DNA of 64,000 nt from Spongiibacter nanhainus (GTDB taxonomy: Bacteria; Pseudomonadota; Gammaproteobacteria; Pseudomonadales; Spongiibacteraceae). The translations under genes and the position numbers were made by a program. A model generated the notes under the pieces. It was not told the origin of the DNA. It worked only from the letters and a program-made list of their open reading frames with translations, and ran no database searches. Below, piece by piece: positions 1 through 64,000 of this stretch; position 1 is the stretch's first letter; every line of letters begins with the position of its first letter. The DNA lies in the NCBI RefSeq assembly GCF_016132545.1, contig NZ_CP066167.1, forward strand, positions 3,904,001 through 3,968,000. The letters run 5' to 3'.

Positions 1-674
1 CGGATTACATTTTTGTGCCCAAGGACAAGCTCGAAGACTTCAATACCCGCTGCATGGACTATCTGGGCAAGCTCTTCGCCTCTATTCTGGACAATCCCGA
101 CTACACCTCGGTGGTGAATGCTCGTCACTTCCAGCGTCTGCAAGCTTACCTGGGGGATGCCCGCCAGAACGGCGCCGATATCCGCGAATTCAATCCCGCC
201 AACGAGGATTTCAGCCAGCAGCAAGGCGCCCACAAGATACCCCTCACACTGGTGATCAACCCCGGCGACGAGCTGCTGGTGTCCAAAGAAGAATTGTTTG
301 GCCCGGTGATCGTGGTGCGCAGCTACGAGAAACTGCAGGATTGCCTGGACTACGTCCGCGCCCGTCCTCACCCCTTGGCGCTGTACTACTTTGGCAATAG
401 CAAGTCCGAGCAGCGCTATGTGCTGGACAACAGCACATCGGGTGCCGTAACCATTAACGACGTTATCTTCCACGTCAGTTGCGAAGACCTGCCCTTTGGC
501 GGCATCGGCCCCAGCGGCATGGGCAACTACCACGGTCTGGACGGCTTCAAGACCTTCAGCCACCCCCGTGCCGTTTACACCCAGAGCAAAATCAACTTTC
601 AGCGCCTGGGCGGCATGATCCCTCCCTATGGCGACAAGTGCGACAAAACCCTCAAAACCATGATCCGCAAATAA
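1..674 (+). CDS. Coniferyl aldehyde dehydrogenase family protein, 3' part
   Basis: The reading frame is open from base 3, so the 5' end lies outside the window and 223 residues are visible. It is the C-terminal part of an NAD(P)-dependent aldehyde dehydrogenase, oxidising an aldehyde to the acid. The visible start DYIFVP is the segment that normally comes just after the catalytic cysteine, so that cysteine is off the edge. Visible family signatures are EELFGPVIVV, the turn GAVTINDV and the closing LPFGGIGPSGMGNYHG block. The long PPYGDK tail is typical of the coniferyl-aldehyde-dehydrogenase (CalB-like) branch. Substrate is inferred from family only. A strong terminator follows directly. Confidence 0.85.
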   Translation, partial: DYIFVPKDKLEDFNTRCMDYLGKLFASILDNPDYTSVVNARHFQRLQAYLGDARQNGADIREFNPANEDFSQQQGAHKIPLTLVINPGDELLVSKEELFGPVIVVRSYEKLQDCLDYVRARPHPLALYYFGNSKSEQRYVLDNSTSGAVTINDVIFHVSCEDLPFGGIGPSGMGNYHGLDGFKTFSHPRAVYTQSKINFQRLGGMIPPYGDKCDKTLKTMIRK

Positions 675-697
675 ACCCACCGCAGTTTTCGCCTGAG

Positions 698-735
698 AAC
701 GGCCGCGCACAGCTGATGTGCGCGGCCGTTTTTTC
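698..735 (+). terminator. Rho-independent terminator after the aldehyde dehydrogenase gene
   Basis: A perfect 13-bp inverted repeat (arms 698-710 and 718-730, starting AACGGCCGCGCAC) with a 7-base loop runs directly into a T tract. It lies 24 bases after the stop codon. Confidence 0.9.
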
Positions 736-805
736 ATTTGGCGCTATGTAGCGAATCCCCCCAGCTGTGCTAGGCTCCACAGACTACTGCCACTTAGGAG
801 GCTTT

Positions 806-1267
806 GTGTCCGACAACGCACTTTCGGAAACCCGCACTCTGGGATGGCGGGAATTTATCGACCTGCCCGACCTGGGGCTGTATAACATCAAGGCCAAAGT
901 CGACACCGGCGCCCGCAGTTCTTCTATACATGCCTTCGACATTCAGCCCGAGGAACAAGACGGCCAACAGTGGGTCAACTTCAAAGTGCACCCTTTACAG
1001 CACGATGACAGCGAAGTCGTCCAGTGCCGAGCGCCCGTCAAGGACTCCCGACAAGTGACCGACTCCGGCGGACACCGCACCCAACGCTACGTAATCGACA
1101 CCACCTTCAATTTGGGTGGCGAGCAGTTCACGGCCGAAGTCACCCTGGCCGACCGCGGCAATATGCTGTTTCGCATGTTGATTGGCCGTACTGCCATGAA
1201 CGGGCGCTACTTGGTCGACCCCAAGCTCTCCTACTGTGTCAGCCACCAACCCCAGACCACCGAATAG
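806..1267 (+). CDS. RimB-like retropepsin-type protease (PF05618, 'ATP-dependent zinc protease' family)
   Basis: A 153-residue soluble protein. It belongs to the family long annotated as ATP-dependent zinc protease, now regarded as retropepsin-like; RimB of the Pseudomonas rim operon is a member and acts on the glutamate tail that RimK adds to ribosomal protein S6. The aspartic-protease-type motif DTGA sits at residues 33-36 in KVDTGARSSS, and LIGRTAMNGRYLVDP near the C terminus is the second conserved block. I chose the GTG at 806 because AGGAGG (796-801) precedes it; a GTG at 767 would add 13 residues without a comparable site. rimK follows 48 bases downstream, which supports a joint role. 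Confidence 0.82.
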   Translation: MSDNALSETRTLGWREFIDLPDLGLYNIKAKVDTGARSSSIHAFDIQPEEQDGQQWVNFKVHPLQHDDSEVVQCRAPVKDSRQVTDSGGHRTQRYVIDTTFNLGGEQFTAEVTLADRGNMLFRMLIGRTAMNGRYLVDPKLSYCVSHQPQTTE

Positions 1268-1315
1268 CTTCTATAAACCTTCCTTTTATAAAACTAGGAC
1301 CTATCGAGTTTCGCT

Positions 1316-2221
1316 ATGAAAATCGCCATTTTGTCCCGTAACAGCCGCCTCTACTCCACCCGCCGCCTGGTCGAGGCCTGCAAAGAGCAAGGTCACGAAG
1401 TCCAGGTGCTGGATACTTTGAAGTGCTACATGGAGCTGAGCTCCGAAGAGCCCGCCGTGTGGTACAAAGGCGAAAAACTGGAGGGCTTTGATGCCGTCAT
1501 CCCCCGCATCGGTGCCTCCATCACCACCTACGGCTTGGCCGTTATCCGTCAGTTTGAAATGATGGGCACCTACAGCCTGACCGAATCGGTGGCCCTGGGC
1601 CGCTCCCGGGACAAGTTGCGAGCCCTGCAGCTGCTGTCCCGCAAAAAAATCGGCATGCCGGTAACCAGCTTTGCCCACGAAGTTCACAACACCAAGGAGC
1701 TGATCAAGCTGGTGGGCGGCGCACCGCTGGTGGTCAAACTGCTGGCTGGTACTCAAGGGCGTGGCGTGGTACTGGCGGAGACTGCCAAGGCCGCAGAGTC
1801 GGTTATCGACGCCTTCCGTGAACTGAAGGCTGACTTTCTGGTACAGGAATTTATCAAGGAAGCCGGCGGCTCCGATGTGCGCTGCCTGGTGATTGGCCGC
1901 AAGGTGGTGGCCGCTATGCAACGCAATGCTGCCAGCGGCGAGTTCCGCTCCAACCTGCACCGGGGCGGCACCGCGGAGCTGACCAAGCTTACCCCGGCCG
2001 AGCGCGCCACCGCGGTCAAGGCCGCGCAAATCATGGGGCTTAACGTCGCCGGTGTGGACATTCTGCGCTCGTCCCGCGGCCCTATGGTGATGGAGGTTAA
2101 TTCGTCGCCGGGGCTGGAAGGCATAGAAAACGCCAGCCGCAAAAATGTGGCTGGCGCCATCGTCAAATTTGTCGAGGAAAATGCCGCCCCCCACAAAAAC
2201 AAAACCCGTGGCAAAGGGTGA
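1316..2221 (+). CDS. rimK: RimK, ribosomal protein S6-L-glutamate ligase (ATP-grasp)
   Basis: A 301-residue ATP-grasp ligase, the normal RimK length. The family adds glutamate residues to the C terminus of ribosomal protein S6. Visible features are the N-terminal [18 protein letters not shown], the ATP-binding stretch [17 protein letters not shown], the [21 protein letters not shown] segment, and the metal-binding [15 protein letters not shown] near the C terminus. It lies between a RimB-like protease and an M14-family peptidase-like protein, all on the same strand with gaps under 60 bases, so one transcript is likely. RimA, the third partner known from Pseudomonas, is not seen here. Confidence 0.93.
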
Positions 2222-2279
2222 CCGCAACAAGCTCAAATCGTTGTAAACTGCGCGAATAATTTTAGCCCGGAGATCCGAG

Positions 2280-3395
2280 GTGGAAAAAAAGGCGCCCGCC
2301 GCCAAGAAGGCCCGCACAACCCGACGCACACCGGCCAAGAAAGTCGTTATCGCCGGAGCTGACATAAAACCCGGCGACCGCCTGCAACTTGAAATCCCGG
2401 TGGCCAAGCTCTATACCCACACTGAGCTGGATATCAGTATCAAAGCAATACGAGGCCGTCGCGACGGCCCCACCCTGTTTGTCAGCGCCGCCATTCACGG
2501 TGATGAGATCAACGGGGTAGAGATCGTCCGCCGGCTGTTGGAGCACCGGGCGCTGCGCTCACTGCGGGGTACGCTGCTGGCAATCCCCATCGTCAATGTC
2601 CACGGCTTTCTCAACAATATGCGCTACCTGCCGGACGGGCGCGATCTCAATCGGTCTTTTCCCGGCTCCCCCAAAAGCTCATTGGCCGGGCGCATTGCTT
2701 ATACCTTCTTTAATGACGTCGTCGCTCACTGTGACTACGGCATCGACCTGCATACCGGCGCCCGCCACCGGGGCAACCTACCGCAAATTCGCGCCGACCT
2801 GCAGGACGAGCGCACCCGGGCCATGGCCGAGGCCTTTGGTGCACCGGTCATGCTGCACGCCAAAACCCGAGACGGCTCGCTGCGGGAAGTTGCCAGCGAT
2901 GAGAATATCCCCGTCCTATTGTACGAGGCCGGCGAAGCGCTGCGTTTTGATGAGGTGGCAATACGCGCTGGGGTCGCCGGCATCATCAATGTGATGCGGC
3001 AGATCGGCATGTTGCCGCCGTCCCGCAGCAAAAAACCCAAACGCAAGCCCATGGTCACCGACCAGAGCTACTGGGTTCGCGCCACCGTCAGCGGCGTATT
3101 GCGGGCACTGGTACCTCTGGGCGCCTTTGTCCAGAAGGGCGACGTGTTGGCGATTATCTCCGACCCGATTGGTGACAGCGGCGACGATGTAGAGATCAAA
3201 GCCCACGATGAGGGCATCGTGATTGGACGCACCTATCTGCCCTTGATCTACGAGGGCGATGCGCTGTTCCATATCGCCAAATACAAAGCCGATATCGAAG
3301 ACGCCCTCAAGCACTACAATGCTTTCCGGGAAGCCTTTGAGCCGGAGTCCTACCCCGCTGCACCCAATGGCGAGGACCCGCCGATAGCCAGCTAG
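2280..3395 (+). CDS. Succinylglutamate desuccinylase / aspartoacylase family (M14-like) protein
   Basis: A 371-residue member of the AstE/AspA zinc-hydrolase family. The zinc motif is seen as HGDE at residues 73-76 in SAAIHGDEINGVE, with another probable ligand in GIDLHTGARHR. The first 20 residues are a Lys/Ala/Arg-rich tail (MEKKAPAAKKARTTRRTPAK) not typical of AstE. Start is the GTG at 2280 with a GGAG element about 8 bases upstream. Members of this branch are often found beside rimK and a RimB-like protease. The true substrate is unknown; a role in trimming a glutamate-modified product is an inference from context. Arginine-catabolic AstE is unlikely, as no other ast genes are nearby. Confidence 0.8.
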   Translation: MEKKAPAAKKARTTRRTPAKKVVIAGADIKPGDRLQLEIPVAKLYTHTELDISIKAIRGRRDGPTLFVSAAIHGDEINGVEIVRRLLEHRALRSLRGTLLAIPIVNVHGFLNNMRYLPDGRDLNRSFPGSPKSSLAGRIAYTFFNDVVAHCDYGIDLHTGARHRGNLPQIRADLQDERTRAMAEAFGAPVMLHAKTRDGSLREVASDENIPVLLYEAGEALRFDEVAIRAGVAGIINVMRQIGMLPPSRSKKPKRKPMVTDQSYWVRATVSGVLRALVPLGAFVQKGDVLAIISDPIGDSGDDVEIKAHDEGIVIGRTYLPLIYEGDALFHIAKYKADIEDALKHYNAFREAFEPESYPAAPNGEDPPIAS

Positions 3396-3433
3396 GGCCT
3401 CGCCCCAAAAAGTACTCACAAGGAACAGGGAAG

Positions 3434-3859
3434 ATGGAAAAGACCTTTCAGCTCAATGGACGCAATTCAATCGTTATCGCGGTGCTGGTGTTGATCTTGT
3501 TCGCCGTCCGCCTTGCCACCATCGGCGAGGTGAATGACGACAAGCTGACCGCCGCCATCCGTGCGGAATTAGCCAATGACATGGGAAACAACTTGGGCCA
3601 AGCCCTTCAAGAAAACAAGCACGACATCGCCACTCTGACCGAGCTGGCTAACCCCGCCAACATCGACGTCTACAGCACCGCCGTTAGTAAACCCTTGCTC
3701 TCCACCGGCAGCGTGACGCGGGCCGTGGTGAAGGTGCACTACGCTCTGCCCGAGCAAAATTCAGTGCAGGAATACTGGCTTTTCGAACACAGCGCGATAG
3801 GGGGCTGGCGCTACCGACAGCGCAGCAGTGCGCTGTCTTACTACCTGAACTTTCTCTGA
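3434..3859 (+). CDS. Hypothetical protein with one N-terminal membrane segment
   Basis: 141 residues, not recognised. One hydrophobic helix at about residues 13-31 (IVIAVLVLILFAVRLATIG) would anchor the rest in the periplasm. The remainder is soluble, with a region ending in VHYALPEQNSVQEYWLFEHS that resembles a small beta-rich domain. It starts 38 bases after the M14-family gene with an AAGGAACAGGG ribosome site upstream, so it may be the last gene of the rimK transcript. No catalytic motif is seen and I assign no function. Confidence 0.65.
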   Translation: MEKTFQLNGRNSIVIAVLVLILFAVRLATIGEVNDDKLTAAIRAELANDMGNNLGQALQENKHDIATLTELANPANIDVYSTAVSKPLLSTGSVTRAVVKVHYALPEQNSVQEYWLFEHSAIGGWRYRQRSSALSYYLNFL

Positions 3860-3964
3860 CTCGGCTCGTCTTCGCTCAGATAAGAAAATAGCGTCCGAGA
3901 CTAACAACCCGTCGCCAGGAACTCTATACTTCCGTGGCCCTGGCCAACTCCCGCAACCAAGACC

Positions 3965-4660
3965 ATGATCGTAAACCACCAATATAAATTTATTTTCCTG
4001 AAAACCCGCAAAACAGCGGGCACCAGTATAGAAATCGCTCTATCCCAGTTCTGTGGCCCCGATGACATCATCACTCCCATCACCCCCATCGACGAGGAAA
4101 AACGCCAGGCATTGGGTTACCCCGGACCACAAAACTATCAAGTGGATACCCGGCACTACAGCGCCGGGGATTGGATGCGCCGCCTGTTTAAAGGCAAACA
4201 CAAACAGCTCACCAATCACTCCACCGCGGCCTACGTCAAAAGCGTATTGGACCCCAAGGTCTGGGATAGCTACTTTAAATTCAGTTTTGAGCGCGATCCC
4301 TTCGACAAAGCCATAAGCAGTTATTACTGGCGCACCAAAAAACTCGACCCACGCCCGCCAATCGCCGAGTTTCTCAGTACCGTACCAGAGCGACGAATCT
4401 GTAACTGGGATGTTTACGCCATCGGCGATGAAGTGTGCGTAGACTTTATCGGTCGCTACGAAAACCTGAATAACGATCTGGCCTTGGTACAGGAGAAACT
4501 TGGCCTACCGGGCGATATCACCCTGGAAAAAACCAAGGCAGGCCACCGCAAGAATCGCGATCACTACAGCAAGGTCTTGGATGCCGAGTCACGGCAGATT
4601 ATTGAAAAGGTGTGCGCTCGGGAAATCAGTGCTCTGGACTACCCCTGGCGCGATCAATAA
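3965..4660 (+). CDS. Sulfotransferase family protein
   Basis: 231 residues. The N terminus reads IFLKTRKTAGTSIEIAL, matching the 5'-phosphosulfate-binding loop of PAPS-dependent sulfotransferases of the Sulfotransfer_2 type. A second PAPS-contact region is likely around FSFERDPFDKAISSYYW (about residues 101-117), the usual FxRDPxxRxxSxY block. Such enzymes transfer sulfate from PAPS to glycans or small molecules; the acceptor cannot be told here. It stands alone between a probable rim operon and the ahp locus, with a terminator just after it, so it looks like an independent gene. Confidence 0.82.
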   Translation: MIVNHQYKFIFLKTRKTAGTSIEIALSQFCGPDDIITPITPIDEEKRQALGYPGPQNYQVDTRHYSAGDWMRRLFKGKHKQLTNHSTAAYVKSVLDPKVWDSYFKFSFERDPFDKAISSYYWRTKKLDPRPPIAEFLSTVPERRICNWDVYAIGDEVCVDFIGRYENLNNDLALVQEKLGLPGDITLEKTKAGHRKNRDHYSKVLDAESRQIIEKVCAREISALDYPWRDQ

Positions 4661-4682
4661 CGCTTCGAGTATGTTCCACAAT

Positions 4683-4709
4683 AAAAAAGCCCCGGCTTAA
4701 TGCCGGGGC
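4683..4709 (-). terminator. Rho-independent terminator for ahpF (minus strand)
   Basis: Inverted repeat GCCCCGGC (4689-4696) and GCCGGGGC (4702-4709) with a 5-base loop. On the minus strand it ends in a run of T (A6 at 4683-4688 on the plus strand), about 80 bases beyond the ahpF stop. It may also stop plus-strand transcription from the sulfotransferase gene, but lacks a T run in that direction. Confidence 0.8.
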
Positions 4710-4789
4710 AAACGAGGGTAGACCTTGGGTGGTATGTAAAAAGTGGAATGAAGTAGGCGCCCTAAATTAGGCGTCGTAAGTTAGGAGAC

Positions 4790-6373
4790 CTAAGCCGCCT
4801 GACTTTGATCCTCTTCAACCGACTGGCGAATCAAATAATCGAAGGCACTGAGAGACGCTGTGGCACCACTGCCCATGGCAATCACAATCTGGTTGTAGGG
4901 CACGGTGGTCACATCCCCGGCGGCAAACACACCGGGCAGCGACGTCTCGCCCCGGGCGTCGATTTCGATTTCTCCCCGAGGACTGAGCGCGACTTCACCT
5001 CCTTTGAGGAATTCGGTGTTGGGCACCAGACCGATCTGCACAAAGATACCGGCAACCGCTATCGATTTTGACTCACCGGAATTGCGGTCGGTGTAGGTCA
5101 ATCCGCTGACCCGCTGGCCATCACCATTCACCTCGGTAGTTTGAGCGTCGGTGATTATGTCGATGTTGCCCATGGAACGCGCCTTGCGCTGCAGCACCTC
5201 ATCGGCGCGGAGCTGGCTGTCAAATTCCAGCACGGTGACATGCTGGGTGATCCCTGCCAGGTCGATAGCCGCCTCGATACCGGAGTTACCGCCGCCAATC
5301 ACCGCCACCGATTTACCTTTAAACAAGGGGCCGTCGCAATGGGGACAGTAGGCCACGCCCTTGCCACGATACTCCTGTTCGCCCGGAACATTCATCTCCC
5401 GCCAGCGAGCGCCGGTGGCAAGAATCACCGAGCGGCTGCGCACACTGGCGCCGCCTTCAACGCTCACTTCAATGCTGCCGTCTTCCAGGGTTTTCAATTC
5501 ACTGGCGCGGAAACCGCTCATAACATCCACGTCGTAATCCTGGACGTGGGCCTCAAGATTGGCGGCCAGCTTGGGCCCCTCGGTCTCTTTAACCGAGATA
5601 AAATTCTCGATACCCACGGTATCCATTAACTGTCCGCCAAAACGCTCTGCCAGCACTCCGGTAGAAATACCTTTGCGTGCGGCATAGATTGCACTGGCAG
5701 CGCCGGCAGGGCCGCCACCCACTACCAGCACATCAAAGACCGGCTTTTCTTCCAGCGCCTTGAGGCTACGAGCCTCGGCATTGGTGTCCACTTTCTTGAG
5801 AATGTCAGTCAGACTGATGCGGCCCTGAGAGAAGGACTCTCCATTCAGGAACACCGACGGCACCGCCATGACATTGCGGGCGTCCACATCGTCCTGGAAC
5901 AGCGCGCCGTCCACCATCTCGTGGTGAATATTGGGGTTGATGGCCGCCATCATATTTAAAGCCTGGACCACGTCGGGGCAGTTCTGGCAGCTCAAAGAGA
6001 TGAAGGTCTCAAAGTGGAAGTCGCCCTCCAGAGCAGCCACTTGCTGGATCACGTCCTCATCCAACTTGATGGGATGACCACCGCTATGCAGCAATGCCAA
6101 GACCAGAGAAGTGAACTCGTGGCCCAAGGGGATGCCCGCAAAGCGCAGCTCAGTGCCCTTGGCAGAAGAACGCACGCCCATACTGGGCCGACGAGCGCTA
6201 TCGTCCTCACCCTCGGCAACGCTGACCAATGGCGACAGTGCCGCCAGTTCATCCATCAGCGTGGCAAGCTCGCGGGACTTATCATCCTCACCCAAATACG
6301 CCAGCAGCTCCACAGGCGTCTTCAGATTTTGCAGGTAGCCTTCCAGCTGTTTCTTCATATTTGCGTCTAACAT
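4790..6373 (-). CDS. ahpF: AhpF, alkyl hydroperoxide reductase flavoprotein subunit
   Basis: 527 residues, normal AhpF length. It passes electrons from NADH via FAD and two cysteine pairs to AhpC in the cytosol. The N-terminal double thioredoxin-fold domain carries C129-Q-N-C132; the thioredoxin-reductase-like part has the FAD motif [19 protein letters not shown] (about 217-235), the pair C343-P-H-C346 in AYCPHCDGP, and the NAD motif [17 protein letters not shown]. Both pairs match the E. coli arrangement closely. It lies downstream of ahpC on the minus strand with 113 bases between, and a terminator follows. The pair is expected to be under OxyR control. Confidence 0.96.
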
Positions 6374-6486
6374 AATAACTCCGGCAAACTCGCGAGTTTG
6401 TTAAAGGGGAAAAAGGGCCCCAGCGAATGGGGCCAGGTCAGGGTCGCTAGCCATGTAATGGGTCGACTATGCCCTCGTGCCCAGGG

Positions 6487-7056
6487 TTAAATTTTGCCGA
6501 CCAGATCCAGCGAGGGAGAAAGCGTCTCTTCACCGGGCTGCCAAGCGGCGGGGCAGACCTCACCGTCATGCTCGGCCACGTACTGGGCCGCTTGGACTTT
6601 ACGAACCAGCTCTTTGGCAGAGCGACCAATGCCCAAGTCGTGCAGTTCGGCAACTTTAATCTCGCCCTCGGGATTGATGACAAAGGTGCCGCGCAGTGCC
6701 AGGCCATCTTCCTCAATCATCACGCCGAAGTTGCGGGCAATGGTGCCAGTGGGGTCGCCGATCATCGGGAACTGGATCTTGTTGATGGTTTCAGAGCTGT
6801 CATGCCACGCTTTGTGGGTAAAATGAGTATCAGTGGAAACGGAGTACACCTCCACGCCCATCTCTTGAAGCTGTGCGTAATGATCCGCCAAATCGCCCAG
6901 CTCGGTGGGGCAGACAAAGGTGAAGTCGGCGGGGTAGAACATCACCACAGACCATTTGCCTTTGAGGTCGGCATCACTGACGTCTCTGAAGTCTCCATTG
7001 TGAAAGGCAGTGGCTTTGAAAGGCTGTACAGTGGTGTTGATAATTGTCGGAAACAT
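6487..7056 (-). CDS. ahpC: AhpC, typical 2-Cys peroxiredoxin
   Basis: 189 residues from the ATG at 7056 (MFPTIINTT); a longer frame reaching 7143 is not used, because AGGAG lies correctly before 7056 and this start gives the standard AhpC N terminus. It reduces H2O2, organic peroxides and peroxynitrite. The peroxidatic cysteine is C49 in DFTFVCPTE and the resolving cysteine C168 in GEVCPAAW. It is recycled by AhpF, encoded next. It is divergent from oxyR across 129 bases that contain an OxyR-type site. Confidence 0.96.
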   Translation of the reverse strand: MFPTIINTTVQPFKATAFHNGDFRDVSDADLKGKWSVVMFYPADFTFVCPTELGDLADHYAQLQEMGVEVYSVSTDTHFTHKAWHDSSETINKIQFPMIGDPTGTIARNFGVMIEEDGLALRGTFVINPEGEIKVAELHDLGIGRSAKELVRKVQAAQYVAEHDGEVCPAAWQPGEETLSPSLDLVGKI

Positions 7057-7150
7057 GTAACTCTCCTGTTGATCACATTGAAAACGTTTAGAAGCGATAG
7101 GCTTCTCCTGAACACCCTTGTATCCTAGGAAATCGCAGCCCAATCCTCTA

Positions 7151-7187
7151 ATCGATCGTTTTTATCAATAAAATAGGAATCACCTAT
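7151..7187. promoter_or_regulatory. OxyR binding site overlapping the oxyR start codon
   Basis: Four tetramers spaced by 7 bases each fit the OxyR pattern ATAG-N7-CTAT-N7-ATAG-N7-CTAT: ATCG (7151-7154), TTAT (7162-7165), ATAG (7173-7176), CTAT (7184-7187), which is 14 of 16 positions. The last tetramer overlaps the oxyR ATG (7186-7188). The site is about 95-130 bases upstream of the ahpC start. It could activate ahpC and repress oxyR at the same time, the known mode for divergent OxyR targets. Confidence 0.75.
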
Positions 7188-8094
7188 GATAAAAATCCGG
7201 GACCTGCAATACCTGGATGCCGTGGCCCGACATCAGCACTTTGGCCGCGCCGCCGAAGCGTGCTTTGTCAGCCAGCCCACTCTCAGCGGCCAGATCATGA
7301 AGCTGGAAGACCAACTGGGTTTGACCCTGATCGAACGCCACCGCAAAAAGGTCATGCTCACCGCCGCTGGCGAGGCCCTGATTGTGCGGGCCCGCTCGGT
7401 GCTGCGCGCCGCAGAGGATTTTGAGGAGACCGCCAAGGCGCTGTCCGACCCCTTAGCCGGGGACCTCCACGTCGGCCTGATTCCTACCGTGGCGCCCTAC
7501 CTGCTTCCCCACATCATGTCCGACCTCTCCGCCACCCTGCCCAACATCGATTTTTACCTGCACGAAAATCAGACCCAGGTACTGATGCAACAGCTGGATG
7601 CCGGCAAGCTGGATGTGCTGGTGTTGTCCTGGCTGGACGATATGGAGGGGGTAGAGCGCTACCACCTGTTTGACGAGGCCCTGGTGCTGGCGAGCCCGGA
7701 GACACACCCATTGGCTGGCAAAACCAACCTGACCCTGGGCGACCTGGATAATGAGTTAGTACTGACTCTTGAGGATGGCCACTGTCTCCGGGATGAGACT
7801 CTGGACTACTGCTTTTCTGCCGGCGCCAGGGAAGACAATCGTTTTCAGGCTACCAGTCTGGAAACCCTGCGCTACATGGTAGGCAGCGGATTGGGTATTA
7901 CCCTGATGCCCGAGCTGTCGGTGCGGGACGCCGACAACAGCAGCGTGACCTATACCCACTTTGCCGCGCCGCCACCCACCCGGGAGATCTGCCTACTGGT
8001 GCGCCCCAATTACTCCCGCATGGAGTGCGTTCGCGCGGTCGTGGCGACCATCCGCCGCTCCATGGGCGCCATTCAAGACGGCGACGACCAATAA
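7186..8094 (+). CDS. oxyR: OxyR, peroxide-sensing LysR-type regulator
   Basis: 302 residues. N-terminal winged helix-turn-helix at about residues 18-37 (HFGRAAEACFVSQPTLSGQI). The regulatory domain has the redox-active cysteines C200 and C209 in LEDGHCLRDETLDYCFSAG, corresponding to E. coli C199 and C208, so it should sense H2O2 through a disulfide switch. It is divergent from ahpC-ahpF, and an OxyR-like site overlaps its own start codon, suggesting autorepression. The ATG at 7186 gives the standard N terminus. Confidence 0.96.
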   Translation: MIKIRDLQYLDAVARHQHFGRAAEACFVSQPTLSGQIMKLEDQLGLTLIERHRKKVMLTAAGEALIVRARSVLRAAEDFEETAKALSDPLAGDLHVGLIPTVAPYLLPHIMSDLSATLPNIDFYLHENQTQVLMQQLDAGKLDVLVLSWLDDMEGVERYHLFDEALVLASPETHPLAGKTNLTLGDLDNELVLTLEDGHCLRDETLDYCFSAGAREDNRFQATSLETLRYMVGSGLGITLMPELSVRDADNSSVTYTHFAAPPPTREICLLVRPNYSRMECVRAVVATIRRSMGAIQDGDDQ

Positions 8095-8194
8095 GCAACA
8101 CACGCTATCCCGCCAATAAATGACGCCGCCGATTCCCTCCGGGCGGGCTTGCCGCTAAAATTCGCCCCTTTGCACACTCAGCTGGAGCTGCCTG

Positions 8195-8911
8195 ATGGGC
8201 CGAGCCTACCAAAACCGCAAAGTGGCGATGGCAAAAACCGCCGCCACCAAAACTAAGATCTACAGTAAATACGGCCGCGAGATTTACGTCTGCGCCAAGG
8301 CCGGCGGCGTCGATCCGGCCGGCAATCTGGCCCTTCGCGGCCTGATGGACCGGGCCAAGAAAGACCAAGTGCCGGCACACGTTATCGACAAGGCGCTGGA
8401 AAAGGCCAAGGGCGGTGGCGGCGAGGACTTCTCCCCCGCCCGCTACGAGGGCTTCGGCCCCGGTAACTGCATGGTGATTGTCGACTGTCTGACCGACAAC
8501 CCCAACCGCACCTTTGGCGATGTCCGGCTGTGCTTTACCAAGACCAAGTCGAAGATTGGCACCCAGGGCAGCGTCAGCCACATGTTCGATCACTCGGCCA
8601 TTTTGGTCTTTGCTGGGGACGACGAGGAAGGCGCCCTGGAGGCGCTGATGATGGCCGAGGTGGACGTTAGCGATATCGAATGTGAGGACGGTAAGATTTC
8701 AGTCTTTGCCCCCCACACCGACTTCTTTAAGGCCAAGCAGGCCCTGGTTGATCACTTTGGCGACATCGACTTCGACGTCGAGGAAATCCAGTTTATCCCC
8801 CAAACCACCACCCAGATTGGCGGCGAGGATTCGGAGCAGTTTGAGAAATTCCTCGACATGCTCAACGACCTGGACGACGTACAGAACGTTTACCACAACG
8901 TGGTTGACTGA
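8195..8911 (+). CDS. YebC/PmpR family protein, YeeN-like branch
   Basis: 238 residues. The start [31 protein letters not shown] resembles E. coli YeeN more than YebC, which begins MAGHSKWANI. The family core is visible as [44 protein letters not shown] and [15 protein letters not shown], with an acidic C terminus ([17 protein letters not shown]). Family members were annotated as transcriptional regulators; recent work points to roles in translation at difficult stretches. No ruvC or other usual YebC neighbours are here, consistent with a second paralog. Confidence 0.88.
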
Positions 8912-8939
8912 TCGGGGGCTGAGTCGCGGGCAAGCCGGA

Positions 8940-9728
8940 TTACGGTCGGTAGCGCCGATAGGCAGTGAGCCCCTCCGCAATGGCCGCCGCAAATCGCCGG
9001 CGGTAATCGGCACTGCCAATCTGAGCCTCGTCATCGGGGTTGACGATCACGCCACACTCCACCAACACGGTTGGCTGTGTGGCGGTGTTGAGTACCACCA
9101 ACTCGGGAAATCGGTATACGCCTCTGTCCGGGTCCAATAGCTGCCGATTCTCACCGGGTATCTCCTCAGCGTGGTGCAGGGTGGGCCTAAAACCGGCCTT
9201 CAGTAACGCGCCCCCCAAGGCCTCCGCCAGCTGCCGAGAGGGCCCCTCAGCCTCAGCGACAAACAGCGAGAAGCCACTAAAGCGGGCTGGACTGTGATAG
9301 CCGAGCTTGCCACCTGGCAGAACAGTCTCGCGCAAATACTGTGGCTGCACTGAGTCGTGATGGAAAGACAACAGCATATCGGCCTGCATAGAGGCTGCCG
9401 CCTCGGTGCGGGCCCGCAGACCGATTTCCTTGCCCTCAGCGTTGATAACCACCGGCTTCACGCCCTGCACCCCCCCCAGGGCCGCACTGACGACCTCCAC
9501 CATAGCGCGATTGTAGTGATACTCGGCGACACCCCGGGCACCGATGGCGCCCGGCTGAGCTGGAGTGTGGCCGATGTCCAGCGCCACTTTGGTAAGTTCA
9601 GGGGAGCCAGCGGGCTCGGTGGGCCCCGCGCAGGCGGTCAACGGCGAGACGACCAAGAGGCACAGTAGTGTACACCACAGCAGTGGCCGCCTTGGCCAAT
9701 ACCGCAGTTGCCGATTAGGGCCGGGCAA
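8940..9728 (-). CDS. N-acetylmuramoyl-L-alanine amidase (Amidase_3), probable lipoprotein
   Basis: About 262 residues. The Amidase_3 zinc site is recognisable: the first His in ALDIGHTPAQPG, a Glu in VAEYHYN, the His in LLSFHHDS, and the catalytic Glu in VLVECGVIVN. It cleaves the lactyl-amide bond of peptidoglycan in the periplasm. No ATG exists near the domain; the best start is the TTG at 9728, overlapping the fadE stop, which gives an Arg-rich n-region, a hydrophobic stretch (LLWCTLLCLLVVSP) and the lipobox LTAC. The open frame extends to 9893 inside fadE, but that part is a shadow. Translational coupling to fadE is likely. Confidence 0.78.
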   Translation of the reverse strand: MPGPNRQLRYWPRRPLLWCTLLCLLVVSPLTACAGPTEPAGSPELTKVALDIGHTPAQPGAIGARGVAEYHYNRAMVEVVSAALGGVQGVKPVVINAEGKEIGLRARTEAAASMQADMLLSFHHDSVQPQYLRETVLPGGKLGYHSPARFSGFSLFVAEAEGPSRQLAEALGGALLKAGFRPTLHHAEEIPGENRQLLDPDRGVYRFPELVVLNTATQPTVLVECGVIVNPDDEAQIGSADYRRRFAAAIAEGLTAYRRYRP

Positions 9729-12153
9729 TACGAATATCCACCTTATCCAGCTGGCGATCAAAGGCGTCGGTAAGCAGGCATTCGTAGCGCAGGCGGTCGT
9801 AGTCGGCCACCTTTTGCGCCTGCTCGGCGGTGAGGACTTTTTTCTCCACCGCTGAGGCCGCCAACTCATCCAGGTTACTGCCGGAGATGACACCCTTGGC
9901 CTCGGCCTCCAAAAACAGATTGTAGTGACGCTCTACTTCCAGCAAACGCTGGTAGGTCACATTGATTCGCCCGGTGGCATCCTCCGGGTCATCGCTGATA
10001 TAGACCGCCTCCGACAGCGCCTCCCGTACCGGGTTAGGAACCATAATCAAGTTGCCCAATTTGCGGATCAGATCATCGTCAGGTGCCGCAACCGGAAAGC
10101 CGTAGGGGAAGAACTTGAGCTTCAGCAGGCGACCCATCCAGCGCTGAGGCATATTGCGATACAGTGCTGCCAGGGCCTCGTTGATCGCCGCAAAGCTCTG
10201 CCGCAGCGCATACTCGGCGTGCAAATCGCCGGCTTCACTCACCGGCTGTTGCTGACGGTACTTGATAATGGCACAGGCGATCACCAACTGGCTGTGGGCA
10301 TCGCCCAGGCGGGCAGAAAGCATCTCCCGGCGCTTCAAATCGCCGCCCAGAGTCACCAGGGCAATATCGGCGGTGGCGGCAAATACGGCGCAGTAGCGAT
10401 CCAGCTGTTTTAGCCAGCGGCGGGAAAAGCTATCACCCTGTTCAACCTTACCCAGCAGGCCGCCGCTTACGCCCAACAAGGCCGCGCGACTGAAGGTGGA
10501 GAAAGTATGGCCGAGGTGGGCACTGAACAATTCGTCAAAACGCGCCTCAACCTCTTCACCCTCGCCCTCAAACGCCAGCAGTTCATCGGCCAGGTAGGGG
10601 TGGCAGCGAATCGCCCCCTGTCCAAAAATCATCATCGAGCGGGTGAGAATGTTGGCCCCTTCAACAGTGATGGCAATGGGGATGGTCTGGTAGACCAGCG
10701 CCATAAAATTGCGCGGCCCCAACTGGATGCCCCGGCCGCCCAATACATCCATGCCGTGATTGACCAGGCGGCGCATGGTCTCGGTGGCGTGGTATTTGGC
10801 CATCGCCGTCATCACCGAGGGCGCACCATCGGCCAGACCGCGGGTGACAAAGGCCCGGTAAGCCTCCAGCATGTAGGCACCGCCAGCGATCTCGGCGGTG
10901 GCCTCCTGAACCCCTTCAAACTTCCCCACCTCAATGCCGAACTGACGGCGAATCCGCGCAAAGGCGCCCACGGTTAGATAACTCATCTCCCCCGCCGCCG
11001 TCGACAATGCCGGCAGAGAGATACCCCGACCTGCGCCCAAACATTCCGCCAACATCTGCCAACCGCGGCCGATGTAATCCTGGCCACCGATCAGCAGCTC
11101 CATGGGAATAAACACATCTTTGCCAGTAAGGGGGCCGTTCATAAAGGCTGCACCGGGATTGTGGCGGCGGCCGATTTCCATGCCGGGTAGATCCGCCGGC
11201 ACCAGGGCACAGCAAATCCCCCGCTCTTCTCCCTCGCCCAGCAGGCTGTCCGGGTCGTAGAGTTTGAAGGCCAGCCCCACCACCGTGGCCACCGGCGCCA
11301 GGGTAATCCAGCGCTTGGAAAAGCTCAGGCGGATACCCAGCGTCTCCTCGCCCTTGTACTCGCCTCGGCACACCACGCCCCGGTCGGGAATCGCGCCGGC
11401 ATCGGAGCCCGCCTCGGGGCTGGTGAGGCCAAAACAGGGAATCTCCTCGCCCCGAGCCAGCCTTGGCAGCCAGTAATCACACTGCTCCTTGGTACCGTAT
11501 TTGACCAACAACTCCCCCGGCCCCAAGGAATTGGGCACCATCACACTCACCGATGCCACCGTGGAGCGGCTGGCGATCTTGCTGACCACCCGGCTCTGGG
11601 CATAGGGGCTGAAATGCAGGCCGCCGTACTCCTCGGGGATAATCAGACCGAGGAAGCCCTTGTCCTTGATAAACTGCCAGACCTCTTCCGGCATATCCTT
11701 GCGGTGATGATGGATATCCCACTCGTCCAGCATGGCGCAGAGCTCGTCGACCTCGCCATCGACAAAAGCCTGCTCCCGCTCGGTGAGGGAAGACAGCTCT
11801 ATAGCGTCAAACTGATTCCAGTCGGGCTTGCCGGAGAACAGATCTTTCTCCCACCAGGTGGTACCCGCATCCAGGGCTTCTTTTTCAGTGGCACTCATCG
11901 GCGGCATCATTTTTTGCAGTGCCTTGCGCGCCGGCTTGCTGAGGACCATGCGCCGGAAGCCCGAGTGCAGCACCACCGCCAGGATCGCCAGCAGTACGAT
12001 TAACGCGACCGGATGTAGGAAGGCATCTTCGGCGGTGCCGGCCAGCAGCCAAGTCAGAGCGAAGATAACCGCACCGCGCCGGCGGGGTAACTGCAGGTAA
12101 AAAATGCCGGCGGTAACCAGAGATAAAACAATAATGGAAATCAGGGTGGACAT
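9715..12153 (-). CDS. fadE: FadE, acyl-CoA dehydrogenase
   Basis: 812 residues, the long FadE type (E. coli about 814). It performs the first step of fatty-acid beta-oxidation, forming trans-2-enoyl-CoA with FAD. Two N-terminal hydrophobic segments (TLISIIVLSLVTAGIFYLQL and the region around HPVALIVLLAILAVVLHSGF) suggest membrane association, as usual for FadE. The dehydrogenase core shows GFLGLIIPEEYGGL, PCFGLTSPEAGSD and YHATETMRRLVNHGMDVLGGRGI. A GAAGGGAGAACACC ribosome site precedes the ATG at 12153. The amidase gene overlaps its 3' end. Confidence 0.95.
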   Translation of the reverse strand: MSTLISIIVLSLVTAGIFYLQLPRRRGAVIFALTWLLAGTAEDAFLHPVALIVLLAILAVVLHSGFRRMVLSKPARKALQKMMPPMSATEKEALDAGTTWWEKDLFSGKPDWNQFDAIELSSLTEREQAFVDGEVDELCAMLDEWDIHHHRKDMPEEVWQFIKDKGFLGLIIPEEYGGLHFSPYAQSRVVSKIASRSTVASVSVMVPNSLGPGELLVKYGTKEQCDYWLPRLARGEEIPCFGLTSPEAGSDAGAIPDRGVVCRGEYKGEETLGIRLSFSKRWITLAPVATVVGLAFKLYDPDSLLGEGEERGICCALVPADLPGMEIGRRHNPGAAFMNGPLTGKDVFIPMELLIGGQDYIGRGWQMLAECLGAGRGISLPALSTAAGEMSYLTVGAFARIRRQFGIEVGKFEGVQEATAEIAGGAYMLEAYRAFVTRGLADGAPSVMTAMAKYHATETMRRLVNHGMDVLGGRGIQLGPRNFMALVYQTIPIAITVEGANILTRSMMIFGQGAIRCHPYLADELLAFEGEGEEVEARFDELFSAHLGHTFSTFSRAALLGVSGGLLGKVEQGDSFSRRWLKQLDRYCAVFAATADIALVTLGGDLKRREMLSARLGDAHSQLVIACAIIKYRQQQPVSEAGDLHAEYALRQSFAAINEALAALYRNMPQRWMGRLLKLKFFPYGFPVAAPDDDLIRKLGNLIMVPNPVREALSEAVYISDDPEDATGRINVTYQRLLEVERHYNLFLEAEAKGVISGSNLDELAASAVEKKVLTAEQAQKVADYDRLRYECLLTDAFDRQLDKVDIRIARP

Positions 12154-12248
12154 GGTGTTCTCCCTTCAAGATGTGGGACATCGAGTAATCATGCTACTCC
12201 GCCTAGGTGAGGTTTTCATTACCCTCCTTCGCGACAGCCGATACCGCG

Positions 12249-12797
12249 CTAACGGGCCATGTTGCGCCACTGCTGGAGCATATCGTCGCGCTGGGATTCA
12301 CTGACAGCGGCGCGCCCCAACCAAACGCTTAACACCACAGCGGACGCATCGGCATCTTCCAGTGTGCCAAGTTCGGTATCGTTGTACGCCAGTGTCAGGC
12401 CACTGTTGGGGCGCCAGGACAGGCTGTAGCGGTCGCCCTTCTCTACAGGCAAAAACCAGCTGCAAAAGGCATCGATATGCTGCCGGTGGGGGGACAACTC
12501 ACTGTCATCAAAATTATCCTCCAGGGCTTCCCGAGTCATTTTGGCAAAGCGCTCAGCCGACACCGACACCTCGTAGGTAATGGTGATGCGCTTAGCGTAA
12601 TCCGGATCGAGAATGTCGCCGTCGTCCGGCAAAGCCTGCTTAGGGTCGACCTCAAGGCGCGTATGGGTGAGGGGCTTCCACAACAGCTTGTAGGTCTCTT
12701 CCGCGGCAAGCGTCCACTGATTGGCTGCCGCCGGCAGGGCGAGTAAGCCACACAGTGCAAGCAGGCACCATCTCAGTCTAAAGTTATTAGCCAGCAT
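12249..12797 (-). CDS. Chalcone-isomerase-like family protein, exported
   Basis: 182 residues with a clear signal peptide (LRWCLLALCGLLALPAAANQ). The C-terminal half, GDRYSLSWRPNSGLTLAYND followed by VVLSVWLGRAAVSESQRDDML, matches the bacterial chalcone-isomerase-like family (PF16036 type), which binds fatty-acid-like ligands or has unknown function. Its start overlaps the 3' end of the MFS gene, so both are on one minus-strand transcript. Members often sit beside Cfa-like methyltransferase and DUF1365 genes, as here across a divergent promoter. A role in periplasmic lipid handling is inference. Confidence 0.72.
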   Translation of the reverse strand: MLANNFRLRWCLLALCGLLALPAAANQWTLAAEETYKLLWKPLTHTRLEVDPKQALPDDGDILDPDYAKRITITYEVSVSAERFAKMTREALEDNFDDSELSPHRQHIDAFCSWFLPVEKGDRYSLSWRPNSGLTLAYNDTELGTLEDADASAVVLSVWLGRAAVSESQRDDMLQQWRNMAR

Positions 12798-14031
12798 AGT
12801 TCAGCCCTCCCCATTGCTGTTTAATGTTGGACCGCCCCAACATGCTAAATACCGCCAGCTTGAGCACCACCGGGGCCAGTACATAGGCGGCACTGATCGC
12901 CCAGTCGGGCGGCACTGTCTGTTGTGCCTCTGGATTAACGCTACTGCCCAGCCACAGATAGGCAATGCCCACTGCCAACCCCATCGCCGCTTTACTCAGC
13001 AAGCTCCACAGGGCAAATAAACGAGCGGCAATCGCGTCCCCGCCCCGCTCCGCCATCAACGACTGGGCCAAACCGGTTTGCATGGCCGAGGGAATCGCCT
13101 GGTCTGCCCCCAGCGCCAGACCCGTGCCAATACTGATGGCAATAAACCACCCCGCCTGACCCTCACCTAACAAGGCCGCGAAACTGAACAGCACCGCAGA
13201 GCTAAGCAGGCCGATGCGCCAGGTCAGCAGATCGCCCCAGCGCCGCGCCAGCATATACCAAAAGGGAACCCCCACCAGGCCGGCGAGGAAGTAACTGAGA
13301 AGCGCCACCGGTATCAAGCTCTCGGCACCTAAGACCTCCCGCATAAACAACACCAGAATGCTGCCGGGGATGGCATTAGCCAACATGTTGATAAACCAAG
13401 GTAAGGCCAACTGAGCGACGCGGCGATCCACCAGTAAGCTAGCAAAGTTGCCGGCCTTGGCCGAAGACGGGGGCGCGAGGTGGCGGCCCTGCACCCACAC
13501 CGCCAACAGCAACAGTGTCAGCAAGGGCGGCAGAACAAGATGCAAGATCGACGACGGCAGCACCGAGGGCGCCACCATCGCCAGCAGCGTCCCGAACAGC
13601 AGCATCGCTTCTCGTGCGCTGTTATAGGCAAGCCGGTCGCTATGATCACGACTAAGCCATACCGGCAAAGCCAGCCAGGGCACATTGATCCCGGTCCAGC
13701 CCAGCATCAAGGCCACCAGTGCTAGGGCCAACAGACCCGCGGGCCAAGGGTGCGGGAGGTACATCAATGCCAGGGCACTGCCGGCCACCAAGCCCCAGGC
13801 CAACAACCAAAATCGGCGGCGAATGCCCCAGCGGTCTACCGCCACTCCCACCGGCAGATCGGTCAGCACATCGCTGAAGCGGGCAATAAAGAACACCGCC
13901 CCCACCAAGGTGTAGCCGTAGCCTCCTTGCTCTGCCAACCACAGCGGTGCATATATGTAGAAAGGTAGCCCTAATGCCGCCAGGGGCAGCCCCGGCAAGG
14001 CATAGCGTAGCAGTGAGGGGAACCTGGACAT
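12787..14031 (-). CDS. MFS transporter of the GPH (sugar:cation symporter, MelB-like) family
   Basis: 414 residues with about 12 hydrophobic segments. It resembles the COG2211 (MelB-like) branch: LPGLPLAALGLPFYIYAPLWLAEQ at the N terminus and FIARFSDVLTDLPVGVAVDRWGIRRRFW as the conserved loop between helices 2 and 3. I take the ATG at 14031 with AAGGAT and AGGAGG upstream; the frame extends to 14124 without a better site. Transporters of this branch recur in the ChrR-controlled singlet-oxygen gene set of Rhodobacter next to a Cfa-like methyltransferase. The substrate is unknown; a sugar is not implied by this context. Confidence 0.8.
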   Translation of the reverse strand: MSRFPSLLRYALPGLPLAALGLPFYIYAPLWLAEQGGYGYTLVGAVFFIARFSDVLTDLPVGVAVDRWGIRRRFWLLAWGLVAGSALALMYLPHPWPAGLLALALVALMLGWTGINVPWLALPVWLSRDHSDRLAYNSAREAMLLFGTLLAMVAPSVLPSSILHLVLPPLLTLLLLAVWVQGRHLAPPSSAKAGNFASLLVDRRVAQLALPWFINMLANAIPGSILVLFMREVLGAESLIPVALLSYFLAGLVGVPFWYMLARRWGDLLTWRIGLLSSAVLFSFAALLGEGQAGWFIAISIGTGLALGADQAIPSAMQTGLAQSLMAERGGDAIAARLFALWSLLSKAAMGLAVGIAYLWLGSSVNPEAQQTVPPDWAISAAYVLAPVVLKLAVFSMLGRSNIKQQWGGLNYAG

Positions 14032-14144
14032 ATCCTTGTAAAACCTCCTTCGATGTACCCCAAACTGTAATAATTTGTCATGCTGCCTGGACATCGCGAT
14101 ACCGCTCTGCCCACAATTCGGCACAATTCACGGTTGGAATACAG

Positions 14145-14170
14145 TGATCGTTGTCCTGGTCAGATACGTA
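14145..14170 (+). promoter_or_regulatory. ECF-type promoter for the flavoprotein/DUF1365/Cfa operon
   Basis: TGATCG (14145-14150), 16 bases, then CGTA (14167-14170, in TACGTAGAAC). A TGATC -35 element and a CGTA or TAAGA-like -10 element are typical of promoters read by ChrR-controlled ECF sigma factors. The start codon of the first gene is 33 bases downstream. No such sigma factor is encoded in the window. Confidence 0.55.
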
Positions 14171-14190
14171 GAACTTACCTCGACTGATCA
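14165..14190 (-). promoter_or_regulatory. ECF-type promoter for the MFS/chalcone-isomerase-like operon
   Basis: On the minus strand TGATCA (14190 down to 14185), 16 bases, then CGTA (14168 down to 14165). The CGTA belongs to the palindrome TACGTA (14165-14170) also used by the plus-strand promoter, so both promoters have identical spacing and share one -10 region. Confidence 0.55.
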
Positions 14191-14202
14191 CCTGGAAGTG
14201 GA

Positions 14203-15534
14203 ATGAGTACGCCTTTAAACATTGCCGTCGTCGGCTCCGGCATCGCCGGAATGAGTTGTGCCTGGTTGCTCCAGCGCAGCGGTCACCAAGTCACACTTTT
14301 TGAACAAGACAACCGCCTGGGCGGACACAGCAATACCGTCGACATCGACACCAGTGTTGGCAAAGTCGCTGTGGACACGGGCTTTATCGTTTTTAATGAG
14401 CGCTGCTACCCCAACTTGGTCCCGCTATTTGACCATCTCGGCGTACCCTATCGGGCCACCACCATGTCATTCGGGGTATCGATCAACAACGGCGACCTGG
14501 AATACGCTGGCTCCGACTCCCTCGGCACTCTGTTCGCCCAGAAACGCAATCTTCTGCGGCCGCGCTTTTGGCGGATGATCCGCGATTTGCTGCGCTTTTA
14601 TCGCAACAGCTGTCAGTGGCTGGCAGAGCTCGATGAGCACACCACCCTGGGCGAATTGTTGGCCCGGGAAAAGTTCGGCCCCGGTTTCTGCGACGACCAC
14701 CTGCTGCCCATGGGCGCCGCCATCTGGTCGACCCCCGCGGACGCCATGCTGGACTACCCCGCCAAGGCGTTTCTGCGTTTTTGCGACAACCACGGTCTAC
14801 TGCAACTCAAAGACCGCCCCCAGTGGCAGACGGTAGTGGGCGGCTCCCGGGAATACGTCAAGCGCATCACCGCGCCACTGGCAGACAATATCCGCCTCAA
14901 CTGCGGCATCGAAGCGGTCACCCGCTACGCCGACCGCGTTGAGCTTCGGGATGTACACGGCAACAACCACCGCTTCGACCACTTGGTCATGGCAGGTCAC
15001 GCTGATCAGACCCTGTCCGCCCTGACCGACGCCAGCTTTGAGGAGCGGCGACTGCTGGGAGCGTTTCGCTACGAAGCCAATCGCGCTGTACTGCACCGCG
15101 ATCCCGCTCTGATGCCCAAGCGGGATGCTGCCTGGGCCTGCTGGAACTACTTGTCCGACGCAGGTCACAATGGCCTATCGGTGAGCTATTGGATGAATGC
15201 TCTCCAGCACTTGCCCTGCAACGAACCGGTGATAGTCACCCTCAACCCGCTGCGAGAACCCAGGCCGGACTGCGTTTACCAAAGCTTTAACTACCACCAC
15301 CCGGTGTTCGACAAACGTGCACTGGCTGCCCAGCAGCAACTCTGGAGCCTTCAAGGTCAGAATCGGACCTGGTATTGCGGCAGCTACTTCGGTGCCGGGT
15401 TCCATGAAGACGGCGCTCAGTCAGGCCTGGCCGTTGCCGAGCAACTGGGGCAGACTAGGCGACCCTGGTCGGTGGACAACCCCAACTCCCGCATCGTGGT
15501 CACTGAAGCAGCGGGCAACAGTGAGGCAGCATGA
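14203..15534 (+). CDS. NAD(P)/FAD-binding amine-oxidase-like protein (COG2907 type)
   Basis: 443 residues. The FAD-binding N terminus is IAVVGSGIAGMSCAWLL (GxGxxG at residues 11-16) followed by LFEQDNRLGGHSNTV; then VDTGFIVFNERCYPNLVPLF is diagnostic for the COG2907 group. The C-terminal FAD motif is YCGSYFGAGFHEDGAQSGLAVAEQL. It is the first gene of a four-gene unit with overlapping or close junctions. The same order (COG2907, DUF1365, Cfa) is common in proteobacteria. In Rhodobacter, flavin desaturase UfaD works with the Cfa-like methyltransferase UfaM in furan fatty-acid synthesis; a similar desaturase role here is plausible but unproven. Confidence 0.85.
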   Translation: MSTPLNIAVVGSGIAGMSCAWLLQRSGHQVTLFEQDNRLGGHSNTVDIDTSVGKVAVDTGFIVFNERCYPNLVPLFDHLGVPYRATTMSFGVSINNGDLEYAGSDSLGTLFAQKRNLLRPRFWRMIRDLLRFYRNSCQWLAELDEHTTLGELLAREKFGPGFCDDHLLPMGAAIWSTPADAMLDYPAKAFLRFCDNHGLLQLKDRPQWQTVVGGSREYVKRITAPLADNIRLNCGIEAVTRYADRVELRDVHGNNHRFDHLVMAGHADQTLSALTDASFEERRLLGAFRYEANRAVLHRDPALMPKRDAAWACWNYLSDAGHNGLSVSYWMNALQHLPCNEPVIVTLNPLREPRPDCVYQSFNYHHPVFDKRALAAQQQLWSLQGQNRTWYCGSYFGAGFHEDGAQSGLAVAEQLGQTRRPWSVDNPNSRIVVTEAAGNSEAA

Positions 15535-16325
15535 CCGCTGACGGCAGTGAACATCACAGCGCCATCTTTGCCGGAGAGGTGCTGCATCACCGCTTTCGCC
15601 CGCGGCGTCACCGTTTTCGCTACCCGGTGTACAGTTTTTTATTTGATTTAGATGAGCTGGACCAACTCGACACCTCTCTGCGACTGCTGTCGGTCAACCG
15701 CTTCAATCTGTTCAGCTTTTACCATCGGGACCTTGGCGAGGGCAGGGATGAGCCACCCCGGGACTATCTGGTCCGCACCCTCGACAAACACGGCATTCAC
15801 ACGCCTTTACAGCGGGCAGAACTACTTTGCTACCCGCGCATCCTGGGTTACACCTTTAATCCACTCAGCGTCTACTACTGCTACGACCATGAAGACGGTC
15901 TGTTCGCGGTGGTTTACGAAGTCAGCAACACCTTTGGCGAGCGGCACAGCTACCTGATAGACGTGGCCGAAGACCAGCGCCACAGCAATGTGGTGCGGCA
16001 AAGCTGTAACAAGGACTTTTACGTGTCGCCCTTTATCCCCATGGCAATGCGCTACCACTTTCGCCTGCGGCGACCAGACCAGCGCTTGGCTGTCGCCATC
16101 CGCGAGACAGATGGCGATGGTGGCCTTCTGCATGCAGTGTTTCGGGGTCAGCGACGCCCCCTCACCGACGGTCAATTGCTGCGCTGTTTTGCTCGCCTGC
16201 CTTTTATGACTTTGAGGATTGTGGCAGCGATCCACTGGCAAGCACTAAAACTATTCCTCAAAGGAATTAAGCTGGTCCCCAAAAACCATGAACCGGACGG
16301 CGCGATCTCCCGTATACGACACTAA
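15531..16325 (+). CDS. DUF1365 (COG3496) protein
   Basis: 264 residues, overlapping the previous gene by 4 bases (ATGA). Family features: the opening IFAGEVLHHRFRPRRHRFRYPVYSFLFDLDEL, the ELLCYPRILGYTFNPLSVYYCYD block and SCNKDFYVSPFIPMAMRYHFRL. The biochemical function is not established. It is almost always encoded between a COG2907 flavoprotein and a Cfa-like methyltransferase, as here, so it presumably works on the same lipid substrate. No catalytic motif is obvious to me. Confidence 0.88.
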   Translation: MTADGSEHHSAIFAGEVLHHRFRPRRHRFRYPVYSFLFDLDELDQLDTSLRLLSVNRFNLFSFYHRDLGEGRDEPPRDYLVRTLDKHGIHTPLQRAELLCYPRILGYTFNPLSVYYCYDHEDGLFAVVYEVSNTFGERHSYLIDVAEDQRHSNVVRQSCNKDFYVSPFIPMAMRYHFRLRRPDQRLAVAIRETDGDGGLLHAVFRGQRRPLTDGQLLRCFARLPFMTLRIVAAIHWQALKLFLKGIKLVPKNHEPDGAISRIRH

Positions 16326-16384
16326 AACCGCGCTACACTAAAAGACAGACGCGGGTATTTAGTAAAAATCACAAAGGGTCTGCC

Positions 16385-17638
16385 ATGAAATCCGCCGCTA
16401 TTGCCTTTGACACCCGGCTAGATACGCCGTGGTGGGGAAAACGCCAGCAACAGATGATCGCCAAGGTGCTCGCACCCTTGGCCAACGCCAAAACTGGGGT
16501 GTTGAGCCTCACCCTTCCCAATGGCAACAGCATCACCTTCGGCGATACGCCCCACGCCCGCCTCAACCCCCATGTTCGTCTCCACAACTGGAAGGCCGTG
16601 CGCAAGGCTTTTACCGGGGGCTCCCTGGGGTGGTCAGAGGCCTATATGGATGGCGACTGGGACTGTGACAACCTAGCGGCATTGATCGAGTGGGTCGTGA
16701 TCAATGAAAGTCACGTGGGCGGCACCTTGGATAGCGGCCGTCTGAATCAATGGGTGCAGGCCTGGCGCCACCGGCGCAATGCCAATAGCAAACGCGGCAG
16801 CCGACGCAATATTGCCTACCACTACGACCTTGGCAACGAATTTTACGAACAGTGGCTCGACCCCTCCATGACCTACTCCTCGGCCTATTTTAAGGAGGGG
16901 TCCAGCAGCGCTGATTTAACAGAGGGGCAGTATGCCAAGTACCAGCGTCTGATCGACCTGTTGGGGGTCACTGATGGCGACTCGGTATTGGAAATTGGCT
17001 GTGGCTGGGGCGGATTCGCCGAGCAATTGCTCCGGCAAAAAGATGTTGCTCTCCACGGCATCACGCTATCCACCGAGCAATTAAACTACGCCCGTGAGCG
17101 CTTGCAGAAGCAGGGGCTGGATCGCAACGCGGAATTTTCCCTCACCGATTACCGGGACACCGTGGGCCACTACGACCACATCGTGTCCATCGAGATGCTG
17201 GAGGCCGTCGGCGAGCAATACTGGCCTACCTACTTCGATACCCTTTACCAGCGCTTGAAGCCAGGCGGCAAGGCGGCAATACAGATCATCACCATCGATG
17301 AGTCGCGGTTTGAGCAATATCGCAGCAATCCGGATTTTATCCAAACCTACATATTCCCCGGCGGCATGCTCCCTAGCCCCGAGCGGGTGGAACAGCACGC
17401 CACAAAAGCCAACCTGAAGATGGTCGACCAGAAAGCGTTTGGCACCTGCTACGCCGACACCCTGGCCCAGTGGGATAGAGCCTTTTCTGCCAACTGGCCC
17501 GCCATTGAACCGCTGGGTTTTGACGAGCGCTTTAAACGCATGTGGCACTACTATCTTGCCTATTGCGAAGGGGGCTTCCGGGCCGGCTCTATCGACGTAT
17601 ATCAATTTGTACTGGAAAAGCCCGCTTCGACTACGTGA
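16385..17638 (+). CDS. Cyclopropane-fatty-acyl-phospholipid synthase-like methyltransferase (Cfa/UfaM type)
   Basis: 417 residues. The SAM-binding motif is VLEIGCGWGGF at residues 201-211. Cfa-family hallmarks are HYDLGNEFYEQWLD (146-159), MTYSSAYF (162-169) and FIQTYIFPGGMLPS. Such enzymes transfer a methyl(ene) group from SAM to a double bond in a membrane lipid acyl chain. Grouping with COG2907 and DUF1365 favours the branch that includes the UfaM methylase over classical Cfa. The ATG at 16385 follows AAGGGTCTGCC. The next gene overlaps its stop codon. Confidence 0.88.
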   Translation: MKSAAIAFDTRLDTPWWGKRQQQMIAKVLAPLANAKTGVLSLTLPNGNSITFGDTPHARLNPHVRLHNWKAVRKAFTGGSLGWSEAYMDGDWDCDNLAALIEWVVINESHVGGTLDSGRLNQWVQAWRHRRNANSKRGSRRNIAYHYDLGNEFYEQWLDPSMTYSSAYFKEGSSSADLTEGQYAKYQRLIDLLGVTDGDSVLEIGCGWGGFAEQLLRQKDVALHGITLSTEQLNYARERLQKQGLDRNAEFSLTDYRDTVGHYDHIVSIEMLEAVGEQYWPTYFDTLYQRLKPGGKAAIQIITIDESRFEQYRSNPDFIQTYIFPGGMLPSPERVEQHATKANLKMVDQKAFGTCYADTLAQWDRAFSANWPAIEPLGFDERFKRMWHYYLAYCEGGFRAGSIDVYQFVLEKPASTT

Positions 17639-18615
17639 GCACTCCCCATATCGGCATCGTCGGTGCTGGCGTTGCCGGGCTTTGCACGGCGCAACTGCTT
17701 GGCAAGCGCGGCATTAAAACCACATTGTTTGATAAAGGCAGAGGCCTGGGCGGCCGCCTGGCCAGGCGGCAAACTACCTGGGCCAACCTCGATATCGGCG
17801 CGCCTTTTTTTCATCTGTCCCGCTATGGAGCTACTTTGCTGCAAGACCTTGCACCGGGTTTAGACTTAGACCCACTGCCCTGGCAGCAGCAGAGCTGGCA
17901 TCAATACTCTGGGCTATCCGCGCCGCAGGCTGTTAAAGAGGTGTTTACTACCGCGCCCAATAGCAACCGCCTGTGCCATAGCCTCGCTAAGGGATTGCAG
18001 CGCTCAATGTCTACGAGAGTGACGGCAATTCGCCACAGCGGGCAATCAGCGGCTCTGTGGGGTGAGGGCGGTACCTCGCTGGGCTCATTCGACGCCGTCG
18101 TGGTTGCAGTTCCCGCAGACCAGTGCGCGGACCTGGTACCGCTGGGCAGCTCAATCACCTTGGCCGACCACAGAATGACACCGCGCTGGACGCTGCAGTT
18201 GGAGCTAGAGGCAGCGACGGCGCTATTGTCAGCATCAAACATGATCAATTTCCAAGACCACCCGGTTTTGGAGCGTTTGGTCGACCTGTCGGCACTGCCT
18301 GGGCGCAGGCATCAACACTGTATTCAGCTCTCACTGCCGGCTGACTTTGCTGCTGCCAACAAAGATAGAGATGACAGCGCGATAAGCGACGCGGCGATTC
18401 AGGCTCTGTCGGACATTGTCCCCTTACCCGGGGTGCGAAACAGGGCACTGCAACGCTGGCGCCTGGGAGGAAACCGCTGCGCGGAGCTAAAAAATATCAC
18501 CGATACATCTCACCATGTGGTGATTGCCGGCGACTGGAGCGCCGGCGGCGACGATGTCGAGGCCGCATTGCGCAGCGCAGAGAGGGCCTGCACCGCGGTG
18601 GAGAGCCTCTTGTAA
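17635..18615 (+). CDS. Renalase-like FAD-dependent oxidoreductase (COG3380 type)
   Basis: About 326 residues from the GTG at 17635, which overlaps the TGA of the methyltransferase gene (GTGA); a longer frame from 17542 lies inside that gene and is not used. The FAD motif is IGIVGAGVAGLCTAQLLGKRG followed by LFDKGRGLGGRLARRQ, typical of the COG3380 group. The C-terminal flavin contact is VVIAGDWSAGGDDVEAALRSAERAC. The family's reactions are poorly known. Position as the fourth gene of the lipid-modification operon suggests a redox step on the same product. Confidence 0.8.
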   Translation: MSTPHIGIVGAGVAGLCTAQLLGKRGIKTTLFDKGRGLGGRLARRQTTWANLDIGAPFFHLSRYGATLLQDLAPGLDLDPLPWQQQSWHQYSGLSAPQAVKEVFTTAPNSNRLCHSLAKGLQRSMSTRVTAIRHSGQSAALWGEGGTSLGSFDAVVVAVPADQCADLVPLGSSITLADHRMTPRWTLQLELEAATALLSASNMINFQDHPVLERLVDLSALPGRRHQHCIQLSLPADFAAANKDRDDSAISDAAIQALSDIVPLPGVRNRALQRWRLGGNRCAELKNITDTSHHVVIAGDWSAGGDDVEAALRSAERACTAVESLL

Positions 18616-18671
18616 GGCGTGTCGCGGTGTTCGCTTTTAGCTTTTAACTCCTGACCGTTAAGTCCTGCCCC

Positions 18672-19760
18672 TTAACCCCGAGCCGCCACTGCCTGCTGGC
18701 AGCCTTCGATCCAGGGTTGTAGTAACTCCAGAGCTGTCTTATCAGAGGGCGGCAAGTCTTCTTTACACTCGCTCAGTGGCGTAACCCGCTTGCCCCAACG
18801 AATCAGGCCGGCACCCCAGGTCAGACCGGCGCCAAAGGCCGCGGTCAGAAGCGTATCACCCGGCTTGACCCGCCCCTCTTCCAGGGCTTCGCACAGGGCA
18901 ATAGGCACCGTCGCCGCCGAGGTATTGCCGTATTTCTGAATATTGACCACCACTTTTTCTTCGGGGGTTTTCAGTCGCTTCATCAGCGTTTCAATAATGC
19001 GAATGTTAGCCTGATGGGGAATCAGCAAATCGATCTCCTCGGCAGACTTGCCGGCCTTGTCCAGCACCGACGTTACCGCCTCACCCATGCCTCGCACAGC
19101 CCGTTTGAAGATTTCCTGGCCCTCGAAATTGACGTCATAAAAGCCGTCAACGCCAGCAAAACGCTCGCGGACGGTGCCGGAATCCCGAGCCGCCAGAATA
19201 TCCCTGGCGTCACCGTCGCAGCCCAGACGTTCTGCGATAAGTCCGCACTCCTCGTCACAGGCCTCCAGGATCACCGCACCGGCACCGTCGCCAAACAACA
19301 CCGATACATCGCGCATGGTGTAATCAAGGAAGTAGGGAATCCGGTCGGCACCAATAACCAGTACTTTTTTCATGGCCCCGGAGCGAATCATGGCAGTGCC
19401 GACGCTGAGACCGTAGACAAAACCTGTGCAGGCGGCATTAAGGTCAAAAACCGCAGCGTTTACCGCACCGATTGCATCCTGCACCGCCGATCCGGCATTG
19501 GGAATCAGGGTATCGGGGCAGGCCGTGCCCAGAATAACCAGATCAAGGTCCGCCGGATCCAGGTCCGCCGCCGCCAGCGCTCGCTTTGCAGCCATAGCCG
19601 CCAAAGTGGCGGTAGACACATGAGAAATCCGGCGCTCTTTGATACCGCTGCGAGAGGAGATCCATTCGTCAGAGGTATCCAGAAAGGTCATCAAATCCTG
19701 ATTCGTCAGCACTGCAGGGGGGACGCATTTTCCCCAACCGGTAATATCAGCATATGGCAT
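18672..19760 (-). CDS. 3-oxoacyl-ACP synthase III (FabH-like, long variant)
   Basis: 362 residues from the ATG at 19760 (MPYADITGWG), with GGTGG upstream; the frame runs on to 19811 without support. It condenses an acyl-CoA with malonyl-ACP. The triad is visible: Cys111 in NAACTGF, His in LIPHQANIRI, Asn in YGNTSAAT. It is about 40 residues longer than E. coli FabH, with a C-terminal tail after WGAGLIRWGKRV, like the PA3286-type enzymes that take medium-chain acyl-CoA. It stands alone, divergent from a TetR regulator gene that may control it. Confidence 0.87.
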   Translation of the reverse strand: MPYADITGWGKCVPPAVLTNQDLMTFLDTSDEWISSRSGIKERRISHVSTATLAAMAAKRALAAADLDPADLDLVILGTACPDTLIPNAGSAVQDAIGAVNAAVFDLNAACTGFVYGLSVGTAMIRSGAMKKVLVIGADRIPYFLDYTMRDVSVLFGDGAGAVILEACDEECGLIAERLGCDGDARDILAARDSGTVRERFAGVDGFYDVNFEGQEIFKRAVRGMGEAVTSVLDKAGKSAEEIDLLIPHQANIRIIETLMKRLKTPEEKVVVNIQKYGNTSAATVPIALCEALEEGRVKPGDTLLTAAFGAGLTWGAGLIRWGKRVTPLSECKEDLPPSDKTALELLQPWIEGCQQAVAARG

Positions 19761-20036
19761 ATCGCGCCACCTTAAATTCAGTCTATTGTGTACGAAACAC
19801 CGCGCTGCCACAGTGCGGCGACAAATTGGACAATGCGTGCATTATGCCCGCCCGGTTACAACACTGTCACCCGGCGAGAGCGTGCAAAATTGCCCTTTAA
19901 ATCCCCTTTTATCGGCGAAAATGCCCTAATTCTACGTACAATTCCTGATGAAATCGGCGTTCAGCAGCCGCGCCCGCCCGGGCACCGCGTGGTAGCATAA
20001 CAAAATCGTTAGAAGAGACGCCGCGAGTAAAATTCA

Positions 20037-20627
20037 ATGAAGACCAACAAACGCTGGGGCCACGGCGCCCGGGTTGACGACCTCGACACCGGAAAAAAAA
20101 TTCTCCTTAAAGCCGCGATTCAGTGTTTCAACAACAAGGGCGTTCGCGCCACGACCATTGAAGACATTGCCCGCACTGCCAACGTCACCCGGCGCACGGT
20201 CTACCGCTACTTTGCCGGCAAGCCGGACATTCTCGATGCCCTGCTCCATATTGAGCGTGAGCGGTTATTCCGGCACCTGAATCAACTCACTGAAATCTAC
20301 CCCAACGACTTCCCCCGGCTCCTCGAAGAATGCATCTGGTTTGCCGCCACTTACCGCCGCCCTCAAATGGACAGCGAGGACCACTTAGATGACGACTCTA
20401 GCGAAGACAGCCTGCCCTATGTCAACGACGAGGAATGCGAAGCCCAGTGGCGCGAGCTACTCGCAGAACCGCTTCAACGCCACAACGCTCGACACGATAT
20501 CCATATTGATATCCATCACTTGGTGCCCATCGTTGGTCGACTGGCACTGATATACCGCCAATACCCCACCGAAAAACGGGAGTTTTTCTCTGCCATGCGG
20601 GCCCTGCACCTGTGTGGAAAGCAATAA
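20037..20627 (+). CDS. TetR family transcriptional regulator
   Basis: 196 residues. The N-terminal helix-turn-helix is clear: ILLKAAIQCFNNKGVRATTIEDIARTANVTRRTVYRYFAGKPDIL at about residues 22-66. The ligand domain is not diagnostic and has a very acidic stretch (DSEDHLDDDSSEDSLPYVNDEE). It is divergent from the FabH-like gene across about 276 bases, the usual layout for a regulator and its target, so control of that gene is a fair guess. The inducer is unknown. Confidence 0.85.
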   Translation: MKTNKRWGHGARVDDLDTGKKILLKAAIQCFNNKGVRATTIEDIARTANVTRRTVYRYFAGKPDILDALLHIERERLFRHLNQLTEIYPNDFPRLLEECIWFAATYRRPQMDSEDHLDDDSSEDSLPYVNDEECEAQWRELLAEPLQRHNARHDIHIDIHHLVPIVGRLALIYRQYPTEKREFFSAMRALHLCGKQ

Positions 20628-20635
20628 ATCCAATA

Positions 20636-20664
20636 TTGCGACTATAGGGATTAGCCACTATACC
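20636..20664 (+). promoter_or_regulatory. Sigma-70-like promoter for small gene 20743
   Basis: TTGCGA (20636-20641), 17 bases, TATACC (20659-20664). ACTATA occurs twice here, 16 bases apart (20641 and 20657), the second within the -10. Predicted transcription start near 20671 would give a leader of about 70 bases. Confidence 0.5.
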
Positions 20665-20690
20665 CGGTAGAAGCACGCCAACATACTATT

Positions 20691-20731
20691 TCTAACGTCA
20701 AAACTATGTCTCAGCATAGAGACACGTTAGA
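20691..20731 (+). promoter_or_regulatory. Structured leader hairpin before small gene 20743
   Basis: The right arm GAGACACGTTAGA (20719-20731) pairs with two left segments, TCTAACG (20691-20697) and TGTCTC (20707-20712), leaving a 9-base bulge on the left and a 6-base apical loop. The ribosome site AGAGG (20731-20735) begins where the stem ends. There is no T run, so this is not a simple terminator. Confidence 0.55.
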
Positions 20732-20742
20732 GAGGCACCGCA

Positions 20743-20928
20743 ATGATTGAGCAATCCAACTCCCAAACCGGTATTTTTAGCTCCAGCCGTCGCTCTGCCG
20801 CGATGATCGACCGGAGTAACACCCTGCGCTCGGAGTGGTGGCTCAATGTCGACTACGCGGAAACCATCGACCTTTCCGACAAACGCGTACTGGAGGCCCT
20901 GCGTACCCGCCCCCCGCAAAGCAGTTAG
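20743..20928 (+). CDS. Small protein with RSEWWLNV-x-YAE core, copy 1
   Basis: 61 residues, not a family I know. The core RSEWWLNVDYAETID lies at residues 29-43 and recurs in the next small gene with 12 of 15 residues identical. Across the identical residues the codons differ synonymously in four cases (Ser, Asn, Tyr, Ala), which supports a translated, conserved protein. No signal peptide or membrane segment is seen. An AGAGG ribosome site lies 7 bases before the ATG, and a hairpin leader and a sigma-70-like promoter precede it. Function unknown. Confidence 0.65.
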   Translation: MIEQSNSQTGIFSSSRRSAAMIDRSNTLRSEWWLNVDYAETIDLSDKRVLEALRTRPPQSS

Positions 20929-21077
20929 ACTCAGCTACTTCTCGTTTCTAGCGTTTAGATTCCGGCCACTCGCTCTTCATCGCCACATCGGCCAATGGGG
21001 AGCACGCCACGTTGACGCGGCGAATATTTGAAACCTACCGCTGAAGACGATACCCAGTTCACAGTTTGCAGCATAAC

Positions 21078-21106
21078 TTCACTCGATAGGGGCTTTTCCC
21101 TATACT
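21078..21106 (+). promoter_or_regulatory. Sigma-70-like promoter with operator-like palindrome for small gene 21177
   Basis: TTCACT (21078-21083), 17 bases, TATACT (21101-21106). The spacer and the start of the -10 hold a perfect inverted repeat, ATAGGG (21086-21091) and CCCTAT (21098-21103), placed where a repressor would block polymerase. Predicted transcription start is near 21113, right at the base of the following hairpin. Confidence 0.55.
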
Positions 21107-21113
21107 TCACTGA

Positions 21114-21168
21114 CCTCGTCGCCACTAGTGTTGATTGTCCGCGAAGGCAATTCTTAGTGACGGCGAGG
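21114..21168 (+). promoter_or_regulatory. Leader hairpin that pairs with the ribosome-binding site of small gene 21177
   Basis: Arms CCTCGTCGCCACTA (21114-21127) and TAGTGACGGCGAGG (21155-21168) form a 14-position stem with one G-U pair and one mismatch. A smaller hairpin lies in the loop (ATTG/CAAT and CC/GG around GCGAA, 21133-21151). The ribosome site GAGGA (21165-21169) falls almost wholly in the right arm, 7 bases before the ATG, so folding should block translation. Confidence 0.6.
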
Positions 21169-21176
21169 ACAACACC

Positions 21177-21371
21177 ATGGCAATGCATGAGACACACACA
21201 ACAACGGTTTTCGGACAGGCGGACTTCGGCACCGCGACACGTGCTTCTGGTGTCTTAAACCGCATCGGGCTAAACCGCAGCGAGTGGTGGCTCAACGTCA
21301 ATTATGCAGAAGTCATCGAATTCAAAGATGCCATTGGCATCGACACCATTCGGGCGCGGCTGGCCCGGTAG
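21177..21371 (+). CDS. Small protein with RSEWWLNV-x-YAE core, copy 2
   Basis: 64 residues from the ATG at 21177; an upstream frame to 21135 would read through the hairpin and is rejected. The core RSEWWLNVNYAEVIE is at residues 34-48, nearly the same as in the 20743 protein; outside it the two share only scattered residues and an IRAR/LRTR-like C terminus. No membrane segment or signal peptide. The HAD phosphatase gene starts 33 bases downstream, so this gene could lead the yrfG-hslR-hslO transcript. Function unknown. Confidence 0.68.
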   Translation: MAMHETHTTTVFGQADFGTATRASGVLNRIGLNRSEWWLNVNYAEVIEFKDAIGIDTIRARLAR

Positions 21372-21404
21372 ACACTACCTCCCGCCGCTCCCCGGGACGC
21401 GGCA

Positions 21405-22085
21405 ATGATTAACTGGGCTGACATCGACACCGTCCTGCTGGATATGGACGGCACTCTCCTCGATCTCCACTACGACAATTTTTTCTGGACCCAACACCTA
21501 CCGCGCCGTTTTGCCGAGATTCACGGCGGCGACCACGATTCCGTCAGCGCACAGCTGATGGATCGCATCCTCTCCGAGCGGGGTACCCTAAACTGGTACT
21601 GCCTGGATTACTGGTCCAGGGAGTTGAATCTGGATATCAGTGAGTTAAAAAAAGAGGTGGCCCACCTTATCGCCCTGCGCCCGGCCTGCGACCAGTTTTT
21701 AGAAGCTCTGAAACTCAGCGGATGTCGCAGCTGGTTAGTGACCAACGCCCACCGAGACGGCCTCAACCTCAAGCTGGAATACACCGATATTGGCCGCTGG
21801 ATAGACCAGCTGATCAGCTCCCACGATTTCGCCCTGCCCAAAGAGGACCCCAAATTTTGGGAGACCTTGCAGCACCGTCACCACTTTGAACCGTCCCGGG
21901 CACTGCTGATCGACGACAATATCCAGGTCTTGGACTCCGCCGCCCGCTTTGGCATTGGCCACCTGCTGACCATCGCCCAGCCGGACAGCCGCCAGCCCCC
22001 CAGAAGTGACTTGGCCTACCCGACACTGCATCACTTTGACGATATTTTGCCCATCCCCACCCCACAAGAGCAGCCAGCAGAGTGA
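21405..22085 (+). CDS. yrfG: YrfG-like HAD nucleotidase (GMP/IMP)
   Basis: 226 residues. HAD motif I is LLDMDGTLLD with DMDGT at residues 13-17; motif II is LVTNAHRDGL; the motif III/IV region is LPKEDPKFW and ALLIDDNIQVLDSA. The opening INWADIDTVLLDMDGTLLDLHYDNFFW is characteristic of YrfG, which dephosphorylates GMP and IMP. It is immediately upstream of hslR and hslO, the conserved yrfG-hslR-hslO order of E. coli, with overlap between yrfG and hslR frames. Confidence 0.9.
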   Translation: MINWADIDTVLLDMDGTLLDLHYDNFFWTQHLPRRFAEIHGGDHDSVSAQLMDRILSERGTLNWYCLDYWSRELNLDISELKKEVAHLIALRPACDQFLEALKLSGCRSWLVTNAHRDGLNLKLEYTDIGRWIDQLISSHDFALPKEDPKFWETLQHRHHFEPSRALLIDDNIQVLDSAARFGIGHLLTIAQPDSRQPPRSDLAYPTLHHFDDILPIPTPQEQPAE

Positions 22086-22090
22086 GCACC

Positions 22091-22525
22091 ATGAGCGACG
22101 GCACCTCTCATTCCCACCACACCAAGGCCCACCACACCGACCAAAAAGTACGCCTCGACAAGTGGCTTTGGGCGGCACGCTTTTTTAAAACCCGCAGCCT
22201 CGCCAAACAGGCGATAGAAGGTGGCAAAGTCCATTACAATGGCGCCCGCTGCAAAGTGAGCAAGGATGTGGAAATTGGCGCCCAACTCACCATTCGAGCC
22301 GGCTGGGACACCGTTGTCGTCGAGATCACGGCGCTCTCCGACCAACGCCGAGGCGCCCCCGAGGCCCGAACTTTATACCGGGAAACCGAGGACAGCGTCC
22401 GCGAGCGGCAGCGCCGCACGGCGGAGCGCAAGGCCATGGGACCGGCGGCGGGCATCCTCAGCAATGAGCGACCCACCAAAAAACAGCGCCGGCAAATTCA
22501 CCGCTTTCGTGAACAGCAGCAGTAA
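22091..22525 (+). CDS. hslR: HslR, heat shock protein 15 (S4 RNA-binding domain)
   Basis: 144 residues from the ATG at 22091; a GTG at 22082, overlapping the yrfG stop, is an equal alternative. The S4 domain is at about residues 20-65 (VRLDKWLWAARFFKTRSLAKQAIEGGKVHYNG). A basic C-terminal tail (KKQRRQIHRFREQQQ) fits RNA binding. Hsp15 binds stalled 50S subunits carrying nascent chains and helps recycle them. A His-rich stretch (HSHHTKAHH) at the N terminus is an extra not present in E. coli. It lies between yrfG and hslO. Confidence 0.92.
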   Translation: MSDGTSHSHHTKAHHTDQKVRLDKWLWAARFFKTRSLAKQAIEGGKVHYNGARCKVSKDVEIGAQLTIRAGWDTVVVEITALSDQRRGAPEARTLYRETEDSVRERQRRTAERKAMGPAAGILSNERPTKKQRRQIHRFREQQQ

Positions 22526-22554
22526 CGTCTCACTAATTACAGGACACACCAGGC

Positions 22555-23406
22555 ATGACCGACGCCATCCGTCGCTTTATTTTTGATGACTACGATATTC
22601 GCGGGGAACACATCCAGCTTGAAGGCAGCTACCGCGACATTCTCAGCCACCATCACTACCCGCCGGCGGTCGCGGCACTATTGGGACAGTTTGTCGCCGC
22701 CGCTGGGCTGCTCAGCGCCACCATCAAATTTCAGGGCTGCTTGATTCTACAGGTGCGGGGCAGCGGTGAAGTCCCACTGATCATGGCGGAGGCCCGCTCT
22801 GATGGCGGCCTCCGCGCCATTGCACGGGATGCCGGCGAGGCGCTATCCGACGACTTCCACACTCTGCTGGGCGACGGTCAACTGGCCATTACCATCGACC
22901 CCGACAAAGGTAAGCGCTACCAGGGGATCGTTAGCCTCGCCGGGGATAATCTGGCTCAGTGCCTGGAGAGCTACTTTCAACAGAGCGAACAGCTGCGCAC
23001 CCGCCTGTGGTTACACAGCGACGGGCAGCGGGCAGGGGGCTTGCTTCTGCAGGAACTGCCCGCCCATCGCCCGGCTCCGGAGTCCTGGCAGCACGTGTGC
23101 ACGCTGGCGGATACGGTGCGGGGGGACGAACTCCTCAGCCTGGCGCCCGAGGACCTGCTCCACCGGCTTTATCACCAGGAAAACCTGCGCTTGTTTGACG
23201 ACCACAGCCTGCGGTTTCAATGTACCTGCAGTCGCGAGCGCATCGAGACCGGGCTGCGCTCACTGGGCCCAGCGGAACTCTACGACATCCTCGCCGAACA
23301 GGGCAGCATCGAAACCCACTGCGAGTTTTGCCACCGCCAGTACCGCTTTGAAACCAGTGATGTCGACGCCTGGTTTGCCCAGTCCGACAGCCCCACCCAC
23401 CACTAG
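22555..23406 (+). CDS. hslO: HslO, redox-regulated chaperone Hsp33
   Basis: 283 residues. The zinc redox switch is complete: C223-x-C225 in FQCTCSRE and C256-xx-C259 in HCEFCHRQ. The N-terminal holdase domain shows YRDILSHHHYPPAVAALLGQFVAAAGLLSATIKFQG. Oxidation with unfolding stress releases zinc and activates the chaperone in the cytosol. It is the last gene of the yrfG-hslR-hslO group, 29 bases after hslR. Confidence 0.95.
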   Translation: MTDAIRRFIFDDYDIRGEHIQLEGSYRDILSHHHYPPAVAALLGQFVAAAGLLSATIKFQGCLILQVRGSGEVPLIMAEARSDGGLRAIARDAGEALSDDFHTLLGDGQLAITIDPDKGKRYQGIVSLAGDNLAQCLESYFQQSEQLRTRLWLHSDGQRAGGLLLQELPAHRPAPESWQHVCTLADTVRGDELLSLAPEDLLHRLYHQENLRLFDDHSLRFQCTCSRERIETGLRSLGPAELYDILAEQGSIETHCEFCHRQYRFETSDVDAWFAQSDSPTHH

Positions 23407-23462
23407 GTATCTGCTAACCCCGGGGCAAGACAGATGCTGCGCGGCTTTGCGCGACAGCAGGG

Positions 23463-23491
23463 TTAGCGCTGGCGCGGGATTTTTGTAATAA
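23463..23491 (+). promoter_or_regulatory. Possible promoter for pckA
   Basis: TAATAA (23486-23491) preceded by TG at 23484-23485 could be an extended -10, with TTAGCG 17 bases upstream (23463-23468) as a poor -35. Weak evidence; the 217-base gap shows no other clear signal. Confidence 0.25.
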
Positions 23492-23623
23492 TACCGGCCC
23501 AATTTATCCGCCGACCGCGGGGCCACCGCCTCCGGACGCCCACTACAACTTGTTCCGGCCGCGCCAAAGCACCGTTTAAACGCGGGCTGACAGCGTCGAC
23601 TTAACAGCAAATGGAAACCGAGA

Positions 23624-25174
23624 ATGACCGCCGAGACCACGATTTACACTGACCTCACCCCCGCCCAATTTATCGAACAAGCCCTGGCTCGGGGAGAAGG
23701 TCAACTGGCCGACACCGGCGCGCTGGTGGTCACTACCGGTAAGCGCACCGGCCGCTCTCCCGGCGACCGTTTTATTGTGCAGGAACCCTCAACCGCCGAC
23801 TCCATCGATTGGGGCGGCGTCAACCGCCCTTTTGAGGCCGCTAAATTTGACGCGCTGTGGGAGCGGGTCGAAGCCTACCTGGAAGACCAGGATCACTTCG
23901 TCTCTCACCTCCACGTCGGCGCCCACGACGATCACTACATCCCCGTGGTGGTGAACACCCAGACCGCCTGGCAGGGTTTGTTCGGCCGCAACATGTTTGT
24001 CCGCCCCAGCAAGTACAACCCCAAGAGCAAAGAGGAATGGACCATTCTCAATTGCGCTGGTTTTGTCTGCGACCCCGAGCGGGACGGCACCAACTCTGAC
24101 GGCGTGGTCATCATCAACTTTGCCCAGCGCAAAGTCTTGCTGGCTGGCATGCGCTACGCCGGTGAAATGAAAAAGGCCATGTTCTCGGTACAGAACTTCC
24201 TGCTGCCGGAAAAAGACGTGATGCCCATGCACTGCTCCTCCAATGTCGACGAGCAAGGCAACACCACCCTGTTCTTCGGTCTATCCGGCACCGGTAAAAC
24301 CACCCTCTCCGCCGACCCCAGCTGCGCGCTGATTGGTGATGATGAGCACGGCTGGTCCAAGGGCTCAGTGTTCAATATTGAGGGCGGCTGCTACGCCAAG
24401 ACCATCAACCTGAGCCAAAAGAATGAGCCCATCATCTGGGACGCCATCCGCTTTGGCGCCATTGTCGAGAACGTGGTGATCGACCAGCAGAGCCGCCACG
24501 CCGACTACGACGACACCAGCCTCACCGAGAACGGCCGCTGCTGCTACCCCCTTGAGCACGTTGAAAAACGCGTCATCGAAAACGCCGCCGGCGAGCCCAA
24601 AACCGTTATCTTCCTGACCTGCGATGTGTCCGGCGTATTGCCACCGGTTTCCATCCTGTCCAAGGAAGCGGCGGCATTCCACTTCCTCAGTGGCTATACC
24701 GCCCGGGTCGGTTCCACTGAGCTGGGTGCCGAGGCCGGCATTCACCCGACCTTCTCCACCTGTTTTGGCGCCCCCTTTATGCCGCGTCCTGCCGGCGACT
24801 ACGCCGAGCTGCTGATGAAGCGCATTGAGGACTTCGACTCCCAGGTATACCTGATCAACACTGGCTGGACCGGCGGCTCCGGCGCCCCTGGTGGCAGCGG
24901 CTCGCGCTTCCCCATTCCGGTCACCCGCGCGGTAGTTGCCGCAGCGCAAAGCGGTGCTCTGGTGGGTGCCGAAACCGAGCAGCTCGACATCCTCAACCTG
25001 AAGATCCCCAAGGCCATCCCCGGCGTCGATGAAAAATACATCAACCCCCGCAAGGCCTGGGGCGACAGCGACGCCTACGATGCCGAAGCCAGCAAGCTGG
25101 CGCGCCTGTTCCAGGAAAACATCACCAAATTTGAGGTTTCTGACGACATCATTGCCGCCGGCCCTAAAGCCTAG
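23624..25174 (+). CDS. pckA: PckA, phosphoenolpyruvate carboxykinase (ATP)
   Basis: 516 residues, normal for the ATP-dependent enzyme that converts oxaloacetate to PEP in gluconeogenesis. The kinase-1a P-loop is GLSGTGKTT at residues 219-227, inside [16 protein letters not shown]. Other hallmarks are [12 protein letters not shown] near the N terminus, [20 protein letters not shown] and the ARVGSTELG segment. Single-gene unit with a strong terminator. Consistent with growth on organic acids or fatty acids, together with FadE. Confidence 0.96.
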
Positions 25175-25201
25175 GGCGGGCGATACAAGCACGATCATCA
25201 G

Positions 25202-25227
25202 GGGCGACCACATGGTCGCCCTTTTTT
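25202..25227 (+). terminator. Rho-independent terminator after pckA
   Basis: GGGCGACC (25202-25209) and GGTCGCCC (25214-25221) form a perfect 8-bp stem with loop ACAT, followed by six T. Confidence 0.92.
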
Positions 25228-25397
25228 GTTTCTGTGACTTATGACTGCCTCAGCCACGGGTACCCGCGTGGCGCCATGCCCCCTAGTATGCCCTTTCTAA
25301 TTTTTCCCCGTATCGTCTCACCCAGTAGTTAAGTAGTCGGCGCACCCTTCGTCGCCGGCCCATGGCAACATCGCGACTGAAAAGTGAGGACATCTCA

Positions 25398-25844
25398 ATG
25401 AGCGAAGCAAAAAACACTGTAGAAAAAGCAAGCGGCCTGGCCAAAGACCTGTTCCTGGCAAATCTGGGCTTGGCTGGCAAAGCCTACGAGCAGGGCGTTG
25501 ACTTCGTGAAGTTCACTGAAAGCAAATACAAAGAGACCGAAAGCAAGCTGAAGGACACCTACAGCAAGCGCAACGAAATCTTTGACGGTCTGGTCGAGCG
25601 CGGCCAAAAGGTACAAGACGACGCCAAAGCCGAGTTTGAGTCTCGCACCAGCGAGATCAAGGGCAAATTCGAAGAGACCAAAAGCCAGGCCAAAGCCAAG
25701 CTTGAGTCTCTGAAAAGCGAATCTCTGGAAGAGCGCGTAAAAGAGCTGCGCGAGACTCTGGAAAGCAGCGTCGAGAAAGTCAAAGCCAAAGTTAGCCGCA
25801 AGGCCGACGATGCCACTGAAGGCACTGAAAGCGCCGCCGCGTAA
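25398..25844 (+). CDS. Phasin-like helical protein
   Basis: 148 residues from the ATG at 25398 with GAGGACATCTCA upstream; the frame from 25362 adds 12 unsupported residues. The N terminus (VEKASGLAKDLFLANLGLAGKAYEQGVDFV) is the amphipathic phasin region; the rest is a long charged coiled coil rich in Lys, Glu and Ser. Phasins coat polyhydroxyalkanoate granules and control their size. It is followed by a second phasin and a PhaD-like regulator, which supports the call. No PHA synthase is in the window. Confidence 0.72.
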   Translation: MSEAKNTVEKASGLAKDLFLANLGLAGKAYEQGVDFVKFTESKYKETESKLKDTYSKRNEIFDGLVERGQKVQDDAKAEFESRTSEIKGKFEETKSQAKAKLESLKSESLEERVKELRETLESSVEKVKAKVSRKADDATEGTESAAA

Positions 25845-26007
25845 GCATCGTCACAGTTCTGGCGGTCATTTGACCGCCTCCGCCTAGGTCTGTATCACAC
25901 CTATGCTTTGCACGATGCGCCGTAAGGACGTCGTGCTTTTTTGATTCGAGAGCGACGGGACACCCCAGCGATGGCCGTCGCCCCTATTTGCCACAGTGGA
26001 GCACACC

Positions 26008-26466
26008 ATGAGCAAAGACAGCATAAAAAGCCTGAAGGACGTTACCGGTCAGGCAGGCGATCTGGCCAAGCACATTTGGCTGGCCGGCCTGGGCGCCTAC
26101 GGCCGCGCCTACGACGAAGCCCAAGAGCGCTACGACAAAGCCAGCAAAGAAAGCCCCCGCCTGTTCAAAGAACTGGTCAGCAAGGGCAGCAAGCTGGAAA
26201 CCCAAGCCCGCGAGAAACTGGGCGATGTCAGCAGCCTGGGTAAGACCGTATCCATTGAGGAGCGCATCAGCAAAATGCGCGCAAGCCTCGGCTTCGGTCA
26301 CACGGCCAGCGCCGACGACTTGGAGCGCCTGGAGAAAAAACTGGATGCGCTGAGCAAGAAAGTCGATACCCTCAGCAAGTCCAAGGCTCCCGCTGCCAAA
26401 GCCGCAGCCAAGCCTAAGGCAGCTCGCAAAACTGCGGCTAAAAAAGCGGCGGCCAAGAGCTCCTAA
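26008..26466 (+). CDS. Phasin of the PhaI/PhaF family (PF05597) with basic tail
   Basis: 152 residues from the ATG at 26008, preceded by GTGGAGCACACC. The phasin core IWLAGLGAYGRAYDEAQERYDKASKESPRLFKELVSKG is at about residues 23-60. After a coiled coil (LERLEKKLDALSKKVDTLSK) comes an Ala/Lys tail of the histone-H1-like kind (AAKPKAARKTAAKKAAAK), which in PhaF binds DNA and helps share granules between daughter cells. So this protein is PhaF-like in architecture though short. A terminator follows. Confidence 0.85.
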   Translation: MSKDSIKSLKDVTGQAGDLAKHIWLAGLGAYGRAYDEAQERYDKASKESPRLFKELVSKGSKLETQAREKLGDVSSLGKTVSIEERISKMRASLGFGHTASADDLERLEKKLDALSKKVDTLSKSKAPAAKAAAKPKAARKTAAKKAAAKSS

Positions 26467-26512
26467 TTCGCCATCCGGCCCGCTCTATTGGCGGGCACAC
26501 AGGCTTCCCTTT

Positions 26513-26556
26513 GACCCGGTCCGCGTGAAATACAGCGTGCCGGGTCTGTTTTATTT
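26513..26556 (+). terminator. Probable terminator after the phasin gene
   Basis: GACCCGG (26513-26519) and CCGGGTC (26540-26546) pair, with further CGC/GCG pairing inside, followed by TGTTTTATTT. The loop is large, so moderate confidence. Confidence 0.55.
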
Positions 26557-26666
26557 ACCACCTGCAATCCGCCATACCTGGACAAGTTCCATGCCCGCGT
26601 GGCAGCTTATGCCTTTGGCTAGGACCTGCTGACACCGATACCGTCAGCCGCCGGACAAGGGAAACG

Positions 26667-27305
26667 ATGAAAACCCGGGATAAAATACTACTCACCAGTC
26701 TGAAGTTGTTTAACGATGAGGGCGAGCCCAGCGTCACCACAGTGGATATCGCCAACGAGTTGGACATCAGCCCCGGCAATCTCTACTACCACTTCCACGG
26801 CAAGGAGGCGATTATCGCCGAGCTTTTCGACGCTTTCGAAGTCGAGCTGGTAGATATTCTCAAAGCGCCTCTGCAAACCTCAATCAGCCCGCAAGACGCC
26901 TGGTTTTACCTCTACATTGTCTTCGAACACCTCTACAACCACCGCTATCTGTATCTGAACCTTAACGATATTTTGCAGCGCTATCCCGACATCAACCGTC
27001 GCTTCAACAAGTTGCTGGACATGAAGGTTGATGCCTGCCGCGCCATCGCCAGTGAACTGGCCGAAGCGGGTATTCTTAATATCAGCGAGCTACAGCTGGC
27101 CCGTCTGGCGGACAATATTGCCCTCAACCTCACCTTCTGGCTGAACTACACCCGTCTGCGGGATCACCAAAGCGCCCACGAAGTGATGATTCACCAGGGT
27201 GTATTCCAACAGATGTCCCTGGTGGCCCCCTACCTGCAGCCCGACTTCCGCTATTTTTACGACGAGTGCTGCGCACTGTTTGAAGCCCTCACACACTCCG
27301 AATAA
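26667..27305 (+). CDS. TetR-family regulator, PhaD-like
   Basis: 212 residues. The N terminus MKTRDKILLTSLKLFNDEGEPSVTTVDIANELDISPGNLYYHFHGKEAI is very like Pseudomonas PhaD, which controls pha genes in response to a fatty-acid-derived signal. The C-terminal domain also has the PhaD-like WFYLYIVFEHLYNHRYLYLNL segment. Its position after two phasin genes fits a role in PHA metabolism. Whether it activates or represses is not visible here; the symbol is withheld because no phaC or phaZ is in view. Confidence 0.75.
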   Translation: MKTRDKILLTSLKLFNDEGEPSVTTVDIANELDISPGNLYYHFHGKEAIIAELFDAFEVELVDILKAPLQTSISPQDAWFYLYIVFEHLYNHRYLYLNLNDILQRYPDINRRFNKLLDMKVDACRAIASELAEAGILNISELQLARLADNIALNLTFWLNYTRLRDHQSAHEVMIHQGVFQQMSLVAPYLQPDFRYFYDECCALFEALTHSE

Positions 27306-27448
27306 AGCCGGGGAACCTCTACACAAGCTGGTGATAACCCAAGCCTTGCTTAGGCGGCATGTGCAGAGCTTCCCCGTTGTCAAGGCTCGCACCGAGCCGC
27401 GGGATTTAGCATAATGCGGCGCTTTCTCAGCAACAGCCGACTGCTAAC

Positions 27449-29779
27449 ATGTCTTCAATTTCTCAGCGTATTGCCCAGGAACTGGGCGTCAAAGAAGCGC
27501 AGACCCGCGCCGCAATCGATCTGCTCGACGAAGGCGCCACCGTTCCCTTCATCTCCCGCTACCGCAAAGAGGTTACCGGCGGCCTGGACGACAGCCAGAT
27601 GCGGGAACTGGAAACCCGGCTGGGCTACCTGCGGGAGCTGGAGGAGCGTCGCGATACCATTCTGAACAGTATTCGCGAGCAAGAAAAACTCACCCCGGAG
27701 TTGGAGCGGGACATCCTCGCCGCCGACACCAAAAACCGGCTGGAAGATCTCTACCTGCCCTACAAACCCAAGCGCCGAACCAAAGGGCAAATCGCTCGGG
27801 AAGCGGGCCTGGAGCCCCTGGCCGACGCCCTGCTGGGCGACCCCAGCCTAAACCCGGAGTCGGCTGCGGCGGACTACCTGAACCCGGAAGCGGGCATCGA
27901 AGACAGCAAGGCGGCCCTGGACGGCGCCAAGTACATTCTTATGGAGCGCTTTAGCGAGGACGCCAACCTGCTGGAGCGCCTGCGCCGCTACCTGTGGGAA
28001 AACGGTCGCCTGACCAGTGCGGTAATGAAGGACAAGGAAACCGAAGGCGCCAAATTCCGCGATTACTTTGAACACAGCGAGCCTCTGAAGACCACGCCCT
28101 CTCACCGAGCCCTGGCCATGTTCCGGGGTCGCAACGAGGGCATCCTCAGCCTGTCCATCGCGGTGGGCGACGAGGAGTCCAGTGTTAACCCCTGCGAGGT
28201 GATGGTGGCAGAGCACTGGCAAATCGCCGATCGCGGCCGCCCCGCCGACACCTGGTTGCGGGAGGTCGTGCGCTGGACCTGGCGCATTAAGTTATACACT
28301 CACCTGGAAACCGACCTGCTGGGGCAGTTGCGGGAGCTGGCCGACAACGCCGCCATCGACGTCTTTGCCCAGAACCTCAAGGATCTACTGCTGGCTGCCC
28401 CCGCCGGCCCCCGTGCCACCATAGGCCTCGACCCGGGCCTGCGTACCGGGGTTAAAGTCGCCGTAGTGGACGCCACCGGCAAAGTATTGGCCCACGACGC
28501 TATTTTTCCCAACCCGCCCCAGAACAAGCAGGCCCAAGCCGCCGCCACCCTGCTCAAGTTAATCAAAGACCACAATGCCGAGCTGGTGGCGATCGGCAAC
28601 GGCACTGCCAGCCGGGAGACCGAGCGCTTTGTCAAAGAGCTGCTGTCCGCCCACCCGGACCTGAACTGCACCAGCGTGATGGTCAATGAAGCCGGCGCGT
28701 CGGTGTACTCCGCGTCGGAATACGCCGCCCGGGAGTTTCCCGACCTGGACGTCACTATCCGGGGCGCGATCTCTATCGCCCGCCGCTTGCAGGACCCCCT
28801 GGCAGAGCTGGTAAAAATCGACCCCAAATCCATCGGCGTGGGGCAGTATCAACACGACGTCTCCCAGACCGCATTGTCCCGCAGCCTTGAGGCCGTCGTG
28901 GAGGACTGTGTAAACGCCGTGGGGGTCGACGTCAACACCGCGTCACCGGCGCTGCTGTCCCGGGTGTCGGGGCTGAATACCTCCCTGGCCAGCAATATTG
29001 TCGACTTCCGCAACGACCACGGCGCCTTTCGCGACCGGGGCCAACTGATGGAGGTGAAGCGCTTCGGTGCCAAAACCTTCGAACAGGCAGCGGGCTTTTT
29101 GCGGGTTATGGGGGGCGACAATCCCCTGGACAGTTCAGCGGTTCACCCCGAGTCCTACAGCGTGGTGGAAAAAATTGTCGCCAACAGCGGGCGGGACGTC
29201 GGCGCATTAATTGGTGACAGCGCATTTATCAAGTCGCTAAAACCGGAAGACTACGCCGATCAGCGCTTTGGTATTCCCACCGTCAGTGACATTCTCAAGG
29301 AGCTGGACAAGCCCGGACGGGACCCTCGCCCCGACTTTAAGACCGCCACATTTAAAGAGGGCATCGAGAAAATATCGGACCTGGAGGACGATATGATCCT
29401 GGAGGGGGTAGTCACCAACGTCACCAATTTCGGTGCCTTCGTCGATATTGGCGTACATCAGGATGGCCTGGTACATATCTCCGCCCTGTCACACCAGTTT
29501 GTCAAAGATCCCCGCAGCGTGGTGAAGGCCGGTGACATCGTCAAAGTCAAAGTGATGGAGGTGGACGCTCATCGCAAGCGCATTGGGCTGTCCATGCGAC
29601 TGGACGATAAAGCCGGCGAGCAGGCTAAAGGCGAGCAGCGAGACAACCGCCCGCGCCGACAATCAGCGGGCAAAGCCCATCATGCCGGCAACAATGCGGG
29701 AGCAAGCAAGCAGGGCAACAGCGGCACCATGGCGGCGCTGTTCGCACAAGCCAAGCAAAACAAGAAGGGCCGCTTATAG
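27449..29779 (+). CDS. tex: Tex, transcription accessory protein
   Basis: 776 residues, normal length for Tex. Order of parts: N-terminal helical region ([35 protein letters not shown]), YqgF-like domain at about residues 325-450 ([17 protein letters not shown]), helix-hairpin-helix segment ([28 protein letters not shown]), and S1 domain at about 650-718 ([20 protein letters not shown]). A low-complexity basic tail follows. Tex is a conserved nucleic-acid-binding factor linked to transcription and stress tolerance. It ends 14 bases from the convergent PA2778-like gene. Confidence 0.95.
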
Positions 29780-29793
29780 CGCGGCCCAGTGCG

Positions 29794-30756
29794 TTAAAAC
29801 GACGGGCAACTCACTGATAACGGCTGTTTGCGGCGCTGTTGCATGGCCTCGCGGATTTCACTGGCGCTCTGTTGGTAGCGGGGGTCACCATCGGCATAAA
29901 GCAGCGCCCGGCTAACGGCATTCATCGCCGCCGCCCCGCACTCTGCCCGCAGCAGGGCAAAGGCATAATTGTTCCACAGCATCGGGTCCTGGGGATCGGT
30001 TTGCAGCGCCTTGCGATAGACCGCCATAGAGGCCACCGGATCGTCATTGGCCAGGTGGGCATTGGCCAGGGCCAGCAGCGCCGGCTTGGCCATGGGCCAG
30101 TTGATCTCGGCACGGCGATAGAAATCGATGGCCCGCGCCAGTTCTCCGGTCTGTTCGAATTCCAGCGCCGCCCTCAGGTAGGTATTCAGATCAGCGGTGG
30201 CGGGAACCTGCTGCGCGGATACCGGCACAATGGCCCAGTAATTGGCCCGCTGCCAGGTTTCCAGAAAAGTGGTCATCGCCACCCGGTAGTAGGCTCGGGT
30301 CCCGGAATGCAGCAACAAGGAGCGGTCAGCCCGGTCATACCCCACCACCACCGCATAGTGCCAGGTCGGCCACCAACTGAGCCCCAGATTTTGCAGCACC
30401 AGCACCGGGTTGCCGGCATCCACTTCGGTGAGCAGCGCCGGCAAGCCGCCGCGCAGATAGAAGGGCATCAGCCCCAGGCGACGACTGGCAGCGCGCATCT
30501 CTACAGTAAAGGCGCCCTTTCGACCCGGCACAAACACTTTGTCGGCCAGGCTGTCGGGGTGGGTGTCAACACCGCGGTAGACCGCCGTCTCCGCAAGTGC
30601 AGCTGGCCCGCAGTGGTAGGTTTGTTGGGCAAAGAAAGGCACATCCAGCTTGCGCTGGTAGTGCAAATCCAATGGGATGGAAGGGCGAGGCGCGCTGCTG
30701 CAGGCGGCTAATAGCACCGGCAGCAGCAAGGCCAAACAGCGATTAGTTGGCCGCAT
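29794..30756 (-). CDS. PA2778-family cysteine peptidase lipoprotein with TPR region
   Basis: 320 residues from the ATG at 30756; the frame to 30819 is not needed. Lipoprotein signal with lipobox LAAC (LLPVLLAACSS). A C39-like papain-fold domain follows: catalytic Cys in TYHCGPAALAE, His in WWPTWHYAVVVGYD. The C-terminal half holds TPR-like repeats (LLALANAHLANDDPVASMAVYRKALQTDPQDPMLWNNYAFAL). Its start overlaps the end of a PA2779-family gene, the standard pairing. The substrate is unknown; the companion protein is a plausible partner or target. Confidence 0.87.
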   Translation of the reverse strand: MRPTNRCLALLLPVLLAACSSAPRPSIPLDLHYQRKLDVPFFAQQTYHCGPAALAETAVYRGVDTHPDSLADKVFVPGRKGAFTVEMRAASRRLGLMPFYLRGGLPALLTEVDAGNPVLVLQNLGLSWWPTWHYAVVVGYDRADRSLLLHSGTRAYYRVAMTTFLETWQRANYWAIVPVSAQQVPATADLNTYLRAALEFEQTGELARAIDFYRRAEINWPMAKPALLALANAHLANDDPVASMAVYRKALQTDPQDPMLWNNYAFALLRAECGAAAMNAVSRALLYADGDPRYQQSASEIREAMQQRRKQPLSVSCPSF

Positions 30757-31159
30757 TAATAAACGGGAAGACGTCGGTAATACCCAGTACATCAGTGATA
30801 AAAAAGACCAATACCACAACAGCCAGCAGCCCTACGGCTCCCGCACCGGCGGGCATGTCGTCCATCTCCTGTTGAAGTTGCGCCAGTTCATCGGCGGTCA
30901 GCGCATCTATTCGGTTATCCACCTCTGCAGGGGATACACCCAGTTCCATCAACCGCTCTTTCACATCACTGCGGTCCAAAGCGCGCTTCATCGCCGCCCT
31001 GTCGTCTTCCAGCTGTTGCTGGTTGAGCATCTCACCGGTGGTCACCATACCGGCACTGGCAGGGATGCTGGCCAGTGTTCCCGCCCAGGCGAGCATCACA
31101 GCGAGCAAACTGGCGACCCAGGTTTTTGAACCGCGGTTTTGGGGATGTGTCGTCAACAT
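30743..31159 (-). CDS. PA2779-family protein
   Basis: 138 residues from the ATG at 31159 with AGGAG upstream. N-terminal signal sequence (VASLLAVMLAWAGTLASIPASAG), a central charged helix (QQQLEDDRAAMKRALDRSDVKERLMELGVSPAEVDNRIDALT) and a C-terminal hydrophobic segment (AGAVGLLAVVVLVFFITDVLGITDVF). So it is exported and probably held by its C-terminal helix. It overlaps the PA2778-like peptidase gene by 14 bases. Function unknown; pairing with a C39-like peptidase suggests processing or regulation. Confidence 0.85.
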   Translation of the reverse strand: MLTTHPQNRGSKTWVASLLAVMLAWAGTLASIPASAGMVTTGEMLNQQQLEDDRAAMKRALDRSDVKERLMELGVSPAEVDNRIDALTADELAQLQQEMDDMPAGAGAVGLLAVVVLVFFITDVLGITDVFPFINAAN

Positions 31160-31204
31160 ACTACTCTCCTTACTTCGCAAATTGGGGTCTATACGCTGTT
31201 ACTC

Positions 31205-31762
31205 TTATTGCTCCGAATATTGCTCCGAAGACGCACTGGCCAAAACAAGCTCGCCATCCTTCACCGGAATCCGGTCGTCGGGCTGCTCGGCCATAATCAC
31301 TGTGCCGGTCTCGTCGCCAATGCGGTAACTGACCCGGTAGCCCGTCACCCGCTGCTGAGGGTCCTGCAGGGTTTGGCAGCGCTGTTCAACGCTACTGACA
31401 GTGTTGTTAGCTTGCTGTTGCTGTTGAACTTTTTTACCGGCATAACCACCGGCCACCGCACCGGCTACTGTCGCCAGCTTTTTGCCATTGCCGCCACCGA
31501 CCTGGTTGCCAATCACCCCGCCAATCACTGCACCTATCGCGGTGCCGGTGATCTGATTGCCGTCTTTAACGGCGGCTTGGCGCTCTACCACCTCGTCCCG
31601 GCACTCCTGGCGCTCGGTATAGTAGGTTTCAGTGATTGCTTCGCTGGAGACAACCTCGGCGTAGGCCGGCTCACTGCCAATGACCTGGTAGCCGCTGTAG
31701 GCACCGGCGGCGGTTAAACCGATGCCAGCTGCGATGCCTCCCACTAACATGGCTTTGCTCAT
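31205..31762 (-). CDS. Glycine-zipper 2TM-domain protein
   Basis: 185 residues. The glycine-zipper region GTAIGAVIGGVIGNQVGGGNGKKLATVAGAVAGGYAGKKVQQ (about 73-114) is the hallmark of the 17-kDa-antigen/YmgG-like outer-membrane or periplasmic family. The N terminus has a weak hydrophobic export segment (AMLVGGIAAGIGLTAAGAYSGY). C-terminal part carries a conserved YRVSYRIGDETGTVIM motif typical for the family. GAGGAGGGAACACC precedes the ATG. Function in envelope integrity is inferred from family only. Confidence 0.8.
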   Translation of the reverse strand: MSKAMLVGGIAAGIGLTAAGAYSGYQVIGSEPAYAEVVSSEAITETYYTERQECRDEVVERQAAVKDGNQITGTAIGAVIGGVIGNQVGGGNGKKLATVAGAVAGGYAGKKVQQQQQANNTVSSVEQRCQTLQDPQQRVTGYRVSYRIGDETGTVIMAEQPDDRIPVKDGELVLASASSEQYSEQ

Positions 31763-31839
31763 GGTGTTCCCTCCTCGTTCAGTCTACTGGCTATGACTTC
31801 AGGAATTGAGGAACAGCTCCCGGCAATTGGCGGCAAAAT

Positions 31840-32610
31840 TCACAGTAAAAATCCCAAATAAATCAGAACTTCTGCTACCTGCTGGGCCGCACCTAAGGTG
31901 TCACCGCTGTATCCCCCCATACGGCGGCGCAGGTAGCCGGCCCATAACAAGCGCCACCCCAGCAGGAGGGGCAGCAATAACCACCAGCCGCCGGGCAGAC
32001 CCAACAAAAACAGTGGCAGCACCGCCACGCCGGCAAGCCCAAGGTGTTTAACAGACATGGCGCTGGCCATGGGTTTGGATTTGCCGTCGCCGCCGATGTA
32101 GGTCTGATCGACCAAAAATGACACCGTCAGCCAGCGGCTGACCACATGCCCCCACATGATGGCGGCACCGACAACCGTGGTCCCAGCCGTGGTCGCGATG
32201 GCGCTGAGGGCGTGAACTTTCAGCATGATCAGTAGCAGTAGCCCTACAACGCCAAAACTACCCAGCCGAGAGTCCCGCATAATCCGCAGCACATCCTCTC
32301 GCTGCTGACCGCCACCCAGGCCATCGCAGCTGTCGGCAAAGCCGTCTTCATGAAATGCGCCAGTGAGCAAGGCGGTAAGCGCGAGGCTGAGCAGCACCGC
32401 CACCATGGCCTGATCAAACAGTGCCACAGCTGCAGCGTAGGTGAGCCAGCCTAAGCCCCCCACCACCAGACCCACCGCGGGAAAGTAGCGAGAGGCGGCA
32501 TTGAGCTTGGCAGCACTGAAATCCGGGTCGGGAGGTACCGGCAGGCGGGTTAAAAAGCCCAACGCCAAGAGAAAAATTTGCCATTCACGGCGCAGTAATG
32601 GGCGGTTCAT
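31840..32610 (-). CDS. cobS: CobS, adenosylcobinamide-GDP ribazoletransferase
   Basis: 256 residues, an integral membrane enzyme that joins adenosylcobinamide-GDP and alpha-ribazole in the last steps of cobalamin synthesis. Hallmarks: FLTRLPVPPDPDFSAAKLNAASRYFPAVGLVVG at the N terminus, and TGAFHEDGFADSCDGLGGGQQREDVLRIMRDSRLGSFG with the acidic metal-binding residues. Several hydrophobic helices follow. No other cob gene is present in the window, so it is an isolated member, either with the rest elsewhere or a salvage role. Confidence 0.93.
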   Translation of the reverse strand: MNRPLLRREWQIFLLALGFLTRLPVPPDPDFSAAKLNAASRYFPAVGLVVGGLGWLTYAAAVALFDQAMVAVLLSLALTALLTGAFHEDGFADSCDGLGGGQQREDVLRIMRDSRLGSFGVVGLLLLIMLKVHALSAIATTAGTTVVGAAIMWGHVVSRWLTVSFLVDQTYIGGDGKSKPMASAMSVKHLGLAGVAVLPLFLLGLPGGWWLLLPLLLGWRLLWAGYLRRRMGGYSGDTLGAAQQVAEVLIYLGFLL

Positions 32611-32648
32611 TCTATGGGGCTCCCCGGCAAAGCACCCAGTTTACCTCG

Positions 32649-33230
32649 CTAGCCGCCGCGCTGCGCCCGCCACTTGGCCACAACCGCATTCTTAGGCGGC
32701 ACTTTGCCAGCTTCTACAGCGGCATCAAAAATTTTCGATGGGCCATCTTCCTGGGGGTCCTCAAGCTGGCGGAAGGAGCGACGCATGGCCACCAGGTCGC
32801 TGGCGGCCTTCACAGCGTCTTTCTTGACCTTCATATCCTGGGACTTCAGTTGCATACGACCACCAAAATAGAAACCAATAATGACACTGAGCAGTGCCCA
32901 GTAGCCGGGGGGCATGACCTCGTAACCCTTGGCAATCAGCAAAAAGCGCTCGGGATCGAGGGGTGCCAGAACAAAAAAGCTGAGGATGGCAAAGGTCAAC
33001 AGAGGCCGGGGCAGACGATTCAGGCCGTCGACAAAGGCATCCCATTTAGTGCGGTTTTGGCGCTGATAGAACTCGGCAGAAAATTGCCGGATGGCGGATT
33101 GATCCCGCTCGAAATCCGCCATCACGGTCTCGTGCCGGCGCTGGCTGCGATTTTCCTTGTTCTCGGTAAACACCTCGGCAACGTCTTTACCGCCCTTAAG
33201 AATATCGCCAATAAAGCTGTACCAGGCCAT
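32649..33230 (-). CDS. Holin of the gene-transfer-agent 3TM type (PF11351-like)
   Basis: 193 residues from the ATG at 33230, which overlaps the endolysin stop (TAATG). The N-terminal region is charged (MAWYSFIGDILKGGKDVAEVFTENKENRSQRRHE), then two strong membrane helices (RPLLTFAILSFFVLAPL and GYWALLSVIIGFYFGGRMQ), and a long charged C terminus. This matches 'holin of 3TMs, for gene-transfer release'. It would form inner-membrane lesions that let the muramidase reach peptidoglycan. No phage or GTA structural gene lies nearby. Confidence 0.78.
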   Translation of the reverse strand: MAWYSFIGDILKGGKDVAEVFTENKENRSQRRHETVMADFERDQSAIRQFSAEFYQRQNRTKWDAFVDGLNRLPRPLLTFAILSFFVLAPLDPERFLLIAKGYEVMPPGYWALLSVIIGFYFGGRMQLKSQDMKVKKDAVKAASDLVAMRRSFRQLEDPQEDGPSKIFDAAVEAGKVPPKNAVVAKWRAQRGG

Positions 33231-33784
33231 TACGCCACCCCTCGATTCAGGTCGTCCCGCTCGAATTCGGCAATGCGATTTAACCAGCCATTGAGGAAGA
33301 CCTCCTGGGAGGGCCGGGCTTCCACAATAAGGTAGTAGAAATTGCGGCGCTCTTCGACCAGCGCCTGGAGGAATACCGGCCCCATTACCGACTGAGCCCA
33401 CTCCGCTGCCCGCCGGGTATTGGGCCCCATGGCGCCGTCTTCAATCAGCGCAGGCTGCCGGCCGGCCTGATTGCAGACACTTTGTACAAACTTCACCGCC
33501 CGGCGCGGGCCGTGATTCACTGCGGAATCAAATACAAAGGGTTGAATCTCACTGGGGAGGCGATCGATGCGAGGGGCGTAAAGGTAGTCGCGCTCGTAAA
33601 TATCCCGGGCCACGTCCTCGCTCAGCTGCTCGACCTCGCTGCGCAAAGCTGCACGACCGATGTAGCGGGACAGGGTTTGCTGAGTGATACCGAACTTGGT
33701 CGGTCCCCCTCTGTCGGCGGGATGATCCACAAATCCGCCCTCCCTGCGAAGGATATCGTCGATCATGGCATCGATATCAAGCAT
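33230..33784 (-). CDS. Endolysin-type muramidase (GH108 with PG_binding_3)
   Basis: 184 residues from the ATG at 33784 with GGGAG upstream. The N-terminal GH108 core reads MIDDILRREGGFVDHPADRGGPTKFGIT with the catalytic Glu in REGG (E15); a PG_binding_3-like C-terminal part follows (FDSAVNHGPRRAVKFVQSVCNQ, GAMGPNTRRAAEWA). Such enzymes cut glycan strands. It has no signal peptide, so it would need the holin encoded by the overlapping next gene. The same enzyme family includes TtsA, which exports typhoid toxin, so a secretion role is possible. Confidence 0.87.
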   Translation of the reverse strand: MLDIDAMIDDILRREGGFVDHPADRGGPTKFGITQQTLSRYIGRAALRSEVEQLSEDVARDIYERDYLYAPRIDRLPSEIQPFVFDSAVNHGPRRAVKFVQSVCNQAGRQPALIEDGAMGPNTRRAAEWAQSVMGPVFLQALVEERRNFYYLIVEARPSQEVFLNGWLNRIAEFERDDLNRGVA

Positions 33785-33833
33785 GGCACACTCCCTGTTG
33801 ACACAGATGCTTGCCATTGTGCAGTAAGTGGAC

Positions 33834-33857
33834 AAAAAAAAGCCACCCGAAGGTGGC
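33834..33857 (-). terminator. Rho-independent terminator after the beta-propeller gene (minus strand)
   Basis: GCCACC (33842-33847) and GGTGGC (33852-33857) with a tetraloop, followed on the minus strand by eight T. It separates the beta-propeller gene from the endolysin-holin pair. Confidence 0.85.
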
Positions 33858-33893
33858 AAATGAACAGACCAAGAGTGGAAAGCGGAGCCGGAA

Positions 33894-35978
33894 CTACTGT
33901 GGACCACTGCGGTTTTCAGGGTCCTGCCACAGGGCCGACCATACGTAGTCGCCGGAGATAAAGAACACCGCATCGTCGTGGATAACTGAGCGGTGCCGGT
34001 AGCCGTAGCCATAATCTTCCGGTTTGGGGGAAGCCAGAATGCGGCCCTGCTTAAATAAACTGGCACTGGCAGGTTGGTTTTTGCCGCGAACCTCAAAGAG
34101 GTAGAGGGATTCTTCGTTGAAATAGCCACCTTCGGCGGTCTCACCGGAAAGCTGGGCCGGCACTGCAAAGCGATCTACACCGTTCTGCGCGTCGACCAGA
34201 TAGCTAAAGGCGTGACGGTCATATTGGGCTTCCGACCAGCTGTACTGGCCCTCCTCACCGATCAGTATGCTCCCCAGAGACGCCGGCGCGGCGATATCAG
34301 AGACATCAAACAACTCCAGTTTCACGCGGTTACTGGAGGTATTGTCGACCCCCAGCCCCAACAGAAGGCTGTCGTTAACAGGATGCAGAAAATCGGAAAA
34401 ACCGGTGACTTCCAGCTCGCCGGCGATAAACGGATCACTGGGGTCGGAGAGGTCCAGCACATAGAGCGGGTCGATCTGCTCAAAGGTCACCAGATAAGCC
34501 CGCTCACCAAAGAAACGCACACCGTAGAGGGCTTCGTTAGGTTTGCCAATTTCTGCCGGCCGACTGCTATTGGGCAAACTGGCGATTTTCTCCAGCGACA
34601 GGCCCTCGCTGGCCTCACCCAGGATATGTACCTGATGGTCCTGGCGGTCCTGGTCGTCGTCGCGGAACAGGGTGGTTACCATGCGCAGCAGGCCGTTATG
34701 CTCGGAGAGCCGGAAATCGCGCTGACCACCGGTCCAGACATAGCCGTCCACTTCTGCAGAACCGCGGTACTGGGGCTTGCCGCTGCCGATAGCAAATTTG
34801 TGCACACGCGTCACATCACCACCGCCGCTGTTGTTATAGCGCACATCGGTGAGATAGACCGCATCGGATGACATATACACCCCCGCCGCCTGTTCGTTGT
34901 AGCAGGTGGTCTGGGGATGGGTGGGGTCGCTCAGCGATATCGCGGTAATGCTGGTCAATACCGGGTAGCCCGGGGCATCGCTCTGGTCCACGTCGGGGTT
35001 GGTGGTGTAGCAATCCGCTGGCGAAAACAACGGCTGCTCAGTACCGTTAATCGTTAAGGTGGGGGTAATATCCTCAGCGCTCAAGTTATCAAACTTGGCT
35101 CTGTTTTCAGCCACCTTGCCTTCGTCATCAGGGTAGTAGTGAACGTCGATATCCGGCGTGTGACGGCTGATCAAATAAACCGTGTCTCCAACCCGACGGG
35201 TGTCGACAAAACCACCTTCCACACTAACTGCCCACTGCTCGCTAACGTTGCTGACATCGCTGTTGTCATAGCCACGTATGTCCACCCGTTGCTCAGCCCA
35301 GTAAGCAATGTCCAGCCAGGGGCCGCCATAGGTACCATAAAACTCGGTGGTACTGAGGGTGATCAACTGACCATCCAACAGGTAGAGACCCTGAACGAAC
35401 TCGCCCTCTTCTAAAGGAATCGAACCGGCTTCGGTGGCCGTAGCATCGCTGGCGTTAGTGGCCAAAATACGGATGGCGGCTTCTCCAGTCGGCTGTTGCG
35501 GCGGCAAAATGTCCGCGTCGGAGGCGACGCCACCCTCTGCTGGAAAGGCAAAACAACAGCGGTTCTGCAAGGTCGGCACAATGTACAGGTGGTCGCCGTC
35601 GTACTTCACGACGTCCAGCTCATCCACATCCAGTTCTACGGTATAGGTGCCAGTAAAGCTGCCACCGCCACCATCGGCTGCTTCGCCGCCGGCATTGTCC
35701 AGGCCATTGTCGGGAGTCGCCGTCGGCTGAGGGCCAGTGGTGGTGAATTCCTGCTTGCTGGTGCGCTCTGTATAAGCCGAGCGCATCGCTGCCATCAGCT
35801 CTTGTTCATCGGCCACTGGTTTCAGTAAACCGGCGTTTTGCGAGGGCTCGGGCGATCCGCCACTGCCACCACTGCTACCGCCGCCACAGGCCGTCAGCCC
35901 CACGCAGGCCGCCAATAACACTGTCAGCCACCTGCCCGAACTGGCAAACCGGGCACAATCCATCGCCTTGTTATTCAT
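33894..35978 (-). CDS. Secreted beta-propeller domain lipoprotein (PF09826-like)
   Basis: 694 residues from the ATG at 35978 with GGAGT upstream. Lipoprotein signal with lipobox LTAC, then a Gly/Ser linker (GGGSSGGSGGSPEP). The bulk resembles the 'secreted protein with C-terminal beta-propeller domain' family: VELDVDELDVVKYDGDHLYIVP, RIGDTVYLISRH-type repeats, GVRFFGERAYLVTFEQIDPLYVLDLSDPSDPFIAGELEVTGFSDFLHPV and YGYRHRSVIHDDAVFFISGDYVW. The protein likely sits on the outer membrane, periplasmic or exposed side. Its function is unknown; calcium-dependent peptidase-like activity has been suggested for none that I can confirm. Confidence 0.85.
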   Translation of the reverse strand: MNNKAMDCARFASSGRWLTVLLAACVGLTACGGGSSGGSGGSPEPSQNAGLLKPVADEQELMAAMRSAYTERTSKQEFTTTGPQPTATPDNGLDNAGGEAADGGGGSFTGTYTVELDVDELDVVKYDGDHLYIVPTLQNRCCFAFPAEGGVASDADILPPQQPTGEAAIRILATNASDATATEAGSIPLEEGEFVQGLYLLDGQLITLSTTEFYGTYGGPWLDIAYWAEQRVDIRGYDNSDVSNVSEQWAVSVEGGFVDTRRVGDTVYLISRHTPDIDVHYYPDDEGKVAENRAKFDNLSAEDITPTLTINGTEQPLFSPADCYTTNPDVDQSDAPGYPVLTSITAISLSDPTHPQTTCYNEQAAGVYMSSDAVYLTDVRYNNSGGGDVTRVHKFAIGSGKPQYRGSAEVDGYVWTGGQRDFRLSEHNGLLRMVTTLFRDDDQDRQDHQVHILGEASEGLSLEKIASLPNSSRPAEIGKPNEALYGVRFFGERAYLVTFEQIDPLYVLDLSDPSDPFIAGELEVTGFSDFLHPVNDSLLLGLGVDNTSSNRVKLELFDVSDIAAPASLGSILIGEEGQYSWSEAQYDRHAFSYLVDAQNGVDRFAVPAQLSGETAEGGYFNEESLYLFEVRGKNQPASASLFKQGRILASPKPEDYGYGYRHRSVIHDDAVFFISGDYVWSALWQDPENRSGPQ

Positions 35979-36199
35979 GTCTTTCACTCCTTGTACAAGC
36001 TCCAAGCCCGTACCTTTAGCCAATCTTGTTTACCGCTAAGGTAGCAACAATACTAACGCCGGCCCGCTGCATTGCGCCTCAGTAAATGCCGTAAACTTTG
36101 TAAAAATTTGTGTATCTACAGGGTCATTGGGGCAATGAGCCACTATGATGGACGCTGAACTAAACCGTTGCTTAAAACTACCACCCGCCGGCACCCTGA

Positions 36200-37165
36200 A
36201 TGAGTCTTCGATTTCGCCACGCTGCTATTTTGTCCCTGCTGCTGAGCTGCCATAGCTGGGCGGGGCCGGGTGCGACCCAGCCGAGTGCGGCCCAGCCGGG
36301 TGCGGCCCAACCGGGTGCGGCCCAACCCACAGAGGCATCGCAACACTGCCAGCAGACTTCGCCGGAATGTCGGGAAGTGGGACGCTGGGAGTTTTCGGTC
36401 GCTATCGGCGCCGGTGCACGCAGCAATCCTCTAGTTGAGGGCGACGCGCAGCCACTGGTACTGGTGCCGCAATTCTCCTGGTACGGCGAGCGACTGTTCG
36501 TCGACAATTTTGAGCTGGGCTTTACCCTGCTGGATCGTCCCCGCCATATGCTCAACCTGTTGCTGACACCGGGTTTTGACAAATTCTTTTTTGACGACGG
36601 CCTGGGATTCGGCAACTTTATTCTCGAAGACAGTTCGCTGGTAAGTGGCGGTGGCGACCATGCTGGCGCCCCAGACGGCGAAGTCGTGCCAACCCAGAGA
36701 GCCCAGCAGGTCGACCCCAAAAAAGTTGATGAACGCCGACTGGCGATGATGGCGGGCCTGGAATATGGCCTCTACATCAAGCAATGGCTACTGAGCGCAC
36801 AAATCCTGGGTGACGCCATTGGCGTTCACAATGGTAAAGAACTGCGGCTGGCGCTGGGCTGGCAGGGGCAGCTGGGCGACAACACCCTTTCTGCTTCTGT
36901 AGGCGCCGTCTGGCAGAACCGACAACTGCTGGATTACTACTACGGCCTCGATCGACACGAAGTAAACAACGAAGAACTGCTGTTTCGCGGCGAATCGGAT
37001 TGGTCACCCATGGTCAAATTCCAGTGGCGGCGCCAGCTTTCTGAGTCTTGGTCGTTTTATTCTACGCTGCACTACAAACGCTTCGGCACACACACGGCCG
37101 ATAGCCCCCTGTTAGAAGACGATTATGTCGTCACCGCTTTCATCGGGGGGATTTATCATTTCTGA
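36200..37165 (+). CDS. MipA/OmpV family outer-membrane protein
   Basis: 321 residues. Signal sequence (AAILSLLLSCHSWA), then a five-residue repeat region of the type GAAQP coded by a 15-bp tandem repeat, then the MipA/OmpV barrel: WEFSVAIGAGARSNPLVEGD, LVLVPQFSWYGERLFVDNFELGFTLLD and the C-terminal EDDYVVTAFIGGIYHF ending in an aromatic residue as in outer-membrane barrels. It leads a plus-strand group with a DUF3019 gene and a two-component system, a layout known in Shewanella-like bacteria. It probably responds to cationic peptides or envelope stress (inference). Confidence 0.87.
   Translation: MSLRFRHAAILSLLLSCHSWAGPGATQPSAAQPGAAQPGAAQPTEASQHCQQTSPECREVGRWEFSVAIGAGARSNPLVEGDAQPLVLVPQFSWYGERLFVDNFELGFTLLDRPRHMLNLLLTPGFDKFFFDDGLGFGNFILEDSSLVSGGGDHAGAPDGEVVPTQRAQQVDPKKVDERRLAMMAGLEYGLYIKQWLLSAQILGDAIGVHNGKELRLALGWQGQLGDNTLSASVGAVWQNRQLLDYYYGLDRHEVNNEELLFRGESDWSPMVKFQWRRQLSESWSFYSTLHYKRFGTHTADSPLLEDDYVVTAFIGGIYHF
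36266..36325 (+). repeat. 15-bp tandem repeat, four copies, within the MipA/OmpV gene
   Basis: Four direct copies of a 15-bp unit (type CCGGGTGCGGCCCAA) encode P-G/S-A-A/T-Q units just after the signal peptide. Copies 3 and 4 are identical. The unit is a multiple of three, so copy changes alter linker length without frameshift. Confidence 0.9.
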
Positions 37166-37568
37166 ATGGCGCGGACTGGGAATAGGGGCTTTACTGCTAC
37201 TGTTTAGTGGCAGTAGCGCCGCCGTGCAGGCGCAAAACGCCGTGCCTGGCATCACCTTCGCCATCACACCTCGCCTGTGTGTGCTGGCGGAGAAAGAGAG
37301 CGCCTGCGAGGACAAGCTGGAAATCAGTTGGCTATCCAGAGAGCCCCGCTCAGTGTGCCTTTATCGCAGCGATAAAACTCTGCCGCTGCGCTGCTGGGAG
37401 GACGAGTTCGGTGGCCGCCACCGCTTTGCTTTGTCGATCGCCGACAATGTGATGTTTAGTCTGCGAGAGATCGACCACGATCAGCTAGTGGCTTCTGCTG
37501 AGTTTGAAGTCATCCGAGACCAACCCGAGTACCGTCGGCGGCGACGCAATCCTTGGAGCTTTTTCTAG
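37125..37568 (+). CDS. DUF3019 protein, exported
   Basis: 147 residues, starting 41 bases inside the MipA/OmpV gene. The first ATG (37125) gives an unusual polar lead before the hydrophobic signal (LGIGALLLLFSGSSAAVQAQ). The mature part has the DUF3019 core ITPRLCVLAEKESACEDKLEISWLSREPRSVCLYRSDKTLPLRCWEDEFGG with four cysteines likely in disulfides. The C terminus is Arg-rich (YRRRRRNPWSFF). This domain is typically encoded beside a MipA/OmpV gene and a two-component system, as here. Possibly a periplasmic sensor accessory; unproven. Confidence 0.82.
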   Translation: MSSPLSSGGFIISEWRGLGIGALLLLFSGSSAAVQAQNAVPGITFAITPRLCVLAEKESACEDKLEISWLSREPRSVCLYRSDKTLPLRCWEDEFGGRHRFALSIADNVMFSLREIDHDQLVASAEFEVIRDQPEYRRRRRNPWSFF

Positions 37569-37571
37569 ATT

Positions 37572-38264
37572 ATGAGCCTAATTTTACTCGCCGAAGATGA
37601 CACCCGCTTAGCCAACCTGGTCAAAGATTATCTGTCGGGTCACAACTTTACCGTGGTGGTAGAGCACACCGGCCTGACCGTTGGCCGGCGCGTTAAAGAC
37701 CTGAATCCCGACATCGTGGTACTGGACATCATGCTGCCTGGCCGGGACGGCCTGACGCTGTGCCGAGAACTGCGGGACCACTACACCGGCCCCATTCTGA
37801 TGCTCACCGCCCGGGACAGCGACGGCGATCAAATCCGCGGCCTGGAAGTGGGCGCCGATGACTACGTTATCAAGCCCGCCGAGCCCCGGGTGCTATTGGC
37901 CCGTATTCGCGCCCTGCTGCGCCGCTGCCAGCAGGAGGAACCCGCCTCGGAAACTCGGGTTCAACTGGGCCGCCTCAGTGTCGATCTGCAAGCCCGTTTA
38001 GCCTGTCTGGACAAGGACGAGTTGGGCTTGTCCAGCCACGAGTTCGACTTGCTGGCGGCGCTGGCGCGACAGGCTGGCAAAGTGGTCAGCCGGGAATACT
38101 TGTTTACCACCGTGTACAACCGCCCTTACGACGGTCTAGATCGAACTATCGATGTGCGGATTTCCCACCTTCGGCGCAAACTCCGGGACGATTCCCATCA
38201 TCCCGATGTGATCAAGACGGTATGGGGAAAAGGGTATATGCTGGTGCCCACCGCCTGGGACTGA
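37572..38264 (+). CDS. OmpR-family response regulator
   Basis: 230 residues. Receiver domain with acidic pocket (LLAEDD, residues 5-10), phospho-acceptor Asp52 in VVLDIMLPGRDG, and Lys in VIKPAEPR. DNA-binding winged helix at the C terminus (LSSHEFDLLAALARQAGKVVSREYLFTTVYNRPYDGLDRTIDVRISHLRRKL). It starts 3 bases after the DUF3019 stop and is followed by its kinase 14 bases later. Likely regulates the mipA-DUF3019 unit. Confidence 0.93.
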   Translation: MSLILLAEDDTRLANLVKDYLSGHNFTVVVEHTGLTVGRRVKDLNPDIVVLDIMLPGRDGLTLCRELRDHYTGPILMLTARDSDGDQIRGLEVGADDYVIKPAEPRVLLARIRALLRRCQQEEPASETRVQLGRLSVDLQARLACLDKDELGLSSHEFDLLAALARQAGKVVSREYLFTTVYNRPYDGLDRTIDVRISHLRRKLRDDSHHPDVIKTVWGKGYMLVPTAWD

Positions 38265-38278
38265 CACTAGCCTGACCT

Positions 38279-39553
38279 ATGCGCCGCGCGTTTATTTCTC
38301 TTTACATTATTATCGTCGCCGCCATTGTGATTATCGGTTGGGGGCTGGACCGCATCTGGGCCACCTATCAGCCCGAACCCAGCATCAATGCCTACCAGCA
38401 GAGCGTGCTATCAATGCTGGAGCAACAATTACTCCCACTTGAACCCGACCAGCGGGATGCAGAGCTGCAACGCTTGAATCGCGAGCTGGCACTGGAAATC
38501 TCCAGCTATCGACTCAAGGATCTGTCCAGCTCGACCCTGGCCAGTGATATCGAGGCTGGCCACCCGGTGTTGATTAACGACGCCCGCCACCATCAACGAC
38601 TCTATCAGCGAGTTGGCGAGACCGACACCGTACTGGGTATTGCATACAATACGCCGCCTGCTCAGCGCCACGGTGCTTACACGGCTTTGATTGTGTTGTT
38701 CTATTTAAGCCTGGCTGTGGTGGTATTTGTCTGGGTTTGGCCACTGTCCCGGGACCTCTATGCCTTACAGAGACAAACCACTCAGGTGGGCAAGGACGGC
38801 GCCACCGCCACGGTCAGCTTGCGGCGCAATTCCCATGTCCAGCCCTTGGCCGATGCCTTCAATGCCATGGCCAATCGAGTGCGGGAGCTACTGGCCGCCC
38901 GCAAGGAGATGACCTACGCCGTCTCCCACGAAATTCGTACGCCGCTGGCAAGAATGAAATTTGCCCTGGAGATGGCCGAGAACAGCGGCGACGACACCCT
39001 GGTCCGCCGTCAATTGGCCGGCGTCAAAGACGACGTCGCCGCCCTTGAGCGTTTTGTGAATGAACTACTCAGCTACGCCTCTTTCGACGCCAGCGAGCAG
39101 TCTCTGGACTGGGAAGACGGCGACTTTGGCGAGTTCGCCCAAGCGCTATTGGAAGAAATCAAACCAGAGCGGCCGGAAATCAACTTTTCTGTGCAGTGCC
39201 TGCGCAGTCATGGCCGTGTTCGCTGCGATTGGCCGCTGATGGAGAGAGTCATCAGCAACCTGCTAAACAACGCCAGTCGCTACGCCCGTCAGCAAGTCAC
39301 GCTTACTCTGGCCGGTGACGATACGCAGTATCAAGTAACGGTGGAAGACGACGGACCGGGTATTGCTGAAAGCGACGCTGACAAAGTGTTCGCCTCCTTT
39401 GTGCGTATCGACACTGAGGGCAACAACGCCCGGGGTTACGGCCTGGGCCTGGCGATTGTGCGGCGGATCATGAGCTGGCACGGCGGCAGTGTCAGTGTAA
39501 CGAGAGGAGAAGCGTTGGGCGGCGCCAGGTTTGAGTTGCGCTGGCCGCGCTGA
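38279..39553 (+). CDS. Sensor histidine kinase
   Basis: 424 residues. Two membrane helices (about 6-28, FISLYIIIVAAIVIIGWGLDRIW, and 134-156, YTALIVLFYLSLAVVVFVWVWPL) enclose a periplasmic loop of about 105 residues; a HAMP linker follows. Phospho-acceptor His217 is in AVSHEIRTPLARMKFALEMAE. ATP-binding boxes: N box in LMERVISNLLNNASRYA, G1 in VEDDGPGI, G2 in RGYGLGLAIVRRI. It forms a two-component pair with the preceding regulator. The signal is unknown; context suggests an envelope cue. Confidence 0.93.
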   Translation: MRRAFISLYIIIVAAIVIIGWGLDRIWATYQPEPSINAYQQSVLSMLEQQLLPLEPDQRDAELQRLNRELALEISSYRLKDLSSSTLASDIEAGHPVLINDARHHQRLYQRVGETDTVLGIAYNTPPAQRHGAYTALIVLFYLSLAVVVFVWVWPLSRDLYALQRQTTQVGKDGATATVSLRRNSHVQPLADAFNAMANRVRELLAARKEMTYAVSHEIRTPLARMKFALEMAENSGDDTLVRRQLAGVKDDVAALERFVNELLSYASFDASEQSLDWEDGDFGEFAQALLEEIKPERPEINFSVQCLRSHGRVRCDWPLMERVISNLLNNASRYARQQVTLTLAGDDTQYQVTVEDDGPGIAESDADKVFASFVRIDTEGNNARGYGLGLAIVRRIMSWHGGSVSVTRGEALGGARFELRWPR

Positions 39554-39561
39554 TCGCCCGC

Positions 39562-39870
39562 TTATTTGTGCAGCTTGTTCAGCAGCACCGTCATTTGTTT
39601 TTCACTCTGTTTATCGCCATTGTCGACAGCGGCATCAATGCCAGATTGCCAGGCCAGCTCCGCACCGCTGCGATATCCTCGCGCCAATAGCGCTTTACCC
39701 AGTAAGGCCCAGGCGGCCGAGTAACTGGGGTCCTGTTCTACACAGCGCTGTAGGTGCTCGGCCGCATCATCGTTGCGGCCGTCATCGAGATAGGCTTTGC
39801 CCAGACCAAAGCGCAGCATGGCGCTGTCCTGCCCTCGGGCCAGCATTTTTTCCAGCGCATCGGCCTTCAC
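39562..39870 (-). CDS. Small TPR protein downstream of hemY
   Basis: 102 residues. Two TPR-like units are visible (SAMLRFGLGKAYLDDGRNDDAAEHLQRCVEQDPSYSAAWALLGKALLARGYRSGAELAWQSGIDAA). No signal peptide. It overlaps the hemY stop by 4 bases (ATGA), so it is translated with hemY as the end of the heme operon. Function unknown; similar small TPR genes occur next to hemY in Pseudomonas-like genomes. Confidence 0.8.
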   Translation of the reverse strand: MKADALEKMLARGQDSAMLRFGLGKAYLDDGRNDDAAEHLQRCVEQDPSYSAAWALLGKALLARGYRSGAELAWQSGIDAAVDNGDKQSEKQMTVLLNKLHK

Positions 39871-41105
39871 GGAGTTTTGCCCTCCCGTCCCGCAGTTCTG
39901 CTGGGCTGGGGAAGTGCCGGCAGAGCCGTGGACTGTTTTTCCAGCGCCTCCACCACAAAACGGCGGGCGGCGGCTTCATCGCCCATGTTCTCTGCCAGTC
40001 TGGCCAATTCAAAACAGACTTCCGCCGACGACTCAATCTGACGAGCGGCATCAAAATAATCCCGGGCCTTACCCCACAGCTCATTGCGCAGGCTAATCCG
40101 CCCCAGAGCGACGAGCAGCGTCGCATCCCGGCCCCGCTCCCGATGCCAGTTCTCGGCGCGGGCCAGTTGCTTGCGCACATCGGCACCGGCCACCCGCCCA
40201 TAGAGCGCCACCCACTCGGCATGCCAGTGCTTATCTAGACCCTGTGCGAGGATCTTTTCCGCCGCCGGCTGATCCTGCAACTCAACATAGGCCTGGGCGG
40301 TAAATAGCAGCAGTTGCCGATCAACCTGCCAAGGTGAAGCCAACCGCTTCCACCAGTGCGCCACCCCCGCCGGGTCGCGCTGTTGCACAAGGCGCCGCAG
40401 CTCACCCCCCAGGGCCTCCCGTTCCAATTCCTCAAGACGGGTATCATCCAGCAATGCGTGCTTGCGCAGTTCCGGCAGTATGCCCCGCAGAGCCGTCCAG
40501 TCCTGCAGCCCCAAATACACTTTTTGCAGCAACACCAATACCGCCGGATAACGGTCGGCGCGGCTTCGCACCCGGTTTAACGTGGCCAATGCCGACTCCA
40601 GCTGACCGGATTCCAGTTGCAAGTCCGCTTGGTTGAGTGCCACGGCGACATCGGCTCGCTGGGCGGCACCTTCGGCCTTGCCCAGATAACGCCGTACGCC
40701 CTCCTCGTCACCCAGCGCATGGCTGGCTCGGGCCGCCAGAAGGTAATTGATCAGCGGCTGGTCACTGTCTCGGGCGGCATCCACCAGTAGCTTTCGCGCA
40801 TCGGCCCACTTGCCCTCGATAAAGGCAATCAATCCGCGATTGGTTTTATTTCGATCCCGCTGGGCGCGACGAGTAGAACGCAAAGTCATCAAGCGATTGG
40901 AAAACTTTGAGCCCCGGCGCAGAGCCAAAAACAGCGCCAGCACCAACAGCACAAATAGGGCCTGCACCGCCACCGCCACCCACACGGTCATTTCCACCGT
41001 GGTCTGGCCAAAGGCGATCAGCACATAGCCCGAATCGTATTGAATGGCCGCGGCCAGCACCGCCGCCACAGCCAGGGCGAGGAGAACGGCAACAAAAACT
41101 CTCAT
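39867..41105 (-). CDS. hemY: HemY, TPR membrane protein of the heme operon
   Basis: 412 residues. Two N-terminal membrane helices (VFVAVLLALAVAAVLAAAIQ and VWVAVAVQALFVLLVLALFLAL) precede a long TPR domain (FIEGKWADARKLLVDAARDS, QADLQLESGQLESALATLNRV, CFELARLAENMGDEAAARRFV). This is the gammaproteobacterial HemY, not protoporphyrinogen oxidase. It is encoded after hemX with a 4-base overlap and is thought to help organise heme synthesis enzymes. Confidence 0.92.
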   Translation of the reverse strand: MRVFVAVLLALAVAAVLAAAIQYDSGYVLIAFGQTTVEMTVWVAVAVQALFVLLVLALFLALRRGSKFSNRLMTLRSTRRAQRDRNKTNRGLIAFIEGKWADARKLLVDAARDSDQPLINYLLAARASHALGDEEGVRRYLGKAEGAAQRADVAVALNQADLQLESGQLESALATLNRVRSRADRYPAVLVLLQKVYLGLQDWTALRGILPELRKHALLDDTRLEELEREALGGELRRLVQQRDPAGVAHWWKRLASPWQVDRQLLLFTAQAYVELQDQPAAEKILAQGLDKHWHAEWVALYGRVAGADVRKQLARAENWHRERGRDATLLVALGRISLRNELWGKARDYFDAARQIESSAEVCFELARLAENMGDEAAARRFVVEALEKQSTALPALPQPSRTAGREGKTP

Positions 41106-42331
41106 TGGCTAACCTCGCGCTGCCAATTCCGCCCCTGGCTGTACTCCTTGAGTCCTTGCAGTGAAGCTGACAAATCGGGCATCGCCGCCGATACCGGGGC
41201 ATCGATCAATACAGTGATTTCCTTCACTACCCCCGCCGCCGAGTCGTCCAGGCGATAAAAATCCTCTATCCAGCTCTGGGCTTTTTCCAGGGAGCGGCGG
41301 TAAAGGGCAGGCTGCTCTGCCAGCAGCGCCAGTTGCGCCTGCTCAAACAGCATTCTCAGGCTGGCCCGCAGCACGGCTTCCTGCTCGGGGGCCAGCGCAA
41401 CGTTAAATTTCTGGTCGTGACGGCGAATACGGATATAGCTGCGCAGTTTCTCCCAGGCCCGGACAAAGCCGTTTTTCAGACGGTCCTGCCAACCGGAGTC
41501 CGTCGCCGCTACCGGCTCCGGCTGGTAGCTGGGCGGTTGATACAGCGTCAGGCCCTCAGCCTGTTTAGCCAGCCCCGCCAGTGCCAGATAGCGCCCTTCG
41601 ATATCAAAATCGGCGGTGGTCTGCAGGACGGCGATATCCTCGGCAATCTGCTGGCGTACACCGTGCAGCGCCGGATCGTCCAGATCCCGCAGTATGGCAT
41701 CGGCGCTGGCCAGCAGTTTCGCCGCAGAGGATGCATCGCCGCTGAGTTGGGCGCGCTGAATGGCCAGCCGCAGCAGGTACTCGGCCTCGGCCAACAGCCA
41801 ATCGTCGCGATTCACCGTGCGCAGCTCCTCCAGCTCCGCCGCCATGCGCTGGCTGCGCTGGGCCAGATCGCTAAGGCCTTGGCTGGTATCGCTGCGCAAC
41901 TGCGCCAGAGCCTCCCGCTGACTGGCCACTGCCGTTTGCACGTCCAAAAGCGCGCGGTGACTGTCGGTAATCTGCTGATGCAGCGGTGCCAACTGGCTTT
42001 GCAGATCGTCATCCTCGGCGATCAGGTATTGCTCCCGGTACATCCAGCCCGCCAGAGCCAGTGCCGCAAGGGCAATCAGCAGGCTCAATAACAGCAGCAA
42101 TCGCCCGACTAGCGACATGCCCTTTGTGGTGTTGTCTTTTTTGTTGTCATCTTTTTTAGCACCGCTCTTGGTATCGCCCTTAGACTTTTCAGAGCCGGCG
42201 GGCGCTGCAGTCTCCGTCGCGGTTTTTTTATCGGCCTTCTCCGCCTTTTTGCTCGCGGTAGTGGCGGGAACGTTGGTCGCCGCAGAATCGCTGTGCTGGG
42301 AGTGCGTACTTCCCTGGTTGTCGTCGCTCAT
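41102..42331 (-). CDS. hemX: HemX, membrane protein of the heme operon
   Basis: 409 residues. A Lys/Ala/Thr-rich cytosolic N terminus, then one membrane helix (GRLLLLLSLLIALAALALAGWMY, about 76-98), then a long periplasmic helical region with coiled coil (LQSQLAPLHQQITDSHRALLDVQTAVASQREALAQL) and the HemX core (AWEKLRSYIRIRRHDQKFNVALAPEQEAVLRASLRMLFEQAQLALL). HemX was once called a methyltransferase, but this protein has no SAM domain. It follows hemD and overlaps hemY. Confidence 0.92.
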   Translation of the reverse strand: MSDDNQGSTHSQHSDSAATNVPATTASKKAEKADKKTATETAAPAGSEKSKGDTKSGAKKDDNKKDNTTKGMSLVGRLLLLLSLLIALAALALAGWMYREQYLIAEDDDLQSQLAPLHQQITDSHRALLDVQTAVASQREALAQLRSDTSQGLSDLAQRSQRMAAELEELRTVNRDDWLLAEAEYLLRLAIQRAQLSGDASSAAKLLASADAILRDLDDPALHGVRQQIAEDIAVLQTTADFDIEGRYLALAGLAKQAEGLTLYQPPSYQPEPVAATDSGWQDRLKNGFVRAWEKLRSYIRIRRHDQKFNVALAPEQEAVLRASLRMLFEQAQLALLAEQPALYRRSLEKAQSWIEDFYRLDDSAAGVVKEITVLIDAPVSAAMPDLSASLQGLKEYSQGRNWQREVSQ

Positions 42332-42376
42332 GCTCGTCGCTCGTTGTTATTTCAATGACACTCGGGCCTGTTCACA

Positions 42377-43165
42377 CTAGGGCCAACGCTGGGCCAGGCC
42401 CTCCAGCGCCGCCATGGTCGCGGACTGTCCCGCGTTAGCCGACTGCTCGATGTCACCAAAACTGGCGTCGGCCGCCAGCTCGGCCACCCGGGCGCTGGGC
42501 ACAATGGCTGCGCAGCGCTGCCGCTGCTCTGCTGTAGTCAGGGCTACAAAACGGGCCAGCGTTTCACCGCTGTTCAGCACCACGGTATTTATCTGGTGTT
42601 GTATCAACAACGCCGCCAGTTCGCCACTGCTAATCGCCGTCGCCTCCCGCCCGTAACACTCGGCGTAGTCCACTCGGGCACAGCGCTGGCGCAAGGTCTG
42701 GGCCAGGGTTTCGCGGCCACCGACTCCTCTGACAATCAGAATTCGCCGTTGATCAATGTCTTGCAGGGCCGCCGATGCCAGCAGCGCCTCGCTGTTCATA
42801 GCGCCGGCGCCGGTTGCGGATACCGACAGCCCGCGATCCTGCAATGCCCGGGCCGTGGCCTCGCCGATAGCAAAGAGCTCAAGGCCCAAGGGCCACTGCG
42901 GCCAGTAGCTGTCGATCAGTTCACAGCCCTGCTCAACCGCGTTGACGCTGATAAAAATCAATGCGTGATAGTAATCGAGATCGAGAATGCGCTGACGGCT
43001 GGCCTGTTGCACCGCCTTATCCAGGGATTCCAGTGGCACAATGGCCAGCAGCGGCTCGACCGCTACCGCAACGCCGGCCGACTGCAATGACAAGCGCAAC
43101 GCGTCGTTGCGACCCGCTGGGCGGGTCAACAGTACCCGCAGGTTGCTGTAATCAGGCGCGGCCAT
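42377..43165 (-). CDS. hemD: HemD, uroporphyrinogen-III synthase
   Basis: 262 residues. Cyclises hydroxymethylbilane with ring-D inversion to uroporphyrinogen III. The N terminus [22 protein letters not shown] and the central [32 protein letters not shown] are characteristic. It overlaps the end of hemC by 14 bases and is followed by hemX after 45 bases, giving the hemC-hemD-hemX-hemY order. Confidence 0.93.
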
Positions 43166-44105
43166 AAACCGTATCGAGTATTTGTCCGGCGCCCTGCTTG
43201 AGAAGTTGTTCGGCGACGCTCACACCCAGGGCCTCGGCATCTTCAGGTGCGCCACTGGCCTCGGCTCGCAGGACCGTTTTACCGTCCGGGCTGCCCACGA
43301 TCCCCCGCAGCCAAAGCTGACCAGGCTGCTCGGGGTCGTCGATGGCGTAGCCGGCGATGGGGACCTGGCAGCCCCCCTCCAGGCGGCGATTCATCGCCCG
43401 TTCGGCCATAACTTTGGCGGCGCTATCGCGGTGATGAAGGGGCGCTAACAAGTCGACAATGTCGCGATCGGCCAGTCGGGTTTCGATCCCCACCGCACCT
43501 TGACCGCAGGCGGGCAGGCTGCCCTCCACCGTCATAAACTCGGCGACGCGGTCTTGCAGCTCCAGCCGCAACAAACCGGCGGCGGCCAACACAATAGCGT
43601 CAAACTCACCCTCATCCAGTTTGCGCAGGCGGGTCTGCACATTGCCCCGCAGGCTGGAGACTTTCAGATCCGGCCGGCGATGCCTAAGTAAGCACTCCCG
43701 GCGCAAACTGGAGGTGCCGACATGGGCGCCCTGGGGTAAATCATCGACACTGCGGTAGTGATTGCTGACAAAGGCGTCCCGGGGGTCTTCCCGCTCGCAG
43801 ATCACCGCCAGCCCGAGACCCTCGGGAAACTCCATGGGCACATCTTTCATCGAGTGCACAGCAATATCGGCGCGACCGTCCAGCATGGCCTGCTCGAGCT
43901 CTTTAACAAACAGCGCTTTGCCGCCGATTTTAGATAAGGGGGAGTCCAGCAACTGATCGCCCCGGGTGGTCATGCCCACCAGCTCGACCTGCAGACCGGG
44001 GTGGGCCTGTTCCAGGGCGTGTTTGACATATTCCGCCTGCCACAACGCCAACAGACTTTCCCGGGTGGCGATGCGAAGGAGGCTGCGGGATGGGCTTGAA
44101 GGCAT
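43152..44105 (-). CDS. hemC: HemC, hydroxymethylbilane synthase
   Basis: 317 residues from the ATG at 44105; a GTG at 44117 would add four. It polymerises porphobilinogen to hydroxymethylbilane. Hallmarks: [18 protein letters not shown] near the start, [42 protein letters not shown], and the dipyrromethane cofactor Cys in [15 protein letters not shown]. First gene of the heme operon on the minus strand. Confidence 0.95.
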
Positions 44106-44231
44106 AGACGGTTCCACCGGTTGTTGGCAAAACCGCTATGATACGCGAGTCAGGGAGCTGGTGTCCTGTCCCTGAACACCCGATTCCAGCGACCCCACTC
44201 ATCGGCGCCGCTGGCAAAACGTAAGCGACTT

Positions 44232-45878
44232 TTAGTGTTCCGGAAAGGCCGTCCAACCTTCCATCCAGGTGCGATTGGCGCCGGGGCGTACTGCGCCGAT
44301 ATAGTCGGCACTTTCATCCCAAAACTCATCTTCTGGCACCGCTGCCGCACCCTCACGGGCCGGGGAGTCGGCCTGGAGCCGAAATTCAGGTTGAGCGAGT
44401 TCAGTGACGCTGGACCTAAACTGGGCAGCAACACCCAGTCGCGCCACATTTTCGAAGTAGCGGGCCTCGTCGAAGCCGCCATCGTCATCCTGATCGACGC
44501 CTTTCTCAGCGGCGAAAAAGCCACTGCCATCCCGGCCTATATTGCTGATCAGCAAACCGGCAAAGGACAGCTGCCGCTTGTCCAGACGAGCAACTGTCTC
44601 CACATCCTTGATGTCGATGGTCTCGCCGGAGAACCCGTCGATAATCATATTGTTAAAATGGCCACCTGTACCCCGGCGCAGGGTCATGCCCCGCTGCACT
44701 GCATTGGGACTGCTCATGCTCTGCAGAGTGACATTGTAGAAGGTCGGTTCGGACACTGGCTGAGCCTCGTGGTCGCCGTTGTTGTTGTCCGCCTCAAAGC
44801 CATTATCGCCGACCCCGGCATACTGCAATACTTGCAGAAATTGCACCCGACCGGTCCAGCCCATATCCCAGTCCAGAGAATCATCCGCTGCCCCGGTGAT
44901 CACAATATGACGCAGGTCTACAGTGCCACCAAACACCTCGATGCCATCATCCAGAGAGCGGTGCACCTGCACGTGACGAACAATGGAGCTGGCGCCACAC
45001 CCCCCCAGGGTCAGGCCATTGAGTTCGTTGTTGGCGTAAACTTCGTAGCCGGCAAACTCGATCCGGGCATACTCCAGCACGCCACAGTTGCTGAAGGCAT
45101 CACTGCCGCCAAACATGCCGCGACTATCGCCACTGGGTAAACCCTCGATCTGGGCACCCCGGGCATTGACCGGGGCATTACCCAGCAGTACTACCCCGCC
45201 CCAGTCGCCGGCGCGACGCTGTCCCGCAGCCTTGGCACTGGTAAAGACAATGGGAGCCTCACGGGTGCCCCGGGCCATAATGGTGGCGTCCCGGGTAACC
45301 ACCAGGGCACTGCCTGCCTCGCCCTGAATGATGGTCCCGGGCTCGATAATCAATTGACTACCGGACTCCAGATAGACAATGTCTTCCAAAACCCAAGTGG
45401 TATCGGCTGTCCAGCGCTGCTCGCCATAGAGAGAGCCCCGAACAGTTTGCACCGACGGCCCCAAGGCGCTGGCGGCAATGACCACAAGGACAATGAGTAC
45501 AACCAGGCCGCCGCCAACATACAACCATATATTGCTTGCCGACTTGGACGGTGAGGCGGGCGAACTGTGGCGTTGCCCCACCGTCTCGGCAATATCGGGA
45601 TTCACCGGCACCCCCGCCGCATCGGAGCCCGAAGCTCCCGGGCGTTGATTCCAGGTCAGTTCGCCATCGGTATTGAGCACTCGCAAGCTCAACCCCAAGT
45701 CTCTGATTTCGCGAACCGGGCTCACAGCCGCGTCGTCGATCAGCTCTCGTCGGTAGGCGGAATCCCGCAGCAGCGTGTTGAAGTGGATATCCCGGCCGCT
45801 GTCGTGGCGGTCGCTGGCTTGTTTGAGTTGCCATAACAATTCCACGAGCTTGGCCCGAGGGCTGCTGACTTCACTCAT
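44232..45878 (-). CDS. Membrane-anchored parallel beta-helix protein, unknown function
   Basis: 548 residues from the ATG at 45878 (MSEVSS); the frame to 46133 runs into argH and is a shadow. Three parts: a soluble N-terminal region of about 75 residues (LVELLWQLKQASDRHDSGRDIHFNTLLRD), one membrane helix at about 117-138 (IWLYVGGGLVVLIVLVVIAASALG), then a large periplasmic region with right-handed beta-helix features (YLESGSQLIIEPGTIIQGEAGSALVVTRDATIMARGT, then IVRHVQVHRSLDDGIEVFGG). Similar 'TLTIEPGTVIKG' repeats are known from exported proteins of Shewanella and Bacteroidetes. It lies between hemC and argH, a spot where those genes are usually adjacent. Confidence 0.7.
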   Translation of the reverse strand: MSEVSSPRAKLVELLWQLKQASDRHDSGRDIHFNTLLRDSAYRRELIDDAAVSPVREIRDLGLSLRVLNTDGELTWNQRPGASGSDAAGVPVNPDIAETVGQRHSSPASPSKSASNIWLYVGGGLVVLIVLVVIAASALGPSVQTVRGSLYGEQRWTADTTWVLEDIVYLESGSQLIIEPGTIIQGEAGSALVVTRDATIMARGTREAPIVFTSAKAAGQRRAGDWGGVVLLGNAPVNARGAQIEGLPSGDSRGMFGGSDAFSNCGVLEYARIEFAGYEVYANNELNGLTLGGCGASSIVRHVQVHRSLDDGIEVFGGTVDLRHIVITGAADDSLDWDMGWTGRVQFLQVLQYAGVGDNGFEADNNNGDHEAQPVSEPTFYNVTLQSMSSPNAVQRGMTLRRGTGGHFNNMIIDGFSGETIDIKDVETVARLDKRQLSFAGLLISNIGRDGSGFFAAEKGVDQDDDGGFDEARYFENVARLGVAAQFRSSVTELAQPEFRLQADSPAREGAAAVPEDEFWDESADYIGAVRPGANRTWMEGWTAFPEH

Positions 45879-46056
45879 CACAATTCCTCTAAGGTGCGGG
45901 TCTGGAGTTTTAGGCTTAGCGAAATGCAGTGTGCCCAGCCACTGTGACAACTCTGTGAAGAGGGGGTAGGTGCTGTACAATAGCGCCTTTACAACGCCGT
46001 GCCGGCTCTGCCACTGGCGCAGCACAACGATATTTTGCCGCGAGCGAATCACCACC

Positions 46057-47454
46057 ATGACCGACAACAACCCGATCAAACCCTGGGGCGGCCGCTTTTC
46101 CGAGGCCACTGACCAATTTGTGGAGCGCTTCACCGCCTCGGTGAGCTTTGATCAACGCCTTTACCACCACGACATCAATGGCTCCCTTGCCCATGCGGCG
46201 ATGTTGGCCAAGGTGGGTGTACTGAGCCCGGGAGAACTCCAGCAAATTAAAGACGGCCTGGAAGAGATACGGAGCGAGATCGAAGCCGGAGAATTCAATT
46301 GGTCGGTGTCACTAGAAGATGTTCACATGAACATCGAAGCGCGACTCACCGAAAAAATTGGCATCACCGGCAAAAAGCTGCATACCGGCCGCTCCCGCAA
46401 CGACCAGGTCGCCACTGATATTCGCCTGTACCTGCGCGACGAGATCGCGGTAATCTGCGGCGAGCTGCAACGCCTGCAAGAAGGTTTGATCGACCTGGCC
46501 CGGCGGGAAGCCAACACCATTATGCCCGGCTTCACCCACCTGCAAACCGCCCAACCGGTGACCTTTGGCCACCATATGCTGGCCTGGAACGAGATGCTGG
46601 AGCGGGACTTTGGCCGCCTCCGGGACTGCCGCGAGCGCCTCAATGTGTCGCCCCTGGGCGCCGCCGCCTTGGCCGGCACCACCTATCCCATCGACCGCCA
46701 CTACAGTGCCGATTTGCTGGGCTTTAGTGGCCCCACCGAGAACTCCCTGGACTCAGTCAGCGACCGGGACTTTGCCATTGAATTTAGCGCCGCTGCCAGT
46801 TTGGCAATGACGCACCTGTCGCGCTTTAGCGAGGAGCTGGTGCTGTGGACCTCGGCCCAGTTCAACTTTATCGACCTGCCCGACCGCTTCTGCACCGGCT
46901 CCAGCATCATGCCGCAAAAGAAAAATCCCGATGTCCCGGAGTTGATCCGCGGCAAAGTGGGCCGGGTCAACGGTCACCTGATTAGTTTGCTGACCTTGAT
47001 GAAATCCCAGCCGCTGGCTTACAACAAGGACAACCAGGAAGACAAAGAACCGCTTTTTGACGTGGTGGATACCCTCCGAGACAGCCTCAAGGCCTACGCC
47101 GACATGATGCCGGCCATCACCGTCAACGAGGCCGTCACCCGGGAAGCTGCGCTGCGGGGCTTCTCTACCGCCACCGACCTGGCCGACTATCTGGTGGGCA
47201 AGGGGCTGCCCTTCCGGGATGCCCACGAGGTGGTGGGCAAGTCTGTGGCCTACGGCATAGAACAGAGCAAGGACCTATCCCAGATGAGCCTTGAAGAGCT
47301 GCGTCAGTTCAGCGACACCATCGAGGAAGACGTGTTCGATGTGCTGACCCTGGAGGGCTCAGTTGCCGCTCGGGATCACTACGGCGGCACCGCACCCAGC
47401 CAGGTATTGGCCGCCGCCGATCGTGCCGAGGCCAGACTGGCGGCGCGGGGTTAA
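46057..47454 (+). CDS. argH: ArgH, argininosuccinate lyase
   Basis: 465 residues from the ATG at 46057; an upstream frame to 45970 is not used. It splits argininosuccinate into arginine and fumarate. Hallmarks: [23 protein letters not shown] at the start, [32 protein letters not shown], and the signature [12 protein letters not shown]. Single gene divergent from the beta-helix gene; in pseudomonads argH is divergent from hemC. Confidence 0.96.
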
Positions 47455-47463
47455 GGCGACGCT

Positions 47464-48234
47464 CTAAATCCGTTCGGCATCAGCCGGTAGGTCACTGAGG
47501 GTGGCCTCTTCACTGCCCAGGGGCTCGGGTCTGGGAATGGCCTTGGGCAAGGACGCCATCACCGCGTCAAACATGGTGTAGGCGCGCTTCAGCCACACCC
47601 GGGTGCGCTGGCGTTCCATCAAGGTCAACTTTGGGCTGCCGTCGCGCAGGGCCGTGGCGGCCCAGAAGCTAAAGTCCAGCTTGTCGATGCGGTGCAAAGT
47701 CGCGCTGTGCAGGGCTGGCAATTCCACTTGCTGGGGCGCGTCTTCAGCCAGGAGTGCGGGCAAGCTCTCCAATTCGCTAAAGTCACTGCCCCGCCCCCGA
47801 TTTTTGACCACCACGCAGCGCAGCCTGTGCTGATACCTGCTGAGGAAATCATTGAGCAGTTGCACCGAATCACGACCGTCATCCACCACATACCAAAACA
47901 CCACCGGCAGCTCCATCTCCGCGCAGAGTGTCAGCACATCGTTGTCGTCCACCCAGTGGTCCAAAAAGCGCTGGCTCTGGGCCGGCAGATCTACCAGTAC
48001 TTGCCGGTCTGCCTCCAGCGCCAGCTCGATAATCTGATCACTGCTTTCGAAGCGATCCACCTTTAAAGGCCGACTAAACTGAGGATAGTAGCGGGTCAGG
48101 CTCGCGTGGGACTGATCGGCATCCAGGCCCTGATAGGGCATGTGGCGGTCGATAAAATACTGTGACAGCAAGCGGGCCAACACCGATTTGCCCACACCGC
48201 CCTTCTCACCACCGATAAAATGAATGCAGCTCAT
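47464..48234 (-). CDS. ParA/MinD-like P-loop ATPase, orphan
   Basis: 256 residues. Deviant Walker A at the N terminus: GGEKGGVGKSVLARLLSQYF (residues 8-27), with DADQSHASL as the switch region and VLVDLPAQSQ as Walker B. These are features of ParA/MinD/MobD-like ATPases. No ParB or parS-like repeat is seen nearby, and a membrane-targeting helix of the MinD type is not evident. It is convergent with argH. Chromosomal proteins of this branch occur as lone genes; function unknown. Confidence 0.78.
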   Translation of the reverse strand: MSCIHFIGGEKGGVGKSVLARLLSQYFIDRHMPYQGLDADQSHASLTRYYPQFSRPLKVDRFESSDQIIELALEADRQVLVDLPAQSQRFLDHWVDDNDVLTLCAEMELPVVFWYVVDDGRDSVQLLNDFLSRYQHRLRCVVVKNRGRGSDFSELESLPALLAEDAPQQVELPALHSATLHRIDKLDFSFWAATALRDGSPKLTLMERQRTRVWLKRAYTMFDAVMASLPKAIPRPEPLGSEEATLSDLPADAERI

Positions 48235-48453
48235 TGTTGTGCCTCGTCAGCTGATTAAAAGGCCATAATAAAAAGCCATCGGTGATAGTTTTGTGACGCC
48301 TCACGGCCCTGAGCAAAGCTAGCCATAGACCTTTGTATAAGCCCCTAGCGAGGGTTTTATTGACGGACGGTGTTAAAGTAACTGTTTAATGCGGTTTTTC
48401 TCGTCAGCTTGCCTGCCGCTGTTGCTCAAATTCATTTTGCCTGGAGCCCATTT

Positions 48454-49521
48454 ATGTCCGGACTCGCGAGATCGCTGGTGTTCGCCGTTGCTGTGCTGTC
48501 ACTGGTCAGTGCCTGCGAAAAGCCATCACCCGGTGGACCGGGCAGAGCGTCCCAGCCTACGCCGGTGGCCACTGTGGTGGTTAAGAGTCAGCAAATTCAG
48601 GAAACCCTGCCGGCGCTGGGAACGCTGCTGGCCCGAGAGTCTGTGGCGATAACCAGTAGCGTGGCGGAAAAAGTCTCGCAATTGCACTTTGACGACGGCC
48701 AAACCGTCGAAGCCGGCGATTTGCTGGCCACGTTGGAACAAGCCGAGGAGCGCGCCCTACTGGCCTCCGCCCAGGCCGACCTGGCCGAGCAAAAGAGGGA
48801 ACTGCGCCGACTCAAGGGCTTGCTGGCCACCCAGTCGGCGGCACAAACCGAATACGACCAACGACTCAGCAACCAACAACGGGCCGAGGCGCGGATCCGC
48901 GAAGTCGAGGCCATGATTGCCGAACGCACTCTCCGAGCTCCCTTTGACGGTGTGGTCGGCCTGCGTCAGGTCAGCCCCGGCGCCCTGCTTTCCCCCGGCA
49001 CAGTAATTACCACCCTGGACGACCTGGATACCATGCGCCTGGATTTCCAAATGCCCAGCCTGCTGCTGGGCAAATTGCAGGTGGGGCAGAGCATCACCGC
49101 CCGCAGTGAAGCTCTGGGCCAGGAGTTTGAAGGACGCATCAGCGCCATCGATCAGCGCATCGACAGCCAGTCCCGCAGCGTGACCGCTCGCGCCAGCTTG
49201 GCCAACCCCGACCACCTGCTAAAGCCCGGTATGCTGATGCACGTCGAGTTAAAAGCTGAGCCCCGCAGCGGCATGATGATTCCCGAACAGGCGCTAGAGA
49301 GCGTCGACCAGGAACACTTTCTTTGGGTAATAGACAGCGACGGCAAGGCACAGCGACGTCAGGTCACCCTGGGCATACGCCGGGCCGGTAAGGTGGAAGT
49401 TCACCAGGGCCTCAGTGAGGGTGAACAGGTTATCACTCAGGGCTATATGAACCTGCGGCCGGGGTCGCCGGTGGCAGCACCGACCTCACCCTCCAGTGAT
49501 CCGACGCCGGCGGAGGGCTAA
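48454..49521 (+). CDS. RND efflux periplasmic adaptor (membrane fusion) lipoprotein
   Basis: 355 residues from the ATG at 48454 with TGGAGC upstream; the frame to 48409 is not supported. Lipoprotein signal with lipobox VSAC. Adaptor features: VAITSSVAEKVSQLHFDDGQTVEAGDLLATLEQ (biotinyl-lipoyl half), a coiled-coil hairpin (LASAQADLAEQKRELRRLKGLLATQSAAQTEYDQRLSNQQRAEARI), TLRAPFDGVVGLRQVSPGALLSPGTVI, and a C-terminal barrel. It links the RND pump encoded 2 bases later to an outer-membrane channel not present here. Confidence 0.93.
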   Translation: MSGLARSLVFAVAVLSLVSACEKPSPGGPGRASQPTPVATVVVKSQQIQETLPALGTLLARESVAITSSVAEKVSQLHFDDGQTVEAGDLLATLEQAEERALLASAQADLAEQKRELRRLKGLLATQSAAQTEYDQRLSNQQRAEARIREVEAMIAERTLRAPFDGVVGLRQVSPGALLSPGTVITTLDDLDTMRLDFQMPSLLLGKLQVGQSITARSEALGQEFEGRISAIDQRIDSQSRSVTARASLANPDHLLKPGMLMHVELKAEPRSGMMIPEQALESVDQEHFLWVIDSDGKAQRRQVTLGIRRAGKVEVHQGLSEGEQVITQGYMNLRPGSPVAAPTSPSSDPTPAEG

Positions 49522-49523
49522 TC

Positions 49524-52500
49524 ATGTGGTTGTCCGATACCGCCGTGCGGCGACCCGTATTCGCCACGGTTATCAGCCTGTTGCTGGTCGCTTTCGGCCT
49601 GCTGTCCTTTGAGCGCTTATCACTGCGGGAGTACCCCGATATTGACCCGCCGGTGGTGTCGATCAGCACCAACTACATCGGTGCTGCCGCCGAGGTCGTG
49701 GAGTCCCGCATCACCCAGGTCATCGAGGAGCGCATCGCCGGGGTGGCAGGGATTAAGACCATTTCCTCCTCCAGCATGGACGGCAACTCTTCCATCAACG
49801 TCGAGTTCGAACTGTCCCGCGACATTGACGACGCCACCAACGACATTCGCGACCGGGTATCCAGGGTGCTTAACAATCTGCCGGAGGAAGCCGATCCACC
49901 AGAGGTGCGCAAAGCGGATTCCGATGACCGGCCCATCATGTGGCTCAACCTCACCTCGCAAAATCTCAACCGCCTGGAGTTGGCCGACTTTGCCCAGCGC
50001 CAGTTGGTGGATCGCTTCTCTTCCATCAATGGGGTTGGCCGTATTCTGGTCAGCGGTGCCTCGGACTACGCCATGCGTATCTGGCTGGACCGGGAGGCCA
50101 TGGCGGCCCGACAGGTTACCGTTAGCGATGTGGAGCAGGCGCTGCGGCAGGAAAACGTCGAACTCCCCGCCGGCACATTAAAATCCTTGTACCGGGACTT
50201 TGCCATCAAAGTAGATCGCCAGTACCGGGCCAGTGAGGACTTTGAAAAACTGGTGCTGCGCCGGGAGGCCAGCGGCTATCAGCTAACCCTGGGCGACATT
50301 GCGCGGATTGAACTGGGCGCCGAAGAACCCCGCAACCTGTTTCGCGGCAACGGCATTCCCCAGGTGGGCATCGGTATTGTCAAACAAAGCACCGCCAATA
50401 CCCTGGAGGTCGCCCACGCCGTCAAGGAAGAGGCCGAGCGGGTAAGACCCGGTCTGCCCCAGGGCACCACCCTGCACGACAGTTACGACAGCTCGGTGTT
50501 TATCGACTCGGCCATCAGCGAGGTTTACAAGACGCTGTTTATTGCCGCCGGTTTGGTGGTGCTGGTGATCTTCCTGTTCCTGGGTGATTTTCGCGCCATG
50601 ATAGTGCCGGCCGTTACCGTGCCAGTATCTTTGATTGCCACCTTTACCGTTCTCTATTTCTTGGGTTACACCATCAATCTACTCACCCTGCTAGCCCTGG
50701 TGCTGGCCATCGGTCTGGTGGTGGACGACAGCATCGTCGTGCTGGAGAACATTCACCGCCGCTTGCTGGCTGGGGAACCGCCGTTAGTGGCGGCGTTTCG
50801 CGGTGCTCGCCAGGTCGGTTTTGCGGTGGTGGCCACCACCGCAGTCTTGGTGGCGGTGTTTGTTCCCATCACCTTCTTGCAGGGCGACATCGGTCGCCTG
50901 TTTGGCGAGTTTGCCGTGGCCATGGCGGTGGCGGTGGTGTTTTCCAGCCTGGTGGCGCTGACCCTGTCGCCGGTGATCTGCGCCAAGCTGCTCAATCGCG
51001 ACGCCATGCACGGTAAGCTGGCAGAGTTTGTTGAGTCATTGCTGCACCGCATGGAGAGCGGCTACCGCCGTATACTTTACTCCAGCTTGCACCGACCGGC
51101 GCTGTCGGCCAGCGTGTTGGCCGCCACTATTGCCGCCTGCATCTATTTTATCCAGGCCGTACCCAGCGAGTTCGCGCCAAAAGAGGATCGCGGCGTCGTG
51201 TTCCTGTCCATCCGCGGCCCGGAGGGAGCCTCCTTTAACTATGTCAGTGAGCACCTCGATGAGCTGGAGCAGCGGCTGATGCCGCTGGTGGAACAGGGCG
51301 AAATCAAGCGCTTTCTGCTGCGCGCCCCCGGCGGCTTCGGCGGTGCTGACAGCTACAACGGCGCCTTTTCCATCATGGTGCTGGAACCCTGGTCCCAGCG
51401 CCGCTCCAGCACCGAGATCATTGCCGATATACGCCGCCGCCTGGCCGACTACACCCCGATGACCACCTTCCCGATCCAACCTCAGGCACTGGGGGGCGGC
51501 TTTAGCAAACCGGTACAGTTTGTGATTGGCGGCGGTAACTATGATCAGCTGGCGCAGTGGCGGGATGCCATCCTGGCCGAGGCCCGCAACAACCCCAAAC
51601 TGCTGGGCCTGGACAGTGACTACCGGGAGACCAAACCCCAGCTGGTGGTCAACATCAATCGCGCCCGGGCCGCCGACCTGGGCGTGGACACCCAGCAGAT
51701 CAACCGCAGCCTGGAAACCCTGCTGGGCTCGCGCCGCGTTACCACCTTTATGCTCAATGGCGAGGAATACAACGTGGTGCTGGAGGGCGAACCCAGCCAG
51801 CAGCGCAGCCCCAACGATCTTAGCAACATCTATGTGCGCTCCAATACCAGCGGCGCCCTGATCCCCCTGGGCAACCTGGTTACCCTGGAAGAACGCGGCG
51901 CCGCCGCCACCCTCAACCGCTTTAATCGGGTGCGGGCCATTACGCTGGATGCCAGCCTGGCGGACGGCTACTCCCTGGGCGAGGCGCTGGCCTACCTAGA
52001 AGGGATTACCCGCGACGTCGCGCCCGAGGCGGTGATCGATTATAAAGGCGAATCTCTGGACTATATCGATGCCGGCAACGAGGTTTACCTGACCTTTGCA
52101 CTGGCCTTGTTAGTGGTATTTCTCGTGTTGGCGGCTCAGTTTGAGAGCTTTGTTCACCCCCTGGTGATTCTACTGACGGTGCCACTGGCTGCCGCCGGAG
52201 CGTTGGTGGGGCTGTATTTCAGCGACCAAAGCCTGAATATTTACAGCCAAATCGCCTTGGTAATGCTGGTGGGCCTGGCCGCCAAAAACGGCATCTTGCT
52301 GGTGGAGTTTGCCAATCAGCTGCGGGATCAAGGTATCGAGTTTGAGACCGCTATCCTGCAGGCTGCGGAGCAGCGCCTGCGGCCTATCATTATGACGGCA
52401 ATTACCACAGTAATGGGCTCTGTGCCGCTATTGTTGGGCAGCGGTGCGGGCAGCGAGTCGCGCTTTGTCATTGGCATTGTGGTGGCCTGTGGTGTGACCG

Positions 52501-52640
52501 CCGCCACCCTGTTCACGCTGTTTGTGGTGCCCATGGCCTACCGGGCAATGGCGGGCAAGACCTCGTCGCCACAGGCAGTGAGCCAATGCCTGCATAAGCA
52601 ATTAAATGACAATCCGGACCGCGAGAGCGGTCACGGATAA
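49524..52640 (+). CDS. RND multidrug efflux permease (HAE1 family)
   Basis: 1038 residues, normal for AcrB/MexF-type pumps. Twelve membrane helices are expected; the first is in AVRRPVFATVISLLLVAFGLLSF. The proton-relay Asp pair is in IGLVVDDSIVVLENIHRRL of TM4; the family motif in TM11-12 appears as VGLAAKNGILLVEFANQLRDQG. It exports drugs or other amphiphiles driven by protons. It forms an operon with the preceding adaptor; no TolC-type gene follows, so it must use a channel encoded elsewhere. Substrates are not predictable. Confidence 0.95.
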   Translation: MWLSDTAVRRPVFATVISLLLVAFGLLSFERLSLREYPDIDPPVVSISTNYIGAAAEVVESRITQVIEERIAGVAGIKTISSSSMDGNSSINVEFELSRDIDDATNDIRDRVSRVLNNLPEEADPPEVRKADSDDRPIMWLNLTSQNLNRLELADFAQRQLVDRFSSINGVGRILVSGASDYAMRIWLDREAMAARQVTVSDVEQALRQENVELPAGTLKSLYRDFAIKVDRQYRASEDFEKLVLRREASGYQLTLGDIARIELGAEEPRNLFRGNGIPQVGIGIVKQSTANTLEVAHAVKEEAERVRPGLPQGTTLHDSYDSSVFIDSAISEVYKTLFIAAGLVVLVIFLFLGDFRAMIVPAVTVPVSLIATFTVLYFLGYTINLLTLLALVLAIGLVVDDSIVVLENIHRRLLAGEPPLVAAFRGARQVGFAVVATTAVLVAVFVPITFLQGDIGRLFGEFAVAMAVAVVFSSLVALTLSPVICAKLLNRDAMHGKLAEFVESLLHRMESGYRRILYSSLHRPALSASVLAATIAACIYFIQAVPSEFAPKEDRGVVFLSIRGPEGASFNYVSEHLDELEQRLMPLVEQGEIKRFLLRAPGGFGGADSYNGAFSIMVLEPWSQRRSSTEIIADIRRRLADYTPMTTFPIQPQALGGGFSKPVQFVIGGGNYDQLAQWRDAILAEARNNPKLLGLDSDYRETKPQLVVNINRARAADLGVDTQQINRSLETLLGSRRVTTFMLNGEEYNVVLEGEPSQQRSPNDLSNIYVRSNTSGALIPLGNLVTLEERGAAATLNRFNRVRAITLDASLADGYSLGEALAYLEGITRDVAPEAVIDYKGESLDYIDAGNEVYLTFALALLVVFLVLAAQFESFVHPLVILLTVPLAAAGALVGLYFSDQSLNIYSQIALVMLVGLAAKNGILLVEFANQLRDQGIEFETAILQAAEQRLRPIIMTAITTVMGSVPLLLGSGAGSESRFVIGIVVACGVTAATLFTLFVVPMAYRAMAGKTSSPQAVSQCLHKQLNDNPDRESGHG

Positions 52641-52655
52641 ACTGAGTGATCGCCT

Positions 52656-53066
52656 TTACAGGCCAGGCAGAGGCGCCGAGATCAGCGGAATCTCTGGCAG
52701 CAGCACGATGGTGGAGGTAAGCAACGAACCGCCATCGGTGAGGAACGTGGCCAACTCGGCCGGATTAGTGGTCAGTACCTGCACTGGCGGCAATAAGTTC
52801 TGCACTAGAGGCAAGCCTATACCGGAGCCAAGCTCGAACAGCGTCTGAGGGTTTAGCAGCGCACCGGTCAGCTCAAAGGCCGATTGCGCGCCAGCGGCAT
52901 CCAGCGGCAATAGGGCCAGGGTATTGGACAAGCCCTGAATGCCCAACAAATCGGTCAATAAAGCATCTACACCCGCCAGCGGTCCATCAGCTGCAGACGC
53001 CGAAACAGAAAAGGCCATCATGGCTGAAAACGCCAGATACTTCGCAGGCTTACTCAATGCTTTCAT
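52656..53066 (-). CDS. Small exported hypothetical protein
   Basis: 136 residues from the ATG at 53066 (MKALSKPAKYLAF); the frame to 53210 crosses the upstream repeats and is not used. Signal peptide ending ASA-ADG. The mature part is Leu-, Ala- and Gly-rich with few charges (GVDALLTDLLGIQGLSNTLALLPLDAAGAQSAFELTG), suggesting a hydrophobic helical protein, possibly membrane associated. No family recognised. It is convergent with the RND pump gene. Confidence 0.6.
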   Translation of the reverse strand: MKALSKPAKYLAFSAMMAFSVSASAADGPLAGVDALLTDLLGIQGLSNTLALLPLDAAGAQSAFELTGALLNPQTLFELGSGIGLPLVQNLLPPVQVLTTNPAELATFLTDGGSLLTSTIVLLPEIPLISAPLPGL

Positions 53067-53083
53067 CACACACTCCGCTTTAT

Positions 53084-53125
53084 TTATTGGGTACTTGCTT
53101 ATTGGGTACTTGTTTTTAAGTACCC
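53084..53125. repeat. Tandem 15-bp repeat plus inverted copy upstream of gene 53066
   Basis: TTATTGGGTACTTG occurs at 53084-53097 and 53099-53112; the inverse AAGTACCC follows at 53118-53125. GGGTACTT (53104-53111) and AAGTACCC form a perfect 8-bp hairpin with loop GTTTTT. It lies 18-59 bases upstream of the ATG at 53066, so it could be an operator or leader structure for that minus-strand gene. Confidence 0.7.
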
Positions 53126-53300
53126 GGGCCAGTACTTCGACTCCTTTGACGTTAGGGTACAAGAGGGACTTTGGCAATGTGCTTGGGCGCCATTTAGGGT
53201 AGTCGGGCACACAATTTATCGCCGAATTGCGACCCGCTTCTCAGTTTTTGTGCCCTTCGTGGCATCCTGACTTAGGGCCTGGCTCAGTGGCCTGCCTTCT

Positions 53301-54383
53301 TCAGCCCGGCACCCTGCCGGAGATCGACTCGCTGCTTTCGTTGGGTGCTTCCAGTAGACGCACCTGGGTAAACAGGTGGTGGGCGGCGGTGTGCTCGGTG
53401 AGCGCGTCGGCAGCCAGCAAAATCGCCGCCGCCGTCCAGGTGGGTCGCTCCTCTGGCCACAGCAGGTCTTCGTCAAACTGATAGCCTGTCCAGTATTCTC
53501 CATCCCGGTGCCGCCATTGGTGCAGCCAGCTGTACAGCTGCACTGCCCGGGCGTGATCGCCGGCAGCTAGCAGCGCCAGGGTGAGCTCACAGGATTCTGC
53601 GACGGTGACCCAGGGTTCGTCGGCAACGCAACGACAGCCCATATCGGTTTCGACAAATTCGTGCCAGCGCTGCTGCAAATGCGCACTGGCCTTGGCTTTG
53701 GGAATGACCCCGGTGAGTACCGGATAAAACCAATCCATGGAGTAGCGCGCCTTGCTCTCCCAGGTGCGATCAAAGCGCTCGGGCTTATTGCGCAGTGCCT
53801 CGCCCAGACTCTGCCGGGCCCGATACCAGTCCCGGCGCGGCTGACCCAGCACTACGGAGATATTGAACGCACACTCCAGGCTCTTGTAGATGGAGGCGTT
53901 GCCGGTGCGAAGTGCATCGGCCATGGGCTTGCCCTCGCCGCACACCGCCCAGTTGATATCGCCGTGGTCACTCTGCTGGGCCACAACAAAGTCGATGGCC
54001 GCCTCCACACAGGGCCACATACCCCGCAGAAATGCCCGGTTTTCACTAATCAGGTAATGGTGCCAGACACCGGTGGCCACATAGGCGACAAAGTTGGTTT
54101 CCCGTCGCTCGCGGTTGTCGACCTCGCCGTCCCGGTATGCCGCCCACCAGCTGCCGTCGTCAAGCTGATTGTCCCGCAGCCAGTGATAAGCCCGCTCGGC
54201 GGCGTCAAATTCGCCACCGATACTCAAGCCCATCGCCGACTCTACGTGATCCCAGGGGTCGGCGTGACCACCTTCGAACCAGGGAATGCTGCCATCCGCC
54301 TGCTGGGCGCGCAGCAAAAATGCTACCGTCGGTCGCAAAAATTCGTGGGGGAACAACCCCTTACTGAGAAACAGCCCACTCAT
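53301..54383 (-). CDS. Alpha/alpha-toroid (prenyltransferase/terpene-cyclase-like fold) protein
   Basis: 360 residues from the ATG at 54383, overlapping the methyltransferase stop (ATGA). Repeats of the alpha/alpha-toroid type are visible: FLLRAQQADGSIPWFEGGHADPWDHVESAMGL, AYHWLRDNQLDDGSWWAAYRDGE, and LYSWLHQWRHRDGEYWTGYQFDEDLLWPEERPTWTAAAILLAADAL. The DGSW and DGEYWTGY motifs resemble QW-type repeats of squalene-cyclase/prenyltransferase folds. There is no DXDD or DCTAE acid motif that I can see, so cyclase activity is doubtful. It is the last gene of a three-gene unit. Function unknown. Confidence 0.72.
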   Translation of the reverse strand: MSGLFLSKGLFPHEFLRPTVAFLLRAQQADGSIPWFEGGHADPWDHVESAMGLSIGGEFDAAERAYHWLRDNQLDDGSWWAAYRDGEVDNRERRETNFVAYVATGVWHHYLISENRAFLRGMWPCVEAAIDFVVAQQSDHGDINWAVCGEGKPMADALRTGNASIYKSLECAFNISVVLGQPRRDWYRARQSLGEALRNKPERFDRTWESKARYSMDWFYPVLTGVIPKAKASAHLQQRWHEFVETDMGCRCVADEPWVTVAESCELTLALLAAGDHARAVQLYSWLHQWRHRDGEYWTGYQFDEDLLWPEERPTWTAAAILLAADALTEHTAAHHLFTQVRLLEAPNESSESISGRVPG

Positions 54384-55096
54384 GCCGCCGGCCCTTTTTG
54401 AAAGTACATCACTACCGATTTGCCCATCACTGGGTTTAAACCCCGCTCTAAGGCCCGGGTAAACAGCGGCCGGTCGAGCAGGTCCCACACCAAAAAGCGG
54501 TGGTAGCCTTTAATAAGGGGATGATCGTCCTGGCGCTCCCAGAACAGACACTTTAGCCACCAATAGGGAGCATGCAAGGCGTGGGCCCAGTGGCGCTGGT
54601 AAAAGCGAAAACCCAGCCCCTGGATCTGCTTGCGCAGGGCAGAGGCCTTGAATATCCGCAAATGACCACCCTCTACCTGATGGTAGGCATCACTGAGTGA
54701 CCAGCAGATTCGCTCCGGCCAGGCCCGGGGCACACTGGCGCAGAACAGGCCGCCTGGCTTCAACACCCGCTGGATTTCTTTCAGAGCTCCAGCGTAGTCG
54801 GGAATGTGCTCCAGCACTTCGGAACAAATCACCTTATCAAAACTGTTGTCGGCAAAGGGCAGATTCAATGCATCGGCATTGGCCAGACCAAAGGCCTTTT
54901 GCTGCTGGCCGCTCTCCAGGTAGTCCTGGGCTTTTTGCTGGGCGGTTTTGAGATCATCGAGACAGAGATCGACGCCGATGGCGGTTATCTCCCCCTCCAC
55001 ATAAGCGGAGATAACGTGGCGACCTTCACCGCAGCCCAGGTCCAGCAAGCGGTCACCCGGCTGCAATTGAAAATGTCGAAAATCAACCGTTTTCAC
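54380..55096 (-). CDS. Class I SAM-dependent methyltransferase
   Basis: 238 residues. SAM motif I: LLDLGCGEGRHVISAYVEG (about residues 18-36); motif II/III: ALNLPFADNSFDKVICSEVLEHIPDYAGALKEIQRVLKPGGLF. This is the UbiE-like (Methyltransf_11) fold. The C-terminal part (HALHAPYWWLKCLFWERQDDHPLIKGYHRFLVWDL) is not typical of UbiE and may bind a lipid-linked or sugar substrate. It overlaps the glycosyltransferase gene upstream by 14 bases and the toroid gene downstream by 4. Confidence 0.88.
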   Translation of the reverse strand: MKTVDFRHFQLQPGDRLLDLGCGEGRHVISAYVEGEITAIGVDLCLDDLKTAQQKAQDYLESGQQQKAFGLANADALNLPFADNSFDKVICSEVLEHIPDYAGALKEIQRVLKPGGLFCASVPRAWPERICWSLSDAYHQVEGGHLRIFKASALRKQIQGLGFRFYQRHWAHALHAPYWWLKCLFWERQDDHPLIKGYHRFLVWDLLDRPLFTRALERGLNPVMGKSVVMYFQKGPAA

Positions 55097-56405
55097 GTTC
55101 CATCACCTGCCAGTAGTAATCGGTCATTTGCTCCGCGGCCCGGTGCCAGCAAAACAGCTCTTCAATGCGACGGCGTCCGGCGCGGCCCAGCTCTTGCCGC
55201 CGTTGTGGGTCGTCCAGCAATTGGGCAATCGCTTCCGCCAGGGCAGTGCTGTCTTTCACTGGTACCTGGATCGCGGCATCGCCCACCACTTCTGGCAGCG
55301 CACCGCCATCGGTAGACACCACCGCCGCGCCGCAGGACATCGCTTCCCCCGCCGGCAGACCAAAGCCTTCGTACACCGAGGGCACCACCACCACTTCCGC
55401 CTCGTTGTAATGGCGAATCAGCTGCTCGGTAGAAATCCCCGATACACAGCGAATGTGATCACCTACCCCAAGGCGGGCAATCAACTGCTCGGTGTCGCCA
55501 CCGGGTTTGGGTTTGCCCACCATCAGCAACTCCAGATCCGGGTAGCGCGGCAACAGCGACGCCAGGGCCTCCAAAAGGAAGCTGACACCCTTCAAGGGCT
55601 GATCGGCGGATACCGTGGCCATCAGGCGGCGGGGGACTTTGTCCACCTCGGGCATCGGCCTGAATTCTTCGGTATCGATACCGCAGTGCACCAGTTGGAT
55701 GGCCGCCGGCTGGATAGCAAAGGCGGCGGCGATATCCTGCCGGGAGCGTTGGGAGACCGTGACCACGTTGTGGAGCTGCCGGGCCACCTCACGCTGCATA
55801 AACAAAAAACTGTGCCACCGCCGGATCAGAATACGATCGACAAAGGAATTGGCGGCTTTAAGGGCAATTTTCAGATCACTGGTGATGGGATGGTGAATGG
55901 TAGTCACCAGCGGAAAGCCCAGCTTTTGCAGCTTCAGCATGCCGTAGCTGAGGCTCTGGTTGTCGTGGATAATATCGTAGTGACGGCCGTGCTGCTTGAG
56001 ATACTTCACCACCCGGCGACCAAAACAGTAGGGCTCGGAAAACGCGCCGGTCAGCTTACCTGTCCACTCTATGACATTGGTCCAGGACCTTAAGTGGTGA
56101 GGCCGCAGTGAAGCCAAGCCGGTTTCAAACAGGTTCATGCCCGGCATCTTGATCAACCTGACCCTGGGATCCAGATGGGGATAGGGCTGGCCAGAGATCA
56201 CATCGACTTGATGGCCGGCATCCACCAGCGCCTTACTGAGGTATTTCAGGTAGATGCCCTGTCCGCCACCATAGGGCGCACTGCGGTAGCCCAACAGGCA
56301 GATGCTCAGTGGGCGCCGGGCGCGTTTGTCGGTCAGGTCGATAACGTCGGCAGGTGCAGGCACCGCCGGCGGCGCTACCGGGAGCGTTGAAGAATCCGTA
56401 GACAT
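55083..56405 (-). CDS. Glycosyltransferase family 4
   Basis: 440 residues from the ATG at 56405. GT-B fold: N-terminal Gly-rich loop in SAPYGGGQGIYLKYLSKALVDAGHQVDVISG; C-terminal donor site VVVPSVYEGFGLPAGEAMSCGAAVVSTDGGALPE with the E-x7-E pattern of GT4 enzymes. It probably adds a sugar to a lipid or polyol acceptor at the cytosolic face. A Pro/Ala-rich N-terminal extension of about 30 residues precedes the domain. First gene of the GT4/methyltransferase/toroid unit, whose overlaps imply one translated set. Confidence 0.88.
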   Translation of the reverse strand: MSTDSSTLPVAPPAVPAPADVIDLTDKRARRPLSICLLGYRSAPYGGGQGIYLKYLSKALVDAGHQVDVISGQPYPHLDPRVRLIKMPGMNLFETGLASLRPHHLRSWTNVIEWTGKLTGAFSEPYCFGRRVVKYLKQHGRHYDIIHDNQSLSYGMLKLQKLGFPLVTTIHHPITSDLKIALKAANSFVDRILIRRWHSFLFMQREVARQLHNVVTVSQRSRQDIAAAFAIQPAAIQLVHCGIDTEEFRPMPEVDKVPRRLMATVSADQPLKGVSFLLEALASLLPRYPDLELLMVGKPKPGGDTEQLIARLGVGDHIRCVSGISTEQLIRHYNEAEVVVVPSVYEGFGLPAGEAMSCGAAVVSTDGGALPEVVGDAAIQVPVKDSTALAEAIAQLLDDPQRRQELGRAGRRRIEELFCWHRAAEQMTDYYWQVMERENG

Positions 56406-56705
56406 GGCGGGTCGGCCGTTGTAATGATGTTGTAGTTTTACCGCCGGCACACCCGTCCCGGCCATTTTTGGTAACAGCATTGTAACCACGGCCTGTGGAT
56501 AAATCCACTGACCGGCCTCCGCCATCCGGGGGACCCTGGGGCGGGCATTAGCTTGGTCTCCAGAGGCGTTCCGAGGCAAGTTGCAGGGCATAGCCCAGAA
56601 GCATGCCCGGGAACATGCCCAGGAACATGATAGTATCGCCGCGTCAGCTGGGATACCACGGCCGGACTCAGCCACATAAAAACCACTGCATTCAGAGTAA
56701 AGAGA
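56406..56705. other. Intergenic region between divergent GT4 and lipoprotein genes, with short direct repeats
   Basis: 300 bases. The frames crossing it are shadows with no start signals. A 12-base period is visible at about 56610-56640, where CATGCCCGG, CATGCCCAG and CATGATAG follow one another, each after GAA-type spacers. It probably holds divergent promoters, but I find no convincing -35/-10 pair. Confidence 0.45.
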
Positions 56706-57122
56706 TTGCCTCCTGTGACACCCTTCCGCCTCCGCCAGCTTGCCCCGATTGCGGTCTTGTTATCGCTGTTATCGGCCTGCAACAGTCCCGAGCCCCAGCA
56801 GATTATTGGCGAGTTCTCTACCCAACAGCGGCCCGGCGGCATTCGTCTGTTTGAGTTTCGTGTGCCTCTGGCGCGCCCCAAACTGCGTCCCATCACCTCG
56901 ATCAACACTGCCCAGCAACAAGCCGCTGTGATGGAGCAGTTCGACCCCGATCGCCAGCTGGCGTTGACCCAGCGCTACTTGAAGCGCGATCCAAGGTTGA
57001 TGGAATACTGCCCGCACGGCTACGTCACACTGGAGCAGTATGCGGTGCTGGAACGGATCGTGATTCGCGGCGAGTGCCGCTACAAAAGCCGGGAAGGCGA
57101 GGAGGCACCGCCCCAGAATTGA
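56706..57122 (+). CDS. Small hypothetical lipoprotein
   Basis: About 138 residues. Lipoprotein signal (APIAVLLSLLSAC with lipobox LSAC). The mature part is basic and has no family I recognise; three cysteines besides the lipid one (two near YCPHGYVT and GECRYKS) could form a disulfide. There is no ATG: the start is either the TTG at 56706 or the GTG at 56715, both with only a weak AGAG element upstream. It ends 21 bases from the convergent ilvE gene. Confidence 0.6.
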   Translation: MPPVTPFRLRQLAPIAVLLSLLSACNSPEPQQIIGEFSTQQRPGGIRLFEFRVPLARPKLRPITSINTAQQQAAVMEQFDPDRQLALTQRYLKRDPRLMEYCPHGYVTLEQYAVLERIVIRGECRYKSREGEEAPPQN

Positions 57123-57143
57123 GGCGGTGGGATCAGGCAGAAT

Positions 57144-58070
57144 TTAGCGGACCGGTGTCAGCCACTCCGGGTACTGCTCTCGGCGCCCTTTAACCTGGTC
57201 GAAATAGCGGGTTTGCAGCTCGGTGGTGATTGGCCCACGCTCGCCGGCGCCGATAGTGCGGCCGTCCAGTTCACGGATGGGCAGAACCTCGGCTGCCGTA
57301 CCGGTGAAGAACGCCTCATCCGCAACGTAAACTTCATCCCGGGTAATGCGCTTTTCGTGCAGCTCCAAGCCCATTTCCTGGCAGAAGGCAAAGATGGTGC
57401 CGCGAGTGATGCCATCCAGGCAGCTGGTCAGCTCGGGGGTAAACAGTTTGCCGTCCCGAACGATGAAGATATTTTCACCACTGCCCTCGGCAACGTAGCC
57501 TTCGTTGTCCAGCAGCAGGGCCTCTTCACAACCGCTGTCCAGTGCCTCCCGCAGCGCCAGCATCGAGTTGATGTAGTGGCCATTGGCCTTGGCCTTACAC
57601 ATAGAGATATTGACGTGGTGGCGGGTGTAAGAGCTGCAGCGAACTTTGATACCCAGGTCCCGAGCCTCGGGGCTCATGTAACTGGGCCAGTCCCAGGCGG
57701 CGACTATCACGTGGGTACGCAGGTTGTCGGCCCGCAGGCCCATGCCTTCGCTGCCGTAAAACACCATCGGGCGCAGGTAGGCTTCCTCAAGATCGTTGTC
57801 CTTGACGACCTGTTTTTGCGCCTCATTGATTGCCGCCTTGTCGAAGGGCATCGGCATATTCATGATGTGGGCACTGCGGAACAAGCGGTCGGTGTGCTCC
57901 TGCAAGCGAAAAATACAGGTTCCCCGGCTCTCGGTGTTATAGGCGCGCACACCCTCGAATACGCCCATGCCGTAGTGGAGGGTATGGGTCAACACGTGTA
58001 CTTTGGCATCCCGCCAGGGGATCATTTCGCCATCGAACCAGATCAGACCATCGCGATCAGCCATGGACAT
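57144..58070 (-). CDS. ilvE: IlvE, branched-chain amino acid aminotransferase
   Basis: 308 residues from the ATG at 58070, with GAGGAGAGAG upstream; the GTG/ATG at 58088 adds six residues without need. A PLP enzyme that interconverts Leu, Ile, Val and their keto acids. Hallmarks: IWFDGEMIPWRDAKVHVLTHTLHYGMGVFEGVRAY, the PLP Lys in CKAKANGHYINSMLA, and EEALLLDNEGYVAEGSGENIFIV. Located immediately before glnE, joining two nitrogen-metabolism genes on the same strand. Confidence 0.95.
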   Translation of the reverse strand: MSMADRDGLIWFDGEMIPWRDAKVHVLTHTLHYGMGVFEGVRAYNTESRGTCIFRLQEHTDRLFRSAHIMNMPMPFDKAAINEAQKQVVKDNDLEEAYLRPMVFYGSEGMGLRADNLRTHVIVAAWDWPSYMSPEARDLGIKVRCSSYTRHHVNISMCKAKANGHYINSMLALREALDSGCEEALLLDNEGYVAEGSGENIFIVRDGKLFTPELTSCLDGITRGTIFAFCQEMGLELHEKRITRDEVYVADEAFFTGTAAEVLPIRELDGRTIGAGERGPITTELQTRYFDQVKGRREQYPEWLTPVR

Positions 58071-58142
58071 TGTTTTCTCTCTCCTCAATCAGGGCAGCTA
58101 CACAGTCACGGGCTTGGTGTGGTCGCGGTGCCAGTCCGGCGG

Positions 58143-61055
58143 TTAAGCCATCAGTCGCTCCCACAGGGAGGCGACGGTGTCGCGTTCGTCGCGCAATTCA
58201 GAATCGGCAACACGCCCCTTCTGTTCCTGCAAACTGAGTCGGTGCGACTGACTGCGGAAGGCCTTGTAGGCATCAATCAGTGCTAGAGCATCCGCCTCGG
58301 GTAAGAGGTCCTGCTGCTGCAGGGTTTCGAGGATGCGAATATTATCAGTGTAGTGGGCCAGCGGTGGGTGCTGATTCGACCAAGCCAAAACGGCATATTG
58401 GACCATAAATTCAATATCGACGATACCTCCCAGGCCCTGCTTGAGGTCAAATTGCGCGACTTTTTCACCCCCCGACCCTTTGGGCAGCAGGTGGTCGCGC
58501 ATTTTATTGCGCATTGCCACGACTTCCTCTTTCAGTGTCGCGGCATCCCGGGGCTGCTCGCAGATCAACTCCCGACGCAAATGGGTAAATTTTTCCGCCA
58601 GCAACTCGTCGCCGGCCACCACCCGGGCACGCACCAGGGCCTGGTGCTCCCAGGTCCAGGCCTGACCGCGCTGGTAGTCGCGATAGGCATTGAAGGAGGA
58701 CACCAACAAACCCGCATTGCCGGAGGGCCGCAGGCGCATGTCCACTTCATAAAGCGCCCCTAAACGGGTCTGGGTAGTGAGGATATGGATGATGCGCTGG
58801 CCAAGGCGGGTGAAAAACACCGTGCCATCCACCGGCCTGTCACCATCGGTGGCCAGCCCGGCCGGTAAATCGTGGATGAATACCAAATCCAGGTCCGAAC
58901 CATAGCCCAGTTCCAGCCCGCCGAGCTTGCCGTAGCCAACAATAACAAAGTGTTTACGGGCCTCATCGATGCCGGCAAAGTGGCCATGCTTGTCGGTGAG
59001 GTTGTGCCAGGCAATGTCCAATACCGACTCCAGTACCACCTCGGCAATGTAAGTCAGGTAGTCACTGACCTTCATCAGCGGCAGAGTGCCGGAAACCTCG
59101 GACGCCGCCACCCGCAACACGTGGGCAAGGCGGAAGTAGCGCAGCGCTTCCATCTGCGCCTCCAGGTCGTCTTCGGCAATGCGCAGCAAGCGTTGGCGCA
59201 GCTCGCTGCGCAGACCGTCTTTGTCCGGTACCGAGTACAAACTGCTGGCATCCAGTAACTCGTCCAACAGCACCGGTTGCGCGGCGAGCTGGCGGGCAAT
59301 CCAGGGGCTGGCATCGCACAGGCGCACCAGGTGCCCCAGCGCCTGACGGTTTTCCATCAGCAGCACCAGGTAGGCGGTGCGGCGCAGCACCGACTCGATC
59401 AGCGGGATGATGCGCAACAAGGTTTGGGTGGGGTGCTCTGCCTCGCTGGCAGCTTCCAGCAACAGGGGCATAAAGTCGTAAAGGCGCTCGCGACCAGAGC
59501 TCTGCATTCTTTGCACAGCCGCGCTACTCAGCAGCGCCACCAGCATCCGCGCGGCCTCGTCGCCGTCGTCAAAACCCGCCTCCTCAAGCTGCTGGCGCAC
59601 ATGATCGTGATCCAACTCGTCCAGCAGTGTGTGCCAGTGGGCCAGGGTGTTCGGCTCCACATCACTGCCTTCATCCGGGTCGGCGACAATATTGGCAAAG
59701 TGCTTCGCCACCTTGTCGCGATGCCTGGCTAGCTCAACACTAAAGGCCTGCCAGTCTGGGCAACCCATCGCCCAGGCCAAGGCGTCCCGGGCGGCTTGGT
59801 CGGTGGGGAGTTGCTGGGTTTGCTGATCCCGCCAGGCCTGGATAGCGTGCTCGACGTCCCGCAAAAAGCCGTTGGCCTGTTCCAGCTCCTTTACTGCATT
59901 GGTGGGCAGATACTCCAACTCCCGCAGCTCATTGAGCACGGTCACCAGGCTTCGGGCCTGCAGCGACGCTTCCTGACCGCCGCGGATCAGCTGAAAACAC
60001 TGGGCGATAAACTCGATCTCGCGAATCCCACCAGGCCCCAGTTTGATGTTGTCCTCCAGGTTGCGGCGCTGCACTTCCCGCTGAATCATGCCCTTCATAT
60101 CCCGCAGCGCTTCCACCGCCGAAAAATCCAGGTAGCGGCGGAACACAAAGGGCTGCAGCACCGCCATCAACTGCTCACCGGAGGCCACATCACCGGCAAT
60201 GCAGCGGGCCTTGATCATCGCGTAGCGCTCCCAGTCCCGGCCCTGATCCTGGTAGTACTCTTCCAGGGCGTCAAAATTGACCACCAAGGGTCCGCTCTGG
60301 CCGTAGGGACGCAGGCGCATGTCTACTCGGAATACAAAACCGTCCGGAGTGAGGGCATCCAGGGCTTTAATCACGCGCTGACCAAGGCGTATAAAAAACT
60401 CCTGGTTGTCCACTGAGCGCCGGCCACCCTCGGTACTGCCGGCCTCGGGATAGGCAAAAATAAGATCGATGTCGGAAGACAGGTTAAGCTCGTTGGCGCC
60501 CAGCTTGCCCATGGCGATCACCACCATCCGCTGGGGTTCACCGTCTTTGCTGCGGGGCTCTCCCCACTCCTCCGTCATGGCCTGGTAGTGAAAATCCAGG
60601 GCGACCTCAATGCAGGCGACCGCCAAATCGGACAACTCGGCAACCGTCTGCGCCGTGGTCGCCAGGCGATTCAGGTCCCGCCACACAATGCGCAACCAGT
60701 GGCGGTTGCGGAAGCGGCGCAAACAGGCAGCCAGGGCATCGGCGTCGGCCACGGCTGACGCCTCACCCTGCAATTCGTCCAATAAGGCGGGATAGTCCAG
60801 GGGTGCCGACAGCAGGCCTGCTTCGTGGAGCTGCTTGAGGGCATCCGGTATACGGCAGCAGTAGTCGGTAAAAGCCTGGCTACAGCCCAATGCTTTCAAC
60901 AGCTGGGGGCGCTGATCTGACTGGGAAAGCTCGCGATACCAGTGCCGTTGATTATCGTCGCAGCGCTCCATCAAGCTCTGCCAACGCTGCTCGACCTCGG
61001 CGCGACAAGCCTCCGGGATCTCGTTGTTCTGAATCTGTAGTGAAGAGTCCGACAC
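58143..61055 (-). CDS. glnE: GlnE, bifunctional glutamine-synthetase adenylyltransferase/deadenylase
   Basis: 970 residues, normal length. It adds or removes AMP on glutamine synthetase under control of PII and glutamine. Two nucleotidyltransferase domains are visible: N-terminal, MGKLGANELNLSSDIDLIFAYPE (about residues 178-200), and C-terminal, GYGKLGGLELGYGSDLDLVFIHD (about 711-733), each with the paired acids needed for metal. It is followed by ilvE and preceded by a GspE-like gene on the same strand. Confidence 0.96.
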   Translation of the reverse strand: MSDSSLQIQNNEIPEACRAEVEQRWQSLMERCDDNQRHWYRELSQSDQRPQLLKALGCSQAFTDYCCRIPDALKQLHEAGLLSAPLDYPALLDELQGEASAVADADALAACLRRFRNRHWLRIVWRDLNRLATTAQTVAELSDLAVACIEVALDFHYQAMTEEWGEPRSKDGEPQRMVVIAMGKLGANELNLSSDIDLIFAYPEAGSTEGGRRSVDNQEFFIRLGQRVIKALDALTPDGFVFRVDMRLRPYGQSGPLVVNFDALEEYYQDQGRDWERYAMIKARCIAGDVASGEQLMAVLQPFVFRRYLDFSAVEALRDMKGMIQREVQRRNLEDNIKLGPGGIREIEFIAQCFQLIRGGQEASLQARSLVTVLNELRELEYLPTNAVKELEQANGFLRDVEHAIQAWRDQQTQQLPTDQAARDALAWAMGCPDWQAFSVELARHRDKVAKHFANIVADPDEGSDVEPNTLAHWHTLLDELDHDHVRQQLEEAGFDDGDEAARMLVALLSSAAVQRMQSSGRERLYDFMPLLLEAASEAEHPTQTLLRIIPLIESVLRRTAYLVLLMENRQALGHLVRLCDASPWIARQLAAQPVLLDELLDASSLYSVPDKDGLRSELRQRLLRIAEDDLEAQMEALRYFRLAHVLRVAASEVSGTLPLMKVSDYLTYIAEVVLESVLDIAWHNLTDKHGHFAGIDEARKHFVIVGYGKLGGLELGYGSDLDLVFIHDLPAGLATDGDRPVDGTVFFTRLGQRIIHILTTQTRLGALYEVDMRLRPSGNAGLLVSSFNAYRDYQRGQAWTWEHQALVRARVVAGDELLAEKFTHLRRELICEQPRDAATLKEEVVAMRNKMRDHLLPKGSGGEKVAQFDLKQGLGGIVDIEFMVQYAVLAWSNQHPPLAHYTDNIRILETLQQQDLLPEADALALIDAYKAFRSQSHRLSLQEQKGRVADSELRDERDTVASLWERLMA

Positions 61056-61076
61056 GTTAACGCTTTACCAACCTCA

Positions 61077-62855
61077 TTAATTTTGTGAATGCAGAGACGG
61101 CGCCACCCGCAGCACCTCGGCGACCGTGGTTTCACCCACCGCCACTTTCCGGGCGCCGCTCAAGCGCAGGGTATGCATCCCTTTTTTCATCGCCGTAAGA
61201 CGCAGCTCATCCAAGGCCACATCGTCTTTAACCGCCGCCTGGATTTCACCCTCTACCGGCAGGATTTCATAGATCCCCTGCCGGCCGTAGAAGCCAGTGT
61301 TCCGACATTCCAGACAGCCCGGGGCATGGTAGTACTGCTTGGGGGGGCTGACCTTCAAGGGCGCGGTCAGCGCGTTCCAGGCAGCGGGGTCCACCTGCTC
61401 CGGCGGCATTGGCGCTTTGCAATAGGGGCACAGTGTTCTCACCAGCCGCTGAGCCATCACCCCCAGCACAGTGGCGCGGATCAGATATGCCGGCACACCC
61501 AGCTCCAGCAGGCGGGTGACCGCGGAGGGGGCGTCATTAGTGTGTAGCGTAGACAGCACCAAGTGCCCGGTCAGTGCCGCCTGAATGGCCATCTCCGCGG
61601 TTTCCAGATCGCGAATCTCGCCGATCATGATGATGTCGGGATCTTGTCGCAGCAGTGCACGCACACCGCTGGCAAAATCGAGATTTATATTGTGCTGCAC
61701 CTGCATTTGGTTGAAGGCGTCCTCCACCATCTCGATGGGATCTTCAATGGTGCAGACATTCACTTCGCTGGTGGCAATTTGCTTAAGGCTGGAATACAGG
61801 GTGGTGGTCTTACCGGACCCGGTGGGCCCGGTGACCAGCACAATGCCATGGGGGGCGCGAATCATCCGTTGCCAGCGTTTTAGATCCTCGCCCCGCAAAC
61901 CCAGCTCATCAAAATTTCGCAGTAGTACTTCAGGGTCGAAAATCCGCATCACCAGCTTTTCGCCAAAGGCGGTGGGCAGGGTGGAGAGCCGCAGTTCGAT
62001 TTCCTCGCCGCCGGGGTTCTTGGTCTTCAGGCGGCCATCCTGAGGACGGCGCTTTTCCGCGACATCCATACGCCCCAGGATTTTCAAACGACTCACTACC
62101 GCTGTTAGTACCGCCGCCGGCAATTCGTAAACGTCGTAGAGCACGCCGTCGATACGGAAACGGACATTGCCTTTGTCCCGCCGCGGCTCGATATGAATAT
62201 CGCTGGCGCGCTGGTCGTAGGCGTACTGCAGCAGCCAATCGACAATATTGACGACGTGGCTGTCGTTGGCATCCAGATCCTTGAGTTGGCTGATTTCCAG
62301 CAACTGCTCAAAGTTACTGCCACCGCGCCGCTGCTCCCCCGACGCCCCCCGTACCGAGCGAGCCAGACTGTAAAACTCCACCGTGTAGCGGTCGATGGCC
62401 TCGGGGTCGGCCAGCACCCGGCGAATCGGCTTCTTCACCACCTGTTCCAGGGTCGCCTGCCAACTGCGATCCCCCGGCTCGGCGCAGGCCACCACCAGCT
62501 CGTCGCGGCTGTTGGCCACGGCGAGAATGCGATGACGCTGTGCAAAGGCGAAGGACATCACCTCCGTGACGGCGGTCACATCTATTTTCAATGGGTCGAT
62601 GTGGTAAGTACTCAAACCCGCCCGCCCGGCGAGCCAGGTCAGCAGGCGCTCCAAGGTCAGGGGCCGACCACTGCTAGCATCGGGCAGCTGCTGCGCGGCC
62701 AGGTAGTTCAAGGGGTGCTGAACACGGTCTCCCACCATAGGCGGCCGCACCCCCACTCGCTTGGCGACTGATTCGGCGAGAACACCATCCTCCACCAACA
62801 GCCGGGCAATGTGCCCGGTATCCAAGGGGCCGTTGATCTGTGATCCACCGCTCAT
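61077..62855 (-). CDS. GspE/PilB-family secretion ATPase, orphan
   Basis: 592 residues. N-terminal GspE-N-like domain (LLAVANSRDELVVACAEPGDRSWQATLEQV), then the ATPase core: Walker A GPTGSGKTTTLYSSL (about residues 343-357), Asp box and IMIGEIRDLETAEMAIQAALTGH, a His box (STLHTNDA), and the zinc motif CPYC plus CLEC near the C terminus. It would power a type II secretion or type IV pilus-like assembly, but no gsp or pil gene is in the window. Such stand-alone copies occur beside glnE or phosphate genes in related genomes; the partner system is unknown. Confidence 0.88.
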   Translation of the reverse strand: MSGGSQINGPLDTGHIARLLVEDGVLAESVAKRVGVRPPMVGDRVQHPLNYLAAQQLPDASSGRPLTLERLLTWLAGRAGLSTYHIDPLKIDVTAVTEVMSFAFAQRHRILAVANSRDELVVACAEPGDRSWQATLEQVVKKPIRRVLADPEAIDRYTVEFYSLARSVRGASGEQRRGGSNFEQLLEISQLKDLDANDSHVVNIVDWLLQYAYDQRASDIHIEPRRDKGNVRFRIDGVLYDVYELPAAVLTAVVSRLKILGRMDVAEKRRPQDGRLKTKNPGGEEIELRLSTLPTAFGEKLVMRIFDPEVLLRNFDELGLRGEDLKRWQRMIRAPHGIVLVTGPTGSGKTTTLYSSLKQIATSEVNVCTIEDPIEMVEDAFNQMQVQHNINLDFASGVRALLRQDPDIIMIGEIRDLETAEMAIQAALTGHLVLSTLHTNDAPSAVTRLLELGVPAYLIRATVLGVMAQRLVRTLCPYCKAPMPPEQVDPAAWNALTAPLKVSPPKQYYHAPGCLECRNTGFYGRQGIYEILPVEGEIQAAVKDDVALDELRLTAMKKGMHTLRLSGARKVAVGETTVAEVLRVAPSLHSQN

Positions 62856-63025
62856 CTGTACATACCTGTCATAAACTCCTGTTAGGCTTGCCGCCTATTG
62901 CTTGGCACTCGCAACGCTGACACGCTATAGCCCCTACACATACTTTATTACAATAGTATGACAAACACTTAGAAAAAGCCTTGATTTCACTAGGTTTTTG
63001 TGTAGTTAAAGTCGTCGCTGACTCC

Positions 63026-63031
63026 TATAAT
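63026..63031 (+). promoter_or_regulatory. -10 element upstream of the DUF47 gene
   Basis: A perfect TATAAT at 63026-63031, 39 bases before the GTG at 63070. The -35 position has only TAGTTA (63003-63008, 17-base spacing), so an activator such as PhoB may be needed; no clear pho box was found next to it. Confidence 0.5.
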
Positions 63032-63069
63032 GGCAGCGGCTAACTATTGGCGACAACAGGAAGCACACT

Positions 63070-63747
63070 GTGACTATGAATCCACTTAGCAATCTGTTCG
63101 GCAAGTCCCCTTTCGTTCCTTTGCAGGAACATATGGAAGTGGTGCAAGACTGTGCCAGCCACCTGGTACCGTTTTTTGACGCGGTGCTGGAAGGCAATTG
63201 GGAAAAAGCGAAACAAGAACAAGCCGAGATCGTCGCACTGGAAAACAAAGCTGACGACATCAAAAAGAAACTCCGCCTTCACCTACCCAAAAACCTGTTT
63301 ATGCCGGTGCCTCGCAACGATGTGCTGGAGTTGCTGCGCAGCCAGGACCAAATCGCCAACCTCTCAAGAGACATTGTCGGCATTATGGTAGGCCGGGAAA
63401 TGGCAATCCCTGAACCGCTTGAAGAAATGATGCGCACCAGCGTCGCCCTGGCCGTGGCCGCCACACTGCAAGCGCTGAAAGGCATCGAAGAACTTGACGA
63501 GCTGCTGGAAAGCGGCTTCCGGGGCCCGGAAGTGGACTTCGTCGAGCGCCTGATCGAACAGCTGGATACCTTGGAGCACGACACCGACGATCACAAAATC
63601 AAGGTTCGCACCACGTTGTTCAAAATAGAAAAAGACTACAACCCGGTAGACGTGATGTTCCTGTACCAGATCATCGATTGGGTCAGCGATATCGCCGATA
63701 AGGCTCAGCGCGTCGGCTCACGGCTGCAAATCCTGATCGCCCGCTGA
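63070..63747 (+). CDS. DUF47/PhoU-like protein (TIGR00153 family)
   Basis: 225 residues from the GTG at 63070, with GGAAGC 5 bases upstream; the ATG at 63076 is also possible. The helical PhoU-like fold shows PLQEHMEVVQDCASHLVPFFDAVLEGNWEKAKQEQAEIVALENKADDIKKKLRLHLPKNLFMPVPRNDVLELLRSQDQIANL. Acidic clusters are expected to bind metals. Members are encoded before Pit-type phosphate carriers and are thought to regulate them; the Pit gene follows 53 bases later, which fits. Confidence 0.9.
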   Translation: MTMNPLSNLFGKSPFVPLQEHMEVVQDCASHLVPFFDAVLEGNWEKAKQEQAEIVALENKADDIKKKLRLHLPKNLFMPVPRNDVLELLRSQDQIANLSRDIVGIMVGREMAIPEPLEEMMRTSVALAVAATLQALKGIEELDELLESGFRGPEVDFVERLIEQLDTLEHDTDDHKIKVRTTLFKIEKDYNPVDVMFLYQIIDWVSDIADKAQRVGSRLQILIAR

Positions 63748-63800
63748 CGGCTCGGGTGACACAGACAATCAACAAACTCAAAAATATTTAGGGTAGAGAT

Positions 63801-64000
63801 ATGTCCATCATTGCTGAACACGGCCAGCTATTGCTGATACTGGCCTGTTTATTCGGCTTCTTTATGGCCTGGGGGGTAGGTGCCAACGACGTCGCCAACG
63901 CCATGGGCACCTCGGTCGGCTCTAAAGCCCTGACCATCAAACAGGCCATTTTGGTGGCCATGATCTTCGAATTTTGCGGCGCCTACCTGGCAGGTGGCGA
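63801..64000 (+). CDS. Inorganic phosphate transporter, Pit family, 5' part
   Basis: The ATG at 63801 follows TTTAGGGTAGAGAT; the frame stays open to the window end, giving 66 residues. [66 protein letters not shown] shows two membrane helices and the PHO4-family signature [15 protein letters not shown]. It imports phosphate (as metal-phosphate) with protons, in partnership with the DUF47 protein. The rest lies beyond the window. Confidence 0.93.

Follow-up and report, generated by a model that had tools for sequence, protein, structure and literature searches.

Introduction

Leader peptides of the TrpL type are encoded by short open reading frames (ORFs) with tandem Trp codons that lie ahead of an operon and are accompanied by RNA structure. 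The window analysed here, a stretch of 64,000 nucleotides from Spongiibacter nanhainus, likewise contains a short ORF, tandem Trp codons and RNA structure before an operon, but differs from the TrpL type in showing no terminator-like site in a scan of the coding strand, in the non-Trp nature of the operon, in a long conserved protein motif and in the occurrence of copies away from the operon. The operon in question resembles E. coli yrfG-hslR-hslO, which was described as a putative operon with LexA-box-like sites and promoters upstream of yrfG (PMC9200703). The three genes and their order are the same, whereas the small-protein gene found here 26-41 nt before yrfG has no counterpart mentioned in the available part of the E. 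coli report (PMC9200703). The window holds two such small genes, paralogs in tandem from a hitherto undescribed family whose small cytosolic products are probably disordered.

Results

Two small genes with a common core

An initial annotation had described two tandem small ORFs with a shared core. Place and strand of both were confirmed (Table 1), and the observation turned out to be right but understated. The core R-S-E-W-W-L-N-V-x-Y-A-E-x-I indeed has 12 identities in 14 positions between the two proteins, and the reported synonymous differences were found in the codons for Ser (TCG/AGC), Asn (AAT/AAC), Tyr (TAC/TAT) and Ala (GCG/GCA). With 18 identities over 45 residues in BLASTP (E 6e-14), the likeness of the two proteins reaches past the core. 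In the whole genome of 4,078,570 bases, the core DNA pattern TGGTGGYTNAAYGT occurred at two sites only, which are these two ORFs, and not at all in the reversed control. The calculated Shine-Dalgarno duplex was -6.4 kcal/mol for the first and -6.5 kcal/mol for the second copy. Support for the first copy as a gene comes from this Shine-Dalgarno sequence, the conserved core, a match in every other genus genome and a promoter motif shared with the second copy.

When the 61-aa protein was used as query, all 17 other genomes of the GTDB genus gave matches with E 3.6e-6 or better, showing that the likeness of the core exceeds chance; two genomes of the same taxonomic family (G019 and G020, 89% and 70% complete; genomes and loci are referred to by our own G and L numbers) gave no match with this query. 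The named relatives among 11 loci belong to Spongiibacter, Zhongshania and Neomelitea. In total, the genus contains 31 copies in 18 genomes, ten of which have a single copy and eight have 2-4 copies in tandem, and the operon-proximal copy, hereafter the last copy, is present in 18 of 18. Duplication is a recurrent feature, both in the genus and in a distant family, f47. In a tree of 30 of the 31 copies, 13 of 26 forks remained open, and several upstream copies, including the first one of the window, were on long branches.

The orthologs retain the core, and the tandem Trp codons are present in all 23 rows of the genus alignment (A1), with conserved Y, A, E and I after WW. The selection on the protein that had been deduced from the synonymous codons was borne out when the seven closest last copies that agree in length (G003, G004, G005, G007, G008, G016 and G017) were compared pairwise: dN/dS was 0.03-0.17 for 19 of the 21 pairs, and the two others were one pair with saturated synonymous sites and one without any amino-acid change. 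Outside these seven, finite dN/dS values were 0.13-0.97 (highest for L033/L043) and many pairs were saturated (105 pairs of 15 last copies of 59 aa). The window's last copy differs in length and its first copy is without a close ortholog, so that neither has a dN/dS value of its own. Loss of the core or frameshifts, named beforehand as arguments against the family, were absent from the 31 copies read, with the reservation that one copy in G002 (L034 2528-2701) has the core in a frame without an ATG, GTG or TTG start. Its counterpart in G010 has a start, and the G002 copy may be decaying. Taken at the level of sequence, it is virtually certain that the ORFs are coding and that the family is real.

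The initial annotation knew no named family with this core, and none was found. The genus alignment had no credible relative in Pfam, NCBIfam, PHROGs or the PDB, and no named family in Pfam or NCBIfam fitted a wider alignment of 25 members. PF17599 (DUF5495) was the sole repeated match, reached by 13 of 23 genus members at E <= 1 and overlying the WWL core in the window's second protein. Membership in DUF5495 was rejected with a best E of 0.0033 and 18.1 bits against a gathering cut-off of 27 (17.1 bits in the organism's own whole genome), and the 25 members of the wider family did not match it. Among 14 control genomes, the sole DUF5495 match was a sub-threshold one in Methanosarcina acetivorans, and we treat the likeness as chance or a common short motif. 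Five PDB matches, none better than E 1.3, covered the WWL stretch or a short segment next to it and were likewise discarded. No Rfam RNA was detected in 20400-22200 at E <= 1. Open PMC papers yielded none for DUF5495, none for the motif and none combining Spongiibacter with 'small protein'. According to PMC8805636, proteomics data for S. nanhainus have been placed in PRIDE.

The yrfG-hslR-hslO neighbourhood

All 18 genus genomes have yrfG immediately downstream of the last copy, in the same orientation and after a gap of 26-41 nt, and in all 18 it is followed by hslR and hslO (Table 1). Upstream, the TetR gene was considered and rejected as an obligatory neighbour, as it is not always adjacent in relatives. 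Two acyl-CoA dehydrogenase-like genes (identified by eye) are located upstream of the small genes in 12 loci (L033, L037-L039, L041-L045, L048, L049 and L138) but not in the window, and this pair separates TetR from the small genes in 8 of 15 loci with TetR in reach. Just beyond pckA, the window contains two neighbouring genes (25362-25844 and 25996-26466) for what we take, by eye, to be phasin-like proteins, possibly another tandem pair.

Table 1. Positions of the small genes, their putative control elements and neighbours in the window, and of fusion proteins at two other loci
Feature	Position	Strand	Remarks
TetR-type regulator, upstream	20037..20627	+	TetR_N E 1.2e-15
Weaker promoter-like element before first copy, TTGCGA-N17-TATACC	20636..20664	+	read in sequence
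Structured leader, first copy	20677..20736	+	z -2.7; 2/200 dinucleotide shuffles as good
Small protein gene 1 (upstream tandem copy)	20743..20928	+	61 aa; IF-x(4)-RR near N-terminus; core RSEWWLNVDYAETI
Promoter-like element before last copy, TTCACT-N17-TATACT, conserved spacer	21078..21106	+	scan and conservation
Structured leader, second copy	21114..21168	+	z -2.6; 4/200 dinucleotide shuffles as good
Small protein gene 2 (operon-proximal, last copy)	21177..21371	+	64 aa; core RSEWWLNVNYAEVI; predicted C-terminal helix
Intercistronic hairpin, 1 nt before yrfG start codon	21384..21403	+	folding; no T-run in window
yrfG homolog, HAD-family GMP/IMP nucleotidase	21405..22085	+	NF011564, 211.7 bits vs cut-off 189
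hslR homolog (Hsp15, ribosome-associated)	22082..22525	+	NF007673, E 3.8e-38, 130.6 bits, under cut-off 148
hslO (Hsp33 redox chaperone)	22555..23406	+	NF001033, 283 bits vs cut-off 244
HTH-fusion proteins, family module as C-terminal part (FxDRR...WWLxxDY)	L136 4302-4946 (G066), L137 4786-5421 (G023)

Promoter-like elements and intercistronic hairpin

Separate promoters had been proposed for the two ORFs. The consensus scan picked up a single promoter, which lies ahead of the second ORF (expectation from shuffles 0.6) and is credible because it is conserved, whereas the first ORF is preceded only by a weaker look-alike that the scan did not report. Both elements have ATAGGG-N8-CTATAC in common. 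The upstream regions of 17 of 18 last copies could be aligned without gaps on the -10 box, after the element had first been placed by eye; G009 was omitted because its element is placed differently. In this alignment, TTCAC was present in 14 of 17 regions, TTTTCC(C/G)TATACT in 15 and TTTTCCCTATACT in 14. A 29-base promoter pattern with up to three mismatches was found in 9 of the 17 genomes searched, corresponding to 9 of 12 from the genus, with one site each that was always at this locus, and reversed controls gave none. The spacer of the window's last-copy element contains an inverted repeat, ATAGGG...CCCTAT. Conservation of the spacer beyond the needs of a sigma-70 promoter suggests that it may harbour an operator. 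The structured leaders reported for both ORFs were reproduced in the window sequence, and the fold of the stretch 20929-21077 was unremarkable (24 of 200 shuffles as good). The two genes may, as the initial annotation suggested, form a regulated small-protein system.

The gap between the last copy and yrfG retains a hairpin in most genus genomes, though its sequence varies. When each distinct gap was compared with 200 dinucleotide-preserving shuffles, no more than 7 of these folded equally well for 13 of the 17 gaps, and with simple shuffles 14 of 18 gaps ranked 16 or better of 500, counts that are not independent since the gaps of sister species are near-identical. No hairpin clearly above shuffles was seen in the other 4 of 17 distinct gaps (G001, G002, G010 and G014). 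In 15 of 18 genomes, the longest helix stops 2-5 nt short of the yrfG ATG. Fold energies were -8.0 to -20.8 kcal/mol for the 18 stretches before yrfG versus -3.2 to -13.1 kcal/mol for 12 stretches after upstream copies. Because the DNA alignment failed to bring the stems into register, no pair counts were derived from it. The median Shine-Dalgarno duplex was -6.35 for last copies (n=18), -2.55 for yrfG (n=18) and -1.7 for random sites; a yrfG duplex of -5 or stronger occurred in 4 of 18 genomes, and that of the window was -4.0. With such a weak Shine-Dalgarno sequence and the hairpin in front of it, translation of yrfG probably relies for its start on ribosomes that come in from the small gene.

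A wider family in the order

The genus profile alone detected at least 20 of 293 genomes of the order at E <= 0.01, 12 in the genus and 8 outside. Four of the latter (G018, G086, G116 and G143) have their match at a yrfG-hslR-hslO block, a context on which the profile carried no information. G085 has a family member at another locus and G132 a similar protein. Of the two remaining matches, the one in G031 has stops inside the frame and is probably due to chance, as is possibly the 51-aa frame in G286, which overlies a larger gene. Broadened profiles detected at least 44 and at least 47 of the 293 genomes, in 16 and 17 of 118 genera, of which the weakest may be chance matches; these order-wide searches scored 15-22 first-look candidates per genome, and one of them missed G014, which does hold the family. 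The wider family has the signature [IM]F-x-D-x-R ... DRR ... RR ... WW[LM]xx[ND]Y. The window's proteins belong to it by their WW[LM]xx[ND]Y core, and in their branch the F is kept and RR often kept, while the D and most RR repeats are missing. Comparison of the genus profile with the wider alignment without shared rows in hhalign gave a probability of 96% and E 1e-9 (single comparison) over 23 columns on the core.

Among 37 outside loci that were fetched, some of them for weak matches, 11 contain the yrfG block, and the small gene is on the same strand in 11 of 11. These loci are from G018 and all 10 positive f47 genomes, with the member 0.13-2.4 kb upstream of yrfG. In f47, the distance is 0.2-2.4 kb with an opposite-strand cysQ-like gene in between in 5 of 10 genomes, which argues against coupling to yrfG as the general role of the family. 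Judged from these loci, the small genes have long been neighbours of the yrfG block, without being tightly coupled to it as a rule. Six f47 genomes (G086, G116, G143, G188, G246 and G265) have tandem pairs, and G086, G167 and G208 carry an additional member or match at another locus.

Away from yrfG, the contexts are diverse. In G066 and G023, which belong to one genus (f4 g5), the module is fused to a Cro/C1-type HTH domain (PF13443, 27.7 and 28.4 bits, cut-off 22). The fusion suggests a portable module and may point to its partner. In G028 (and, by clustering, G130 and G179; loci L127, L155 and L146), the member precedes a thioredoxin-TPR protein, presumably CnoX/YbbN-like. A small thioredoxin-like protein also follows the member at these three loci, and at L127 the next gene has its likely start overlapping the stop codon of the member. 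A SlyD-like isomerase adjoins members in G048 (below cut-off) and G085 (by eye), and the G064 member is two genes away from msrA. In G073 (and G032 by clustering; L139 and L143), the member is longer and faces, in convergent orientation, a gene for an error-prone DNA polymerase that we assume to be imuC/dnaE2-like, suggesting that some members reside in damage-response loci. Members in G050 and G088 are near ppiB-like and, by eye, cysS/glnS/lpxH-like genes.

Beyond the order, searches of 368 genomes, with few exceptions from the same class, gave marginal matches in 3 and 8 genomes, and the full signature was absent from the 9 of 11 such loci that were read (all except L174 and L177). One of these loci, L173, from a genome (G343) of the class not shown to be in the order, has an 80-residue frame with FIDRRSEEDRR...ERR...DRR and without WWL, possibly a distant relative of the N-terminal part only.

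Predicted structure

An AlphaFold2 prediction with 19 sequences had a mean pLDDT of 54.7 and a pTM of 0.22, with no fold except a helix at 42-63 that was predicted with low confidence. Considered along with the invariant W-W-L and Y and the linkers, which are variable, the prediction is most simply read as a disordered protein that carries a docking motif, although a model of such low confidence does not prove disorder. Of the two short conserved motifs, the N-terminal one consists of an (I)F arm, expanded to F-x-D-x-R plus further RR pairs in the wider family, and the C-terminal one of WWLxV-(N/D)-Y-A-E followed by a presumptive short helix.

Discussion

We propose that the small proteins most likely work as adaptors or modulators, which would dock on a presumed partner via their invariant aromatic motif, whereas the variable linkers of the paralogs would tune specificity. 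The last copy, with its own conserved promoter-like element and good Shine-Dalgarno sequence, is the likely first cistron of a small gene-yrfG-hslR-hslO unit that is presumably read as a single transcript. Ribosomes ending the small gene would melt the hairpin and pass translation on to yrfG, resulting in co-production of the small protein and the nucleotidase/Hsp15/Hsp33 module. Translational coupling of the small gene to yrfG is fairly probable from the arrangement of the sequences; for the combination of a disordered two-motif adaptor with an operon-proximal copy that gates yrfG, we consider the case evenly balanced.

The hairpin, the weak Shine-Dalgarno sequence of yrfG and the short gap would also fit a cis-acting leader, where translation of the last ORF gates yrfG-hslR-hslO, the protein is dispensable and the tandem Trp codons, present in every row of A1, possibly have a sensing function. 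Such a leader is distinctly unlikely in view of the low dN/dS that the closest orthologs show along the entire protein, the conservation of Y, A, E and I past WW, the retention of the motif in upstream tandem copies and in f47 copies away from yrfG, and the existence of the HTH-domain fusion. Moreover, the only terminator-like site that the scan of 20500-21500 returned is on the other strand, with none on the coding strand, and WW is located 26-28 codons upstream of the stop in the window's two ORFs, far from the hairpin. A protein function in stress proteostasis, together with Hsp15 and Hsp33, could be envisaged if an Arg-rich arm bound RNA or the ribosome and WWLxxNY a protein partner. The DRR/RR repeats of the wider family and the company of Hsp15/Hsp33, or elsewhere of the thioredoxin-TPR protein and the SlyD-like isomerase (below cut-off), speak for this ribosome- or RNA-linked factor, which we nevertheless hold to be unlikely: the window's own branch has degenerate RR repeats, and since other members adjoin the gene for the error-prone DNA polymerase or have cysS/glnS/lpxH-like genes nearby, the chaperones may be neighbours by chance.

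If the module instead bound RNA polymerase or a regulator, the paralogs would be small co-regulators. This explanation draws on the Cro/C1-type HTH fusion in the two f4 genomes and on the presence of TetR upstream, both in the window and in relatives, but the fusion was seen only in these two genomes of one genus and the acyl-CoA dehydrogenase-like pair intervenes in 8 of the 15 loci with TetR in reach, making a regulator partner decidedly improbable. Small size and varying tandem copy number would also fit antitoxin, phage-derived or otherwise mobile small genes. However, the genus neighbours are another copy, yrfG, TetR or the acyl-CoA dehydrogenase-like genes, with no adjacent toxin gene, and no other gene lies between the two copies in the window. 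Viral contigs contained no relative of the first protein, PHROGs matches were at chance level and plasmids had no match of an f47 member, while synteny is preserved across families, so that a mobile origin is hardly credible.

Returning to the adaptor reading, its extension to the whole order, as a two-motif family that docks on one common partner, with tandem duplications, an HTH fusion in one genus and, in the window's genus, hairpin-wiring to the translation of yrfG-Hsp15-Hsp33, is possible but tentative. If it were true, synthesis of the small protein would be a licence for making the yrfG-Hsp15-Hsp33 stress operon. Beyond what had been noted before, the analysis places the small genes in a wider family marked by an N-terminal F-x-D-x-R, locates them at the head of yrfG-hslR-hslO and adds the intercistronic hairpin and the conserved promoter-like element before the operon-proximal copy. 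What is new is a family that has its own signature and genomic address, carries no name in the libraries searched and has a likely cis role at one operon. Strongly selected small proteins without a family name represent a large blind spot of annotation, and here the motif, the orthologs, the promoter-like element, the fusion and the fixed genomic address provide handles for study. At stake are the target of the WWLxxNY motif and whether the output of Hsp33 and Hsp15 depends on a small protein.
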